From NCBI GenBank assembly GCA_020049335.1, contig JAIFKX010000134.1, positions 1 to 53,775 of the forward strand: a stretch of DNA of 53,775 nt. Direction: 5' to 3'. The position numbers were made by a program, and so were the translations under genes. The notes beneath the pieces are model-generated. The model was not told the DNA's origin, ran no database searches, and saw nothing but the letters and a program-made list of their open reading frames with translations. Below, in pieces: positions 1 to 53,775 of the stretch (position 1 is its first letter; every line of letters begins with the position of its first letter). Source of the DNA: Paludibacter sp. Its GTDB lineage: Bacteria > Bacteroidota > Bacteroidia > Bacteroidales > Paludibacteraceae.

Positions 1-119
1 TCTTCCCACACGAGGCCGTATTTTTTGTTGGTATTGAGCAAGTTAACGAGGTGGGCACGTTCGTCGGAAGTAAACGTTTCGGATTCTTTCAATTTGGTGA
101 GCAGGCTTTGTTTGTCCAT
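1..119 (-). CDS. DNA methyltransferase, type III restriction-modification-like (N-terminal fragment)
   Basis: Partial gene running off the left edge; only the first 39 codons are present. They read MDKQSLLTKLKESETF, then a Glu/Arg-rich helix, and end in LLNTNKKYGLVWE. That N-terminus, especially the NTKKKYGLVWE-type block, is typical of site-specific adenine methyltransferases (Mod subunits) of type III systems in Bacteroidota. No catalytic motif lies in the window, so the assignment rests on this short N-terminal similarity from memory. The start at ATG 119 is the only reasonable one. The region just upstream holds a structured RNA candidate rather than another gene of the operon. Confidence 0.6.
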   Translation of the reverse strand, partial: MDKQSLLTKLKESETFTSDERAHLVNLLNTNKKYGLVWE

Positions 120-187
120 GGAGCTTTTGCGGATATTTTTTTAAGGGTTTATCAGCCGCTGCCAATTGCCCTCAGACTTTTACCCAC

Positions 188-375
188 AAAAAAAGCGTGG
201 GTTCTGTCTTATCCGCTCCAAAGGCCCTAGTAAAGCCTACACACAAACGATAAGTCAAAATGACCCACGCCGTTTATCGACGTGAGCATTTCACTCATTG
301 AATCTGTTTGTGTGTCCGCTTTTGAAATTTACTAGGTTTCTTGGAGCGCGAACAATAGCAGAATGCTATTTAATT
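188..375 (-). ncRNA. Structured RNA candidate, 6S-like / Bacteroidales-type
   Basis: Read on the minus strand this stretch folds into a long nested rod. Outer helix: GCTCCAA (347-341) with TTGGAGC (221-215). Second helix: CCTAGTAAA (336-328) with TTTACTAGG (234-226). Third helix: CACACAAAC (314-306) with GTTTGTGTG (248-240). Two small hairpins lie inside. A further 8-mer GCGTGGGT (270-263), inside the rod, is exactly complementary to ACCCACGC (202-195) outside it, and the latter is followed by seven U. That offers an alternative terminator-like fold or pseudoknot. Rod shape, size and lack of coding potential suggest a 6S-type regulatory RNA or another Bacteroidales structured RNA. Strand and ends are inferred from the U run; no strong promoter was found. 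Confidence 0.45.
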
Positions 376-391
376 AATATTTAATACATTA

Positions 392-495
392 AGACGCCAA
401 GCATGGCGTCTCTACGGTGAAAATATGGGTTTTTATTCGATAATTATTTGTTTTTTGTTTTTGTTTTGCAGAGACGCCAAATATGACGGCTGTAC
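392..495. repeat. Palindromic repeat pair (AGACGCCA-AGCA-TGGCGTCT type)
   Basis: A perfect 8-bp inverted repeat with a 4-nt loop lies at 392-411 (AGACGCCA / TGGCGTCT). A second, decayed copy lies at 472-491 (AGACGCCAAATATGACGGCT). The two copies may be the ends of one roughly 100-bp element, or two separate REP-like palindromes. The sequence between is T-rich and shows no gene. Confidence 0.6.
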
Positions 496-874
496 AATTA
501 TTGTCTGTTTGTTTTTCACTGTCAAAAGTAGCGCAAAAATTTTATCAATGCAATAGGATGTGAGAAATAAATGATAATTCAATAAAAAGGGTATCTTTCT
601 ATCCTTTTTTCCAATTTTTTCTACATTATTTCTGTAAAATATTATTGTCATTATTTAGCCCTTGTGTATAAATGTTAAGGATGTTCGATTCCAATAGGGG
701 CGGTTGTTTATAGAATAGCATTTATTCTATAAACATTAGTTTATTGCCAAGTCGAAGGTCAATTTAATTACAAAGTGTTCGATAATGATAAAACCATTCA
801 ATCGGGCAAATTGATTTTTCAAGAATAGATGATTTCCAATAAGATAAAAGTAAAAATTCATTCACCAATAAAAA
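496..874. other. Intergenic stretch with a 12-bp inverted repeat
   Basis: No convincing gene lies here. A 72-codon minus-strand reading frame (433-651) has low-complexity composition and resembles no family. A perfect inverted repeat GTTTATAGAATA (706-717) / TATTCTATAAAC (723-734) with a 5-nt loop is the only structure seen. It lacks a T tract, so it is more likely an operator or repeat than a terminator. The rest is AT-rich leader of the CsbD-like gene. Confidence 0.5.
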
Positions 875-1069
875 ATGACGATTATGAACACAACAGAACT
901 AAAAGGCAACTGGGACGAACAAAAAGGCAAACTAAAACAAAAATTTGCTGCCCTTACTGATAATGATTTATTGTTTGCCGAAGGCAAAAAAGATGAAATG
1001 TTTGTACGCCTACAAATCAAACTAGGTAAATCCAAAGACGAACTTCACAAAATCATATCAGACTTATAA
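875..1069 (+). CDS. CsbD-like stress protein
   Basis: A 64-residue charged, Lys-rich helical protein. The N-terminal block ELKGNWDEQKGKLKQKF matches the CsbD family signature (G-x-W-x-E-x-K-G-K-x-K-x-x-F), and the C-terminal half carries GKSKDELHKII, also typical. CsbD proteins are small soluble proteins induced in general stress; their biochemical role is unknown. Two in-frame starts are possible, 875 or 884 (MNTTELKGN); the second gives the more usual N-terminus. A strong hairpin terminator follows immediately, so the gene is probably monocistronic. Confidence 0.8.
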   Translation: MTIMNTTELKGNWDEQKGKLKQKFAALTDNDLLFAEGKKDEMFVRLQIKLGKSKDELHKIISDL

Positions 1070-1089
1070 TACCACACTTACTCAAATCA

Positions 1090-1126
1090 AATCCGTTTGG
1101 AGAACATTCTTCAAACGGATTTTTTT
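1090..1126 (+). terminator. Intrinsic terminator, probably bidirectional
   Basis: Stem AATCCGTTTG (1090-1099) pairs with CAAACGGATT (1112-1121), 12-nt loop, followed by a T run. It closes the CsbD-like gene; its right arm abuts the stop codon of the convergent SRPBCC gene and has A residues on the other side, so it could serve both. Confidence 0.85.
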
Positions 1127-1574
1127 ACGCGTCAGGTATATTTGGCTCTACCAAACGCTTTAATTTGTCTAGCGATTCTTGCCAACCTAAATAGCACATT
1201 TCAGTAGGTATTACATCGGGTATTCCTTCCTGTGTTACAAAAAGCTCCGTACCACATAAAACCTTTTTGAATTCAATGGTTGTAATTATTTGTCCAGGCA
1301 AATTGGAGTCGTCAAATTGGTCGGTATATTTTAAAAGCTCATTAGGGATAATTTCTAAATATTCACCACCAAATGTTTCTCCTTTACCTGTGGTAAAATT
1401 AGTAAACGTCATTTTGTACGTCCCTCCAACTTCTACATTCATACTATGTACTTTACATACAAATCCATAGGGAGGCAACCACGAAGCCATTGCATCGGCA
1501 TCTGTGAATGCTTTAAATACTTTTTCTACTGGTGCTGCAAAAACTCGGTGCAGTTTTACGGTGTTACTTGCCAT
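1125..1574 (-). CDS. SRPBCC / AHA1-like domain protein
   Basis: A 149-residue single-domain protein of the SRPBCC (START/Bet v1-like) superfamily, AHA1-C type. It begins VKLHRVFAAPVEKVFKAFTD, followed by ADAMASWLPPYGF, GGTYKMTF and a C-terminal helix CYLGWQESLDKLKRLVE, which is the family's usual order. Members bind hydrophobic ligands or assist Hsp90-like chaperones; no ligand can be named here. An upstream in-frame ATG at 1631 would add 19 residues (MIIEHLIGIF...) not seen in the family, so ATG 1574 is preferred. It lies 84 nt downstream of hisC on the same strand and ends in the shared terminator. Confidence 0.8.
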   Translation of the reverse strand: MASNTVKLHRVFAAPVEKVFKAFTDADAMASWLPPYGFVCKVHSMNVEVGGTYKMTFTNFTTGKGETFGGEYLEIIPNELLKYTDQFDDSNLPGQIITTIEFKKVLCGTELFVTQEGIPDVIPTEMCYLGWQESLDKLKRLVEPNIPDA

Positions 1575-1658
1575 ATAGTTATTTTTTATGTTCAAAAAAA
1601 CAAATATGCCAATCAAATGTTCAATTATCAATTATTTATCAAACTTTGCTGATTTATT

Positions 1659-2699
1659 CTATTTAAACACCGCTCCAAATTCTTTCAGTGCAGCAATTAA
1701 TTGGTCGGTTTCGGCAGGTGTGCCTACAGTTATTCGTAAACTGTTGCCACAAAGCGAAATAGAGCTGCGGTTGCGGACGATAATGCCTTTGTTTACCAGC
1801 CAGTTATAGGCAATATTGGCATTATCCACTTTTACCAATACAAAGTTGGCATCGGTAGGGAAAATGTGTTTTACCAAATCCAGTTCTTTGAGTTTCTTAA
1901 TCAGTTGCTTGCGTTCGGCAATAATTGTTTCGACCCATTTGGCTGTTTGCGCTGCGTTCGACAACACCTTTTTGGCGTGCTCCTGCGTGAGGATATTAAT
2001 GTTGTAAGGGTATTTAATTTTATTCAATACGTCAATCACTTCTACAGAGGCAAAAGCCATTCCAAGACGGATAGCGGCATTTCCCCATGCTTTGGAGAGT
2101 GTTTGCAGTACTACTAAATTGGGATATTGTGCAATGTAAGACGTAAAGCTTTGTTTTGTCGAAAAATCAATATACGCCTCGTCCACCACTACAATTCCTC
2201 TGAACCATTGTAATACTTTCAGAATTTCATCGGCATTCAAGCTGTTTCCGGTGGGGTTATTTGGCGAACACAACCAAATAATTTTCGTATTCAAGTTGGC
2301 CGAGTCAATCAATTTGAATGCCTCAATATCAAAATTATCATTCAACAACACTTTGCGATATTCCACATCGTTTACCGCCGCACACACTTTGTACATGCCG
2401 TAAGTAGGTTCAATGGCTACCACATTGTCGCGGCGCGGTTCGCAAAAAGCACGATACAGCAAATCAATTGGTTCGTCGCTACCATTGCCCAGAAAGATAT
2501 TTGCAACGGGCACATTTTTCACTTTCGAAATAGCCTTTTTCACTTCCAACTGCAAGGGGTCCGGATAACGGTTGTAGGGTCCGTTGTATGGATTTTCGTT
2601 TGCATCCAAATACACCGAAGCTTCGCCTTTAAACTCATCGCGTGCGCAAGAGTAAGGCTGCATGTTTTTTATGTTTTCGCGCAATAATTCGTTAATCAT
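1659..2699 (-). CDS. hisC: Histidinol-phosphate aminotransferase
   Basis: 346-residue PLP-dependent class I/II aminotransferase that converts imidazole-acetol phosphate to histidinol phosphate in cytosolic histidine synthesis. Visible motifs: LDANENPYNGPYNRYPDP near the N-terminus, GNGSDEPIDLL, CSPNNPTGNSL, VVDEAYIDF, and the Schiff-base lysine in TLSKAWGNAAIRLGMAF (K203). Length is normal for the family. It lies downstream of hisD on the same strand but is separated from it by 182 bp of repeat-rich DNA; hisG and hisB are absent from the neighbourhood, so the usual his operon order is not preserved here. Confidence 0.95.
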   Translation of the reverse strand: MINELLRENIKNMQPYSCARDEFKGEASVYLDANENPYNGPYNRYPDPLQLEVKKAISKVKNVPVANIFLGNGSDEPIDLLYRAFCEPRRDNVVAIEPTYGMYKVCAAVNDVEYRKVLLNDNFDIEAFKLIDSANLNTKIIWLCSPNNPTGNSLNADEILKVLQWFRGIVVVDEAYIDFSTKQSFTSYIAQYPNLVVLQTLSKAWGNAAIRLGMAFASVEVIDVLNKIKYPYNINILTQEHAKKVLSNAAQTAKWVETIIAERKQLIKKLKELDLVKHIFPTDANFVLVKVDNANIAYNWLVNKGIIVRNRSSISLCGNSLRITVGTPAETDQLIAALKEFGAVFK

Positions 2700-2702
2700 A
2701 TA

Positions 2703-2886
2703 TTTGATGTGATGATGTGATGATGTGATAATCAGAAGATGTGAAGATATGATGATATTATGATGTGTTGATATGATGATGAGATGATATAATAATTAAA
2801 TCAAGAAAATTGAAAACAGAATCAAATTTAATTCTAAGTCTTACAATCAACTCATTTTCACATCACCACATCATCACATCATCATC
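2703..2886. repeat. Octamer-type (GTGATGAT)n arrays in inverted orientation between hisC and hisD
   Basis: From 2703 to about 2790 the plus strand carries degenerate copies of GTGATGAT and GTGTTGAT; from about 2858 to 2886 the complementary strand carries the same unit. The two halves could pair as a long imperfect hairpin. The right-hand array overlaps the hisD stop codon, which is one of its own TGA triplets, followed by a second in-frame TGA. Related GTGTTGAT units occur at 20858-20918. No gene lies in this interval. Confidence 0.8.
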
Positions 2887-4192
2887 TTCTTTCCGCTTTT
2901 ACTCGTTCCTGTTGCTCATTTTCAATTCGAATTTTCACAGCATTGCTATGTGCTTGTAATTCTTCGTTTTCGGCCATTAGTATAATAGCATTACTGAGGT
3001 TTGTAAGCCCTTCTTTTGATAGTTGCTGGAAGGTGATTTTACGCACAAAACTATCCAGATTTACACCACTATATGCTTTCGCATATCCATTTGTTGGAAG
3101 CGTGTGATTCGTTCCTGAAGCATAATCACCAGCACTTTCGGGGCTATAATTTCCCAAAAACACCGAACCTGCATTGGTAATATTGGCTGCCACACCATTG
3201 TGATAATGCGTTGAAATAATCAAATGCTCCGGCGCATATTCGTTGGTCATTTCCACAGCTTCTTCGAGTGATTTAACCACAATTATTTTGCTGTTTGCTA
3301 ATGCTTTAGTAGCAATTTCCTTGCGTGGAAGTGCTTCTAGTTGCAATTTAATTTGCTCCTGCACTTTTTCAACCAAACTTTCGTCCACTGTTATCAGTAT
3401 CGACTGACTATCAGCTCCATGTTCGGCTTGCGAAAGCAAATCGGCAGCCACATAAGCCGGATTAGCGGTATTGTCGGCCAATACTTCCACTTCCGATGGC
3501 CCTGCGGGCATATCGATAGCCACGTCGCGCAACGAAACTAACTGTTTGGCAGCGGTAACATATTGATTACCCGGACCAAAAATTTTATATACTTTAGGTA
3601 CCGATTCCGTTCCATAAGCCATGGCGGCAATAGCTTGTGTGCCACCAATTTTGAAAATGCGATGAACTCCGGCAATTTTTGCAGCATACAATACAGCCGG
3701 ATGCACTTTCCCTTCGGCATTAGGCGGAGTGCAGAGTATAATTTCTTTGCATTCGGCTATGGCAGCGGGAATGCCTAACATCAACACCGTCGAAAATAGT
3801 GGCGCTGTACCACCTGGAACATACAATCCAACTTTTTCGATGGCTACTGCTTTTTGCCAGCAAAGCACACCAGGAGAAGTCTGAATTTCGGGTAAATCGT
3901 GTTGTTGTTCTACATGGAATTTCCAAATATTACGTCGCGCCATTTCGATAGCTTGTTTCAGTTGTTTCGAAACAAGATTTTCGGCTTCATCCTTTTCTTC
4001 CTTTGTAACTTCGAACGTTTCGAGTGTTACTTTATCAAATTTTGCCGTGTAAGTTCGCACCGCTTTGTCGCCGTTCTTTTTTACATCGTCGAGTACCTGC
4101 TGCACAGTTTCGAATAGTTGCGTACTATCAAAAACCGGACGAGTAAGCAATTCAGCCCATTGTTCGCGAGGTGGATATTTGTAAACCTGCAT
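2882..4192 (-). CDS. hisD: Histidinol dehydrogenase
   Basis: 436 residues, normal for HisD, which oxidises L-histidinol to L-histidine using two NAD+ and a zinc ion. Motifs: VGLYVPGGTAPLFSTVLMLGIPAAIA, GIDMPAGPSEV-like (AIDMPAGPSEVEVLAD), AADLLSQAEHGADSQSILIT (zinc ligands in SQAEHG), NEYAPEHLII (catalytic Glu-His) and GDYASGTNHTLPT. A TAnnTTTG box sits about 30 nt upstream of the start, between this gene and the porin gene, so hisD-hisC probably form their own transcription unit. The C-terminal tail (NEQQERVKAERR) ends in the neighbouring tandem array. Confidence 0.95.
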   Translation of the reverse strand: MQVYKYPPREQWAELLTRPVFDSTQLFETVQQVLDDVKKNGDKAVRTYTAKFDKVTLETFEVTKEEKDEAENLVSKQLKQAIEMARRNIWKFHVEQQHDLPEIQTSPGVLCWQKAVAIEKVGLYVPGGTAPLFSTVLMLGIPAAIAECKEIILCTPPNAEGKVHPAVLYAAKIAGVHRIFKIGGTQAIAAMAYGTESVPKVYKIFGPGNQYVTAAKQLVSLRDVAIDMPAGPSEVEVLADNTANPAYVAADLLSQAEHGADSQSILITVDESLVEKVQEQIKLQLEALPRKEIATKALANSKIIVVKSLEEAVEMTNEYAPEHLIISTHYHNGVAANITNAGSVFLGNYSPESAGDYASGTNHTLPTNGYAKAYSGVNLDSFVRKITFQQLSKEGLTNLSNAIILMAENEELQAHSNAVKIRIENEQQERVKAERR

Positions 4193-4222
4193 GTGTTTTT
4201 ATTGTATAATGATTTCAGCCTG

Positions 4223-4230
4223 CAAAAATA
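4223..4230 (-). promoter_or_regulatory. Promoter -7 box for hisD
   Basis: TATTTTTG on the minus strand, an exact TAnnTTTG match, 31 nt before the hisD start codon. No clear -33 TTTG box was found at the expected distance. Confidence 0.5.
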
Positions 4231-4241
4231 ATCAAAAAAAC

Positions 4242-5264
4242 TTAAAACTTAACTACAAACTCTGCTACAAACTTATTATCGGCTAAATGCCCGTCAGCCC
4301 AAAAATAACGTTCGTAATTTAACCGAATATCATTTACAAATGGTTTATTCAAACTTATTATCAATCCACCAGTTATGCGAGTGCGAGCCTCATCGGTTTT
4401 TAGTCCTATTAATGAAGAACTTTGAACATCGTAGCGTACATTTTTAGTCATTCCTTCGTAGCGTATTACCGGCGATATTTTGCGAATATCTTTTAATTTT
4501 GGTGTATAAAAATTGTACGACCCCAACAGATAGTATCCGGTTGTATTTGTTGGAGTTAAATTTGAGTTAGCACTATATGTTTTATATAAATATTCTGTTT
4601 CCAGATGCAGGTTGCTATTGTCGTACATAAATCCACCACTGAAAAATGACATTCTTATATCGCCCGGATGAATGGTATTGGCATTTAACTGAATTTGAAA
4701 AGGTTTTTTGTTAAATAACAGAAGACGAGCCACATAGCTTAAATCGCTTAGTTTAATTGTTTTATCTTGTACGTACAGACCCATACCGTTAAAAATACCA
4801 GCTGTAAGGTCAAAAGGAATTTTTTTTGAATTGATATAATTAAAAGCCATACCAACATCTCGCAAGTTTATAAGTTGTTTATTTATAAAAGATCGGTTGG
4901 CTAAGTACAATTCGTGGGGTGAACGTAAATTGTCGGTACTAAAAGGGACTTTTTGTTGACCAATGGTGAAATGCCAACTTTTAAGAGGCTGTAGGCGGAC
5001 GTAAGCATCCAGCATTTTTGTTTTTCCTTCGTCCGAAAGATCAATTTCGGCTTTGTATGACGAAATTGTTGAGAGTTTGCCACGCACACTAAATCGTGCA
5101 TTACGAACCTGAAAACGGTGTTCATTCAAATCGGAGAAATACTCGTATTTGGCACGAATTGTACCTTCAATTCGTGGTGCAAAAACATCTTCATCTTGTG
5201 CTTGAATATTGAAAATAAACGAAAATAAAATAACAACAAAAACCGAATTACGAATACGCTTCAT
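4242..5264 (-). CDS. Phosphate-selective porin O/P-like outer membrane protein
   Basis: 340-residue outer membrane beta-barrel. A signal peptide (MKRIRNSVFVVILFSFIFNIQA, cleavage before QDED) is followed by IEGTIRAKYEYFSDLNEHRFQVRNARFSVRG, then repeating amphipathic strands. The block LQPLKSWHFTIGQQKVPFSTDNLRSP is typical of the porin O/P family, as is the aromatic C-terminal residue (FVVKF) recognised by the BAM complex. The name implies phosphate or polyphosphate passage, but the substrate cannot be read from sequence. It shares a strand with hisD, 49 nt upstream of it, but hisD has its own candidate promoter. Confidence 0.8.
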   Translation of the reverse strand: MKRIRNSVFVVILFSFIFNIQAQDEDVFAPRIEGTIRAKYEYFSDLNEHRFQVRNARFSVRGKLSTISSYKAEIDLSDEGKTKMLDAYVRLQPLKSWHFTIGQQKVPFSTDNLRSPHELYLANRSFINKQLINLRDVGMAFNYINSKKIPFDLTAGIFNGMGLYVQDKTIKLSDLSYVARLLLFNKKPFQIQLNANTIHPGDIRMSFFSGGFMYDNSNLHLETEYLYKTYSANSNLTPTNTTGYYLLGSYNFYTPKLKDIRKISPVIRYEGMTKNVRYDVQSSSLIGLKTDEARTRITGGLIISLNKPFVNDIRLNYERYFWADGHLADNKFVAEFVVKF

Positions 5265-5325
5265 TTTATGTGATTTTTTTTTACCTAAACCTATAATATT
5301 TTAATTCTTAATTGTTTACGATAAA

Positions 5326-6057
5326 CTATTTATTGCGATTTAACACAAACTCCTCCCATTTTTCAAAAAGTTCTTTCATACTATCCAGAACAATATCGGC
5401 ACCACTTTCCCACAATACTTTTTCGTCCAATGGACCGGTATTTACGGCAATCACAAACAGTCCGGCTGCTTTTGCCGATTCCACACCCAGCGGCGCATTC
5501 TCTACAACGGCCACTTCGGTGCGCGAAAAACCTGATTTTTTCAAGGCTTGTAAATAAGGTTCGGGATGCGGTTTGCCTTGCGTTACATCGAAAGCAGTTA
5601 CCATACGTTCTTTTCTGAAGATATTTGGAAAATGAACTTGTAATCCATCGAGTAAAGTTGCTTGCCCCGAGCCAGTTACTAAAAATATTTGCAACCCTTG
5701 ATTTTTTACTTTTTGCAACAAATCATTCGCATAAGGCATAATTGGTGATTTGCCGTGCGATTCGAAATAGCGCGACTTATTTCGATATATTTCTTGTTTT
5801 TCTTCCTCTGTGGCATCGCGTCCATAATCGCGATTGAAAGCAAGATCGATGGTGGAATGACCCGTGCGACCTTCATTCATATAACTTTCGTATTCGCTAA
5901 ATGTAATCCCAACGTCGCTCATTGCTTTTGTCCACGATTGAGCATGGTACTTCATGGAGTCGAAAAGAACACCATCCATATCGAAAAATATGGCTTTGAG
6001 TTTAAAATCAGAAAAATTATTTTTTGTTGTGAAATTTGAGATTGCAGTTTCGAACAT
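5326..6057 (-). CDS. HAD-family hydrolase, beta-phosphoglucomutase-like
   Basis: 243-residue HAD-IA phosphatase/phosphomutase. Motif I FFDMDGVLFDSMKYH (nucleophile D26, acid/base D28), motif II FLVTGSGQ, motif III lysine in QGKPHPEPYLQALKKSG, and motif IV VVENAPLGVESAKAAGLF are all intact. The cap inserted after motif I is alpha-helical (subclass I). Such enzymes dephosphorylate or isomerise small sugar phosphates; the substrate is not clear. It begins only 17 nt after alaS ends, so it is probably co-transcribed with it. Confidence 0.85.
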   Translation of the reverse strand: MFETAISNFTTKNNFSDFKLKAIFFDMDGVLFDSMKYHAQSWTKAMSDVGITFSEYESYMNEGRTGHSTIDLAFNRDYGRDATEEEKQEIYRNKSRYFESHGKSPIMPYANDLLQKVKNQGLQIFLVTGSGQATLLDGLQVHFPNIFRKERMVTAFDVTQGKPHPEPYLQALKKSGFSRTEVAVVENAPLGVESAKAAGLFVIAVNTGPLDEKVLWESGADIVLDSMKELFEKWEEFVLNRNK

Positions 6058-6074
6058 TATGGGTAATTTTTATT

Positions 6075-8741
6075 TTAGTTGATGGCTTCCAATGCTTTCG
6101 CAATGGCTTGCTGAATGCCAGCTGCATTTTTACCACCTGCCGAAGCAAAAAATGGTTGTCCGCCACCGCCACCTTGTATTTCTTTGGCAGCTTCGCGAGC
6201 TATATTTACGGCATTTAATCCACCGGCAACTAAATCGTCGCTTATCAATACGGTGATGGATGGTTTACCATCGGCCACACAACCTGCTACAAAGAAAAGT
6301 TTTTCAGGATGAATGTTACGCAATTGAAAAGCAAGCGTTTTTACTTGTTCAGCTTGTAAACTGCCTTCAAATCTGACCACTTTTATACCATTTATTTCTG
6401 AAGCCTCAGCGTGCAATTTATCGCGCAATGCCATAATTTGAACCTGCTGAAATACCTCAACTTTTTTCTTTAAATCTACATTTTCTTCGGTTATTTTTCG
6501 GAGTGATGCAATCAAATCGGGTGCATTGTTTAAAAGCTCTTTGGCTTCGCCAATGGTATCTTGTTGTTTGTCAAGCAATTCTTCTACGGCTTTTCCTGTA
6601 ATGGCTTCAATACGTCGAATGCCCGCTGCAATGGAGCTTTCGGCAGTAATACGAACCAATCCGATATTTCCGGTAGCGCTCACGTGTGTTCCACCGCAAA
6701 GTTCCACTGAACTTCCAAATTGAATAACACGAACTGTTTCGCCGTATTTTTCGCCAAACAAAGCCATTGCTCCCAAAGCTTGGGCTTCAGCAATTGGAGT
6801 ATCGCGTTTTTCGACCAGCTGATAGTTTTCGCGAATTTTGCGGTTAGCAATAGCTTCTACAGATCGAATCTCTTCTTTGCTCAATTTTTGGAAATGCGAA
6901 AAGTCGAAACGCAATGCTTCGGGGCTTACGAACGAACCTTTTTGTTCCACATGCGTGCCCAATACTTCGCGCAATGCTTCGTGAAGCAAGTGCGTAGCCG
7001 AGTGATTACATTCAGTTGCTTTGCGTTTATCAATGTCGATTGTTGCCGTAAATGTTTCGGTTACATCTTCTGGCAATTTGTTTACAATATGTACTGCGAG
7101 GTTATTTTCCTTTTTTGTGTCAATAATTTCAACAATTCCATGTTCTGATGTTAACGTGCCGCTATCTCCAACTTGTCCGCCCATTTCGGCATAAAAAGGA
7201 GTTTTTGAAAGTACCAATTGATAATACTCCTGATTTTTTTGTTTTACTTTGCGATAACGCAAAATTTCGGTATCAGCTTCCATAAAATCATACCCCACAA
7301 AAACGCTTTCACCTTCGCGAACTGTTACCCAGTCGCCAGTTTCGGTAGCAGCAGCATTGCGCGCTCGCTCTTTTTGTTTCTGCATTTCGGAGTTAAACTC
7401 TTCAATATCAACAGTCATGTTGTTTTCGCGCAGAATTAATTCAGTCAAATCAAGCGGAAAACCAAAAGTATCATACAGCGTAAAAGCTACTTTGCCGCTT
7501 AAAACATTAGAAATTTGTGAGACAGCTGAACTTTGTGTTGCGCTCGTTCCCCTCTCCCCAGGGAGAGGGGTTAGGGGTGAGGTGGGGATGTATTTGTCCA
7601 ACAACTTAATCCCCGTTTCCAATGTACGCAAAAACGATTCTTCTTCCTCTTTGATTACTTTTTCAATCAACGTTTTTTGCGAAATAAGTTCTGGATAAGC
7701 TTTACCCATTACATCGCCCAACGAATTTATCAATTTGTACATAAATGCTGAACGTTGCCCAAGGAAAGTATAACCGTAACGCACAGCACGACGCAAAATA
7801 CGACGAATTACATATCCGGCTTTAGCATTCGAAGGCAATTGACCGTCAGTAATCGAAAATGAAATAGTACGGATATGGTCGGCAATAACGCGCATGGCGA
7901 TATCGGTTTTCTCGTTTTTACCATATTCTGCACCGCAAACTTTGCCAATTTCGGCTATAATAGGTGTGAAAACATCCGTGTCGTAATTTGATTGAACACC
8001 TTGAATCGCCATACACAAACGTTCGAAGCCCATACCAGTATCAATTACTTTAGCAGGTAGTCCTTCGAGCGAGCCATCGGCTTTGCGGTTGTATTGCATA
8101 AATACGTTGTTCCAAATTTCGATAACCTGCGGGTGACTTTCGTTGACGAGCGTAAGTCCATCGACCAAAGCACGTTCGCTATTGGGGCGAATATCGATAT
8201 GAATTTCAGAACAGGGGCCACAAGGACCTGTATCACCCATTTCCCAGAAATTATCTTTTTTATTTCCGTTAATAATACGGTCTTTTGGTAAAAATTGTTC
8301 CCAAATAGCAGCAGCTTCATCATCACGGTCTAAACCTTCGGGTGCATAGCCTTCGAAAACGGTAACGTACAAACGGTCTTTGTCGAGTTTCAATATTTCA
8401 GTGAGGTACTCCCAAGCCCATTCGATAGCTTCTTTTTTGAAATAATCGCCAAACGACCAGTTTCCCAACATTTCGAACATGGTGTGATGATAAGTATCGT
8501 GTCCAACCTCTTCCAAATCGTTGTGCTTACCGCTCACACGCAAGCATTTTTGCGAATCGGCCACGCGCGCATATTTAATAGGGTCGTTACCCAAAATTAT
8601 ATTTTTGAACTGATTCATTCCGGCATTGGTAAACATCAAAGTTGGATCATCTTTGATAACCATGGGTGCTGATGGAACGATTTTGTGGTCTTTCGATGCG
8701 AAAAAATCGAGAAATGATTGACGAATTTCCTGTGAAGTCAT
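6075..8741 (-). CDS. alaS: Alanyl-tRNA synthetase
   Basis: 888 residues. The N-terminal class II catalytic domain starts [26 protein letters not shown], followed by [11 protein letters not shown] and [15 protein letters not shown]. The editing domain carries zinc motifs [13 protein letters not shown] and CGGTHV, and the C-terminal oligomerisation/DHHA1 domain ends [16 protein letters not shown]. An upstream in-frame ATG (8822) would add 27 residues encoded by a tandem repeat array, so ATG 8741 is chosen. Residues about 384-399 ([10 protein letters not shown]) are encoded by a C-rich palindromic repeat inserted in frame in a loop before [13 protein letters not shown]. Transcription from the -7 box at 9288-9295 would give a ~540-nt leader full of small hairpins. 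Confidence 0.97.
7546..7593 (-). repeat. C-rich palindromic repeat inserted in frame in alaS
   Basis: CCCCTCTCCCCAGGGAGAGG (core hairpin, plus strand) followed by GGTTAGGGGTGAGGTGGGG. On the coding strand it reads as CACCTCACCCCTAACCCC plus an 8-bp palindrome. The same pattern occurs in queA, the Smr gene and the type IIG gene, and between genes at 33439 and 52032. Confidence 0.85.
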
Positions 8742-8749
8742 ATTTTTTG

Positions 8750-9092
8750 TGTTATTTTTACTTTTACTTCGTGTTATTTGTGCTTCGCACGTTATTAGCT
8801 TCGCGTTATTTGTGCTTCGCACGTTATTAGCTTTGCGTTATTTGTGCTTCGCACGTTATTAGCTTTGCGTTATTTGTGCTTTGCACGTTATTGGCTTCGC
8901 GTTATTTGTGCTTCGCACGTTATTAGTTTTGCGTTATTTGTGCTTTGCACGTTATTAGCTTTGCGTTATTTGTGCTTTGCACGTTATTAGCTTTGCGTTA
9001 TTTGTGCTTCGCACGTTATTAGTTTCGCGTTATTTGTGCTTCGCACGTTATTAGTTTCGCGTTATTTGTGCTTCGCACGTTATTTTAATTAC
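8750..9092 (-). repeat. AAATAAC / mini-hairpin array, ten 32-bp units
   Basis: Ten direct units with a period of exactly 32 bp run from 8773 to 9092. On the minus strand each reads AATAAC-[GTGC GAA GCAC]-AAATAAC-[GC GAA GC]-. Loops alternate between GAA and AAA. Every bracket is a tiny hairpin with a 3-nt loop; the spacers are constant. It lies directly upstream of alaS in the sense orientation. No gene is present. Confidence 0.9.
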
Positions 9093-9102
9093 GCCCACAG
9101 GG

Positions 9103-9256
9103 GAAATAACTATTTAATAACCATTTAATAACCATTTAATAACTATTTAATAACTATTTAATAACAATAAATAACAGCGCAGCTAAATAACGCCCCTCGG
9201 GCAAATAACAATAAATAACAGCGCAGCTAAATAACGCCCATCGGGCAAATAACTAT
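9103..9256 (+). repeat. AAATAAC / mini-hairpin array, opposite orientation
   Basis: On the plus strand AATAACTATTT/AATAACCATTT units are followed by AAATAAC spacers with brackets [AGC GCA GCT], [GCCC CTC GGGC], [AGC GCA GCT] and [GCCC ATC GGGC]. Stems differ from the adjacent array but keep a 3-4 bp stem and 3-nt loop. The orientation is inverted relative to the array at 8750-9092. Confidence 0.85.
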
Positions 9257-9287
9257 TAATTGGGTTAATATTATCAAATTAGGACTG

Positions 9288-9295
9288 CAAAAGTA
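9288..9295 (-). promoter_or_regulatory. Promoter -7 box facing alaS
   Basis: TACTTTTG on the minus strand, an exact TAnnTTTG match. It implies a transcript starting near 9281 and a long leader to alaS. A CAAA (minus-strand TTTG) lies 23 nt further upstream, slightly too far for a textbook -33 box. Confidence 0.5.
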
Positions 9296-9307
9296 CTTCA
9301 AATTTAT

Positions 9308-9315
9308 TACTTTTG
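9308..9315 (+). promoter_or_regulatory. Promoter -7 box facing the M23 peptidase gene
   Basis: TACTTTTG on the plus strand, exact TAnnTTTG. It forms an inverted repeat with the alaS box only 12 bp away, so the two divergent promoters overlap. Confidence 0.5.
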
Positions 9316-9436
9316 CATCAAAACTGACATTAAAAGTTTAGTTTTGCACTATAAATAAAACTAAAAAAACACGTATTTTTTCTATTTTGGAATAAATATA
9401 CGCTATTTTGTATAAAAGCGGAAGCTGTAATCTTTC

Positions 9437-10408
9437 ATGGCAAAAAAAATAAAGTTTCATTTCAATCCCGAAACACTGAATTATGAACCAATCATTCAGT
9501 CACTTGCTATTAAAGTAAGGCGTGTGGTTATTCACTTGTTTTCGGGGATTTCGTTGGGTGCGCTTTTCTTTTTTGTATTTGTATCCACTTTCGATTCGCC
9601 CGAAGAGAAACAGCTTGGGTTGGAAAAGAGTCGTATGCAAGCACAGTATAAAATTTTACAACGCCAGCTGGACGAAGCGCAAGAAGTGATGACCGATTTG
9701 CAACAGCGCGACGATAACCTTTATAGAGTGATTTTTCAGGCTGAACCAATTCCATTCGAAGTGCGTAAGGCTACTATTGCTAACACTGAGTATTATAAAC
9801 AGTTATTGGCAATGACAAATTCTGAAATTGTAGCCACTACAACAAAAAAGATAGACGAAATTCGGAAGCAGATTTATATACAATCTCGCTCGTTCGACGA
9901 TTTGGTAAAGTTAGCCAAAAGCAAAGAAGAGATGCTTGAATGTATTCCATCTATTCAACCTGTAATGAATAAAGATTTGAAGAAAATGGCATCTGGTTAT
10001 GGTTGGCGAATCGATCCTATTTACCGAACTCGCCGCTTTCATGCCGGTATGGATTTCGCTGCTGCCACTGGAACTGACATTTTTGCAACTGGCAATGGAA
10101 CAGTTGTTTCTGCTGGTTGGAAACAGGGTTATGGCAATTGTCTCGAAATAAACCACGGTTTTGGCTATCTTACTTTATACGGACACATGAGCAAAATTAT
10201 TGCTCGTGTTGGTCAAAAAGTGAAACGAGGAGAAGTGATAGGAGAGGTCGGAAATACAGGCAAATCAACGGGACCTCATTTACATTACGAAGTGCATTTG
10301 CGAGGCCAAGTAATGAATCCGCATCATTATTATTTTATGGATTTGTCGCCAGCCGATTATGATAGAATGATACAAATGAGTGATAATTCTGGACAAATGA
10401 TGGACTAA
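9437..10408 (+). CDS. Membrane-anchored M23-family (LytM-type) peptidase
   Basis: 323 residues. A short cytosolic N-terminus, one transmembrane helix (about residues 33-52, VIHLFSGISLGALFFFVFV), a periplasmic coiled coil (about 65-110) and a C-terminal zinc peptidase domain. Zinc and catalytic residues are present: H202 and D206 in FHAGMDFAA, and H281-x-H283 in GPHLHYEVH, so it should be active rather than a degenerate EnvC-like activator. It would cleave peptide crosslinks in peptidoglycan. murI follows on the same strand, a second cell-wall gene; alaS lies upstream in divergent orientation. Confidence 0.9.
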   Translation: MAKKIKFHFNPETLNYEPIIQSLAIKVRRVVIHLFSGISLGALFFFVFVSTFDSPEEKQLGLEKSRMQAQYKILQRQLDEAQEVMTDLQQRDDNLYRVIFQAEPIPFEVRKATIANTEYYKQLLAMTNSEIVATTTKKIDEIRKQIYIQSRSFDDLVKLAKSKEEMLECIPSIQPVMNKDLKKMASGYGWRIDPIYRTRRFHAGMDFAAATGTDIFATGNGTVVSAGWKQGYGNCLEINHGFGYLTLYGHMSKIIARVGQKVKRGEVIGEVGNTGKSTGPHLHYEVHLRGQVMNPHHYYFMDLSPADYDRMIQMSDNSGQMMD

Positions 10409-10416
10409 GCAAAAAC

Positions 10417-10568
10417 TGCCCCCAACCCCTAAAGGGGAGCAAAGAGTAATAGTATTGTTTTTTAATTAATTTACAATCAAATGAATAATAAGGATGAAAA
10501 AACACTTGAAGATACTAACTTCAATTCCCCACAATTTATCCCGATGCAGACGGGAGGGGTAAGGGGCA
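10417..10568 (+). repeat. Terminal-inverted-repeat element overlapping the murI start
   Basis: The left end CTGCCCCCAACCCCTAAAGG matches the left end of the 118-bp elements at 26071 and 34226. The middle (ATTTACAAT, GGAT, ACTAACTTCAATTCCCC) can be aligned by eye to copy 34226 (TTTACATT, GGAT, AGTAACTTCACATCCCC), and the right end AGGGGTAAGGGGCAG to AGGGGCTTGGGGCAG. It is 152 bp, longer because of extra sequence including a CCCG-ATGCAGA-CGGG hairpin at 10540-10554. The murI start codon lies inside it. Confidence 0.6.
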
Positions 10569-11383
10569 GCTCTATCGGCATCTTCGATTCAGGTTACGGT
10601 GGTCTTACTATTCTCAACGAAATAAAAAAACAATTGCCCGATTACGATTATATTTATTTGGGCGACAATGCTCGTACGCCTTATGGTACACGTTCGTTCG
10701 AAGTGGTGTATAAATATACGCTCGAATGTGTTACTAAATTATTCGAAATGGGCTGTCAGTTGGTTATTTTGGCTTGTAATACCGCTTCGGCAAAAGCGTT
10801 GCGCACCATTCAGCAGAATGACCTACCTCTTATCGACCCTAATCGACGTGTGCTTGGCGTTATTCGGCCTACCGTAGAAGTTATTGGCTCAATCACCAAA
10901 TCGGGACATGTGGGTTTATTGGCCACAGTTGGTACAGTACAGTCCGAATCGTACCCATTGGAAGTGAAAAAGCTATTTCCAGATATAATTGTTACCTCCG
11001 AAGCTTGCCCTATGTGGGTTCCGCTTATCGAAAATAACGAACATACAAACCAAGGTGCTGATTATTTTGTGGAAAAGAATATCAAAAATATCTTATCGGC
11101 CGACCCTAATATTGATACGCTCATTTTAGGTTGTACGCATTATCCTTTGCTGTTGGAAAAGATAAAACAATATTTACCTCAACATATTCAGGTTGTTTCG
11201 CAGGGCGAGTTGGTTGCAAAAAGTTTAGATGATTACCTGAAACGCCATACAGAAATAGCAAATCAATGTTCAAAAAATGGAAATATTCAGTATTACACTA
11301 CCGAATCAGTAGCTAAATTTAGTAATTCAGCTTCTATTTTTAGAAATGGGAAAATAAAAGCTATGCATTTAGAATTAGAATGA
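10481..11383 (+). CDS. murI: Glutamate racemase
   Basis: 300 residues. MurI interconverts L- and D-glutamate for peptidoglycan. The cofactor-independent active site is present: IGIFDSGYGGLTIL, YLGDNARTPYGTRS, first cysteine in VILACNTASAKAL, second in LILGCTHYPLL. The conserved fold begins at residue 32 (IGIFDSG). Residues 1-30 (MNNKDEKTLEDTNFN...TGGVRG) look unlike any racemase N-terminus and coincide with the inserted repeat element, which also provides the only ATG start. Some racemases carry natural N-terminal extensions, so the extension alone is not unusual; its repeat origin is. It lies 72 nt after the M23 peptidase gene. Confidence 0.95.
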   Translation: MNNKDEKTLEDTNFNSPQFIPMQTGGVRGSSIGIFDSGYGGLTILNEIKKQLPDYDYIYLGDNARTPYGTRSFEVVYKYTLECVTKLFEMGCQLVILACNTASAKALRTIQQNDLPLIDPNRRVLGVIRPTVEVIGSITKSGHVGLLATVGTVQSESYPLEVKKLFPDIIVTSEACPMWVPLIENNEHTNQGADYFVEKNIKNILSADPNIDTLILGCTHYPLLLEKIKQYLPQHIQVVSQGELVAKSLDDYLKRHTEIANQCSKNGNIQYYTTESVAKFSNSASIFRNGKIKAMHLELE

Positions 11384-11466
11384 TGTTTTTAATGTGCTTA
11401 TTATTAGATTGATATGATTTTTTGTAAAATTATTTTGAAAATAAATTTATTTTTTTTACTAAAACT

Positions 11467-11498
11467 ATTGTCCAATTAAAAAATTATTCGCAATTTTG
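11467..11498 (+). promoter_or_regulatory. Promoter for the intergenic small RNA candidate
   Basis: ATTG (11467-11470) and CAATTTTG (11491-11498) are separated by 20 nt, the spacing of Bacteroidota -33 and -7 boxes. The -7 box differs from TAnnTTTG at one position. The expected start is near 11505. Confidence 0.45.
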
Positions 11499-11504
11499 CA
11501 GAGT

Positions 11505-11588
11505 AAACAAACAGATAAATTTTTCATAGTTAAGGTTTAGGTTAAAATGTGGCAAAGGAGCGCTGTGAAGCGGTCCTTTGTTTTTTTT
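11505..11588 (+). ncRNA. Small RNA candidate (about 84 nt)
   Basis: A promoter-like sequence and a strong intrinsic terminator enclose about 84 nt with no reading frame of note (11505-11588), in the gap between murI and a convergent regulator gene. The body is A/U-rich and unstructured before the terminal hairpin, like many trans-acting small RNAs. It could instead be a leftover leader of a lost gene. No known family is recognised. Confidence 0.4.
11553..11588 (+). terminator. Intrinsic terminator of the small RNA candidate
   Basis: CAAAGGA (11553-11559) pairs with TCCTTTG (11574-11580), with an inner CGCT/AGCG stem and GTGA loop, followed by eight T. Confidence 0.85.
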
Positions 11589-11733
11589 ATGTCGACCATA
11601 CCTTGTAATCGACCAAATAAACCTATTTCTGTCCCAACGCTCGATTATGAAAACTGAATATAGTTTTCATAATCCCCTTAAGAACTATACAAACAGCAAA
11701 CAGCAAACAGCAAACTATAAACTATAAACTATA
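11589..11733. repeat. Intergenic region: 13-bp inverted repeat and heptamer array
   Basis: GATTATGAAAACT and AGTTTTCATAATC form a 13-bp perfect inverted repeat with a 6-nt loop near 11643-11674. From 11692 to 11733 there are three copies of AACAGCA and then three of AACTATA, a clean 7-nt period, ending at the base next to the stop codon of the convergent regulator gene. No gene is present. Confidence 0.85.
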
Positions 11734-12336
11734 TTACCTCTGTTTGATATCATTTAATTCTACCAACTTATTTACAATGGCATAAATAGTAAGCCCTGCC
11801 GTACTGTGAATTTCGAGTTTTCGGGCTATATTGCGACGATGTGTGATAACTGTATGAGTGGATAGGAAAAGATTAGTAGCTATCTCTTTGTTTGTATAGC
11901 CTTTCACAACACCAACAATAATTTCCTTTTCGCGAGGTGTAAGTGACTGAAATTCTTCACTTTCAGAATCTAAAATATCGAAAATTCCATCTAATTTAGC
12001 TTTTACACTATCTGTATCATCGTATAAGTGTATCTTTTCGTCGTATGCTTCAAGTACTTTATCGTCGACAGCACCTGTTATTAGCGCAAAAAAATGGGTA
12101 GAGCTATTTTTGTTTTCGTTTTTTAAATTCTCAGTATCTACCAATCCCCAATAAGTTGGGTTAATAATCACTAAATCAGGTTTTTGGGTTCGAATATTGC
12201 TTGCCAAAAACTCATACGAATTTAGTTCAAAAGTATGCACGTGATAGCCTTGTAGTCGTTTTAGCAATACCGAAAGTCCGCTACGAATAATAGCCGAAGG
12301 GTCGACAATTGCAATTTTGAAAATTACATCTGTCAT
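11734..12336 (-). CDS. LuxR/NarL-type regulator with a degenerate receiver domain
   Basis: 200 residues: N-terminal receiver-like domain and C-terminal LuxR helix-turn-helix (LTPREKEIIVGVVKGYTNKEIATNLFLSTHTVITHRRNIARKLEI). The receiver looks unable to accept phosphate in the usual way. The strand-1 acid pair is VDPSAIIRSG instead of DD, the expected phospho-acceptor Asp is Asn in PDLVIINPTYWG, and no clear strand-5 Lys is seen. It overlaps the preceding hemerythrin gene by 4 nt (ATGA), so the two are translationally coupled. Regulation by protein contact, ligand or abundance is therefore more likely than by a histidine kinase; this is inference. Confidence 0.85.
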   Translation of the reverse strand: MTDVIFKIAIVDPSAIIRSGLSVLLKRLQGYHVHTFELNSYEFLASNIRTQKPDLVIINPTYWGLVDTENLKNENKNSSTHFFALITGAVDDKVLEAYDEKIHLYDDTDSVKAKLDGIFDILDSESEEFQSLTPREKEIIVGVVKGYTNKEIATNLFLSTHTVITHRRNIARKLEIHSTAGLTIYAIVNKLVELNDIKQR

Positions 12337-13040
12337 GCTTTTGCGGTATTTAAAAGTTTGTTTTCGATTAACTCAACAACAGGTACAAAAAACAAATCTT
12401 CAACCATATTGTGCGCTGCAAGGTCTTTTTCGCACCAAAGAAGCTCGAGGAGTACATCGTTGAGTTTGTAGTTTACCTCCTCGGTAGGATGATATTTTAT
12501 CAGAATATTTTTCAGTTCGGCTATCTTCGAATCTACATCAGTGTGGTGGTCTTCGAAATCGGTAATTCGATAGTTCGAAGTATTTACGCCTTCAAGCAAA
12601 TTCATAACATAAGGAAATACTATTTTATCCTCGTATTCAATGTGTTTGGCAACTTCGTCCACATATTCGTCGAAAAACTTGAGCAGCACAACTTTATACG
12701 AATGTAACTGTTCGTTTTCCAAAACAGCATCGTTCAGTTTTTCGCGAATGATAGGTAATTTATAATTCAGAAAATAGGCATGTGCATTTTTAAGATAGCC
12801 AATTACCGTTTCTAATGATATATTTTCGACCAAATCGCTTGGTTGCACATTTTCTTCGGCTAAAAAATTCATTACGGCCAAAAATGTGGTACAATCAATA
12901 TTATTAACTTTACATGTTTCTTCTACCGTTTTCTCGCCCAGTCCGAGCGAAATTCCAAACCTACTTACTGATGATAGAAGCGAGGCATCATCGTTTATCA
13001 GGTTGAACATGCGAGTGCGAGGGCTAAATTTATGTTGCAT
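12333..13040 (-). CDS. Hemerythrin-domain protein, RIC/ScdA/YtfE-like
   Basis: 235 residues. The N-terminal ~65 residues resemble the helical ScdA/RIC N-domain (SVSRFGISLGLGEKTVEETCKVNNID). The C-terminal four-helix bundle carries the di-iron ligand set expected of hemerythrin HHE domains: His in NAHAYFL, HIEYED, DHHTDVD and HNMVED. The RIC family repairs iron-sulfur clusters or handles nitric oxide and oxygen stress. The cysteine that normally begins the RIC motif region is replaced by a different context here, so exact function is uncertain. First gene of a two-gene unit with the LuxR-type regulator. Confidence 0.8.
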   Translation of the reverse strand: MQHKFSPRTRMFNLINDDASLLSSVSRFGISLGLGEKTVEETCKVNNIDCTTFLAVMNFLAEENVQPSDLVENISLETVIGYLKNAHAYFLNYKLPIIREKLNDAVLENEQLHSYKVVLLKFFDEYVDEVAKHIEYEDKIVFPYVMNLLEGVNTSNYRITDFEDHHTDVDSKIAELKNILIKYHPTEEVNYKLNDVLLELLWCEKDLAAHNMVEDLFFVPVVELIENKLLNTAKA

Positions 13041-13055
13041 AGTTGTTTCACTAAA

Positions 13056-13088
13056 AAAATGTAATACTTTTTTATTATTTAGAACAAA
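13056..13088 (-). promoter_or_regulatory. Promoter for the hemerythrin-regulator unit
   Basis: On the minus strand TTTG (13088-13085), 21 nt, then TACATTTT (13063-13056), one mismatch from TAnnTTTG. This implies a very short leader to ATG 13040. Confidence 0.45.
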
Positions 13089-13173
13089 GGTCGCTAATTA
13101 ATGTTTTAAATGCAATACCTTACTATAGGTATTTTTTTTATTCTATATTATTGCTATATAAATATCATTTTAT

Positions 13174-15489
13174 GTGTTGCCAATGTTGAATTTAGTAATT
13201 TTATATTTTTTGTTTGCGCTAAGTATTTTTATTTTGCCGAAAGCCATAAAATCCCAAAAAGGGATTCTAATTGCTTTTTTGCAGATGGCTGCTTTTGTGT
13301 GGTTTGTTTTTAAAGTTCCGTTAGTTTCGGCTAATAATTCAGAATTGTTGTTTTTGAAATGGATTCCCGAATTGGGTTTAAATTTCGAATTCTTGCTCGA
13401 TGGTTTAAGCTTGGCTTTTGCATTATTAGTTACTGGCGTTGGTGTATTGGTTTTTTTGTATGCTCATTCGTACATGAAAAGCTACGATAATACGGCAAAA
13501 TTCTTTTTCTTTCTACTGCTTTTCAGTGGTGCTATGCTTGGTTTAGTGCTGTCGGCCAACTTAATACAGTTATTTATTTTTTGGGAATTAACTACCGTTC
13601 TCTCCTTTTTCTTAATAAGTTTTTTTAATGAAAAGGAGCTTGCGCGCAAAGCAGCATTTCAATCGTTGGTAATTACATTTTTGGGTGGCCTTTCGCTATT
13701 AGCCGGAATAATTGTAATTGGCAGTGCTGTTGACAGTTATTCAATTAACGATTGGGTTGCCGGGGCAGATAAAATTAAAAGTAGCAGTTCTTATGTTCCG
13801 GGTTTAATCCTTATTTTGATTGGTGTATTTACCAAATCAGCTCAATTTCCATTTCATTTTTGGCTACCAGGAGCCATGCAAGCCCCAGCGCCCGTGAGTG
13901 CATACCTACACTCTGCAACTATGGTTAAAGCAGGTGTTTTTTTACTAGCAAGGTTAAGTCCTGCGCTTGGTGGAACCGACGAATGGACTTTTATCGTTCC
14001 GCTATTTGGTGTTATTACCATGCTTGTAGGTTCGTATTTTGCCATTACTCAAACCGATTTAAAAGCAATATTAGCTTATACTACCATAAATGCACTTGGT
14101 GTGTTGGTGTTGTTACTAGGCATCGACACCAATCTTTCCATTAAAGCTGCTGTATTATTCCTATTTATACATGCATTTTATAAGGCTTCGTTGTTTATGA
14201 TAGCTGGCTTTATCGAAAAGAAAACCGGAACGCGCGAGATAAATGAATTAGGCGGTTTAATAAAATCGTTTCCTATCACTTCTGCTATAGCATTGTTGGC
14301 TTTACTCTCTATGGCAGGCTTACCGCCAATGCTCGGATTTTTGGGTAAGGAGTTAATTTACGAAGCTAAAGTACAGTCGCCGGGTTTTGGCTCGATGATT
14401 TTTATTTTTGGTTTTATTTCCAATGTCTTGATGTTTGCAGTTTCGATGAAGGTGCTTTTTAAGGTGTTTTTGGGAAAAGCCAAAAAAACGTATACCGTTT
14501 CGAGATTTAAAAATACATTTTTTGTAATTGGGCCCGCTATTTTAGTTTTAATAAGCTTGGTAATTGGTATTGCGCCAAATCTATTCGGAAAATGGATAAT
14601 TGAGCCCGCAACAAATGTGATTTATGCCTCGCCTGTAAATGTGGAGCTAGCACTTTGGCATGGGTTTAATCAAGTGCTTTTATTAAGCATTGCTACGGTG
14701 GTATTAGGCTCAATGCTTTCGTACATTCTCATTAAATACAATAGGGTTGAAGTGCTGTGGCAAAAATTTAACACGACTGTTTTTCCTGTAAATCTCCCCG
14801 AATTATTTACCAAAACTATTGAAAGTTTTGTTGCCTTTTCGGTTAGCAAAACCAAAATACTTCAGCATGGCTACCATCGCTATTACATTTTATCTATTAT
14901 CGTTTTTACGGCTGTTTTGTTGTGGGTGCAGCTTTTCGTAACCAAAGGCTGGCAATTTGAAATTCCGTTTACATTTAAACCATTTTATATCTCTGGTTTA
15001 GTTTTTATTATTATGCTGGCTACGCTCTTTTCTGTTATTACGCGCTCACGAATTGCGGCTATACTATCGATGGGCGTTACAGGTTACGGTATGGCTTTAA
15101 TTTTTCTTTATTACAGCGCTGTCGATTTGGCTATAACACAAATTTTATCCGAAACGCTTATTGTTGTTATGTTTATGCTTATTTTACAACGGCTACCAAC
15201 ATTTACCAAGCTTTCGTCAAAAGCCACCAAAATACGCGACTTAATCGTTTCTATTATCTTTGGTACTGCAATGACTTTGGTTACTTTAAAAGCTATTAAC
15301 GTTAATTTAAGTAGTCCTATTTCGGAGTTTTTTATGCAAAATAGTTTTCAGAAAGCTTTTGGTGAAAATGTTGTTAATGTTATCCTTGTCGATTTTAGGG
15401 CGCTCGACACACTTGGCGAGGCTACCGTTTTGGTCATAGCGGCAGTGGGTGTCTCAGTATTATTATTCTCAAAAAAATCAAAATCATGA
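13174..15489 (+). CDS. mrpA: Mrp Na+/H+ antiporter subunit A
   Basis: 771 residues, about 20 membrane helices. The N-terminal two thirds is the NuoL-like proton-channel core: FEFLLDGLSLAFALLVTG, QLFIFWELTTVLSFFLISF (key Glu), FTKSAQFPFHFWLPGAMQAPAPVSAYLHSATMVKAG (key Lys). The C-terminal part is the MrpA-specific region resembling MbhD/E, with YYSAVDLAITQILSETLIVVMFMLIL and the final VNVILVDFRALDTLGEATVLVIAAVG. Mrp complexes exchange cytosolic Na+ for protons and support pH and salt homeostasis. First gene of a seven-gene operon with overlapping ends. A second possible start lies at 13183. Confidence 0.93.
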   Translation: MLPMLNLVILYFLFALSIFILPKAIKSQKGILIAFLQMAAFVWFVFKVPLVSANNSELLFLKWIPELGLNFEFLLDGLSLAFALLVTGVGVLVFLYAHSYMKSYDNTAKFFFFLLLFSGAMLGLVLSANLIQLFIFWELTTVLSFFLISFFNEKELARKAAFQSLVITFLGGLSLLAGIIVIGSAVDSYSINDWVAGADKIKSSSSYVPGLILILIGVFTKSAQFPFHFWLPGAMQAPAPVSAYLHSATMVKAGVFLLARLSPALGGTDEWTFIVPLFGVITMLVGSYFAITQTDLKAILAYTTINALGVLVLLLGIDTNLSIKAAVLFLFIHAFYKASLFMIAGFIEKKTGTREINELGGLIKSFPITSAIALLALLSMAGLPPMLGFLGKELIYEAKVQSPGFGSMIFIFGFISNVLMFAVSMKVLFKVFLGKAKKTYTVSRFKNTFFVIGPAILVLISLVIGIAPNLFGKWIIEPATNVIYASPVNVELALWHGFNQVLLLSIATVVLGSMLSYILIKYNRVEVLWQKFNTTVFPVNLPELFTKTIESFVAFSVSKTKILQHGYHRYYILSIIVFTAVLLWVQLFVTKGWQFEIPFTFKPFYISGLVFIIMLATLFSVITRSRIAAILSMGVTGYGMALIFLYYSAVDLAITQILSETLIVVMFMLILQRLPTFTKLSSKATKIRDLIVSIIFGTAMTLVTLKAINVNLSSPISEFFMQNSFQKAFGENVVNVILVDFRALDTLGEATVLVIAAVGVSVLLFSKKSKS

Positions 15490-15911
15490 ATTCAATAATT
15501 TTACAAATAGCTTCAAAATACGTCCGCTGGCTACTGGTTATTTTTTCTGTTATTATTTTACTTCGTGGACATAATGCTCCTGGTGGTGGCTTTATTGGTG
15601 GCTTATTGGCTGGTCTATCGCTTGCCTACAAGGGTTTTGCATTTACGCCAGAGCTTCTCAAAACTGAGATGAAAGTGAAGCCCGAAAGTTTTATGGGACT
15701 TGGTTTAATGCTTATTTTTATTAGTGTTTGGCCTGGTGTTTTTATTAAATCGGCATTCATGGAAGGCATCTGGTTTACTATTCCGTTTCCTTTTACCGAA
15801 GGCTATAAGTTTGGCACCCCTTTTCTTTTCGATATTGGTGTGTTTTTTACTGTAATTGGTGTTACTGTTTTATTTTTATTTTCATTATCAAACAATAAAT
15901 CATGGAAGTAA
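15486..15911 (+). CDS. mrpB: Mrp Na+/H+ antiporter subunit B
   Basis: 141 residues, four membrane helices. Contains LLRGHNAPGGGFIGGLLAGLSLAYKG, the conserved MnhB motif, and ends in a hydrophobic helix VFFTVIGVTVLFLFSLS. Its start overlaps the mrpA stop by 4 nt (ATGA), implying coupled translation. Part of the membrane complex with subunits A and C-G. Confidence 0.92.
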   Translation: MNSIILQIASKYVRWLLVIFSVIILLRGHNAPGGGFIGGLLAGLSLAYKGFAFTPELLKTEMKVKPESFMGLGLMLIFISVWPGVFIKSAFMEGIWFTIPFPFTEGYKFGTPFLFDIGVFFTVIGVTVLFLFSLSNNKSWK

Positions 15912-16252
15912 TGCTGTCAATATTAGTTGGCGTTTTGTATACCGCAGGAGTTTATATGCTACTTCGTAGGAGTATTCTGAAATTTATTATAGGAATAATT
16001 TTTATGAGTAATGCTACCAATTTATTGGTTTTTATCTCAGCAGGGCTTGTTGCCGGAAAACCAGCTTTTGTAAACGGAGCTACAACCAATGTTTCTCAAT
16101 TAGCCGACCCAATGCCTCAAGCTTTGGTTCTGACAGCCATTGTAATTGGGCTCGGAATGGCTGTGTTTATACTTGCCCTCAAATATAAATATTTTGAAGT
16201 TACCGGAACCGATGATTTGGACCAGTTAAAACAAACCGATTCACAAAAATGA
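15902..16252 (+). CDS. mrpC: Mrp Na+/H+ antiporter subunit C
   Basis: 116 residues, three membrane helices, NuoK-like. Motifs: GVYMLLRRSILKFIIGIIFMSNATNLLVF and DPMPQALVLTAIVIGLGMAVFILALKY, both typical of MnhC. The start overlaps the mrpB stop by 10 nt. Confidence 0.93.
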   Translation: MEVMLSILVGVLYTAGVYMLLRRSILKFIIGIIFMSNATNLLVFISAGLVAGKPAFVNGATTNVSQLADPMPQALVLTAIVIGLGMAVFILALKYKYFEVTGTDDLDQLKQTDSQK

Positions 16253-17739
16253 ATATAGTAGCATTGCCCCTGTTAATTCCGTTTGCGCTGGCTATCAGCC
16301 TGTTGCTGTTTCGCTCTCCAACTATCGGTCGTTGGGTTGGGCCACTTGGTAGCTTTGCCATTTTTATTGTGTCGCTATACCTCTTTTCGAACCTCCAAAC
16401 CAATGGTATTTTAACGCTTAACATGGGTGGTTGGGATGCTCCATTTGGAATTGTGCTTGTTATCGATTATTTGAGTGCACTCATGTTGGTCGTATCATCG
16501 CTTATTCTTGTTGTGGTTTCGCTCTTTGCGCTTCGATTTTTAACTGACGACATTCCGTTAAATCGTTTTTATTTTTTCTTTTTTACGCTTGCCATGGGCA
16601 TGAATGGCGCTTTCATCACAGGCGATGTTTTTAACCTTTACGTATGGTTCGAAGTGATGCTTATTTCATCCTTCGTATTAATAACAATGGGTAAAAAGAA
16701 GGAACAATTAGAAGGTGGTATAAAGTATTTAGCGCTAAATCTGATTGGTTCGTTTCTGTTTTTAGCGGGGCTTGGCTTACTTTATGGAAAAACAGGAACT
16801 CTCAACATGGCTCACTTAGCCGAAATACTTCGAAACGACAATCAAGCGGTGTTGATGAACACATCCGGTATCCTGTTTTTTGTGGCATTTGGTATTAAGG
16901 CCGCTATTTTTCCACTTTATTTTTGGCTACCGGCATCGTATCATACGCCAAATATTACTATTACTACCTTATTTGCCGGATTGCTTACAAAGGTAGGTGT
17001 TTATACTTTTATTCGTTTTTTTACGCTTTTCTTTGTACAGGATCAACCATTTTGGCACAACCTGCTGCTTATTACTGCCGGCTTTACAATGGTAATTGGT
17101 GGCATGGCGGCGGCTTCGTATTACGAAACACGTAGAATTCTTTCGTACCACATTATTAGCCAAATTGGATATATGATAATGGGCTTGGGTATATTTACAC
17201 CATTGGCTATAGCCGGAGCAGTGTTTTTTACACTACATAATATGATAGCCAAAACAGGTGCTTTTGTAGCTTCGGGTATGATTGCTAAAATTAAAGGAAC
17301 CTACCAACTGAAAGAAATTGGTGGTTTGTACAAGGATAATCCGTTGCTTGCGGTGCTATTTATTATTCCAGCATTTGCGCTGGCTGGTATTCCTCCTTTG
17401 TCGGGCTTTTTCGCTAAATTTATGCTCATAAAGGCCGGTTTCGAAAACGGAAATTATATAATTACCGCAGTTGCGTTATTAACAGGGATTTTAACACTTT
17501 ACTCGATGATAAAAATTTGGAATGAGGCGTTTTTGAAAAAACAGCCTGATAATCAAGCGGGTAAAGTAGATGTGAAACTCGCTTGGCCCGATTATTTGCC
17601 GCTTACAATTCTTGCAACAGCATCGGTATTGATGGGGATTTTTGCTGCCTCTGTTTTTTCGTATACTATGGAAGCGGCAAACCAACTGATTGAACCATCG
17701 CATTATATTAATTCAGTGTTAAAAAACAAAATGCCATGA
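16249..17739 (+). CDS. mrpD: Mrp Na+/H+ antiporter subunit D
   Basis: 496 residues, 14 or so helices, NuoM/N-like. Motifs: GDVFNLYVWFEVMLISSFVLITMG (key Glu), FGIKAAIFPLYFWLPASYHTPNITITTLFAGLLTKVGVYTFIRF (key Lys), SYHIISQIGYMIMGLG, and AGIPPLSGFFAKFMLIKAGF. The start overlaps the mrpC stop by 4 nt. Together with subunit A it forms the paired proton-pumping channels of the complex. Confidence 0.94.
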   Translation: MNIVALPLLIPFALAISLLLFRSPTIGRWVGPLGSFAIFIVSLYLFSNLQTNGILTLNMGGWDAPFGIVLVIDYLSALMLVVSSLILVVVSLFALRFLTDDIPLNRFYFFFFTLAMGMNGAFITGDVFNLYVWFEVMLISSFVLITMGKKKEQLEGGIKYLALNLIGSFLFLAGLGLLYGKTGTLNMAHLAEILRNDNQAVLMNTSGILFFVAFGIKAAIFPLYFWLPASYHTPNITITTLFAGLLTKVGVYTFIRFFTLFFVQDQPFWHNLLLITAGFTMVIGGMAAASYYETRRILSYHIISQIGYMIMGLGIFTPLAIAGAVFFTLHNMIAKTGAFVASGMIAKIKGTYQLKEIGGLYKDNPLLAVLFIIPAFALAGIPPLSGFFAKFMLIKAGFENGNYIITAVALLTGILTLYSMIKIWNEAFLKKQPDNQAGKVDVKLAWPDYLPLTILATASVLMGIFAASVFSYTMEAANQLIEPSHYINSVLKNKMP

Positions 17740-18068
17740 AATTATTAAAACTACTCTATTATATTCCCGAATTTTTAGTATTTTATTTGATAAAACTTCT
17801 GCAGTCAAATTTTCAAATGGCTTACATCATACTGTCACCCAAAATGAATACGACGGCCGAATTTATTGAGTTCCCGCTCGAAGTAAAATCATCAGCGGGT
17901 TTATTGTTGCTGACTAACTTGGTTTCGATGACTCCCGGAACATTAAGTGCCGATATAAGCAATGACAAAAAAATACTGCTTATTCATGCATTGTTGATGA
18001 GCAACGACCAAAACACAGTGGGAGAAATTGAAAGTATTCAAAAACGAATTTTAAGACTAACGAATTAA
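17736..18068 (+). CDS. mrpE: Mrp Na+/H+ antiporter subunit E
   Basis: 110 residues: an N-terminal membrane helix (LLYYIPEFLVFYLIKLLQSNFQMAYIIL) and a cytosolic domain with FIEFPLEVKSSAGLLLLTNLVSMTPGTLSADIS, the MnhE signature. It is shorter than the ~160 residues of well-known MrpE proteins, with one N-terminal helix rather than several. The start overlaps the mrpD stop by 4 nt and the next gene begins 6 nt after its end. Confidence 0.88.
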   Translation: MKLLKLLYYIPEFLVFYLIKLLQSNFQMAYIILSPKMNTTAEFIEFPLEVKSSAGLLLLTNLVSMTPGTLSADISNDKKILLIHALLMSNDQNTVGEIESIQKRILRLTN

Positions 18069-18074
18069 AAAAAA

Positions 18075-18350
18075 ATGATAGCAACAATACCTGAAACTGT
18101 TCTATATATTGCTTTTGCATTTTTAATGCTGGCAATGATAATCACTTTGGTCAGACTCTTAAAGGGGCCTTCTATTAACGACCAAATTGCGGCTATGGAC
18201 CTGATAGCGTCGATAATTATTGGTTTAGTGCTGGTTTATTCGGTATTGATTAACAACGCCATGTATTTCGACATCACAGTTATTCTTTCTTTGGTTTCGT
18301 TTATAGGAACCATTGCAATATCAACTTATTTATCGCAAAAAAATGGATAG
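18075..18350 (+). CDS. mrpF: Mrp Na+/H+ antiporter subunit F
   Basis: 91 residues, three membrane helices. Contains RLLKGPSINDQIAAMDLIASIIIGLVLVYSVLINNAMYFDITVILSLVSFIGTIAISTYL, the MnhF pattern with the conserved R-x-x-x-G-P-x-x-x-D-R/Q segment. Overlaps mrpG by 8 nt. Confidence 0.92.
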   Translation: MIATIPETVLYIAFAFLMLAMIITLVRLLKGPSINDQIAAMDLIASIIIGLVLVYSVLINNAMYFDITVILSLVSFIGTIAISTYLSQKNG

Positions 18351-18639
18351 TATTATCATTATTATTTCAGTATTTATACTTTTGGGCTCATTTTTCATTC
18401 TTGTTTCAGCAATCGGAATTTTGCGCTTCAAAGATTTATATGGTCGGCTACATGCTACAACCAAAGCAACTTCGTTTGGAATACTGCTTTTAATTATTGG
18501 TGTAAGTTTGTTTTTTAACGATATTACTGTTTATACAAAGGCATTTCTCATTGTTTTTTTTGTATATTTGACCGCTCCATTAGCTGCGCATTCAATTACG
18601 AAATCATTTTTTCAAAAAAATAAAAAAACCAAAACATAG
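18343..18639 (+). CDS. mrpG: Mrp Na+/H+ antiporter subunit G
   Basis: 98 residues, three membrane helices. Contains GSFFILVSAIGILRFKDLYGRLHATTKATSFGILLLIIG, the MnhG signature. An earlier in-frame ATG at 18313 would add ten hydrophilic residues (MQYQLIYRKK) inside mrpF; ATG 18343, overlapping the mrpF stop, gives the usual start. Last gene of the operon; the following 68 bp before the convergent PAP2 gene hold a T run but no clear hairpin. Confidence 0.92.
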   Translation: MDSIIIIISVFILLGSFFILVSAIGILRFKDLYGRLHATTKATSFGILLLIIGVSLFFNDITVYTKAFLIVFFVYLTAPLAAHSITKSFFQKNKKTKT

Positions 18640-18707
18640 AGAATTACAAACGGTAGATTTAATAATGGCGCAAGTCTATTTCTATGCCCCATTTTTTTTT
18701 GTTACCT

Positions 18708-19346
18708 CTATAAATAATTTTTTAGCGGTAATAACTTCTTATTTTCGTGTTTTTTCCAATACCATTCGTTTATTTTATATGTTACATAAGCACTTCCAGC
18801 ACCCAAAATAGCTCCAGCCAACACATCCGATGGGTAATGAACTCCCAAATTCATGCGCGAATAACCTACGTAGCTTGCCCAAGCAAAACTTGGAGCTATT
18901 ACATACCATTTAGGATAAATCAAACTTAGCGAAGTGGCTGTGGTAAATGCCAATGAGGTATGGCCAGAAGGAAATGAAGGTGAGCCGCCAGTGCCATAAT
19001 CTAAATTAGTATAAATATCGGGATATTGATTGTAGGGCCGAAGTCGTCCAAATGAATGTTTTAGCCCATAAGTGAGAATTGAATTTACGCCAAATGCTGC
19101 GGTTGTATAAATGGCATCTTTGAGTATTTTATCATCATTTTTAATGAGGGCGATAGTGGCCAAAGTTACAGGCAATGCAACAGATGTTAAAGTAGTGGTG
19201 TTCGAAATTGCTTGCGAAAAACCAACTGTTTGTTTGTTGCTGTATATAGAATTTAGAATTTTCAAATCTATATTTTGAGCATTATTTTCGGTTGATGCAA
19301 AAAAAAACATACCGATAAGCAGAATAATTGTCGTAAATTTGCGCAT
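18708..19346 (-). CDS. PAP2-family phosphatase, exported
   Basis: 212 residues with a signal peptide (MRKFTTIILLIGMFFFASTENNAQ). The three acid phosphatase/PAP2 motifs are intact: KHSFGRLRPYN, SFPSGHTSLAF and YSRMNLGVHYPSDVLAGAILG. Family members remove phosphate from lipids such as undecaprenyl pyrophosphate, phosphatidic acid or lipid A; the substrate is not decided by sequence. Convergent with the mrp operon and divergent from the NadR-like gene. Confidence 0.88.
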   Translation of the reverse strand: MRKFTTIILLIGMFFFASTENNAQNIDLKILNSIYSNKQTVGFSQAISNTTTLTSVALPVTLATIALIKNDDKILKDAIYTTAAFGVNSILTYGLKHSFGRLRPYNQYPDIYTNLDYGTGGSPSFPSGHTSLAFTTATSLSLIYPKWYVIAPSFAWASYVGYSRMNLGVHYPSDVLAGAILGAGSAYVTYKINEWYWKKHENKKLLPLKNYL

Positions 19347-19365
19347 AATTTCTAATTTGAGGTTT

Positions 19366-19373
19366 CAAAGGTA
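19366..19373 (-). promoter_or_regulatory. Promoter -7 box for the PAP2 gene
   Basis: TACCTTTG on the minus strand, exact TAnnTTTG, 20 nt before the start codon. No -33 box at standard spacing. Confidence 0.45.
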
Positions 19374-19413
19374 CTGAAAAATGTCAAATTAGTAATAATT
19401 TAGAGCTAAATTC

Positions 19414-19962
19414 ATGTTGAAAATTGCCATTGTAGGTCCCGAGTCGACTGGGAAATCAGAGCTGTCGATAGCCTTAGCTACTCATTTTTCTGGAAATTTT
19501 GTGCCTGAGTTTGCACGAAAATATGTCGAACAGTTAGATAGAAATTATTTATACGAAGATGTTGTTTTTATTGCGCAAAAGCAAATAGAAGAACAAGACT
19601 ATTATTTGAATAACAACAATAACAACAATAACAATATTCTCAATCCTTTATCTGTTGTGTTTTTTGATACAGAATTGATTATCACTAAAGTATGGTTGGA
19701 GTTTTGTTACAAATCAGTTCCTGAATTTATAAATGAGCGTATTAGCAATTCTTATTTTGATCTTTATTTGTTGTGTTATCCCGATTTGCCTTGGGTTTTC
19801 GATCCCGTTCGTGAGCATGGAGGCGACGAACGTTTGTTTTTTTTCGATTGGTATAAGCGTGAAATTGAAAAATTAGGTATTCCTTACGTGGTTATTGATG
19901 GTATCGGAACTATCCGAACTGAAAATGCAATAGCTGCTGTAAATAAAATAATTAAATTATAA
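19414..19962 (+). CDS. NadR-like ATPase / ribosylnicotinamide kinase-type protein
   Basis: 182 residues, a stand-alone P-loop domain similar to the C-terminal kinase half of NadR. Walker A is IAIVGPESTGKSELS; further conserved blocks are FVPEFARKYVE, FIAQKQIEEQDYYL, VFFDTELIITKVW and DPVREHGGDERLFFFDWYKREIE. Members phosphorylate nicotinamide riboside or act as related salvage enzymes. A run of nine Asn (about residues 66-74) is encoded by AATAACAAC repeats and interrupts a helix; it looks like a microsatellite expansion. cysE starts 25 nt after its end, so the two are likely co-transcribed. Confidence 0.8.
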   Translation: MLKIAIVGPESTGKSELSIALATHFSGNFVPEFARKYVEQLDRNYLYEDVVFIAQKQIEEQDYYLNNNNNNNNNILNPLSVVFFDTELIITKVWLEFCYKSVPEFINERISNSYFDLYLLCYPDLPWVFDPVREHGGDERLFFFDWYKREIEKLGIPYVVIDGIGTIRTENAIAAVNKIIKL

Positions 19963-19987
19963 TTCTCAATTAAAATTGTATAGTTAG

Positions 19988-20860
19988 ATGAACAAGAAAC
20001 TTTCAGATATTGTCAAAACTTTATCCGACGTAAACGATTTCAAAGATATTTGCCATCAGCACAATGAGTTAATTCCAATGCCATCAGTCGATGTGCTCAA
20101 CGAAATTGTAAAATTAGTTCGTGCCATACTTTTTCCCGGATTTTTTGGTTATGCTGCTATCAATTCCAAAAATATGCTGTATCATATTGGTGTAAACGTC
20201 GATCAATTATTGTTTTTGCTTTCGTCGCAAATAAACGCTGGAATGTCATTCAACAAAGGTGTCAACGATAAACCTTGTCCCGAAATTGAACGTCAATCCA
20301 GAGAAAAGGCGCGCGAATTTATTGAACAATTGCCCGTTATTCGACGAAAATTACATACCGATATTATCGCCTCTTTCAATGGCGACCCGGCAGCCAAAAG
20401 TTTCGGCGAAGTGATATTTTGTTATCCGGGGTTTCGTGCAATTAGCAATTACCGCATAGCCCATGCGCTTTTGATGCTCGATGTGCCACTTATTCCCCGC
20501 ATAATTACCGAAATAGCTCACTCCGAAACCGGAATAGATATTCATCCCGGTGCTACAATTGGCGATTATTTTACTATCGACCACGGCACTGGAGTTGTTA
20601 TTGGCGAAACGGCAACGATCGGAAATAATGTGAAAATGTATCAAGGCGTAACATTGGGTGCTAAAAGTTTTCCATTAGACGAAAATGGAAATCCGATTAA
20701 AGGCATTCAACGCCATCCACGCATAGGAAATGATGTGGTAATCTATTCTAATTCAACTATTTTGGGAACCGTTAAAGTGGGAGATGGTGCCATTATTGGC
20801 GGCAATATTTGGGTAGATACCGATGTGCCCGCTGGTGCAAAATTGGTGCAGAGTAAATGA
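19988..20860 (+). CDS. cysE: Serine O-acetyltransferase
   Basis: 290 residues. The helical N-terminal domain is followed by the left-handed beta-helix of hexapeptide acyltransferases: IAHSETGIDIHPGATIGDYFTIDHGTGVVIGETATIGNNVKMYQGVTLGA, with the catalytic Asp-His in DHGTG, and then HPRIGNDVVIYSNSTILGTVKVGDGAIIGGNIWV. The product O-acetylserine is the carbon skeleton for cysteine synthesis. Its N-terminal domain is of the longer SAT type seen in Bacteroidota. The stop codon TGA is the first TGA of a GTGTTGAT array. Confidence 0.93.
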   Translation: MNKKLSDIVKTLSDVNDFKDICHQHNELIPMPSVDVLNEIVKLVRAILFPGFFGYAAINSKNMLYHIGVNVDQLLFLLSSQINAGMSFNKGVNDKPCPEIERQSREKAREFIEQLPVIRRKLHTDIIASFNGDPAAKSFGEVIFCYPGFRAISNYRIAHALLMLDVPLIPRIITEIAHSETGIDIHPGATIGDYFTIDHGTGVVIGETATIGNNVKMYQGVTLGAKSFPLDENGNPIKGIQRHPRIGNDVVIYSNSTILGTVKVGDGAIIGGNIWVDTDVPAGAKLVQSK

Positions 20861-20918
20861 TGTGTTGATGTGTCCCGATAGCTATCGGGAGTGTTGATGT
20901 GTTGATGTGTTGATGTGA
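20858..20918 (+). repeat. GTGTTGAT array with a CCCGATAGCTATCGGG palindrome
   Basis: TGATGTGT units begin at the cysE stop codon, are interrupted by the perfect palindrome CCCGATAGCTATCGGG (20874-20889), and continue as GTGTTGAT to 20918. A diverged palindrome of the same type (CCCGATGGCTATCGGG) lies at 23624-23639 before xth. Confidence 0.85.
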
Positions 20919-20925
20919 TTATAAA

Positions 20926-21068
20926 ATAACGTGAAGCAAATAACGGCTTTAGCCAAATAACGCGAAGCTAATAACGGCGAAGCCAAAATAACGCGAAGCC
21001 AAAATAACGCGAAGCAAATAACGCGAAGCAAATAACGCACAAAGTGCAAATAACGCGAAGCAAAATAA
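20926..21068 (+). repeat. AAATAAC / mini-hairpin array upstream of the methyltransferase gene
   Basis: AAATAAC-type spacers separate brackets [GT GAA GC], [GGCT TT AGCC], [GC GAA GC], [GGC GAA GCC], [GC GAA GC] several times, and [GCAC AAA GTGC]. Stem sequence and length vary while complementarity is kept. The array ends 12 nt before the next start codon. Confidence 0.9.
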
Positions 21069-21080
21069 CTAAAAAATAAG

Positions 21081-22259
21081 ATGGAATACGAAATGATTGC
21101 CAAAACCTTTATGGGTTTGGAAGAAGTGCTGGCTACTGAGCTGGTAAAATTGGGTGCTAATAATGTAGAATTGCAGCGACGAGCGGTATCTTTTACCGGT
21201 GATAAAGCATTGATGTACAAAGCTAATATGCACTTGCGCACTGCCTCGCGCGTACTAAAAACAATAACCACTTTTACTGCTAAAAATGCCGATGAGGTTT
21301 ACGACAAAGTGCGCACGATAAATTGGACGGATTTTATGAATGTAAAAACCTCTTTTGCTATCGAATCCACTGTATACTCCGAAGAGTTTACCCATTCCAA
21401 ATTTGTTTCGTATCGTGTAAAAGATGCTATTGTCGATTGGTTTCGCGATAAAACAGGCGATCGACCTTCTGTAAAGTTAGACAATCCGAATCTCACCATA
21501 CACATTCATATTGCTGGCACACATTGCACCATTTTGTTGGATAGCTCGGGCGATTCGTTGCACAAGCGTGGTTATCGTATTTCGCAAAACGAAGCTCCTC
21601 TCAACGAAGCGTTAGCTGCAGGTATGTTGTTGATGACAGGCTGGGAAGGGCAAAGCGATTTTATCGACCCCATGTGTGGCTCTGGAACTTTATTGATAGA
21701 AGCTGCACTCATTGCACTCAATATTCCACCCGGTTTGTATCGCTCGTCGTTTGGTTTTGAAAAATGGCTCGATTTCGATCAAGAATTATTCGACGAAATT
21801 TATCAAGATGATTCTGCTGAACGTCCCTTTAACTTTAAAATTTACGGTTCTGATATTTCGCAACGCGCAATAAATATCAGTGAACAAAATGTAAAAAGTG
21901 CCGGACTTACAAAATACATAACGCTTGAAGTAAAAGGAGTAAAAGACATAGAAGCCCCTTCCGTAGGATGTCTTTTGGTAACTAATCCTCCTTATGGCGA
22001 ACGCATTACCTCCGAAGATATATTAGGACTTTATGCGAGCATAGGTTCTACTTTTAAACATAAATTTCAGGGTTCGAAATGCTGGTTGATTAGTTCGCAT
22101 ATCGAATGTATCGACAAAATTGGTCTCAAATCAACTCAACGAATACCACTATTAAACGGTACGCTGGAATGTTGGTACAACTGTTACGATATTTTTGCGG
22201 GTAAACGCAACGAATATGTGATACTCAAAAAAAATATTTCGAAAACAACAGAACTGTAA
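21081..22259 (+). CDS. THUMP-domain class I RNA methyltransferase (RlmL/TrmN-like)
   Basis: 392 residues. N-terminal ferredoxin-like and THUMP region (FMGLEEVLATELVKLGANNVELQRRAVSFTGD, HIHIAGTHCTILLDSSGDSLHKRGYR), then a Rossmann methyltransferase domain: FIDPMCGSGTLLIEAALIALNIPPG (motif I), IYGSDISQRAINISEQNVKSAGL, and the catalytic VTNPPYGERI. The arrangement matches the N-terminal half of E. coli RlmL, which makes m2G2445 in 23S rRNA, and stand-alone relatives. The exact base modified is not certain. It starts just after a mini-hairpin array in its leader. Confidence 0.88.
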   Translation: MEYEMIAKTFMGLEEVLATELVKLGANNVELQRRAVSFTGDKALMYKANMHLRTASRVLKTITTFTAKNADEVYDKVRTINWTDFMNVKTSFAIESTVYSEEFTHSKFVSYRVKDAIVDWFRDKTGDRPSVKLDNPNLTIHIHIAGTHCTILLDSSGDSLHKRGYRISQNEAPLNEALAAGMLLMTGWEGQSDFIDPMCGSGTLLIEAALIALNIPPGLYRSSFGFEKWLDFDQELFDEIYQDDSAERPFNFKIYGSDISQRAINISEQNVKSAGLTKYITLEVKGVKDIEAPSVGCLLVTNPPYGERITSEDILGLYASIGSTFKHKFQGSKCWLISSHIECIDKIGLKSTQRIPLLNGTLECWYNCYDIFAGKRNEYVILKKNISKTTEL

Positions 22260-22358
22260 TTTTACCCTAAACGAACTGATAATCAAAACTATATTATTTG
22301 TTAATTAGATTTTGCAAATTGTAAAATGCAAATTGTAAAATGTAAATTAATAATTTGT

Positions 22359-22389
22359 TTTGTTAGTTCGGGAAAAAAGATTACTTTTG
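22359..22389 (+). promoter_or_regulatory. Promoter for tRNA-Leu
   Basis: TTTG (22359-22362), 19 nt, then TACTTTTG (22382-22389): an exact match at both the -33 and -7 boxes of the Bacteroidota housekeeping promoter. The expected start is a few bases before the tRNA. Confidence 0.85.
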
Positions 22390-22401
22390 TGCCACTTTAA
22401 C

Positions 22402-22485
22402 GCCCAGATGGCGGAATTGGTAGACGCGCTGGTCTCAAACACCAGTGGATTCACTTCCATGCCGGTTCGATCCCGGCTCTGGGTA
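22402..22485 (+). tRNA. tRNA-Leu (anticodon CAA)
   Basis: 84 nt. Acceptor GCCCAGA pairs with TCTGGGT (first pair G-U), with discriminator A. D arm is GCGGAATTGGTAGACGC; the anticodon arm CTGGT-CTCAAAC-ACCAG gives anticodon CAA, reading UUG. A long class II variable arm is present, and the T arm is CCGGTTCGATCCCGG. CCA is not encoded. It has its own promoter and terminator. Confidence 0.97.
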
Positions 22486-22494
22486 CAAGTTCTT

Positions 22495-22530
22495 AACCCC
22501 TCGAAATCAGATGATTACGAGGGGTTTTGT
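22495..22530 (+). terminator. Intrinsic terminator after tRNA-Leu
   Basis: AACCCCTCG (22495-22503) pairs with CGAGGGGTT (22518-22526), 14-nt loop, followed by TTGTTTT. Confidence 0.9.
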
Positions 22531-22560
22531 TTTGGTTTTTGAAATGATGTGCTTTTTTTG

Positions 22561-22568
22561 TAATTTTG
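22561..22568 (+). promoter_or_regulatory. Promoter -7 box for the acyltransferase gene
   Basis: TAATTTTG, exact TAnnTTTG, 22 nt before ATG 22590. The earlier in-frame ATG at 22566 lies inside the box and so is unlikely to be translated. Confidence 0.55.
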
Positions 22569-22589
22569 CAATTGATAAAAAAGAATTGT

Positions 22590-23405
22590 ATGATTAATAA
22601 TAATGTTATTAAAATTGATGTGGCTGCCGTGCTCAAAGCTCGAGCTCCAAAAACAAAAGTACCAAAGTTTATAGTAAATTACCTTCGCAAAATTGTTCAT
22701 GAAGACGAGTTTAACAAGTTTTTTGTGGAAAATCCAGATTTAAAAAATCTCGATTTTGTCGAAGCTGCTTTTAATTTTTTAGGTATTAAAATGAACATTA
22801 TTGGTAAGGAAAACTTACCACCTGCCACTGGAAAGTATATTTTTGCGTGTAATCATCCCCTTGGCGGATTAGATGGCGTGGCAATGGGGTATGTTATTGG
22901 TAAACAGTATGATGGTAAAGTGCGTTTCTTTTCAAACGACCTTGTAATGTCTATCACACCTATGAGAGAAATGTTTGTTCCAATAAATAAATTTGGAAAT
23001 CAGAATAAAAATAATGCTGATATGATGCGCGAATTGTACGAATCAGACAATCATTTGGTTACATTTCCGGCAGGTATATGCTCACGAAAACAAAATGGAA
23101 AAATTTGCGATTTGGAATGGAAAAAGAATTTTATTACTAAAGCTGTTCAATACAAACGCGACGTGGTTCCTATCTTTTTCGAAGGGCGCAATTCTAATTT
23201 TTTTTACAATTTGGCCAATATACGTAAGTTTTTGGGTATTAAGTTCAATATCGAAATGATGTATTTGCCCAATGAAATGTTTAAACAACGAAATAAAGAA
23301 TTTAAAATTATAATTGGAAAGCCCATCCCTTGGCAGACTTTTGATAAATCGAAAACACATGCTAAATGGGCAGAATGGGTGAAGGGGGAAGTTTATAGTT
23401 TATAG
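22590..23405 (+). CDS. Lysophospholipid acyltransferase-family protein
   Basis: 271 residues from ATG 22590. Contains the LPLAT signature FACNHPLGGLDGVAMGYV (H-P-x4-D, a variant of H-x4-D), VPINKFGNQNKNNADMMRELYES, the FPAGICSRK block (F-P-x-G) and VPIFFEGRNSNFFYNLANI. Members transfer acyl chains to lysophospholipids or lyso-ornithine lipids at the inner membrane; in Bacteroidota the HPLGG form is often linked with ornithine or glycine lipid synthesis, but the partner enzyme is not in view. Its last codons and stop (GTTTATAGTTTATAG) belong to an AACTATA-type repeat, and a 26-bp tandem array starts at the stop. Confidence 0.82.
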   Translation: MINNNVIKIDVAAVLKARAPKTKVPKFIVNYLRKIVHEDEFNKFFVENPDLKNLDFVEAAFNFLGIKMNIIGKENLPPATGKYIFACNHPLGGLDGVAMGYVIGKQYDGKVRFFSNDLVMSITPMREMFVPINKFGNQNKNNADMMRELYESDNHLVTFPAGICSRKQNGKICDLEWKKNFITKAVQYKRDVVPIFFEGRNSNFFYNLANIRKFLGIKFNIEMMYLPNEMFKQRNKEFKIIIGKPIPWQTFDKSKTHAKWAEWVKGEVYSL

Positions 23406-23560
23406 TTATTGATTGTTATTTGGCTTTGCCGTTATTGATTGTTATTTAGCTTTGCCGTTATTGATTGTTATTTGGCTTTGCCGTTATTGATTGTTATTTA
23501 GCTTTACCGTTATTGATTGTTATTTAGCTTTGCCGTTATTGATTGTTATTTGGCTTTGCC
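23405..23560 (-). repeat. AAATAAC / mini-hairpin array, six 26-bp units
   Basis: Six units with a period of exactly 26 bp. On the minus strand each reads [GGC AAA GCC]-AAATAAC-AATC-AATAAC-, with GGC/GCT and GGT variants. It begins at the last base of the acyltransferase stop codon. No gene is present; 23561-23655 holds a degenerate CCCGATGGCTATCGGG palindrome (23624-23639) before xth. Confidence 0.9.
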
Positions 23561-23655
23561 GTTTTTGAATATACTTGAATTTTTGTTGTACGTTGTCTGG
23601 TGTCATTTTTTCTAACTTCTAACCCCGATGGCTATCGGGAAAATTCTAACTTCGA

Positions 23656-24417
23656 ATGAAAATAATTTCCTATAATGTGAATGGCATACGTGCCGCACTC
23701 TCAAAAGATTTCCCAACTTGGTTGCGTGCCGAAAATCCTGATGTGCTTTGTTTTCAGGAAACAAAAGCGCAACCTGATCAAATTGACACCTTGCTTTTTG
23801 CCGAAATGGGTTACACTTCGTACTTGCATTCGGCGCAAAAAAAAGGATACAGTGGTGTGGCAATTCTTACCAAATCGGCTCCTGATAATGTGGTGGTGGG
23901 TATGAATAATCCACGCTACGATGTTGAGGGACGAGTTATTCGTGCCGACTTTGGCGATTTATCGGTTATAAGTGTGTATATTCCTTCGGGCTCATCAGGC
24001 GACGAGCGGCAGGCTTTTAAAATGGATTTTTTGAATGCATTTTTACCATTTATCGAAGAAGTTCGCAAAACGCGTCCAAACTTGGTTGTTTGTGGCGATT
24101 ATAATATTTGTCATAAACCGATCGATATTAATCACCCAGAGCGTCAGAATGGTGTTTCGGGATTTTTACCTGAGGAGCGTCAGTGGCTCGACCGGTATGA
24201 GGCAACGGGTATGGTCGATTCGTTCCGCATTTTCGACCAAAGTGCCGAGAAATATAGTTGGTGGAGTTATCGTGGGGGTGCGCGTTTTCGCAATGCGGGC
24301 TGGCGTATCGACTATCATTGGGTAAGCGAACCGCTTCGAAATAGACTCAAATCGGCTGCAATATTGGCCGATGCAGTGCATTCAGATCATTGTCCAGTGG
24401 TTGTTGAGCTTTCATAG
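23656..24417 (+). CDS. xth: Exodeoxyribonuclease III
   Basis: 253 residues, normal for ExoIII, which cleaves abasic sites and removes 3' blocks in base excision repair. Motifs: [24 protein letters not shown] (catalytic Glu), [40 protein letters not shown], and the C-terminal WRIDYHWVS and [14 protein letters not shown] (catalytic Asp-His). The start codon follows a TCTAACTTC-rich segment without a recognisable box. The final TAG overlaps the first base of a GACGACA tandem array. Confidence 0.95.
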
Positions 24418-24644
24418 ACGACAGATAACGGACAACGGACGACAGACAACAGACAACAGACGACAGACAAAAGTTAAAATATAAAAGATATAAGACAGCA
24501 GTCTTTCCGTTGTCTGTTGTCCAATGTTTTTTGTATTTTCACTCTTTCTAAAATTTAAAAAACAATAAATGTTTGCATTACAAATTTAGGTGCAGTGATT
24601 TGTTTTTAACTTTGTAAACTAATTTACAATTTGAATATCATCCT
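24417..24644. repeat. GACRACR heptamer array and its inverted partner; leader of the DUF6242 gene
   Basis: Eight heptamers of the form GACRACR (GACGACA, GACAACG, GACAACA and variants) run from 24417 to about 24473. Two to three more lie on the other strand at 24507-24522, so the two can pair as a hairpin. The rest of the interval is AT-rich and carries the promoter box at 24607. The same heptamers occur at 46591-46620 and 48025-48053. Confidence 0.85.
24607..24614 (+). promoter_or_regulatory. Promoter -7 box for the DUF6242 lipoprotein gene
   Basis: TAACTTTG, exact TAnnTTTG, 31 nt before the start codon. Confidence 0.45.
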
Positions 24645-26060
24645 ATGAAGTTTTATTCCTTCCGATTATTTGTAATCCTTTCATTGTCAATTGTTTTTAC
24701 GTCATGCGACTGGCTCGATTCCAATTCAACAGTTACCACTTCGAGCGATGCTACTTTTGTTTCACTCACTTTTTCGGCTGCTAACACTGCCGATGCTGCT
24801 GTTTCTAAAGCTGTTTTTACTTTGGTAATCGAAGGCTCCGATTCTATAATTGTGAATTTGGATTCACTTCCCTACAACACAGCCATCGATAGCGTTATAC
24901 CCAAATTTACATTTGCAAGCACAAATGCTGCTTATGTGCTTATAAAAGATAGCACAGGAACAAAAATTGACACGGTTTCGATAACTGGAACAGATACATT
25001 GGATTTTAACAGAGTAGTTAAAATAAAGAATTTTGCAACCGACGGAAAAGCGTATCATTCGTATTCTTTTAGAGTGAATGTACATAAAGTTGAACCTGAG
25101 TTATATCAATGGAAAAATGTTGTAAATCAAATGTATACACATCAAGGGTCGCTTCAGAAGGCGGTTATGATGAACAATACAATTTATTTTTTCAATAGTA
25201 CAGGGCTTACTACTTCGCTCTACACTTCGACTACTGGAGCCAGCTGGAGTAGCCGAAATCTGGTAACCGATTTGCCTGACAATGCCTTATTGCGCAATAT
25301 GTTGGTTTTTAATAATAAAATATTTTTAATTCACAACGATTCGTTAATTTACTCTTCTACCAACGGTGTTGATTGGACTAAGAAATCATTTCAGAATACT
25401 GATTATTGGTTTAAAAACTTACTTTACGACTTCAAAGGAGAATTATGGGCATTGGTACAAAATAAATCGAACGGTGATTATAAATTTGCAACATCCGTAG
25501 ATGGTGCTTCGTGGACTAAACACGAAGAGCTTGTTCATGCTAATTTTCCAGTAGGTGGCTATGCTTCAGTATCATTTCTGTCCCGTACAAAGCAGCCTAA
25601 AGTGCTTGTAGCTGGTGGTTATTCTAAAACTGGAGCTTTTCTTAACAAAGTGTGGTCGTCGCAAGATGGGTTGTATTTTGTTGAGTTTAGCAAAGAAAAT
25701 ACCACTTATGGTTACCGAACTGGGACTAACATTATTTATTACGAAGACAAATTGTTAGCGTTTGGTGGAATCGACGAAAATGGCAAAATGCAAGCCTTGC
25801 TCTACCTGCAATCGGCTGACGAGGGTTTGAGTTGGAAAGATATTGATACAACTTACATGACGGTACGTGAAAAATATACATTTAATCGTAACGATAGCGT
25901 AATTTCAGCTTACAAAAATTACAAACGACGTTTTAATCACTCAGCTGTAGTTGATAAAGATAAGAATATCATATTGATAGGTGGTCGTGATTCATTGCCT
26001 CAAACTTATACCGATGTGTGGGTAGGACGCTTGAATAAGGCAGTATTTATTAGAAAATAA
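24645..26060 (+). CDS. DUF6242-type lipoprotein with sialidase/Kelch-like repeats
   Basis: 471 residues. Signal peptide MKFYSFRLFVILSLSIVFTSC with a lipobox and Cys21 lipid anchor. Residues about 35-155 form an immunoglobulin-like N-domain. The rest carries repeats of the type TTGASWSSRNL, STNGVDWTKKSF, SVDGASWTKHEE, SSQDGLYFVEF and SADEGLSWKDI, which resemble the Asp-box turns of sialidase beta propellers (S/T-x-D/N-x-G-x-S/T-W). That suggests a surface-exposed propeller. Catalytic residues of sialidases are not evident, so a binding role is as likely. Function is unknown. It precedes a small membrane protein and a TonB receptor on the same strand. Confidence 0.7.
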   Translation: MKFYSFRLFVILSLSIVFTSCDWLDSNSTVTTSSDATFVSLTFSAANTADAAVSKAVFTLVIEGSDSIIVNLDSLPYNTAIDSVIPKFTFASTNAAYVLIKDSTGTKIDTVSITGTDTLDFNRVVKIKNFATDGKAYHSYSFRVNVHKVEPELYQWKNVVNQMYTHQGSLQKAVMMNNTIYFFNSTGLTTSLYTSTTGASWSSRNLVTDLPDNALLRNMLVFNNKIFLIHNDSLIYSSTNGVDWTKKSFQNTDYWFKNLLYDFKGELWALVQNKSNGDYKFATSVDGASWTKHEELVHANFPVGGYASVSFLSRTKQPKVLVAGGYSKTGAFLNKVWSSQDGLYFVEFSKENTTYGYRTGTNIIYYEDKLLAFGGIDENGKMQALLYLQSADEGLSWKDIDTTYMTVREKYTFNRNDSVISAYKNYKRRFNHSAVVDKDKNIILIGGRDSLPQTYTDVWVGRLNKAVFIRK

Positions 26061-26070
26061 GAAATATTAT

Positions 26071-26188
26071 TGCCCCAAACCCCTAAAGGGGCTAAAAGAC
26101 TGGTATTCGAAATAATTTACATTAATAATAATTGTTTAGGGTTTTAAAAACGAAGCTAACTACACATCCCATTTAGGGGCTTGGGGCA
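26071..26188 (+). repeat. 118-bp terminal-inverted-repeat element (copy A)
   Basis: Left end TGCCCCAAACCCCTAAAGGG; right end CATTTAGGGGCTTGGGGCA. Outer 21 bp are near-perfect inverted repeats. It aligns without gaps over all 118 positions with the copy at 34226-34343, roughly 80% identical by hand count. No target duplication and no coding capacity seen; a MITE-like element. Confidence 0.85.
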
Positions 26189-26213
26189 TTTTGTTTTTAT
26201 AGTTTATAGCGTT

Positions 26214-26549
26214 ATGAATAAAAAAGTTACAAATAGACAAGTTTCGCTGCGTTTCCGTAGATGGAGTCGTGCGGGTTATGCCTTGTTTGTAAGTTTTACT
26301 TTGGCTGTAACTATCGGTGTGCTTGCTGTTTCGATTTGCGAAAAATCTGAAGTGAAAGCTTTGTCTAGTGGTATTCTGAATAATGAAAACGCTTTTTTAG
26401 CTCTTGATGAAAATGAGCAGGAATTTAATGATGAGATGCTCATGGCTACCGAAATTGCCTCTATTTCAGCAACTAAAAACGACCTAACCGCTGCGCATGG
26501 TCGCAAAATAGTATTAATAACAAGATATTTTATTAACCAAAACGGTTGA
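26214..26549 (+). CDS. Small inner-membrane protein of unknown function
   Basis: 111 residues from ATG 26214 (MNKKVTNRQVSLRFRRWSR). A basic N-terminus is followed by one membrane helix (AGYALFVSFTLAVTIGVLAVSI) and an acidic tail (NENAFLALDENEQEFNDEML). An upstream in-frame ATG at 26181 would begin inside the repeat element and is rejected. I believe similar proteins precede TonB receptor genes in other Bacteroidales, but no function is known to me. Its stop codon lies inside a strong terminator hairpin that separates it from the receptor gene. Confidence 0.7.
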   Translation: MNKKVTNRQVSLRFRRWSRAGYALFVSFTLAVTIGVLAVSICEKSEVKALSSGILNNENAFLALDENEQEFNDEMLMATEIASISATKNDLTAAHGRKIVLITRYFINQNG

Positions 26550-26582
26550 AACGGATTAAATTCTGTTTCAACCGTTTTTTAT
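26539..26582 (+). terminator. Intrinsic terminator / possible attenuator before the TonB receptor
   Basis: AAAACGGTTGAAAC (26539-26552) pairs with GTTTCAACCGTTTT (26564-26577), 11-nt loop, followed by a T-rich run. It overlaps the stop codon of the small membrane protein and ends about 11 nt before the receptor start codon, leaving almost no room for a separate promoter. Confidence 0.85.
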
Positions 26583-26592
26583 TTTATCCAAA

Positions 26593-28515
26593 ATGTTCAA
26601 GAAAACAATTTTTATTTTCTCCTTTTTTGTGTTGTTTTCACTTTTTTCGTTTAGTCAGAAAAATGTGGATACTTTAAAAGTCGAATTGCAAGAAGTAGAT
26701 GTGAATGCTGCTCAAAATCAGTTAAAAACTGGCTCGGGTAGGTTGCTTACTGTTATCGACAAAGCTACAATAACAAAACTACCGGTGCAAAGTCTCGACG
26801 ATTTGTTAGAAACAATTTCGGGAGTAGATATTCGACAACGTGGAGTGGGAGGGACGCAATCGGATATTAGTATACGTGGTGGCTCGTTCGATCAGGTTCT
26901 TGTATTGCTCAATGGAGTTAACATAACTGACCCACAAACAGGGCATTACAACCTTGATGTACCAGTAGAATTGTCGGATATTTCGCGTATTGAACTTTTG
27001 CAAGGCTCAGCAGCCCGATTGTATGGACCAAATGCTTTTAGCGGAGCAATTAATATTATTACATACAAAAAAAGTAAAAATTCGGTTTCTGCACAACTCA
27101 CAGCTGGAAGTTACGGTACCTTTACTCAAAATATTTCGGGCAGTGTAGGTTCTAAAAAGTTGGCATCTTTCCTCTCGTTTTCCAACAAAGCAAGCGATGG
27201 ATATATTCCCAATACCGACTTTAAAATACTAAATGCTTTTTCGCACACCACACTGACAACTAATAAGGTAGGGAAATTTGATTTACAATTGGCTTATCAG
27301 CAAAAATCGTACGGAGCTAATGCTTTCTATTCGTTTGCTTACCCAAATCAGTTCGACCATACCCAAACATTTCTTGGGGCATTAAGTTGGAATTTAACCA
27401 CAACTAATTTTCAATTTTCGGCACAGACTTATGCTCGTAAACATTATGATAGGTTTGAGCTTTTCAGAGACTCAATTAGCACAAAACCAACATGGTATAC
27501 CACACATAACTATCACGTGACGGATGTTTCGGGCGCAAAAGCAACTGCAACTTATCAATCGTCATTTGTAAAAAGTACTTTTGGACTCGATGTGCGCAAC
27601 GAACATATTTATAGCAATGCGCTGGGAATTGTTTTACCTACACCCAAAGATAATATTTTTGCTGCCAGTCATCCGTTTACAAAAGCTGATAACCGTCTGC
27701 TTTCGACCGCTTTTGCCGATTTTTCGAAAAACATTCGTCAATTTAATTTGTCGCTGGGCGTTTCTGCTACTTCCAACAAGCGATACGGTTTTATGTGGTC
27801 GGGTGGGGGCGATGTGAGTTACAACGCTACCGATAATTTGCGTTTTTACACTTCGGTAAATTCAGCTGTGCGTTTGCCCACATTCACCGATTTGTATTTG
27901 CAAAATTCTATTCAGAAAGCGGATGCAAATTTACTACCCGAAACCGCTACTACATACGAAATAGGTTCTAGATACGATAAAATGGGGCTCAAGTTGAATA
28001 CGTCAGCATTTTATCGCATTGGAAAAAATGTAATTGACTGGGTTCGATTTGAGCCAACTTCGAAGTGGGAAAGCAAAAATTTAGCCAATATAAATGCTTT
28101 TGGTGTGGATGCTTCTACCGAATATTATTTTAAAACGGGTTTTGTTAAAAAAATAGCCCTATCCTATTCGTATCTCACACTCAATAAAGAAGCGGTGTCG
28201 TTTGATTCAAAATACGCATTAGATTATCTCCGTCATAAAGCTGTTGTGAGTGTTAATCACACCATTGTTAGCAAACTTTCGGCTCAGTGGAAAGTATCGT
28301 ACAACGACCGTGCAGGCGATTATGTAGATTTTGCAAACGCTACTAAAACGCTCTATAAACCATTTACGATGTTGGATTTGCGCTTGCTTTGGACTGATAA
28401 ATATTATGCTATTTTTGCCGATGGCAACAATTTACTCGACGTGAATTATGCCGATTATGGTGGCTTGGTGCAGCCTGGAATTAATTTTAATGTAGGAGTA
28501 AGGGTGAAATTGTAA
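26593..28515 (+). CDS. TonB-dependent outer membrane receptor (BtuB-like)
   Basis: 640 residues. Signal peptide MFKKTIFIFSFFVLFSLFSFS; a short TonB-box region; plug domain with TVIDKATITKLPVQSLDDLLETISGVDIRQRGVGGTQSDISIRGGSFDQVLVLLNGV and LLQGSAARLYGPNAFSGAINI; then a 22-strand barrel ending in FNVGVRVKL. No carboxypeptidase-like N-terminal domain is present, in contrast to SusC-type receptors. Size and plug resemble vitamin B12 or siderophore receptors, but no cobalamin riboswitch was found upstream. Energy comes from TonB-ExbBD in the inner membrane, not in the window. Confidence 0.88.
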   Translation: MFKKTIFIFSFFVLFSLFSFSQKNVDTLKVELQEVDVNAAQNQLKTGSGRLLTVIDKATITKLPVQSLDDLLETISGVDIRQRGVGGTQSDISIRGGSFDQVLVLLNGVNITDPQTGHYNLDVPVELSDISRIELLQGSAARLYGPNAFSGAINIITYKKSKNSVSAQLTAGSYGTFTQNISGSVGSKKLASFLSFSNKASDGYIPNTDFKILNAFSHTTLTTNKVGKFDLQLAYQQKSYGANAFYSFAYPNQFDHTQTFLGALSWNLTTTNFQFSAQTYARKHYDRFELFRDSISTKPTWYTTHNYHVTDVSGAKATATYQSSFVKSTFGLDVRNEHIYSNALGIVLPTPKDNIFAASHPFTKADNRLLSTAFADFSKNIRQFNLSLGVSATSNKRYGFMWSGGGDVSYNATDNLRFYTSVNSAVRLPTFTDLYLQNSIQKADANLLPETATTYEIGSRYDKMGLKLNTSAFYRIGKNVIDWVRFEPTSKWESKNLANINAFGVDASTEYYFKTGFVKKIALSYSYLTLNKEAVSFDSKYALDYLRHKAVVSVNHTIVSKLSAQWKVSYNDRAGDYVDFANATKTLYKPFTMLDLRLLWTDKYYAIFADGNNLLDVNYADYGGLVQPGINFNVGVRVKL

Positions 28516-28845
28516 ACTGAAATTTCCGTTCCAAAACACATTATTCTTTAACCAAATAATTCCTTTAACGTTTGCGTTGCAATGAACATTTACACCGTCA
28601 GCATAAACATCCTGTTTTTCGATATTGATATTCTTAATTTTATGCAGTATTCGGACGTTCTCTTCTTTATAAAAGAATTTTTTATCTGCACCGATGAAAT
28701 ATACATCATAGCCATTTACATTTCCATAATCCGATGCTATGTTCATAGCTGAAACCGACATGGTCTTATCTTCCCATTACTGCTTTTTAGCACTAAAAAG
28801 CAGAACTGTCTGATTTTCGTTATCTATTTCTATCTTTTGACCCAT
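28432..28845 (-). pseudogene. Broken small gene of unknown function
   Basis: A reading frame starts at ATG 28845 (MGQKIEIDNENQTVLLFSAKKQ), meets an in-frame TAA after 22 codons, and continues as WEDKT then MSVSAMNIASDYGNVNGYDVYFIGADKKFFYKEENVRILHKI to a stop at 28432. The last ~28 codons run antisense into the TonB receptor gene and look non-genuine, as if the original 3' end were lost. Hydrophilic composition with a well-formed beta/alpha pattern suggests real protein ancestry, but I do not recognise the family. The 109-residue part from ATG 28761 might still be translated. Confidence 0.45.
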
Positions 28846-28882
28846 TTTTAGTTGTTTGGAGCTACTATTTATAAACCAACTT

Positions 28883-31800
28883 CTACCCCTCCACAATCTT
28901 AATTTCCTCTTCCGTCAATTCATACAGTGCATACACCATTCGGTCAATTTTGCGGTCAGTATCATCTATTTGTTTTTTTATTTCGAGGGCTTTTGCTTTT
29001 TCCGTATTGAAATAGTCTTCCCATTCGGCTTCCTGAGCGAGGGTGAGTTTTACTTTTTTCTTAGCAAGTTCAGTAATAAACTCTTTGTAGCTTAGTAGAT
29101 ACCAGTTTTGCAGTTTGCCAGGCAACTCTTCCAAATCGAACTTACGCTGAAGCATACGTTGGAATTTTTGAGATGAATCATTTAATGCCTTGTGTAATAT
29201 GAGCATTTCATTGGCTTTAACAGCTAATTCTTCAGTTGTATTTGCAATTGGTATTTGACCAAAATACTTCCAAATTAATTGAACTCCATTTTGTATTTGT
29301 GTGCAGTATTTTGTTATTAGCCACCAACCCATTTTCGAGTTTAATATGGCAAGTAAACCTTTATCTGCAGAGGGAATAATCCACATTGAATTATTACAAA
29401 AAAGTCCTTGCTCATCATAGATAAAACATGGTTTTACCTGAAACACTTGATACATAATTTTAGGACTGTTGAATTTTACCAAATAATCATCTGTTGGGCA
29501 ATTATCTAATTCTAACCAATGATGTTGACCCGAAAATGGCTTCTCGATGCTGGGTTTACTTCCATTGCACTGACCACGCTTTTTTAAATCCACTTCAAAT
29601 GTTTGAAGTCTTTCATATATTGCAGGATAGTCTTTTTCGAGGTGTTGATAACTTCCGTACTTGGCTAAGATAATAAAATCACATTCACTTAATTGAGGAA
29701 TTCCATATCGTTTCATATTTCGTCCTCTTACTATCGGATTAATTATGTTTTCTGAGGAAATATGTTTATGGATCAATTTTATTTTAGTTTCTTCATCAAT
29801 AATATAAGCTTCACTCAAACCTGGGATAATCCCCCTAAAAGCTTCTTCATTAATCACTTCAATCAATTTTGGAAAAGACCTTTTAAGACATTCGATTAAT
29901 TTTTGGTCATTGGACGATGATAATACCCAAGTTTCCGAATTCAGTTTTGATATTTCAAATTTCTCGGCAGAAAGTGTTACGTTCGAGTAAAAATCGTCAG
30001 AATGGATACTTGACAATACTGATACATTTACAACTTTTTTGGGTTGTGCCTTGCGTGAAACAAAAATACAGGGATAAGTCGTTACACCTTCGAAAATCTG
30101 AATATCACCAAAATCAATAAGTTGATTTAGTTCGTATTGAAGGAAAAACTCTCGTAATGATTTTCCATATCCGGCCTGCATCCATTTATTTGGCATGATA
30201 AAAGAGATTATACCGTTCTGTTTTAAAAGATTAAAACCTTTCTCAACAAATAGGCAATATAAATCACCACGTTTTTCGAATGTTTTATAATTCATATTCG
30301 ACATAGCTTCCGATATGTCCTTCATCGTTTCAAGTCTTACATACGGCGGATTCCCAATCACAACATCAAAACCACCTTTCTGTTGTTTTTCATATTTGGC
30401 TTTGGGTGCGGATACAACTTCTAATTTATGGGCATATTCTGCCAATTGTTTGGTTATTTCCAACGCTTCTTTCGATAAGGCAATACCCTGTTCGGCTTTT
30501 AATTGCGCTTCTGCCGATTTTTCTTTAATAAGTTTCAGGTAATCAGGTGTTTCTATCTTTTCGATAGAAATTATTTCAACGGGTTTTTGTTCACGCCCAA
30601 ACACCTGCGGGAATTCGTTGTGCCAGTCGAACGCTTTATCGCCTGCCACAGCAGGGTCGTCAATCAGCGAATTACCGCATTTGATATTATTATTCAACGA
30701 GCTGAGTTTGCGGTGAGGTTTGGCGGTGCGCAGCCACAACGATAGCTTGGCAATTTCAACACTTTCTTCGTTAATATCCACGCCGTAAAGATTGTTTTCC
30801 AAAATGGTGTTTTCGATGTTCGACAGTCCCATGGAGTAATGGTTTTTCAATCCTGTAATTCTCTCCTGCTGGTTGTCAATCCAGCTGTGTTCGGCTATTA
30901 AAAAATCGAGTGCGGTATTCAGGAATGCACCGCTTCCACATGCAGGGTCAACAATTGTGATTTGCAACAGCCATTCACGGTAAGCATCAAACACTTTTAG
31001 TGCTTGTTTCTTTTTATCTTCTTGCTCTTTTTTCGACCTGCTTTTGAATTCGAATAGTTCTTCGCATATACCCAGTTCGGTTTTCTTTTCCTCGCACAAC
31101 CGTCCAACTGTATTTTCAATAATGTACTGAGTAATATAGTGTGGAGTATAAACCACGCCATCTTGTTTACGCTTCGAGACCCCTCCCGACCTCCCCGAAG
31201 GAGGGGAGAATGTACCAGATGTAATTTCATTGGCAATCTGTTCAATTTCGCTCAGACTGTTTTCGAAAATATGACCCAGAATATTTACATCTACATCGGT
31301 ACCATAGTCGTAAACAGCTAATTTGAGTATGTTTTCCGAAAGTATGGTGTCGTCTACTTTGATTTGATTCAGCAACTCATCGTTGGCAAATAAACCGCCA
31401 TTGTAGGCATAAATCTCTGTATTGGCATCTTTATATCCTACATCCAACAGTTTGAAATACTTCACAAACCGACTGTATAACGACTGATAATCGTTCATTG
31501 GGTCGGCATTGAATTTTTTCCATTTTTCAATTGTAGCTTTTACCGAGTTGGCAGGAAGTAGGTCTTTGTCTTCGGCAAAAAGCAGAAACAGAAAGCGGTC
31601 GAGCAGTTTTTGCGTTTTTTTAAACAGGAACAGCTTATCATATTCGGGATTCAACGATACGATACTATCGAAAAGCTGACGTTTAAAAATGGAATAATCC
31701 TTATAGAGTTGCTTTGTAATTACATCTTCGTTGCTTATTGATTGATTTTTAATCTCTTGTGGCAGATTCTTTGCCATACTTTCGTAGGAGAGGCACAACC

Positions 31801-32293
31801 AAAGCCTATGAAATTCATCATACGTAAGATTAAATAAGTCGAACTCTATAAAATCAACGGCATTGTCGATATAAAACCGCAATCGTTCAAAATTGGAGGT
31901 AATAACGTAACGGCAGTTTTTATGATTGTTTTTGTAGCCAAAAGCCTGAACCTCAACCTTCTTTAAATCCTGTGTTTTGTGGTCTTTCAACTCAATTACC
32001 GCTACAATTTGGTTGTTGATACGAATAGCTGCATCGGCACTTTTAGCATCCGTTTCGTTTTTCTTTTCCCTAAGAAGATTGAAATTTGGCTGAGGTTGGG
32101 CAATATAGCCTAATACATTTACGAATAATGCTTCAATAAATTCACCCTGATATTGCTGTTCTATCAGTTCTAATATATTTGCCTGAATGGCAGGATTACC
32201 AAAATAATCGACATATTTTTTGTAAATCGGACTCAGATTGGTGGTTATACCCGCTAAAAACTGACGTTCAACTTGTGTTTGGAATAATGACAT
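28883..32293 (-). CDS. Type IIG restriction-modification enzyme (Eco57I-like, single chain)
   Basis: 1136 residues combining all functions. N-terminal nuclease of the PD-(D/E)xK type: D87 in SADAAIRI and E101-x-K103 in VAVIELKD. Central N6-adenine methyltransferase: QDGVVYTPHYITQYIIE, motif I VDPACGSGAFLNTALDFL (near residue 450), LYGVDINEESVEIAKLSLWLRT, and catalytic GFDVVIGNPPYVRLE (near 648). The C-terminal ~400 residues look like a TaqI-C/Eco57I target-recognition region with SEAYIIDEETK and MIWPSADKGLLAILNS-like blocks. Residues about 361-373 (SPPSGRSGGVS) come from a C-rich palindromic repeat inserted in frame just before the methyltransferase domain. Apparently intact; a broken gene lies at its 3' end. 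Confidence 0.88.
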   Translation of the reverse strand: MSLFQTQVERQFLAGITTNLSPIYKKYVDYFGNPAIQANILELIEQQYQGEFIEALFVNVLGYIAQPQPNFNLLREKKNETDAKSADAAIRINNQIVAVIELKDHKTQDLKKVEVQAFGYKNNHKNCRYVITSNFERLRFYIDNAVDFIEFDLFNLTYDEFHRLWLCLSYESMAKNLPQEIKNQSISNEDVITKQLYKDYSIFKRQLFDSIVSLNPEYDKLFLFKKTQKLLDRFLFLLFAEDKDLLPANSVKATIEKWKKFNADPMNDYQSLYSRFVKYFKLLDVGYKDANTEIYAYNGGLFANDELLNQIKVDDTILSENILKLAVYDYGTDVDVNILGHIFENSLSEIEQIANEITSGTFSPPSGRSGGVSKRKQDGVVYTPHYITQYIIENTVGRLCEEKKTELGICEELFEFKSRSKKEQEDKKKQALKVFDAYREWLLQITIVDPACGSGAFLNTALDFLIAEHSWIDNQQERITGLKNHYSMGLSNIENTILENNLYGVDINEESVEIAKLSLWLRTAKPHRKLSSLNNNIKCGNSLIDDPAVAGDKAFDWHNEFPQVFGREQKPVEIISIEKIETPDYLKLIKEKSAEAQLKAEQGIALSKEALEITKQLAEYAHKLEVVSAPKAKYEKQQKGGFDVVIGNPPYVRLETMKDISEAMSNMNYKTFEKRGDLYCLFVEKGFNLLKQNGIISFIMPNKWMQAGYGKSLREFFLQYELNQLIDFGDIQIFEGVTTYPCIFVSRKAQPKKVVNVSVLSSIHSDDFYSNVTLSAEKFEISKLNSETWVLSSSNDQKLIECLKRSFPKLIEVINEEAFRGIIPGLSEAYIIDEETKIKLIHKHISSENIINPIVRGRNMKRYGIPQLSECDFIILAKYGSYQHLEKDYPAIYERLQTFEVDLKKRGQCNGSKPSIEKPFSGQHHWLELDNCPTDDYLVKFNSPKIMYQVFQVKPCFIYDEQGLFCNNSMWIIPSADKGLLAILNSKMGWWLITKYCTQIQNGVQLIWKYFGQIPIANTTEELAVKANEMLILHKALNDSSQKFQRMLQRKFDLEELPGKLQNWYLLSYKEFITELAKKKVKLTLAQEAEWEDYFNTEKAKALEIKKQIDDTDRKIDRMVYALYELTEEEIKIVEG
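31175..31212 (-). repeat. C-rich palindromic repeat inserted in frame in the type IIG gene
   Basis: ACCCCTCCCGACCTCCCCGA (from 31179) followed by AGGAGGGGAGAATG. The core CTCCCC-GAAG-GGAG palindrome and flanking CCCCTCCC match the repeat family found in alaS, queA and the Smr gene. Confidence 0.75.
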
Positions 32294-32633
32294 GCTATAA
32301 ATTTTGCTCGATTAAGATTTTTTTTTCAACCCCGCAAAACTACAAAAAACTATTCAGATTATCAGCTTATTGGTTGAAATTATTTTGGTTTGTTTTGAGT
32401 TTAATTTTTTTGCATAAAAGAATCCCATAATAGAACTTTTGCGCAAGTATTCAATACGCTCAATTCTTTATAGGAAACTGATTAATTGCTGAGAAATGTT
32501 TTTATTTATTTGGCCAAAGCCCATATTCTATATTATCTTAAATGAATGGGCTCCCGCCTTCTGCGGGATAAATGGCACCCAATCCAATCCAATCCAATCC
32601 AATCCAATCCAATTCAATCCAATTCAATCCATT
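32294..32633. repeat. Intergenic region with AATCC pentamer array and TTGGC-AAAGCCC repeat
   Basis: No gene. TTGGCCAAAGCCCATATTCT (from 32509) begins a hairpin-forming repeat that ends ATGGGCT (32546-32552), followed by CCCGC-CTTCT-GCGGG (32553-32567). A relative, TTGGCTAAAGCCCTTATTCT, lies on the other side of the sirtuin gene near 33370. From 32581 to 32630 there are ten pentamers (AATCC, with two AATTC), ending 3 bp from the sirtuin stop codon. Confidence 0.8.
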
Positions 32634-33332
32634 TCAAATACCCAATATGCGCTTCAATTCCTTCACTCCTTCTGTTGCTCCCTTCTGTATAAAAGCAAAT
32701 TTTCTAGTATTAGTATCTACAGGGTTTGGGTCAATCAGATAAACAGGAACATTGTAGCGTGCATATCGCAGCAGACCTGCCGCAGGATATACTTGCAATG
32801 AAGTTCCAATCACTACCACTATATCTGCCGATTGCACAATTTCGGCGGCATACGCTATATTCGGAACCTCCTCGCCAAACCACACAATATGCGGACGGAG
32901 CGGGTAACCTTTGGGGCACAAATCACCCATAAAGTATTCTATCTTTTCGGGTTTCACATCGTACACCTCTTCGCCTGGGCTGGTTGAACGCATTTTCATT
33001 AAGTCGCCATGCAAATGCAATACCCACGAACTGCCAGCACGTTCATGCAGATTATCCACATTCTGAGTTATTATCTTTACTTCAAAATGCTTTTCCAAAT
33101 CAACCAATCCCATGTGTCCTTCATTTGGCTCTGAATCCACCAATTGCTTTCGGCGTTCGTTGTAAAATCGGTGTACAAGCTCTGGGTTTGCATCCCAAGC
33201 TTCGGGCGTTGCCACATCCTCAATCTTGTGCTTCTCCCACAATCCACCCGAATCTCTGAATGTTGAAATTCCACTCTCTGCCGACATACCGGCACCAGTT
33301 AAAATTACCAGTTTCTTTTTATATTCAGCCAT
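32634..33332 (-). CDS. cobB: NAD-dependent protein deacylase, sirtuin
   Basis: 232 residues, a full sirtuin catalytic domain that removes acyl groups from lysines at the cost of NAD+. Motifs: LTGAGMSAESGISTFRDSGGLW, IITQNVDNLHERAGSSWVLHLHGDL (catalytic His in HLHGD), PHIVWFGEEVP and VIGTSLQVYPAAGLL, IDPNPVD. Only one cysteine (in GDLCPKGYP) remains where most sirtuins have a four-cysteine zinc ribbon. That is known in part of the class III/Bacteroidota group, so the enzyme is probably active without zinc. The stop codon adjoins a pentamer array. Confidence 0.9.
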   Translation of the reverse strand: MAEYKKKLVILTGAGMSAESGISTFRDSGGLWEKHKIEDVATPEAWDANPELVHRFYNERRKQLVDSEPNEGHMGLVDLEKHFEVKIITQNVDNLHERAGSSWVLHLHGDLMKMRSTSPGEEVYDVKPEKIEYFMGDLCPKGYPLRPHIVWFGEEVPNIAYAAEIVQSADIVVVIGTSLQVYPAAGLLRYARYNVPVYLIDPNPVDTNTRKFAFIQKGATEGVKELKRILGI

Positions 33333-33522
33333 TGTTCTAAAATTTTAAATCTCAACACATTATATTTGATTGGCTAAAGCCCTTATTCTAAGTAAGTAGA
33401 ATAAAATAATGTCGCATAACTTTATTAGTTGCAGACCGCAATTCCCTCTCCTCAAGGAGATTGTTAGGGTGAGGTAAATATTTTATAATGGTGTGTTAAA
33501 TTTGTCCATTAACTTATATGCA
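33333..33522. repeat. Intergenic repeats between cobB and rnhB
   Basis: TTGGCTAAAGCCCTTATTCT (near 33370) matches the repeat beyond the other end of cobB. A C-rich palindromic repeat, CCCTCTCCTCAAGGAG, followed by TTAGGGTGAGGT lies at about 33443-33475. No gene. Confidence 0.7.
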
Positions 33523-34161
33523 TCATTTTTTTTTACCAGTTTTCTTCGCCGCTTTCTTCAATTCATAAAACTCCTTTTCGCCCGTTAGGTTAAAAGTCAT
33601 ACGATGGTAGGGAGTTGTTCCGTTAAGGGCTATTGCAAACCTATGTGCTTTGGTAGGATAGGCTTTGTTTTTATCCCATTCGTAATGAGGATATTCTGCA
33701 TGAAACAATTGCATTAACTCGTCGCGGTGCGTTTTGGCCAATACCGAAGCGGCAGCAATAGAAAGGTATTTGGTATCGCCTTTTACAATGGTTTGGTGTG
33801 GAATGTTTTTATAGGGTTTAAAACGATTTCCATCCGAAATTATAAACTGAGGTTGCACCGAAAGTCCTTCAATGGATTTGTGCATGGCCAGAATAGAGGC
33901 ATTAAGGATATTTATCTGGTCAATTTCAATATTATCAACCACACCCACAGCCCAAGCAATGGCGTTTTGCTCAATAATCGGACGAAGGGTGTCGCGTTCT
34001 TTTTCGGTAAGTAGCTTCGAGTCGTTGAGCTCGGGGCACTCAAAACCTTCGGGAAGTATAACGGCAGCAGCAACAACAGGACCCGCCAAGCAGCCTCGTC
34101 CTGCTTCGTCGGTACCGCATTCCAGTTTTGCACCTGAAAAATTATGTAACAATGCAGTCAT
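33523..34161 (-). CDS. rnhB: Ribonuclease HII
   Basis: 212 residues. RNase HII nicks RNA in RNA-DNA hybrids and single ribonucleotides in DNA. The catalytic acids are visible: D18-E19 in CGTDEAGRGCLAGPVVAAAVIL, then LNDSKLLTEKERD, and the later Asp in FIISDGNRF. Conserved KGDTKYLSIAAASVLAKTHRDELM and YEWDKNKAYPTKAH follow. A Lys-rich tail (KKAAKKTGKKK) ends the protein. Confidence 0.95.
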   Translation of the reverse strand: MTALLHNFSGAKLECGTDEAGRGCLAGPVVAAAVILPEGFECPELNDSKLLTEKERDTLRPIIEQNAIAWAVGVVDNIEIDQINILNASILAMHKSIEGLSVQPQFIISDGNRFKPYKNIPHQTIVKGDTKYLSIAAASVLAKTHRDELMQLFHAEYPHYEWDKNKAYPTKAHRFAIALNGTTPYHRMTFNLTGEKEFYELKKAAKKTGKKK

Positions 34162-34225
34162 GTTTAGTTTATAGTATTAAAGATGTAGAAATTTCAATAT
34201 GAAAATAAAGAAACAAATCTAATAC

Positions 34226-34343
34226 TGCCCCAAACCCCTAAAGGGGCTTAAAGAGTGGTGTTTGAAGTGTTTTACATTAAAATTAAATGATTCGGATTTA
34301 AGAGACGTAAGTAACTTCACATCCCCTTTAGGGGCTTGGGGCA
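34226..34343 (+). repeat. 118-bp terminal-inverted-repeat element (copy B)
   Basis: TGCCCCAAACCCCTAAAGGG at the left and CTTTAGGGGCTTGGGGCA at the right. Same length as copy A (26071-26188), alignable without gaps. It lies between rnhB and cvpA; its right end, followed by eight T, could also act as a terminator on the plus strand. Confidence 0.85.
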
Positions 34344-34360
34344 GTTTTTTTTCGCGCTAA

Positions 34361-34861
34361 TTAAACCTCTTTTTCAGTTTTTATTTCTTTTACTTCTTCC
34401 CAAAGTTGGGGTGCTAGCCCAAGCATGGGTTTATAGAGTATGGAGTCGGTTTTTGTTTGGGCATTAAGTATGCTAATTTTCGAATCTAAAACATCAAATA
34501 CGTTTAGCAATAAGCTGATTATCAAGGCGTATTTTAATGCGCCAAATATACCACCAAAAATTTTATTTAATCCGCCAAGCGAAATATTTTCTACTAATTT
34601 ATCTAACGAGCGGGCTAGAAACATCATTAATAAAGCAATGGCAATAAAAATAATAACGAACGAAAGTGGCACAGCTACAGTTTTCGACACCCCAAAAACA
34701 TCGGTAAGAATTGAACTCATAATGGGTGAAAACCATTTGGAACCGTAAATGCCTACAATAATGACTGCCAGCGAAATAATTTCGCGGATTAACCCTTTGG
34801 ATAAACCAAAAACAAATCCCAATAACAATGGGATTAAAATAATAATATCAATTGTATTCAT
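34361..34861 (-). CDS. CvpA-family membrane protein
   Basis: 166 residues, four membrane helices, beginning MNTIDIIILIPLLLGFVFGLSKGLIREIISLAVIIVGIYGSKWF, the CvpA pattern, and including SLGGLNKIFGGIFGALKYALIISLLLNVF. CvpA was named for colicin V production; its general role is linked to envelope homeostasis and remains unclear. ATG 34861 is chosen over ATG 34906 because a promoter box (34882-34889) lies between the two. Confidence 0.88.
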   Translation of the reverse strand: MNTIDIIILIPLLLGFVFGLSKGLIREIISLAVIIVGIYGSKWFSPIMSSILTDVFGVSKTVAVPLSFVIIFIAIALLMMFLARSLDKLVENISLGGLNKIFGGIFGALKYALIISLLLNVFDVLDSKISILNAQTKTDSILYKPMLGLAPQLWEEVKEIKTEKEV

Positions 34862-34881
34862 AAAAGCTTCTATTTTCTTTG

Positions 34882-34889
34882 CAAATATA
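34882..34889 (-). promoter_or_regulatory. Promoter -7 box for the CvpA-family gene
   Basis: TATATTTG on the minus strand, exact TAnnTTTG, 20 nt before ATG 34861. It excludes the upstream ATG. Confidence 0.5.
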
Positions 34890-34991
34890 AATAAAATTTG
34901 TGGCACAGCTTTTGTTTTATGCCTAATACCGGAAAAAAAAACGAAGTTGCAACCTTATTTAGTATTTATCTTTTAAATAAAAATTACCAAT

Positions 34992-36263
34992 ATGAAAACA
35001 CGCATTTTAAGTCTGATAGCTATTTTTACAATAGCAGGTACCATACAAGGTATGGCCAGACAACGGATACAAATTGAAGCAGTAAACAACGATATTAGTT
35101 ATTATCTCGACCTCAAAGCCATTTCTTCTATTTTTGGCGATTCGCGCAATTTGGAAGATTTCGAACAACGCATTAACGATTACGATAGTCGTATTTCTAA
35201 TTTAGATTTGAACAACGATGGTGATGTAGATTACCTTCGTGTAATTGAATCATCCGAAAATAATACTAATTTAGTGGTTATTCAGGCAATTCTCGACCGC
35301 GATGTGTATCAAGATGTGGCTACCATAGTAGTGGAGCGCGATCGTTATCGTCGTAGTTATGTTCAAGTAATTGGCGATCCTTACATTTATGGGGCAAATT
35401 ATATTATCGAACCTGTGTATTATCGCACACCTCTTATTTATTCATGGTTTTGGGGTTCTTCATACCATAGATGGAACTCGCCTTACTATTGGGGATATTA
35501 TCCAAGATACTATAACTATCGTCGTCCGTTGGAAATTAATATCTATTTATCGCACGTACATGGCTATGTAAATTACAATCATGGTTACAATTATTCAAGC
35601 AGTTGGCACAGTCGTAGTGCATATCGCATGTACAATTCGGTAAGCCGCAACGATTACAGTGTACGCTACCCCGAAAGGACTTACAGCAAACGAAATACGG
35701 AGTATAGCAACCGTTACGAAATGGATAAACGACGCAATAGCGATTACGTAAAATCGACCGAACGCAGTGGAAGTGCAAGCCGAAGTGCCAATTCGAACCG
35801 TACGTCAAACGACGATGTTTACAATCGTTCTACACGAACAGCAACCGACTCGCGCACTGTTTCTGGAAATCGTTCGGGAGAAAATACAAGAGTAGCTGAA
35901 CCAACTCGCAGTACTCGTACCGAAACAACTCAACCAACAAGAGAATCGAACTCGGGAAACAGAAGCGTTTATTCACCAAGCGAAAATAATTCGAGAAGCG
36001 TTGATGCAAGAAGCACTGATAAGAGAGTATCGGAAAGTAAAAGCAACTATGATACCCGCAGCTCAAACGAAAATGTTCGCTCGGCTCGCCCTGCTACTGA
36101 AAGTAAAAATGTGGAACGTAGCAGTTCAAGTCAGCGAGTAAGCACGCCCGCAAGTACTTCACGCAGCGAATCGCCTCGTAGCTCGAGCAAAAGCTCCGAA
36201 ACTAAACGTAGCAGCAGTAATAGTAACGATAGTAAGCGAAATGAGAATAGTGGTAGAAGATAA
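34992..36263 (+). CDS. Exported protein with aromatic linker and Ser/Arg-rich tail, unknown function
   Basis: 423 residues. A signal peptide (MKTRILSLIAIFTIAGTIQGMA) is followed by a folded domain to about residue 130. That domain includes an EF-hand-like acidic loop, LDLNNDGDVDYLRVIE, which could bind calcium, and VVIQAILDRDVYQDVATIVVER. Residues about 140-215 are rich in Tyr and Trp (RWNSPYYWGYYPRYYNYRR). The last ~200 residues are a low-complexity Ser/Arg/Asn tail (TRSTRTETTQPTRESNS...), probably disordered and strongly basic. Similar proteins occur in Bacteroidota without known function. It could coat or bind an anionic surface polymer; that is speculation. Confidence 0.6.
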   Translation: MKTRILSLIAIFTIAGTIQGMARQRIQIEAVNNDISYYLDLKAISSIFGDSRNLEDFEQRINDYDSRISNLDLNNDGDVDYLRVIESSENNTNLVVIQAILDRDVYQDVATIVVERDRYRRSYVQVIGDPYIYGANYIIEPVYYRTPLIYSWFWGSSYHRWNSPYYWGYYPRYYNYRRPLEINIYLSHVHGYVNYNHGYNYSSSWHSRSAYRMYNSVSRNDYSVRYPERTYSKRNTEYSNRYEMDKRRNSDYVKSTERSGSASRSANSNRTSNDDVYNRSTRTATDSRTVSGNRSGENTRVAEPTRSTRTETTQPTRESNSGNRSVYSPSENNSRSVDARSTDKRVSESKSNYDTRSSNENVRSARPATESKNVERSSSSQRVSTPASTSRSESPRSSSKSSETKRSSSNSNDSKRNENSGRR

Positions 36264-36335
36264 AGCTATTTTTTCAACTATAAAATAAAAGCAGTCAAAT
36301 AGATTGCTTTTATTTTTTATTTACCAAACAATAAT

Positions 36336-36343
36336 TATCTTTG
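36336..36343 (+). promoter_or_regulatory. Promoter -7 box for the toxin-antitoxin pair
   Basis: TATCTTTG, exact TAnnTTTG, 37 nt before the antitoxin start codon. Confidence 0.55.
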
Positions 36344-36380
36344 CATCTATATTTATAAAACCAAAAAAAAGAATATCATT

Positions 36381-36584
36381 ATGCCAATAGCAGGAATTAA
36401 ATATGAAAAAAATGTACATGGTGTAGCTACACATGTACGCATTGATTTGAAACGTTACGGCAAAAACGAATTATTAGAAGATTTTTTGGATGGAATGGAA
36501 GCCGAAAATCTTCGTGGTGGCGAAACTATTACATTAGAAGAGTTAAAAAAGCACATGGATGAAAGATTGAAAAAAAATGTATAA
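36381..36584 (+). CDS. Putative antitoxin of a RelE/ParE-type module
   Basis: 67 residues: MPIAGIKYEKNVHGVATHVRIDLKRYG (possible beta strand, ribbon-like start), then an acidic helical C-terminus (ELLEDFLDGMEAENLRGG...LEELKKHMDERLKKNV). It matches no antitoxin family I can name. It is assigned by position: it overlaps the downstream RelE-like toxin by 8 nt, the usual antitoxin-first order, with a promoter box before and a terminator after the pair. Confidence 0.7.
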   Translation: MPIAGIKYEKNVHGVATHVRIDLKRYGKNELLEDFLDGMEAENLRGGETITLEELKKHMDERLKKNV

Positions 36585-36831
36585 TGTAATCATTGCTAAA
36601 ATTGTAAAAAAACAATTAGATAAAATACCGCTTTTATATGCTCAAAAAATTGCTTTTGCAATTTACGATTTGGAAAACAATCCACGTCCTTCAGGTTGTA
36701 AAAAATTAGTTGGATATGATCATATTTATCGTATTCGTGTTGGTTCTTATCGAGTAATCTATACAATTAATGATAATATTCTAATTGTTGAAGTTATTAA
36801 AGTTGGTACGCGTCAATCAGTTTACGATTAA
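36577..36831 (+). CDS. RelE/ParE-family toxin
   Basis: 84 residues: MYNVIIAKIVKKQLDKIPLLYAQKIAFAIYDLENNPRPSGCKKLVGYDHIYRIRVGSYRVIYTINDNILIVEVIKVGTRQSVYD. The K-x-L-x-x-l-P, P-x-x-x-x-x-K-L, Y-R-I-R-V-G-x-Y-R-V-I-Y and final V-x-x-x-x-x-R blocks are the RelE fold signature. RelE toxins cut mRNA at the ribosome; ParE relatives poison gyrase. The Arg-rich YRIRVGSYRVIY block favours RelE. The ORF looks intact. Confidence 0.88.
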   Translation: MYNVIIAKIVKKQLDKIPLLYAQKIAFAIYDLENNPRPSGCKKLVGYDHIYRIRVGSYRVIYTINDNILIVEVIKVGTRQSVYD

Positions 36832-36898
36832 AATTATAAATCAGGTTCGAAAATTTCGACAACAGTAGATAAAAATAATCGATATAAATTTTATATAA

Positions 36899-36935
36899 AA
36901 AAACGTTCGGAGATAGTTTCCGAACGTTTTTTTTG
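36899..36935 (+). terminator. Intrinsic terminator after the toxin-antitoxin pair
   Basis: AAACGTTCGGA (36901-36911) pairs with TCCGAACGTTT, 7-nt loop, with an A run before and a T run after, so it can work in both directions; tyrS ends nearby on the other strand. Confidence 0.9.
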
Positions 36936-37001
36936 TAATAAGTTTTGAATATTAGGCTTTGAAGCTGAAGATTTATATCAAAAAATACGCTCTGAAAGAT
37001 T

Positions 37002-38294
37002 TTATTCAACAATTATCAAATAGTAATTCTTTTTGCCTTTTTGTGCCAACAGATATTTGCCATTGAGTAAATTCTCGGTTCCAATAAGTTGATCCTGATT
37101 TTCAAGTTTTTCTTTGTTCAAACTTACACCTCCCGATTGTACCAATTTGCGCATTTCACCTTTCGATGGAAAAACGGCGGCATTATCAACTAACAAATCA
37201 ATGGCTTTTACGCCCAAGTCGAAAGCTGATTTAGCAACTTTAAACTGCGGAACTCCTTCGAATACAGCCAATAAAGTATCTTCGTCCAGTTTCTTCAGAG
37301 CATCCGAAGTGGCATTTCCAAACAAAATATTCGAAGCTTCTATTGCGGCATTGTAATCTTCCTCCGAATGTACCAAAATTGTTACTTCTTTGGCCAATCG
37401 TTTTTGTAAAATGCGTAAATGCGGTGCAGCAGCATGTTCAATAATCAAGTTTTCTACTTCCTCTTTTTCGATGGGCGTGAATATTTTGATGTATTTTTCG
37501 GCATCGGCATCGCTTACATTTAACCAAAACTGAAAAAATTTATAAGGCGAAGTGTAACGACGGTCGAGCCATACGTTTCCGCTTTCGGTTTTGCCAAATT
37601 TGCCCCCATCGGCTTTGGTTATTAGCGGGCAAACTAAGGCAAAGGCATCGCCATCTGTTTTGCGACGAATTAGCTCTGTACCTGTGGTTATATTTCCCCA
37701 TTGGTCGGAACCGCCCATTTGCAGTTTGCAGTTTTTATGTTGATTTAGCCATAAAAAGTCATAGCCTTGTAATAACTGATACGAAAATTCGGTAAATGAC
37801 ATGCCCACACTCGATTCGCTGCTTAGGCGTTTTTTTACCGAATCTTTGGCCATCATGTAGTTCACGGTGAGGTGCTTACCAATGTCGCGGATAAAATCGA
37901 GAAAAGTATAATTCTTCATCCAATCGTAGTTGTTTACCAACTCGGCAGCATTGGGAGCATCGCTTTCGAAGTCTAAAAACTTAGCTAATTGTGCTTTGAT
38001 ACATTCCTGATTGTGGCGAAGCGCTGCTTCGTCTAATAAATTACGCTCAGCCGATTTGCCCGAAGGGTCGCCAATCATACCAGTGGCACCGCCAATTAAT
38101 GCAATTGGTTTGTGGCCAGCACGTTGAAAATGACGGAGCATCATAACGCTTACGAGGTGCCCGATATGGAGTGAGTCGGCCGTAGGGTCGATGCCAACAT
38201 AAGCTGTTGTAAGTTCTTTTGCCAACTGTTCTTCCGTTCCGGGCATCATGGTATGAATCATTCCACGCCAGCTTAATTCTTCTATAAAATTCAT
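37002..38294 (-). CDS. tyrS: Tyrosyl-tRNA synthetase
   Basis: 430 residues, class I synthetase. Begins [14 protein letters not shown], as in bacterial TyrRS; HIGH motif at 43-46 (DSLHIGHLV), tyrosine pocket [30 protein letters not shown] variant KFGKTESG, and a C-terminal S4 domain ([19 protein letters not shown]). ATG 38330 upstream overlaps the promoter box, so ATG 38294 is the start. Confidence 0.96.
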
Positions 38295-38327
38295 CTTATT
38301 CGTTTGTTTTTCTAAATTTTCGGACTG

Positions 38328-38335
38328 CAAAGATA
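38328..38335 (-). promoter_or_regulatory. Promoter -7 box for tyrS
   Basis: TATCTTTG on the minus strand, exact TAnnTTTG, 34 nt before ATG 38294. Confidence 0.55.
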
Positions 38336-38388
38336 CAAAATTCTTTGGTTCGTAACACCTATTGTAAGTGTAACTGAATAATTTTCAC

Positions 38389-38396
38389 TACCTTTG
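38389..38396 (+). promoter_or_regulatory. Promoter -7 box for typA
   Basis: TACCTTTG, exact TAnnTTTG, 27 nt before ATG 38423. Divergent from the tyrS box 53 bp away. Confidence 0.55.
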
Positions 38397-38422
38397 CACC
38401 CTCAAAAAAAAGATTGTTTTAC

Positions 38423-40222
38423 ATGCAGAAAATTAGAAACATTGCAATTATTGCTCACGTTGACCACGGCAAAACTACATTAGTAGATAAAATGTTGATG
38501 GCTGGGCACTTATTTCGCGACAATGAAACCGCAGGCGAGTTAATTATGGATAGCAATGACCTCGAACGCGAGCGCGGCATTACCATTTTGGCCAAAAACG
38601 TATCCATAGATTATCAGGGATGCAAAATTAATATAATTGACACACCGGGTCACGCCGATTTTGGTGGCGAAGTGGAACGAGTATTGAACATGGCCGATGG
38701 CGTGCTGCTATTGGTAGATGCTTTCGAAGGTCCAATGCCTCAAACCCGCTTTGTGCTTCAAAAAGCATTACAAATTGGCTTAAAACCAATTGTTGTTGTT
38801 AATAAAGTAGATAAACCAAACTGCCGCCCAGATGAGGTGCACGAAATGGTGTTCGACCTTATGTACAACCTCGATGCTACCGAAGATCAGCTTAATTTCC
38901 ATACTATTTATGGCTCTGCCAAAAACAATTGGATGAGTGAAGATTGGAAAAACGAAACTGACAATATTATTCCTTTGTTAGATGCTATTATTGAACATAT
39001 TCCTGCGCCAATAATGCTCGAAGGTACACCTCAAATGCTTATTACCTCGCTTGATTATTCATCGTATGTTGGTCGTATTGCTGTAGGACGTGTACACCGT
39101 GGTGTTTTGCGCGAAGGTATGGATGTAAATTTGGTAAAACGCGATGGCAAAACTACAAAATGCCGCATCAAAGAATTGCATACATTTACTGGTTTAGGTC
39201 GTACGAAAGCTACCGAAGTAAAATCGGGTGATATTTGTGCACTTGTTGGCATCGAAGGCTTTGAAATTGGCGATTCGGTTTGCGACTTGCAAAACCCTGA
39301 ACCACTCAAACCGATTGCAATCGACGAACCAACCATGAGTATGGTGTTCACCATCAACAACTCACCGTTTTTTGGTAAAGAAGGAAAATTCGTTACTTCG
39401 CGCCACATTCACGACCGCTTAATGAAAGAATTGGATAAAAACTTAGCACTCCGTGTTGAGAAAAATTTGGATTCGGATATTTGGAACGTGTTTGGACGTG
39501 GTGTGTTGCACTTATCGGTGCTTATCGAAACAATGCGTCGCGAAGGTTACGAGTTACAAGTTGGTCAGCCACAGGTTATTTACAAAGAAATTGACGGCAA
39601 ACGTTGCGAACCAATCGAACAATTGACCATAAATTTGCCGGAAGAATGTTCGGGAAAAATTATCGAAATGGTAGCTATACGCAAAGGCGAAATGCTTAGC
39701 ATGGAAGTAATGAACGACCGCATTCAGTTGGAATTTTTAATTCCATCGCGTGGTATTATTGGCTTGCGCAATAGTGTATTAACTTCTTCGGCAGGTGAAG
39801 CTATTATGTCGCACCGCTTTTTCGAATATCAACCTTACAAAGGAGTTATCGAAAAACGCAACAATGGTTCTATCATTGCTATGGAAGGTGGAACAGCATT
39901 TGCTTATTCGTTGGATAAATTACAGGATCGTGGTCGATTCTTTGTTTTTCCACAGGACGAAATTTATTCTGGACAAGTTGTAGGCGAAAGCTCAAAAGAA
40001 GGCGATATGGTAGTAAACGTTACCAAGCCCAAAAAGCTTACCAACATGCGTGCTTCGGGTGCCGATGATAAAACAAAGCTTATTCCTCCTATTGTTTTCA
40101 GCTTGGAAGAAGCCTTGGAATATATCAAGGAAGATGAATATGTGGAATTAACACCTACAAAAATCCGTTTACGCAAAATTTATTTGGACGAAAACGATCG
40201 TAAACGCAATTCGAAGAAATAA
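38423..40222 (+). CDS. typA: TypA/BipA ribosome-associated GTPase
   Basis: 599 residues, a translational GTPase of the EF-G group needed for ribosome assembly and growth under stress. G1 IAHVDHGKTTLVDKML, switch II IIDTPGHADFGGEVERVLNMADGVLLLVDAFEGPMPQTRFVL, G4 NKVDKPNCRP and G5 GSAKN are all present, followed by domain II, EF-G-like domains and the TypA-specific C-terminal part (KGEMLSMEV, FLIPSRGIIGLRNSVLTSSAGEAIM). ATG 38414 is also in frame; the second ATG (MQKIRNIAIIAH) matches the family start. Confidence 0.96.
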   Translation: MQKIRNIAIIAHVDHGKTTLVDKMLMAGHLFRDNETAGELIMDSNDLERERGITILAKNVSIDYQGCKINIIDTPGHADFGGEVERVLNMADGVLLLVDAFEGPMPQTRFVLQKALQIGLKPIVVVNKVDKPNCRPDEVHEMVFDLMYNLDATEDQLNFHTIYGSAKNNWMSEDWKNETDNIIPLLDAIIEHIPAPIMLEGTPQMLITSLDYSSYVGRIAVGRVHRGVLREGMDVNLVKRDGKTTKCRIKELHTFTGLGRTKATEVKSGDICALVGIEGFEIGDSVCDLQNPEPLKPIAIDEPTMSMVFTINNSPFFGKEGKFVTSRHIHDRLMKELDKNLALRVEKNLDSDIWNVFGRGVLHLSVLIETMRREGYELQVGQPQVIYKEIDGKRCEPIEQLTINLPEECSGKIIEMVAIRKGEMLSMEVMNDRIQLEFLIPSRGIIGLRNSVLTSSAGEAIMSHRFFEYQPYKGVIEKRNNGSIIAMEGGTAFAYSLDKLQDRGRFFVFPQDEIYSGQVVGESSKEGDMVVNVTKPKKLTNMRASGADDKTKLIPPIVFSLEEALEYIKEDEYVELTPTKIRLRKIYLDENDRKRNSKK

Positions 40223-40246
40223 AAATTCTTGAAATGAAAATTTAAG

Positions 40247-40288
40247 CGCAAATCAGATACTTTAAGGTATTCGGTTTGCGTTTTTTTT
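40247..40288 (+). terminator. Intrinsic terminator after typA
   Basis: CGCAAA (40247-40252) pairs with TTTGCG (40275-40280), extended by an imperfect inner stem, followed by eight T. Confidence 0.8.
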
Positions 40289-40353
40289 ATTTTTACTTTT
40301 AAATTAACTATGTTAAATATTTATTTATGAGTGTATTATTTATGAAAATAAAC

Positions 40354-40361
40354 TATTTTTG
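40354..40361 (+). promoter_or_regulatory. Promoter -7 box for the cysteine-repeat protein gene
   Basis: TATTTTTG, exact TAnnTTTG, 48 nt before the start codon. Confidence 0.5.
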
Positions 40362-40408
40362 CCATTTATATTTCATTGTAATAGTATTTACTTTAAAAAA
40401 TTGACAAA

Positions 40409-43400
40409 ATGAAAAAAAGTACACTTTTTATTTTTATGCTGTTATTTTCTATTTTGTTCGGTACTCGGCTTACTGCACAGAAAGATTCGACAACTACTAC
40501 GCCAATTTATGGTTGTATGGATTCAAAAGCAAAAAACTACAATCCATTAGCAACAGCTCCGGCACAATGTGTTTACGATTCAACAGCTAATCCGATTTAT
40601 GGTTGTATGGATTCAAAAGCTAAAAATTACAATCCTTTAGCAACAAAGCCAGCACAGTGTGTTTACGACTCTACCTCTAACCCGATTTACGGCTGTATGG
40701 ATTCAAAAGCAAAAAACTACAATCCATTAGCAACAGCTCCGGCACAGTGTGTTTACGATTCAACCGCTACGCCGATTTACGGTTGTATGGATTCAAAAGC
40801 AAAGAATTACAATCCTTTAGCAACAAAGCCAGCACAATGTGTTTACGATTCAACCGCTACGCCGATTTACGGCTGTATGGATTCAAAAGCAAAGAATTAC
40901 AATCCTTTAGCAACAGCTCCGGCACAATGTGTTTATGACTCTACTGCTAATCCTATTTACGGCTGTATGGATTCAAAAGCAAAGAATTACAATCCATTAG
41001 CAACAGCTCCGGCACAATGTGTTTATGACTCTACTGCTAATCCGATTTACGGCTGTATGGATACAAAAGCAAAGAATTACAATCCTTTAGCAACAGCTCC
41101 GGCACAATGTGTTTACGACTCTACTGCTAATCCTATTTACGGCTGTATGGATACAAAAGCAAAGAATTACAATCCTTTAGCAACAAAGCCTGCAGCGTGT
41201 ATCTACGATTCAACCGCTAATCCGATTTATGGTTGTATGGATTCAAAAGCAAAGAATTACAATCCATTAGCAACAGCTCCGGCACAGTGTGTTTACGACT
41301 CTACCGCTAACCCAATTTACGGATGTATGGATTCAAAAGCAAAGAATTACAATCCATTAGCAACAGCTCCGGCACAATGTGTTTACGATTCAACCGCTAA
41401 CCCGATTTACGGCTGTATGGATTCAAAAGCAAAAAACTACAATCCTTTAGCAACAGCTCCGGCACAATGTGTTTACGATTCAACCGCTAATCCGATTTAC
41501 GGCTGTATGGATTCAAAAGCAAAGAATTACAATCCTTTAGCAACAGCTCCGGCACAATGTGTTTATGACTCTACCGCTAACCCAATTTACGGATGTATGG
41601 ATTCAAAAGCAAAAAACTACAATCCTTTAGCAACAGCTCCGGCACAATGTGTTTACGATTCAACCGCAAACCCAATTTATGGTTGTATGAATCCATTGGC
41701 AAAGAATTACAATCCGTTAGCAAATACGCCCAATGGTTCTTGTATTTTTAGCGATTCTACAAGTGTAATTTGGGGCTGTATGAATCCTTCGGCAATAAAC
41801 TATAAACCAACTGCAACAAAAGATGATGGAAAATGTCAGTTTGGCGATTCGTTGAAATTGATTTATGGCTGTATGAATCCTAAGGCATTGAATTTTAATA
41901 GATTTGCAACAATGGAAGATGGCAGTTGTCAGTTCCCGCAAACAACTTCGCCCATTTATGGTTGTACCAATCCTGTTGCTCGCAATTATAATCCGATGGC
42001 AACCATCGAAAACGGAAGTTGTACTTTTGGCGATTCAACCATGATTGTTTGGGGTTGTATGAATCCAACAGCTTCAAATTATAATCCAAATGCAGTTAAA
42101 GACAATGGTACATGTGCTTATGGAGATTCAACGATTATTTATGGTTGTATGAATCCAACAGCTAAAAACTATAATCAATTAGCAAATAAAGAAGATGGAA
42201 GTTGTGTTTTTGTTGATTCGGCGCAAGTAGTTTGGGGATGTACAAATCCTATTGCCAAAAACTTTAATCCAAAAGCGAATAAAGAGAATGGCAGTTGTAT
42301 TTTTTCTGATTCGGTTCAAGTAGTTTGGGGATGTACTAATTTACAAGCAATGAATTACAATCCTAAAGCAACAATGGAAAATGGTAGTTGTGTTTTTGCT
42401 AACAACCCGTCTGTAATTTATGGTTGTACTAAACAAGGTGCACTAAACTACAATCCGAATGCGAATAAAGAAAATGGATCTTGTATTTATAAAGATTCAA
42501 CCATTGCAGTTTTAGGATGTACAAATCCGATGGCAAAAAACTACAATCCACTTGCTACAAAAGACAATGGTACGTGTGTTTTCCAAGATTCAACAAAAAT
42601 GATTCTTGGCTGTACCAATCCAACGGCTAGGAACTTTAACCGATTGGCAACTCACGATAATGGAACTTGTGTGTTTAGCGACGAAGCAACTAAAATCTTT
42701 GGTTGTACAAAACCTTCAGCTAAAAACTACAATCCGTTAGCAACTGTCGAAAACGGATCGTGTGTGTTTGCCGACTCAATTAAGCTGCCTATATATGGTT
42801 GTACTAATAAATTGGCGCTGAATTTCAATTCATTAGCAACTGTAAATAATGGAACTTGTAAGTTTGAAGAACAACTTGTAAAAGGATGTACCGATAGAAA
42901 AGCGAAGAATTACAATTCGTTGGCAAAAGTAAACGATGGAACTTGTACTTACGATTCGATTAAAACCGTATATGGCTGTACCGATTCGTTGGCATTGAAC
43001 TACAATTCGTTAGCGAAAATAGACAATGGAAATTGTTTGTATCAAACACAAATTCCGGGCTGTATGGATACATTAGCGCTGTGTAAGTATCAGGTGAAAA
43101 TTTGGGGTTGTACCGACAAAGCAGCTACGAACTTTAAACCAACTGCTACACACAACGATGGTAATTGCGAATATAACACACAGATTTTGGGTTGTACCGA
43201 TCCGTTGGCACAAAATTATAATCCATTGGCAACAAAAGACAATCGTACTTGCGTGTTTGCACCTGTAGCTTCGTTGGGCTGTACCAACAAACAAGCGTTG
43301 AACTACAATCCAAATGCCAATACCGACAATGGTACTTGCGTATTCGAAACCATTAACGATACCATAAAGGGTTGTATGAATAATACGGCTTTGAACTATA

Positions 43401-44191
43401 ATCCGGTTGCCACAAGCGACAATGGAAGTTGTGTGTTTGCAGGTGTCGATATTTCAGGTTGTACTTCGCAGATGGCATTGAATTATAATCCAAAAGCAAC
43501 TCAGGACGACGAAAGCTGTATTTTTGCAAAACCGATAAATATTGTTTTACCTGTGGATCAAGATATTTTGGTAACTGTAAAAGATACATTGGCTAAAATC
43601 TTGGAGAATTCGTGCTATTTCGACTTTAACACACCTATCGATACGGTTTATATCGTAAGTTCTTCCGTTATTAGCATTACAGAAATTCAGGTAGTTTGGG
43701 CTATTAAACAAAGAACAAACATAACGAATATCACTTCGAACTATACGGTTGATAAGGACGGAAAAGCCTTGCTGTATTTATCGTTAGTGTGCAATAATGG
43801 TGGCGGTACTCCTAAACCAATTGCAAGTGGCAGATATGGAGTTCCTTATACTGGTGCAGCGGTTCAAGGTGTTACCGTATCGTCGTATTATCAAATACCT
43901 TCGACCCCTACCAGACTGCTTGCACTTAATCAGGCAAAAACAAATGTAAGTTTGTATCCAAATCCGGTGAAAGACCTATTACAAATTGTTTATTCAAGTA
44001 ATCGTGTCGAAAATGTTAGTATTTGGATAAGTAGTCTCGATGGTAAACGAATGCTTTCTCAACAACTAAATGCTGTTGCTGGATATAATCGTTTCGAAAT
44101 AAATACTTCGACCTTGAACGAAGGTATTTATATGGTAACTATTCAGTCAAATTCGAAACTCCTACATGTAAATAAATTAGTTAAAAACTAA
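40409..44191 (+). CDS. Giant secreted cysteine-repeat protein, type IX secretion cargo
   Basis: 1260 residues. Signal peptide MKKSTLFIFMLLFSILFGTRLTA. Residues 35 to ~1045 hold 34 repeats of about 30 residues with the pattern G-C-(M/T)-(D/N)-x-x-A-x-N-Y-N-P-x-A-x-x-x-x-x-x-C. Units 1-13 are nearly identical (GCMDSKAKNYNPLATAPAQC) and units 14-34 diverged (GC.NP.A.NYNP.A...NGSC); unit 29 is truncated. About 180 residues follow without repeats, then a T9SS type A sorting domain (VSLYPNPVKDLLQIVYSS ... LNEGIYMVTIQSNSKLLHVNKLVKN). Each unit has two cysteines, so the rod could be stabilised by one disulfide per repeat. Function unknown; adhesion or a surface stalk is possible. Confidence 0.85.
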   Translation: MKKSTLFIFMLLFSILFGTRLTAQKDSTTTTPIYGCMDSKAKNYNPLATAPAQCVYDSTANPIYGCMDSKAKNYNPLATKPAQCVYDSTSNPIYGCMDSKAKNYNPLATAPAQCVYDSTATPIYGCMDSKAKNYNPLATKPAQCVYDSTATPIYGCMDSKAKNYNPLATAPAQCVYDSTANPIYGCMDSKAKNYNPLATAPAQCVYDSTANPIYGCMDTKAKNYNPLATAPAQCVYDSTANPIYGCMDTKAKNYNPLATKPAACIYDSTANPIYGCMDSKAKNYNPLATAPAQCVYDSTANPIYGCMDSKAKNYNPLATAPAQCVYDSTANPIYGCMDSKAKNYNPLATAPAQCVYDSTANPIYGCMDSKAKNYNPLATAPAQCVYDSTANPIYGCMDSKAKNYNPLATAPAQCVYDSTANPIYGCMNPLAKNYNPLANTPNGSCIFSDSTSVIWGCMNPSAINYKPTATKDDGKCQFGDSLKLIYGCMNPKALNFNRFATMEDGSCQFPQTTSPIYGCTNPVARNYNPMATIENGSCTFGDSTMIVWGCMNPTASNYNPNAVKDNGTCAYGDSTIIYGCMNPTAKNYNQLANKEDGSCVFVDSAQVVWGCTNPIAKNFNPKANKENGSCIFSDSVQVVWGCTNLQAMNYNPKATMENGSCVFANNPSVIYGCTKQGALNYNPNANKENGSCIYKDSTIAVLGCTNPMAKNYNPLATKDNGTCVFQDSTKMILGCTNPTARNFNRLATHDNGTCVFSDEATKIFGCTKPSAKNYNPLATVENGSCVFADSIKLPIYGCTNKLALNFNSLATVNNGTCKFEEQLVKGCTDRKAKNYNSLAKVNDGTCTYDSIKTVYGCTDSLALNYNSLAKIDNGNCLYQTQIPGCMDTLALCKYQVKIWGCTDKAATNFKPTATHNDGNCEYNTQILGCTDPLAQNYNPLATKDNRTCVFAPVASLGCTNKQALNYNPNANTDNGTCVFETINDTIKGCMNNTALNYNPVATSDNGSCVFAGVDISGCTSQMALNYNPKATQDDESCIFAKPINIVLPVDQDILVTVKDTLAKILENSCYFDFNTPIDTVYIVSSSVISITEIQVVWAIKQRTNITNITSNYTVDKDGKALLYLSLVCNNGGGTPKPIASGRYGVPYTGAAVQGVTVSSYYQIPSTPTRLLALNQAKTNVSLYPNPVKDLLQIVYSSNRVENVSIWISSLDGKRMLSQQLNAVAGYNRFEINTSTLNEGIYMVTIQSNSKLLHVNKLVKN
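40499..41680 (+). repeat. Thirteen near-identical 90-bp direct repeats
   Basis: The codon GGTTGTATGG and its neighbours recur at exactly 90-bp steps from 40511 to 41591, thirteen times, then diverge from 41681. Copies differ mainly at silent positions (for example AAAAACTAC versus AAGAATTAC) and at APAQ/KPAQ. The near identity indicates recent expansion or gene conversion inside an older repeat gene. Confidence 0.95.
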
Positions 44192-44210
44192 TTCGTCGAC
44201 TTTTAATCCT

Positions 44211-44253
44211 ACAAATCCCGACTTCAAAACAATTGCTGTCGGGATTTGTTTTT
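44211..44253 (+). terminator. Intrinsic terminator after the cysteine-repeat gene
   Basis: ACAAATCCCGAC (44211-44222) pairs with GTCGGGATTTGT (44238-44249), 15-nt loop, followed by T residues. It ends just before the next gene. Confidence 0.9.
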
Positions 44254-44260
44254 AAAAAAT

Positions 44261-44917
44261 ATGATACTAAAACGTATAATTACAGTATGCCTTTTTTGTG
44301 TGTCAATACACCTCATTAAGGCACAGGATACACTTTTTATATTCACAAAACACGATTGTTCGGTTTGTAAACAAACAAAACAAGTGCTTACTGCTCGTGG
44401 AATTTCGTTTGCCGAAAAAGCAGTAGAAACTACTTCTAATGCATCCGAAATGCTCAACAAATTGGCCGCATCGGGGTACAAGGGAAGTATTTATATGCCC
44501 GTAATTTACATGGGTAAAAAGCTAATGCATCCGTCTTACTCCACTGATAGCGGCTTGGTAACTTTGGAAATAAATGCTGTAGCCGACAGTATAATGCGTA
44601 ACTACCAAAGAGGGAAAATTGCAAAGGTAAATATGCCTTTGACAACAGATCCCACCCATAGTTCCACTGCCTCTGCCGACTGTGAACATGCTTCAGGAAC
44701 AATATATTTAATTGCGGCTAATTATCCCAACGAAAAGGAGGCTGTTAATGCAGTACAAATTTTAGTAAAAAACGGATATCCCAAAGCAGGTTTTGTTCAC
44801 GATAAGGGAATTTTCAAGGTGTATTTAACGCTTTTCGCAGATTTTAAATCTGCTTCGGAGCAATTGGCTGTCGAAAAATTCAAGTTTACCGATGCCTATC
44901 TGTATACTGCCAACTAG
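44261..44917 (+). CDS. Exported glutaredoxin-like protein with SPOR domain
   Basis: 218 residues from ATG 44261. Signal peptide MILKRIITVCLFCVSIHLIKA; glutaredoxin fold with CxxC (IFTKHDCSVCKQTKQVLTARGI) and the cis-proline block IYMPVIYMGKKLMHPSYS; then a C-terminal SPOR-like domain (IYLIAANYPNEKEAVNAVQILVKNGYPKAGFVHDKGIFKVYLTLFADFKSASEQL), which usually binds denuded peptidoglycan. Predicted to act in the periplasm on thiols or disulfides near the cell wall. ATG 44246 lies inside the upstream terminator and is rejected. The combination is unusual, and the gene follows a protein with about 67 cysteines. Confidence 0.75.
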   Translation: MILKRIITVCLFCVSIHLIKAQDTLFIFTKHDCSVCKQTKQVLTARGISFAEKAVETTSNASEMLNKLAASGYKGSIYMPVIYMGKKLMHPSYSTDSGLVTLEINAVADSIMRNYQRGKIAKVNMPLTTDPTHSSTASADCEHASGTIYLIAANYPNEKEAVNAVQILVKNGYPKAGFVHDKGIFKVYLTLFADFKSASEQLAVEKFKFTDAYLYTAN

Positions 44918-44934
44918 AAATGCCCTTAAAACGG

Positions 44935-45486
44935 CTAGTTGCTAATTTCGCTAGGTAAATCGTAAACAGTATTTATGCGGTTGGAAGTGTGATGTATTTT
45001 ATTCAAAAAGTCATTAATTTCATCTTGATAATCAACAAAATAGTCGGGATGTAGTTTTTTTGTAACCAACGAAATTAATTTTTTGAGTAACAATGCCACT
45101 TTGTAGTCGTAGCCAGAAAAGCGTGCTCCAAAAACTTTTGCCGGCTGTGCAAATTGCAATTCCAACACATAGAGAATCAAATCTGCCTCAAGTTTTTTAC
45201 TTTTTGTTTCAACTGTAAATTCTTTGATACGTTTGGTACAGGCATTTAGCTTTTTAGCTAATTGGTGCTGAATAGTTCTGCCTTTGTATTCTTTTTCACT
45301 AAGTTGGTCGATATTTTCTTTAGCCTCTTCGTACAACGTTTGCTCGCCACCTTCGGGGTCTAAGTAGTTGACTAACAAATACTCGTAATTGTAGCGTTTG
45401 CTCGAAAGTTTCAGCACCATTTCTACCAACTCCGTTTTTGTGAGTTGCTGCAATTGTTCTTTGAGAATGGCTTTTGGAACAGGCAT
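44935..45486 (-). CDS. Conserved helical protein of unknown function
   Basis: 183 residues, mostly alpha-helical and highly charged: MPVPKAILKEQLQQLTKTELVEMVLKLSSKRYNYEYLLVNYLDPEGGEQTLYEE and a central LAKKLNACTKRIKEFTVETKSKKLEADLILYVLEL. No signal peptide or membrane helix; no family recognised. It lies 6 nt after the Smr gene on the same strand, so the two are very likely co-transcribed and perhaps act together. Confidence 0.7.
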   Translation of the reverse strand: MPVPKAILKEQLQQLTKTELVEMVLKLSSKRYNYEYLLVNYLDPEGGEQTLYEEAKENIDQLSEKEYKGRTIQHQLAKKLNACTKRIKEFTVETKSKKLEADLILYVLELQFAQPAKVFGARFSGYDYKVALLLKKLISLVTKKLHPDYFVDYQDEINDFLNKIHHTSNRINTVYDLPSEISN

Positions 45487-45492
45487 TTCAGT

Positions 45493-46587
45493 TTATTTTA
45501 TAGTAACCATTGTGGCTCCAAAACCATATTCGCGGAACGAAGCATCCTGAAAATAGTAGGTTTTATAACGTGTGCGGAGTTGTTTTTCGATTTCGGAACG
45601 CAATACGCCTTCACCTTTGCCGTGAATGAAAACGATTTTCTGTCCTTTGTGGGTTTTATTCTCGTCAATTATTTTGTGAAAAGTGTCTATTTGCAACAAT
45701 AGCATATCAGCATTGCTCATGCCAGCAGTTGTATCTACCAATTCGTTGATATGCAAATCAATTTCCAACACATCGGGGCGTTGTGGAGCCACTTTTTTCA
45801 CAATGCGTGGACGCTGTGGTTGCTCTTTGGTGAAAAGTGCTTGCTTAATTTCGTCGGGCGAAACCGCTGCTAATTTGCTTTTTTGTTGTGACTCCAAAAT
45901 GTCAATAATCATAGCTGGTTCTTCAAAATACTCGTTGTCGGTAAAACTATGCAGTTTGAAAAAGCGAATAACATTCAACTTTATTTCGGCATCAATTAAA
46001 GGTTGTGGCGTATAGGCTTTTTGCTTAAAAGGCAACAATTGCACGCGAATTTCTTCCCAATTATTGAGTTGATCTTTGGTAATGGAACATAATTCTTCTT
46101 GCGTATTTGGCTCAATTAGTCCGTTAGCAGCCGCTTTCCAATTGCCTTCGTTGCAAATTATCAGGTTATAGTACAAAAAATAATTGCTGTCGTTTACCAA
46201 ATAGCAATCGTAAGATGTTGTTTGCAATTGCTTAATTTCAACTGGAAAAAATGCTAATACGGCGCGGAGAATGTCGCCTTCTTTAGTTTCTATCACCTCA
46301 CCCCAGCCCTCTCCTTGAGCAGAGGGAGACGTGCGTATCGAATTAGATTCTGATTTTGGAAGGGCATTTTGAGAAGAAGAATTATTATTCGAAGTTGAAA
46401 GAATTTCTTTTCGCGGAAAGTTAGTTTCTTTACTTACTGCCCCAATCACCACACAATCGCGTATCATAGTTGGAATTTCGAAGCCATCTTCATCTTCCAC
46501 ATAAACCATATTATTTTTATCGTCGACGCGTGTAATGGTTCCACCACCCACTGCATTCAAAAATCGTACTGTATCACCTGTTTTCAT
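45493..46587 (-). CDS. DUF2027-Smr domain protein
   Basis: 364 residues. N-terminal DUF2027 domain (MKTGDTVRFLNAVGGGTITRVDDKNNMVYVEDEDGFEIP), central DUF2027/beta region (VEIKQLQTTSYDCYLVNDSNYFLYYNLII), and a C-terminal Smr domain (LEIDLHINELVD, KIVFIHGKGEGVLRSEIEKQL) as in MutS2. Smr domains nick DNA or RNA; without the MutS ATPase its role is unclear. Residues about 87-100 (TSPSAQGEGWGEV) are encoded by a C-rich palindromic repeat in a linker. A GACRACR heptamer array lies directly before the start codon. Confidence 0.85.
   Translation of the reverse strand: MKTGDTVRFLNAVGGGTITRVDDKNNMVYVEDEDGFEIPTMIRDCVVIGAVSKETNFPRKEILSTSNNNSSSQNALPKSESNSIRTSPSAQGEGWGEVIETKEGDILRAVLAFFPVEIKQLQTTSYDCYLVNDSNYFLYYNLIICNEGNWKAAANGLIEPNTQEELCSITKDQLNNWEEIRVQLLPFKQKAYTPQPLIDAEIKLNVIRFFKLHSFTDNEYFEEPAMIIDILESQQKSKLAAVSPDEIKQALFTKEQPQRPRIVKKVAPQRPDVLEIDLHINELVDTTAGMSNADMLLLQIDTFHKIIDENKTHKGQKIVFIHGKGEGVLRSEIEKQLRTRYKTYYFQDASFREYGFGATMVTIK
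46290..46330 (-). repeat. C-rich palindromic repeat inserted in frame in the Smr gene
   Basis: CACCTCACCCCAGCCCTCTC (from 46294) then CTTGAGCAGAGGGAG; the core is an imperfect CTCTCC/GAGGGAG palindrome. Same family as in alaS and queA, read here from the opposite strand. Confidence 0.8.
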
Positions 46588-46590
46588 ATC

Positions 46591-46620
46591 TCTGTCGTCT
46601 GTTGTCTACCGTCTGTTGTC
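46591..46620 (-). repeat. GACRACR heptamer array before the Smr gene
   Basis: On the minus strand GACAACA-GACGGTA-GACAACA-GACGACA, period 7, ending 4 nt from the Smr start codon. Same unit as at 24417-24473. Confidence 0.85.
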
Positions 46621-46629
46621 TTTTTTTAC

Positions 46630-46637
46630 TACTTTTG
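46630..46637 (+). promoter_or_regulatory. Promoter -7 box for queA
   Basis: TACTTTTG, exact TAnnTTTG. A transcript starting near 46644 would not contain the upstream ATG at 46535, which supports the GTG start of queA. Confidence 0.55.
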
Positions 46638-46669
46638 TACAAAAATACAACAATTTTTCCAAACAAGCT

Positions 46670-47908
46670 GTGCCAACTACTAACGAATCAACTCCCATTT
46701 ATATCGACGAGTATAATTACACCTTGCCCGACGAGCGTATTGCCAAATATCCTTTAATAAAAAGGGATTCATCAAAATTATTAGTTTATAAAAATGGGAA
46801 AATCAGCGAAAGTAAATTTTCATCGGTTGCTGAATATTTACCCGAAAATGCCTTATTGGTCTACAACAACACCCGTGTAATTCAGGCACGGTTGGAATTT
46901 CATAAATCGACTGGTGCGCGCATAGAAGTGTTTTGTTTAGAGCCACTTACGCCTGCTGACTACGCACAATCACTTGGCGCTACCACCGAATGTGTGTGGA
47001 AATGCATGGTTGGGAATTTAAAAAAGTGGAAAGATGAAGTCCTTTCAAAAGTGGTGAAAATGACAGGGAAATCAACTGTTTTTACTGCCGAATTGCTTCA
47101 AACCGAAGGAAATACTCATAGTGTAAAATTTAGTTGGGATAATGCCGACATTCATTTTGCCGATATTTTGGAAAATGCTGGAGAACTTCCTATTCCACCT
47201 TATTTACACCGCAAAACCGAACAAAGTGATTTAACAAGTTATCAAACTGTTTATTCCAAAATTAATGGTTCGGTAGCTGCGCCAACTGCTGGTTTGCATT
47301 TTACACCCGAAGTTTTCGAAAGTTTAAAGTTAAAAAATATTGAAATCGACGAAGTAACACTTCATGTAGGAGCAGGCACTTTTCAGCCTGTAAAAACCCG
47401 CGATATTGCTGAACATCACATGCATACCGAAGTTATTTCGGTAAAGCGGGATACCATTGTAAATATTCAAAAAAATCTTGGAAATATTATTGCTGTGGGC
47501 ACTACTTCGGTGCGCACGTTGGAGAGTTTGTATTATATTGGTTCAAACCTCACCCCTAGCCCCTCTCCTTCGGGAGAGGGGAATAAGATCTTTCGGGTAA
47601 GTCAATGGGATCCTTATCAGCAAGATTTTAATATCTCGGCTTTCGATGCGTTACAAAATATCTTGGACTATTTGGATGCCAATAAGTTGGATGTGCTACA
47701 TGCCGAAACGCAAATCCTGATTAAGCCGGGCTACCAGTTTCTCATTGTAAACGGTATGATTACTAACTTTCACCAACCTAAAAGTACTTTACTGCTTCTT
47801 GTTTCGGCTTTTGTAAAAGGCAACTGGAAATCGATTTACGACTACGCACTGGCAAACGATTTTCGCTTCTTGAGCTATGGCGATAGCAGTTTGTTGTTGA
47901 ATGATTGA
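46670..47908 (+). CDS. queA: S-adenosylmethionine:tRNA ribosyltransferase-isomerase
   Basis: 412 residues from a GTG start. QueA transfers the ribosyl part of SAM to preQ1 in tRNA, giving epoxyqueuosine. Motifs: YNYTLPDERIAKYPLIKRDSSKLLVY, VYNNTRVIQARL, GELPIPPYL, YQTVYSKINGSVAAPTAGLHFTPEVF, DEVTLHVGAGTFQPVKT and HAETQILIKPGYQFLIVNGMITNFHQPKSTLLLLVSAF. The only in-frame ATG (46535) lies beyond the promoter and would add 45 non-family residues. Residues about 293-305 (LTPSPSPSGEG) come from a C-rich palindromic repeat in a loop before SQWDPYQ. queG lies 1.3 kb downstream, same strand. Confidence 0.9.
   Translation: MPTTNESTPIYIDEYNYTLPDERIAKYPLIKRDSSKLLVYKNGKISESKFSSVAEYLPENALLVYNNTRVIQARLEFHKSTGARIEVFCLEPLTPADYAQSLGATTECVWKCMVGNLKKWKDEVLSKVVKMTGKSTVFTAELLQTEGNTHSVKFSWDNADIHFADILENAGELPIPPYLHRKTEQSDLTSYQTVYSKINGSVAAPTAGLHFTPEVFESLKLKNIEIDEVTLHVGAGTFQPVKTRDIAEHHMHTEVISVKRDTIVNIQKNLGNIIAVGTTSVRTLESLYYIGSNLTPSPSPSGEGNKIFRVSQWDPYQQDFNISAFDALQNILDYLDANKLDVLHAETQILIKPGYQFLIVNGMITNFHQPKSTLLLLVSAFVKGNWKSIYDYALANDFRFLSYGDSSLLLND
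47547..47582 (+). repeat. C-rich palindromic repeat inserted in frame in queA
   Basis: CCTCACCCCTAGCCCCTCTC (from 47549) then CTTCGGGAGAGGGG; the core CCCCTCTCC-TTC-GGGAGAGGGG is a near-perfect hairpin. Best preserved member of the family in this window. Confidence 0.9.
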
Positions 47909-48065
47909 GATAAAATGCACTATTTTTTAGTTGAAAAATATTAATTCGCGCTTATTGTTAAAACAATACTTTAACAATTGTGTTTCATAGTTTCTGAAGC
48001 TCGTATTAAGTCTTATTCAAAAATCTGGCGTCAGTTGTCTGTCGTCCGTTGTTAAAAATAAATTT
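47909..48065 (+). other. Intergenic region between queA and the phosphoesterase gene
   Basis: No gene. A heptamer array of the GACRACR type lies on the minus strand at 48025-48053, 12 nt before the next start codon. The remainder is AT-rich without a clear promoter or terminator. Confidence 0.7.
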
Positions 48066-49181
48066 ATGAAATCAATTTTCTTTATCACAATATTTACATT
48101 CTTACTGTTGCTTGCTTTTTTTGCTACGTATAGAGGCTGGCAGGTGTTACAACTTTTTCCAAGTATTCGTCTTGGTTACCTAATTATAAATATAGTATTA
48201 TTTGGAGTTTTACTTTCGAACTTTCTGCTTCGAAATGTGCTATCTGACGATATTGCCAAGGTGTTCGCTTTCATTGGTTTCAGCTACCTCATTTTTGTAA
48301 TATATATCCTTTTATCTTTTCTGGTGAGCGATATTGCTTATTTACTAAACTTGTTGTTTCATTTTGCACCACCCGGAATGAAAGCATTTCGTTTTGGTGT
48401 ATTTGTTACAGGCTTTGTTGTTATTATAATCAGCATGATTGTAGGAAATTATAATTTTAATAATCCCAAAATTGTAAACTTAAATATTAAATCGGAAAAG
48501 CCGCTTCAAGGCAAAAAACTGCGAATTGTGGCTGCAAGCGATTTACATCTGGGTGTATCCATCGACAAAAGCTATTTGCAAAAATACGTTGCACTAATAA
48601 ATGCACAAAAGCCTGATTTGGTATTACTTGCTGGCGATATTGCAGATAATTCCACAGCTCCAATTATTCGTCAAAATATGGCCGAAGAGTTTCGTTCGAT
48701 ACAATCCAAATTCGGTGTGTTTGCCATTACCGGTAATCACGAATATTTTGGGGAAAGTCCTTATGCACTCGAAAATTACTTAAAAACTGCGGGTGTAACC
48801 TATTTGCGCGATTCGGCTGTATTAGTCGATAACAGCTTTTATGTGGTGGGACGCGACGATAAAATGAACACAAAACGCCAACCGCTGAATGAGATAGTCA
48901 AAGGTATTGACAGCAAAAAAACACTGATTTTGCTCGACCATCAACCTTTTCATCTCGATGAAGCAGCCAAGAACAATATTGACCTGCAAATTTCAGGACA
49001 TACGCACAATGGGCAATTTTTCCCTGGAAGCCTTATTGTGAAAAGGATGTACGAAGTAGCGCATGGCTATTTGAAAAAAAATAGCACCCATTATTATATA
49101 TCGTCTGGACTTGGTATTTGGGGGCCGCAATACCGCATTGGCACACAATCCGAAATTGTAGTTATCGAAATGGCGTATTAA
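48066..49181 (+). CDS. Membrane-anchored metallophosphoesterase (YaeI-like)
   Basis: 371 residues. Four N-terminal membrane helices (to about residue 130) precede a calcineurin-like phosphoesterase domain facing one side of the membrane. Metal-binding motifs: AASDLHLGVS (D-x-H), LLAGDIAD (G-D), TGNHEYFG (G-N-H-E), LDHQPFHLDEAA and SGHTHNGQFFP (G-H-x-H). Related YaeI proteins act on lipid or nucleotide phosphates. Between queA and queG, 20 nt before queG, so it is likely co-transcribed with queG though no link to queuosine is evident. Confidence 0.88.
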   Translation: MKSIFFITIFTFLLLLAFFATYRGWQVLQLFPSIRLGYLIINIVLFGVLLSNFLLRNVLSDDIAKVFAFIGFSYLIFVIYILLSFLVSDIAYLLNLLFHFAPPGMKAFRFGVFVTGFVVIIISMIVGNYNFNNPKIVNLNIKSEKPLQGKKLRIVAASDLHLGVSIDKSYLQKYVALINAQKPDLVLLAGDIADNSTAPIIRQNMAEEFRSIQSKFGVFAITGNHEYFGESPYALENYLKTAGVTYLRDSAVLVDNSFYVVGRDDKMNTKRQPLNEIVKGIDSKKTLILLDHQPFHLDEAAKNNIDLQISGHTHNGQFFPGSLIVKRMYEVAHGYLKKNSTHYYISSGLGIWGPQYRIGTQSEIVVIEMAY

Positions 49182-49201
49182 GCGATTAATTTTTTTTATC
49201 C

Positions 49202-50125
49202 ATGCACATTTTCATTAAACAAAAAGCGCTCGAAATAGGATTTGATGCCTGTGGCATAGCCAAAGCAGAATCCCTAGACGAGGATGCTGCGTTTCTGAAA
49301 ACATGGTTGGAGGCTGGTAATCAGGGCGAAATGCAATATTTGGAGCGCAATTTCGAAAAACGTACCAATCCTACTGTCCTTGTGCCTGGCACAAAGTCGG
49401 TGGTGGTCGTTTTACTCAATTATAATACTGCACAAACTCAGCCTTTAGAGGCGCCACGTATTGCTCGTTATGCACATTCAGCTATCGATTATCATCTGGT
49501 TATTAAATCTATGTTGGCAAAATTTGAAGCTGAAATTGTACATAAATTTGGTGCAGATAGTGTCAACTCCGAATTTCAACATTCGTTTGTCGATTCGGCA
49601 CCCATTCTCGAACGACGCTGGGCACAGCGTGCCGGACTTGGATGGATAGGTAAACATACCCAACTAATTGCGCCCAATATTGGATCGTATTGTTTTATTG
49701 CTATTTTGTTGGTAAACAAAGAGTTGGAATATGATAAACCCATGCCCGACCAATGTGGACGATGTACGCGTTGTATTGATGCTTGCCCTACAATTGCTTT
49801 AAATGGACGTAGTTTGGATGCCCGAAAATGTATTTCGTATCAAACAATTGAAAATAAGAAATCGGTTGACGAAAACATTCGTCCTAAATTAAGTGGCTTT
49901 GCTTTAGGCTGCGATATTTGTGCCGAGGTGTGTCCGTGGAATAAAAAGTGGGCTATACCACACCAAAATGAACTTTTAAAACCAGTAAACGAAATTTACA
50001 ACTTCCAAAAAGTAGATTGGCAAACGTTGAGTCAAGAAAAATTCGGTATAATATTTAAAAATTCAGCAATTAAGCGAGCTGGTTTCGAAAAGCTAAAAGA
50101 AAATATATTAATGATAAATGGTTAA
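49202..50125 (+). CDS. queG: Epoxyqueuosine reductase
   Basis: 307 residues. QueG reduces epoxyqueuosine to queuosine in tRNA with cobalamin and two [4Fe-4S] clusters. The N-terminal cobalamin-binding part (KALEIGFDACGIAKAESL ... RWAQRAGLGWIGKHTQLI) is followed by two ferredoxin-like motifs: CGRCTRCIDACPTIAL and GCDICAEVCPWN. The HEAT-like tail of longer homologues is short here. It works after QueA, encoded nearby. Confidence 0.94.
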   Translation: MHIFIKQKALEIGFDACGIAKAESLDEDAAFLKTWLEAGNQGEMQYLERNFEKRTNPTVLVPGTKSVVVVLLNYNTAQTQPLEAPRIARYAHSAIDYHLVIKSMLAKFEAEIVHKFGADSVNSEFQHSFVDSAPILERRWAQRAGLGWIGKHTQLIAPNIGSYCFIAILLVNKELEYDKPMPDQCGRCTRCIDACPTIALNGRSLDARKCISYQTIENKKSVDENIRPKLSGFALGCDICAEVCPWNKKWAIPHQNELLKPVNEIYNFQKVDWQTLSQEKFGIIFKNSAIKRAGFEKLKENILMING

Positions 50126-50232
50126 TGATAAATTATAAATGAAAAAATTGAAGATTTAAATTAACTTTTTTGATTTATCATTGTTGTTATATCAATCTCA
50201 TAAACTTTATGAACTTTACAAACTAAAATAAT

Positions 50233-52017
50233 ATGTGGAAAATAAATCCTTTTAAATACAGTCGTCGATCGGCTTCTGAGGTTAAAATTGGTACTTTGTT
50301 AATGGGGGGCGAATATCCTGTCCGTGTGCAGTCGATGGCAAATACCGATACGAATGACATCGAAAATTCGGTATCCCAAGGTGTGCGCATTGTAGAGGCT
50401 GGTGCCGATTTGGTGCGTTATACTACGCAAGGCATTCGCGAAGCCGAAAGTGCTAAACTTATTCATGATTTAATGCGCTCCAAAGGTTATATAGCGCCTT
50501 TAGTGGCTGATATTCACTTTAATGCCAATGCCGCAGATGTGGCAGCACGCAATGTAGAAAAAGTGCGTATAAACCCTGGTAATTACGTGGGTAGCGTAAA
50601 AATTGGCGATACATCCGACTATACCGACGAAGAATTTGAACGCGAATACCAGAAAATTCGTGACCGCTTTATTCCTTTTCTCGAAATTTGTAAAGCGAAC
50701 AATACCGCCATTCGCATTGGTGTAAATCACGGTTCACTCAGTGAGCGCATGATGAATCGCTACGGAGATACGCCGCAAGGAATGGTGGCTTCGTGTATGG
50801 AGTTTTTGGAAATTTGTCGCGAACAAGATTTTCATAATATTGTTATTTCGATGAAAACTTCAAACACTGTGATGATGGTGCATACTGTGCGCTATCTGGT
50901 CGACGAAATGGAGAAAAAGGATTTGCATTATCCTCTTCATTTGGGAGTTACCGAAGCGGGCGATGGCGAAGATGGTCGTATCAAATCGTCGGTTGGTATT
51001 GGTGCATTATTGCTTGATGGCATTGGCGACACAATTCGTGTTTCGCTGAGCGAAGAGCCTGAATATGAGATTCCTGTCGCACGTTTGTTGGTGGAGTATT
51101 GTGGTGAGCGTGCCTTGCAACCTTCTATTCAAGTTGTAGAGAGTGAGTTGTACTCAAAATACGATTATGCTCGTCGCATAACACATGCGGTAGGAAATAT
51201 TGGTGGCGAAAATGTGCCCGTAGTTATTGCCGATAAAGATGGCGGCTTTGCAACGATGCCCGATTACTTGCTAAAAGAAAACTCAATTTTGAGCACCGAC
51301 GGAAGTAACTATCCTGTTTACGAGGCAAACGAACTTGAAAAATTGGTGGAAGATACGGCTAAAATTAAATTTATTAAACTAAAATTCAATGATTTAACAC
51401 CTGAGTTGTTGATTTTATTAAACGAAAGCACCGATATTGTTATTTTATTGGAAGCTTCGCCAAATAATATTGTAACTGAAATGCGCGCATTTTATCATAC
51501 ACTTCTAAATGCTGGATGCACAGTTCCTGTTGTGTTTAGTAGTGTTTACAACGAAGAAAATGTACAACATCTTCAGATTAAAGCTGCTACCGATTTGGGT
51601 GTAATGTTAATTGATGGTTTTGGAGATGGTATTTTGCTTCGAAATATTGGCAAAATTGGTGTGGAACAAGTGAGCTCGGTGGCTTTTGGAATTTTACAAG
51701 CTGCTCGCGTTCGTGTAACTAAAACCGAATATATTTCGTGTCCAAGTTGTGGGCGTACTATGTTTAATTTGCAAACAGTTATTGCACGCATCAAAGCACG
51801 AACATCGCACCTCAAAGGCCTTAAAATTGGCATTATGGGCTGCATTGTAAACGGCCCTGGCGAAATGGCCGATTCAGATTATGGCTATGTGGGGGCTGGA
51901 CGTGGAAAAATTAGTTTGTATAAAAAGAAAGAATGTGTGGAACGGAATATTCCCGAAGATGAAGCTGTAGATAAATTAATCGACTTAATAAAAACGCATG
52001 GCGATTGGCACGAATAG
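50233..52017 (+). CDS. ispG: 4-hydroxy-3-methylbut-2-enyl diphosphate synthase
   Basis: 594 residues. IspG makes HMBPP in the MEP isoprenoid pathway. TIM barrel: GGEYPVRVQSMANTDTNDIE, PLVADIHFNANAA, RINPGNYVG, RIGVNHGSLS, HLGVTEAGDGEDGRIKSSVGIGALLLDGIGDTIRVSL. C-terminal [4Fe-4S] domain: YISCPSCGRTMFNLQ and GIMGCIVNGPGEM. About 200 extra residues lie between the two, the long form found in Bacteroidota, chlamydiae and plants; the ~370-residue form lacks them. Own transcription unit with a terminator after it. Confidence 0.96.
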   Translation: MWKINPFKYSRRSASEVKIGTLLMGGEYPVRVQSMANTDTNDIENSVSQGVRIVEAGADLVRYTTQGIREAESAKLIHDLMRSKGYIAPLVADIHFNANAADVAARNVEKVRINPGNYVGSVKIGDTSDYTDEEFEREYQKIRDRFIPFLEICKANNTAIRIGVNHGSLSERMMNRYGDTPQGMVASCMEFLEICREQDFHNIVISMKTSNTVMMVHTVRYLVDEMEKKDLHYPLHLGVTEAGDGEDGRIKSSVGIGALLLDGIGDTIRVSLSEEPEYEIPVARLLVEYCGERALQPSIQVVESELYSKYDYARRITHAVGNIGGENVPVVIADKDGGFATMPDYLLKENSILSTDGSNYPVYEANELEKLVEDTAKIKFIKLKFNDLTPELLILLNESTDIVILLEASPNNIVTEMRAFYHTLLNAGCTVPVVFSSVYNEENVQHLQIKAATDLGVMLIDGFGDGILLRNIGKIGVEQVSSVAFGILQAARVRVTKTEYISCPSCGRTMFNLQTVIARIKARTSHLKGLKIGIMGCIVNGPGEMADSDYGYVGAGRGKISLYKKKECVERNIPEDEAVDKLIDLIKTHGDWHE

Positions 52018-52031
52018 CGATTTTCTATTTT

Positions 52032-52070
52032 GACGCCCTCTCCTCAAGGATTGGGGCTGAAAGTGAGGTG
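52032..52070. repeat. C-rich palindromic repeat, intergenic
   Basis: GCCCTCTCCTCAAGGATTGG then GGCTGAAAGTGAGGTG: a diverged member of the repeat family inserted in alaS and queA, just after the ispG stop codon. Confidence 0.65.
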
Positions 52071-52083
52071 TGAAATTATTTAA

Positions 52084-52120
52084 AAAAATGCAGCAAATTA
52101 TTTTTTGCTGCATTTTTTTT
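52084..52120 (+). terminator. Intrinsic terminator after ispG
   Basis: AAAAATGCAGCAAA pairs with TTTTGCTGCATTTTT, 5-nt loop, ending in T residues; usable in both directions. Confidence 0.85.
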
Positions 52121-52211
52121 AACTCAATAGAACAATTTTGTATTAAACGTGTTGTATTTAGTACACAAACAAACTAATTTCAATTTAAAAAGATTTTTAA
52201 TAGACAAAAAT

Positions 52212-53775
52212 ATGAGAAAAACGATATTTTTAATCAGCTTTCTGATTGTAGCATTATTTATTAATGCTCAAAAGGGGATTATTAAGGGGAAAGTTGTAAA
52301 TGCAAAGAGCAACGAACCGCTAGAATTTGCCAATATTATTATACAAGGTACGCTAATTGGCTCCACTTCCGACCTTGATGGAAATTTTATATTCACAGGG
52401 ATAGATCCTGGATTTGTGCGCTTGGTTGTAAGTTCGGTAGGTTTCGAAACAACGGTTTCGAGCGAAATACAGGTGCAGGGAAATCAGACTTCGTTTGTGG
52501 ATATTGCTGTTCCTGAAGCCGCATTTGCTATTCAGGAAGTGGTGGTTCGTAAAAATATAAATGTAAAACGCATCGAAAGTCCTATTTCGGTTTTATCCAT
52601 TGGTGTTCAGGAAATTGAGAAAAGTGCTGGTGCCAACCGCGATGTTTCGAAAGTGGTGCAGGCATTGCCGGGAGTTGGTGCTACCGACCCTAACCGCAAT
52701 GACCTTATTGTACGTGGTGGTGGACCGTCCGAAAACGTGTTTTACTTAGATGGTATCGAAATTCCAGTTATCAATCACTTTGCCACACAAGGAGCTTCGG
52801 GAGGAGCTGTGGGTGTTCTCAATCCCGATTTTATTCGCGAAATAAACTTTTATACGGGAGCTTTTCCGGCTAATAGAACCAATGCGCTTAGTTCGGTAAT
52901 GGAGATTCGCCAAAAAGATGGCAGTAAAGACCGAGTTCATACAAAATTGTCGGTTGGTGCTTCGGATGCGGCACTTACTATCGATGGTCCTTTAAGTAAA
53001 AAAACAACATTTATTGTTTCGGCACGACAGTCGTATTTGCAATTTTTGTTCAAAGCAATTGGATTGCCATTTTTACCAACCTACAACGATTTTCAACTGA
53101 AATTGAAATACGAAATTGATAAGAAAAACGAAATTACATTTTTGGGAATTGGTGCTATCGACGATTTGGTACTCAATAAATACGACGACCCTGCTAAACC
53201 AGCTACTGAAAGTCAGAAATATCTTCTGTCGTATTTACCCATTTACAAGCAATGGAATTATACCGTAGGTGCTGTTTATAAGCATTTTGGCGATAAACAC
53301 ATCGATAATTGGATTTTGAGCCGTAATATGCTTCGCAATAATAATTTCAAATTCAAAGATAACGATGAAGTTGCTGCCATTAAAACGCAGGATTATTTGT
53401 CGGATGAAGCGGAAAACAAACTGCGTTTCGAGCGCGATTTCAGAACGTTGCCTATTAAACTAAAAGTGGGTGCTGGTTTACGTTATTCGCATTATACGAA
53501 CGACACCGAAAGAAAGTTTTTTTTCAACAATGCTGAAACAACTCTTAAATACAACACCGAATTAAATCTTTTTGGTTATCAAGCATTTGCTCAGGCTTCA
53601 GATGAATATTTAGATAATCAGCTTAAGTTATCATTTGGAATTAGTCTAGTTGCAAATAACTACAACGACAATATGAAAAACCCTTTGAATCAGTTGTCGC
53701 CACGTATTTCGGCATCTTTTGCCGTAAACGATCGATTTGATATTAATGCTAATATTGGTCGTTATGCGATGCAAC
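52212..53775 (+). CDS. TonB-dependent receptor with carboxypeptidase-like N-domain (5' part)
   Basis: 521 codons are present and the gene runs off the right edge. Signal peptide MRKTIFLISFLIVALFINA; CarboxypepD_reg-like domain (GIIKGKVVNAKSNEPLEFANIIIQGTLIGSTSDLDGNFIF); plug with VVVRKNINVKRIESPISVLSIGVQEIEKSAGANRDVSKVVQALPGVGATDPNRNDLIVRGGGPSENVFYLDGIEIP, then barrel strands. The absence of the SusC-specific long form suggests a general ligand receptor rather than a glycan importer; the ligand is unknown. Confidence 0.9.
   Translation, partial: MRKTIFLISFLIVALFINAQKGIIKGKVVNAKSNEPLEFANIIIQGTLIGSTSDLDGNFIFTGIDPGFVRLVVSSVGFETTVSSEIQVQGNQTSFVDIAVPEAAFAIQEVVVRKNINVKRIESPISVLSIGVQEIEKSAGANRDVSKVVQALPGVGATDPNRNDLIVRGGGPSENVFYLDGIEIPVINHFATQGASGGAVGVLNPDFIREINFYTGAFPANRTNALSSVMEIRQKDGSKDRVHTKLSVGASDAALTIDGPLSKKTTFIVSARQSYLQFLFKAIGLPFLPTYNDFQLKLKYEIDKKNEITFLGIGAIDDLVLNKYDDPAKPATESQKYLLSYLPIYKQWNYTVGAVYKHFGDKHIDNWILSRNMLRNNNFKFKDNDEVAAIKTQDYLSDEAENKLRFERDFRTLPIKLKVGAGLRYSHYTNDTERKFFFNNAETTLKYNTELNLFGYQAFAQASDEYLDNQLKLSFGISLVANNYNDNMKNPLNQLSPRISASFAVNDRFDINANIGRYAMQ

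Follow-up and report, generated by a model that had tools for sequence, protein, structure and literature searches.

In-frame C-rich palindromes in conserved enzymes of Paludibacter sp. resemble the ends of DUF559 nuclease cassettes

C-rich palindromes found in frame within alaS, queA and an Smr-domain gene of Paludibacter sp. probably represent the ends of a nuclease element that is homing-like and does not splice, and of which the solo copies would be a non-autonomous residue. The palindromes stand in frame at linkers of host enzymes and are spread over many phyla, and elsewhere DUF559 domains are found between inverted copies. DUF559 domains also lie in frame inside host enzymes in which no splicing domain was recognised, and the clustering of these cassettes follows both host site and palindrome type. 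The motif class itself is known and has been reported as always intergenic in E. coli MG1655; here it is intragenic as well and is associated with DUF559.

The window, i.e., the whole stretch of DNA that was analysed (53,775 nt), holds the following host genes, palindromes and related units.

6075..8741, minus strand: alaS, alanyl-tRNA synthetase, with the palindrome in a linker
7546..7594, minus strand: triplex-type palindrome in alaS, in frame, encoding a peptide of 12 residues (strict three-block scan)
10402..10568, strand not given: palindromes before and inside the N-terminus of a murI-like ORF (BLAST)
26062..26192, strand not given: MITE-like unit of inverted CCCCTTTAGGGG-type palindromes with no nuclease between them (BLAST)
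28883-32293, strand not given: type IIG-like gene, with a palindrome just ahead of the methylase part
31179..31209, minus strand: different C-rich palindrome in the type IIG-like gene, in frame, peptide SPPSGRSGG
33444..33474, strand not given: decayed intergenic palindrome copy
34198..34364, strand not given: second MITE-like unit of CCCCTTTAGGGG-type inverted palindromes (BLAST)
45493..46587, minus strand: gene for an Smr-domain (DUF2027-like) protein
46296..46330, minus strand: diverged palindrome copy in the Smr/DUF2027 gene, in frame, TSPSAQGEGWGE
46679..47908 (start approximate), plus strand: queA, SAM:tRNA ribosyltransferase-isomerase
47545..47588, plus strand: triplex-type palindrome in queA, in frame, peptide LTPSPSPSGEG (strict three-block scan)
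52036..52068, strand not given: decayed intergenic palindrome copy

A perfect hairpin, CCCCTCTCC-CCAG-GGAGAGGGG followed by TTAGGGGTGAGG, occupies positions 7549-7582 inside alaS, and a second perfect hairpin lies at 47548-47581 in queA. These two copies were the only places found by a strict three-block scan of the window (0 in each of 20 dinucleotide shuffles), and a relaxed scan, which adds shorter motifs, found six places (0 in each of 30 shuffles); the window palindromes are thus beyond chance. An earlier sequence-only reading had assigned a single repeat family to four enzymes. The in-frame C-rich palindromes that it described are real, and a common family holds for alaS, queA and Smr, but not for the type IIG-like gene, whose palindrome is another C-rich one, absent from both the strict and the relaxed scans and without a link to DUF559 flanks by BLAST, and can be called a candidate family member at most. 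The further copies that had been placed between genes were recovered, in decayed form, at 33444-33474 and 52036-52068.

Each full copy consists of three blocks, CCTCACCCC-TAA-CCCCTCTCC-loop-GGAGAGGGG, in which blocks 1 and 2 mirror each other with one base different, and block 3 is the pairing partner of block 2. Judged by its sequence, the palindrome of alaS, queA and Smr is the G/C-rich intrastrand-triplex motif (PIT/TMECO), named TMECO by Holder et al. in 2015 and earlier PIT by Hoyne et al. (PMC4666352); aligned copies, compared by eye with the table in that paper, matched its consensus with TTA or a C-rich second loop. The sequence-only reading had not recognised that the repeat belongs to this described class. 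The same paper describes two loop types and inverted pairs of both, and such inverted pairs of both loop types were also present here in four loci (L023, L024, L026, and L035). It further reports that in E. coli MG1655 the motif is always intergenic and that the E. coli sequence adopts a triplex in vitro, whereas none was detectable in vivo (PMC4666352). A reading of GGGGTTAGGGGTGAGG as a G-quadruplex was also considered.

In the Paludibacter sp. genome (G000; 4.3 Mb, 83% complete), the exact hairpin was found at 23 places (0 for the reversed control) and the core CTCACCCCTAACCCCTCTCC, with up to 3 mismatches, gave 38 hits (2 for the control). A total of 31 core copies in 4.3 Mb is a moderate number, which falls short of the very many copies predicted genome-wide from the window. 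Among the 30 copies with loci, out of the 38 hits, 9 lay inside an ORF of at least 100 aa; 6 of these were judged genuine and the remaining 3 were at frame edges or in short frames. Copies were therefore strongly depleted in genes, 6 of 30 being set against a coding fraction of about 0.81 as estimated in the window (binomial p 9e-13). The exact 21-mer CCTCACCCCTAACCCCTCTCC was present in at least 118 contig stretches, for 80 of which loci were taken, and in at least 10 phyla, judged by record titles. Titles among the matches listed named Bacteroidota, Chloroflexi, Cyanobacteria, Planctomycetes, Alpha- and Betaproteobacteria, Patescibacteria, Acidobacteria, Myxococcota, Spirochaetes, Desulfobacteraceae, and Ignavibacteria. 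Forty genomes chosen from these matches carried 2 to 263 copies each, with 1 control hit in total. Within the 80 loci, 53 of 86 occurrences were in an ORF of at least 100 aa, these being stop-to-stop frames, which are inflated in GC-rich genomes. Hosts recognised by Pfam in 4 G000 proteins and 6 others included LpxB, Glu/Gln-tRNA synthetase, an Era-like GTPase, an MgsA/RarA-like ATPase and HsdR, and a set of 9 proteins added RlmN-like and YjeF-like hosts.

In all four enzymes of the window the palindrome is in frame, as the sequence-only reading had it, and its position is a linker, a gap in the alignment or the stretch immediately ahead of where a domain begins to align. A search of 40 genomes matched AlaS in 39, and in an alignment of 30 loci, including that of Paludibacter sp., the 12-residue palindrome peptide stands between LLDK and a 10-residue stretch, where most relatives have VMADSKAAAKTEIE or something alike; a phmmer comparison with solved AlaRS left an 18-residue gap at the palindrome peptide. 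The alaS gene of the sister genome G021 (91% identical) contains a decayed relic of the palindrome, and that of G013 contains an intact palindrome in the same loop, with a second insertion at a different place. All 40 genomes searched gave a QueA match, and 26 of these were aligned: the loop has LTPxPS-like peptides in Paludibacter sp. itself, G004, G021, G007 and G018, other C-rich remains in several further genomes, and a short and ordinary form in G005, G009, G015 and G020. The Smr copy lies directly before the first residues matched by 2huh. The insertions had been expected to be clean; on alignment with orthologues, the elements in alaS and queA were instead found to replace a length-variable loop. 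Most aligned orthologues are without the residues, and those with similar residues are same-genus genomes carrying decayed or other copies, a result that does not point to an ancestral loop. The likeness of the encoded peptides did not survive as a selected feature, since several stop-free frames are in use and no single peptide is therefore selected or kept.

A DUF559 domain (PF04480) was found by Pfam in frame near the palindrome in 3 of 9 proteins (MetH, LeuRS, and a DegT aminotransferase). Of 22 chosen genomes, 21 carried DUF559, as did 37 of 60 relatives; the two sets overlap and include a few weak or partial matches, G018, G033 and G040 counting as carriers on such matches only. We collected 119 domains (118 distinct) from 116 loci; 114 of the domains were testable for flanks, the L456/L506 domain being counted twice and that of L388/L443 partly. 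Residues D42, E53, D55, G56 and H59 are conserved in 98-100% of 115 domains, and a solved relative, PDB 3hrl, is an endonuclease-like protein. An inverted GC-rich 13-mer was present on both sides, within 300 bp, in 49 of the 114 DUF559 cases, compared with 2 of 560 random windows (p 5e-40) and 12 of 55 Y1_Tnp loci (p 0.01). The three-block motif was present on both flanks of 34 DUF559 domains, on one flank of 31 and on neither flank of 49, the last count speaking against the nuclease-element reading; random windows had it on both flanks in 1 of 560 and on one flank in 44 of 560; half of the sources of these windows had been picked because they contain the motif, a bias against a DUF559 link.

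In the 34 two-flank cases, the motif pointed only outward, with the CCTCACC-like block outermost, in 17, only inward in 2, and in mixed or the same directions in 15. Seventeen nested CCTCACC-type cassettes measured 488-959 bp between their outer ends, with A as the preceding base in 15 of 17 and T as the following base in 14 of 17. Their lengths modulo 3 were 2 in 11 cassettes, 1 in 5 and 0 in 1, so that the exact insert ends are only approximate. The CCTCACC family lies on both sides of cassettes in G002, G013, G021, G028 and G057, among others; other DUF559 lineages have other C-rich palindromes at both ends, and all 4 DUF559 genes of G000 itself likewise lack the CCTCACC family in their flanks and have other palindromes there, a point against the nuclease-element reading. 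Across 60 relatives, element and DUF559 counts were correlated (Spearman 0.67; 0.60 within the genus; presence table 27/2/10/21). Elements without DUF559, which argue against the nuclease-element reading, were found in the relatives G011 and G026 and also in G061 (18 copies). PADLOC gave no match for DUF559, and a link between DUF559 and the repeats was absent from the titles and abstract openings surveyed, a body that takes in few full texts and leaves subscription literature mostly outside.

Nearly two-fifths of the DUF559 domains (47 of 119) lie inside ORFs of at least 350 aa. A Pfam scan of 27 such nested ORFs for host domains gave the following assignments.

LeuRS: L391, L397, L458, L470, L477, L499, L501
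MetH: L430, L480, L483, L485, L509
PurL: L495, L504, L510
IleRS or ValRS-like: L392, L393, L506, L514
Acetyl-CoA synthetase (Acs): L412
Type ISP: L516, and L517 of G000
DNA methylase: L443, L491
DUF5107-TPR protein: L496
No host domain by Pfam: L388, L402

NCBIfam matches above cut-off agreed on leucine--tRNA ligase for L397, metH for L509, PurL for L510 and isoleucine--tRNA ligase for L514. In the LeuRS of L397, the residues on either side of the cassette align to 235 and 242 of 1h3n, which places it close to where the editing domain starts. No intein family was matched in the 27 nested ORFs by Pfam (E up to 1e-8) or in 4 ORFs by NCBIfam (E up to 0.01). On a tree of 115 domains, the flank type changed 22 times, compared with 36.4 for shuffled labels, and the host label changed 16 times, compared with 41.4 (0 of 200 shuffles as low in either case); this tree rests on 105 columns and has many open forks, and near-copies favour clustering. 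Host-label changes numbered 1 for PurL, 2 for MetH, 3 for I/ValRS and 6 for LeuRS, and 11 unlabelled nested rows did not cluster. The IleRS of L506 contains two cassettes, one grouping with that of L393 and the other with those of L514 and L515, and the host residues flanking the L393, L514 and L515 cassettes mark the same two sites as in L506. Two traits of homing endonucleases are thus present: an endonuclease-family domain with conserved residues, and close relationship of the copies that share a host site.

Window pieces were compared by BLAST with the collected DUF559 flanks. The alaS region 7532-7613 matched the flanks of 14 DUF559 cassettes (best E 7e-7), queA 47545-47588 matched those of 7 (best E 1e-4), and Smr 46285-46330 had a single weak match (E 7.5e-4). 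The stretch 10402-10568 aligned over 168 bp, with 75.6% identity, to a flank of the G000 DUF559 gene C56 (E 1.7e-24). Both MITE-like units consist of inverted palindromes about 70-100 bp apart; 26062-26192 matches units on both sides of another G000 DUF559 gene, C246, and 34198-34364 matches one C246 flank and both flanks of a DUF559 gene in the relative G004. The flanks of C246 and of the G004 gene hold whole palindrome pairs on each side, and the two window units match these whole pairs and not only the ends of the nuclease gene. Because pair units adjoin the DUF559 gene, simple deletion is at most a possible origin of the window pairs.

A stretch containing ycjD, a DUF559 gene, matched 3,365 of 5,426 E. 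coli genomes; its assignment to DUF559 rests on the MG1655 annotation, the PF04480 profile having found no match in an E. coli control genome. In MG1655, motif number 9 (1351204-1351239), the one locus examined among the 23 published, lies between fabI and ycjD, and E. coli KE47 has three such palindromes after ycjD. In two E. coli genomes that lack ycjD here, other genes adjoin fabI, and neither gave a clean empty site. On a Sphingomonas plasmid, a DUF559 gene with inverted C-rich palindromes on both sides lies between sufB and sufC. DUF559 matches were found in 35 of 72,556 plasmids at E 1e-10, some of them chromosome-sized, and in 3 of 50,697 phage records at E 1e-8.

These arrangements are consistent with an element whose autonomous form would be a cassette of about 0.5-1 kb, made up of a palindrome, a DUF559 (Vsr-like) endonuclease gene and an inverted palindrome, in most cases with the CCTCACC-like block on the outside. 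The nuclease might recognise or cut the palindrome or the target site, and repair would then paste in a copy of the element in a homing-like manner; cutting, copying, directionality and mobility are thus all proposed properties of the element. In essential genes, an insertion would survive only if it preserved the reading frame and fell in a permissive loop, and loss of the nuclease part would leave solo palindromes, like those of alaS and queA, as well as palindrome pairs.

The sequence-only reading had pointed to a RAYT/TnpA-REP protein as a possible partner, and on that account the palindromes would be REPs moved in trans by a RAYT (Y1) transposase. A search for Y1_Tnp (PF01797) in G000, 14 relatives and 20 high-copy genomes found 4 matches in G000 and matches in 13 of the 14 relatives and 18 of the 20 high-copy genomes, and some Y1_Tnp genes carry inverted palindromes of their own (the 12 of 55 in the 13-mer test). 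The presence of such genes in most genomes searched speaks for this account; however, a full palindrome copy lay within about 1.5 kb on one side of only 4 of 104 Y1_Tnp loci whose flanks were read (L117, L303, L337, and L354) and on both sides of none, the three-block motif was on both flanks of 0 of 55 and on one flank of 1 of 55, and G021, G092 and G097 have palindrome copies without a Y1_Tnp match. Nor did the aligned copies have a GTAG or CGTC tag, their ends being ACCTCACC and, on the other side, GACAAGA...TGCAA. RAYT was accordingly rejected as the mobiliser, and we regard movement by it as very improbable.

Spread of triplex motifs by DNA structure alone, through replication stalling, slippage and repair and without a dedicated enzyme, with DUF559 co-collecting at fragile sites, seems unlikely to us. 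It draws on the absence of the E. coli motif from transposons, phages and plasmids and on its tie to instability, both reported in PMC4666352, and on genomes with copies and without DUF559; it would not lead one to expect inverted palindromes on either side of DUF559, palindrome types that track the phylogeny of the nuclease, or nuclease cassettes in frame at shared host sites. Improbable, too, is that DUF559 is a host repair enzyme of the Vsr type, with palindromes that regulate it or are processed by it and with nested cases as ordinary domain fusions. The Caulobacter DUF559 protein VsrA is indeed proposed to be a Vsr-like repair enzyme and is tied to a cytosine methylase (PMC12907096, PMC12308824); fusion, however, leaves the unrelated hosts, the fixed sites, the inverted ends and the palindrome pairs elsewhere unexplained. 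That the peptides are ancestral or low-complexity loops and not insertions can draw on the variable length of the alaS and queA loops among relatives, but the same DNA motif occurs between genes and in unrelated genes of many phyla and the reversed control is near zero, so that we consider this explanation extremely improbable.

With the palindromes read as ends of a nuclease element, members of the triplex-motif class that are intragenic in other bacteria, encoding peptides in aminoacyl-tRNA synthetases, LpxB and an Era-like GTPase, can be read as scars of a DNA element. The arrangement also suggests a route by which selfish DNA could persist in essential genes without splicing, namely, with the nuclease made as one of the loops of its host protein. 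A broader proposal, which we hold to be evenly balanced, is that DUF559 with triplex palindromes forms a widespread, non-splicing, intein-like mobile class across phyla, which would enter linkers of essential enzymes in frame, home to fixed sites and seed solo palindromes that become peptide insertions, and which would also be the source of the E. coli PIT/TMECO repeats. Since K-12 carries both the repeats and ycjD (DUF559), the main steps are testable in E. coli.

The palindromes share with PIT/TMECO the same arrangement, CCCTCTCCC-loop-GGGAGAGGG-TTA/CCG-GGGTGAGGG, the two loop types, the inverted pairs and the occurrence in many genomes, but here they also lie in frame within enzymes and flank DUF559 cassettes. 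The likeness to Rickettsia palindromic elements (RPE) drawn in the sequence-only reading holds for behaviour, namely, in-frame insertion in loops of conserved proteins; the palindrome described here differs in its link to a nuclease gene, and the sequence-only reading held the two to be unrelated in sequence. REP/BIME sequences with RAYT resemble it as short palindromes that form dimers and have in-frame copies inside conserved genes, intragenic REPs with GTAG/CGTC tags having been described by Di Nocera et al. in 2013 (PMC3733652), whereas here there is no GTAG/CGTC terminus and no adjoining RAYT, and a third mirror block and DUF559 are present instead. Like inteins and homing endonuclease genes, the cassettes place a nuclease domain in conserved enzymes at fixed sites, and relatives follow the site; unlike inteins, they have no splicing domain that was found here, are bounded by inverted triplex palindromes and have solo palindromes elsewhere. 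The two window units recall MITEs in having terminal inverted palindromes, no enzyme between them and a likeness to sequence next to an enzyme gene that the same genome carries, but this gene is that of a DUF559 nuclease and not of a transposase.

Immediately 5' of alaS (alanyl-tRNA synthetase; window 6075..8741, minus strand), an array of approximately 32-bp repeats occupies positions 8760-9110 of the window, with the unit TTATTTGTGCTTCGCACGTTATTAGCTTCGCG and variants of it. In the alaS gene of genome G013 (locus L106), a palindrome is found in the same loop as that of the window, and besides it the gene carries another inserted stretch with palindrome-like peptides.

In the high-copy Patescibacteria genome G082, a Ser_hydrolase domain and a DUF559 (PF04480) domain both lie within one LeuRS open reading frame (locus L391, residues 253-401 and 451-554), and in genome G006 an in-frame DUF559 domain lies within an open reading frame that was judged by eye to be UvrA-like (locus L457). 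The E. coli control genome was unreported in the PF04480 profile search of genomes, yet the annotation of MG1655 gives ycjD as a DUF559 gene.

In Bacteroidota genomes, several of the genes encoding the RAYT-like Y1_Tnp domain (among loci L001, L003, L004, and L110-L139) were bracketed on both sides by other palindromes, examples of which are GGTGCGCTGCACC, GGCTAAAGCC, and CCCCTACGGGG. A published study (PMC12308824) reports that, in another genus, a stretch of DNA holding a DUF559 gene as well as a transposase is a recombination hotspot.
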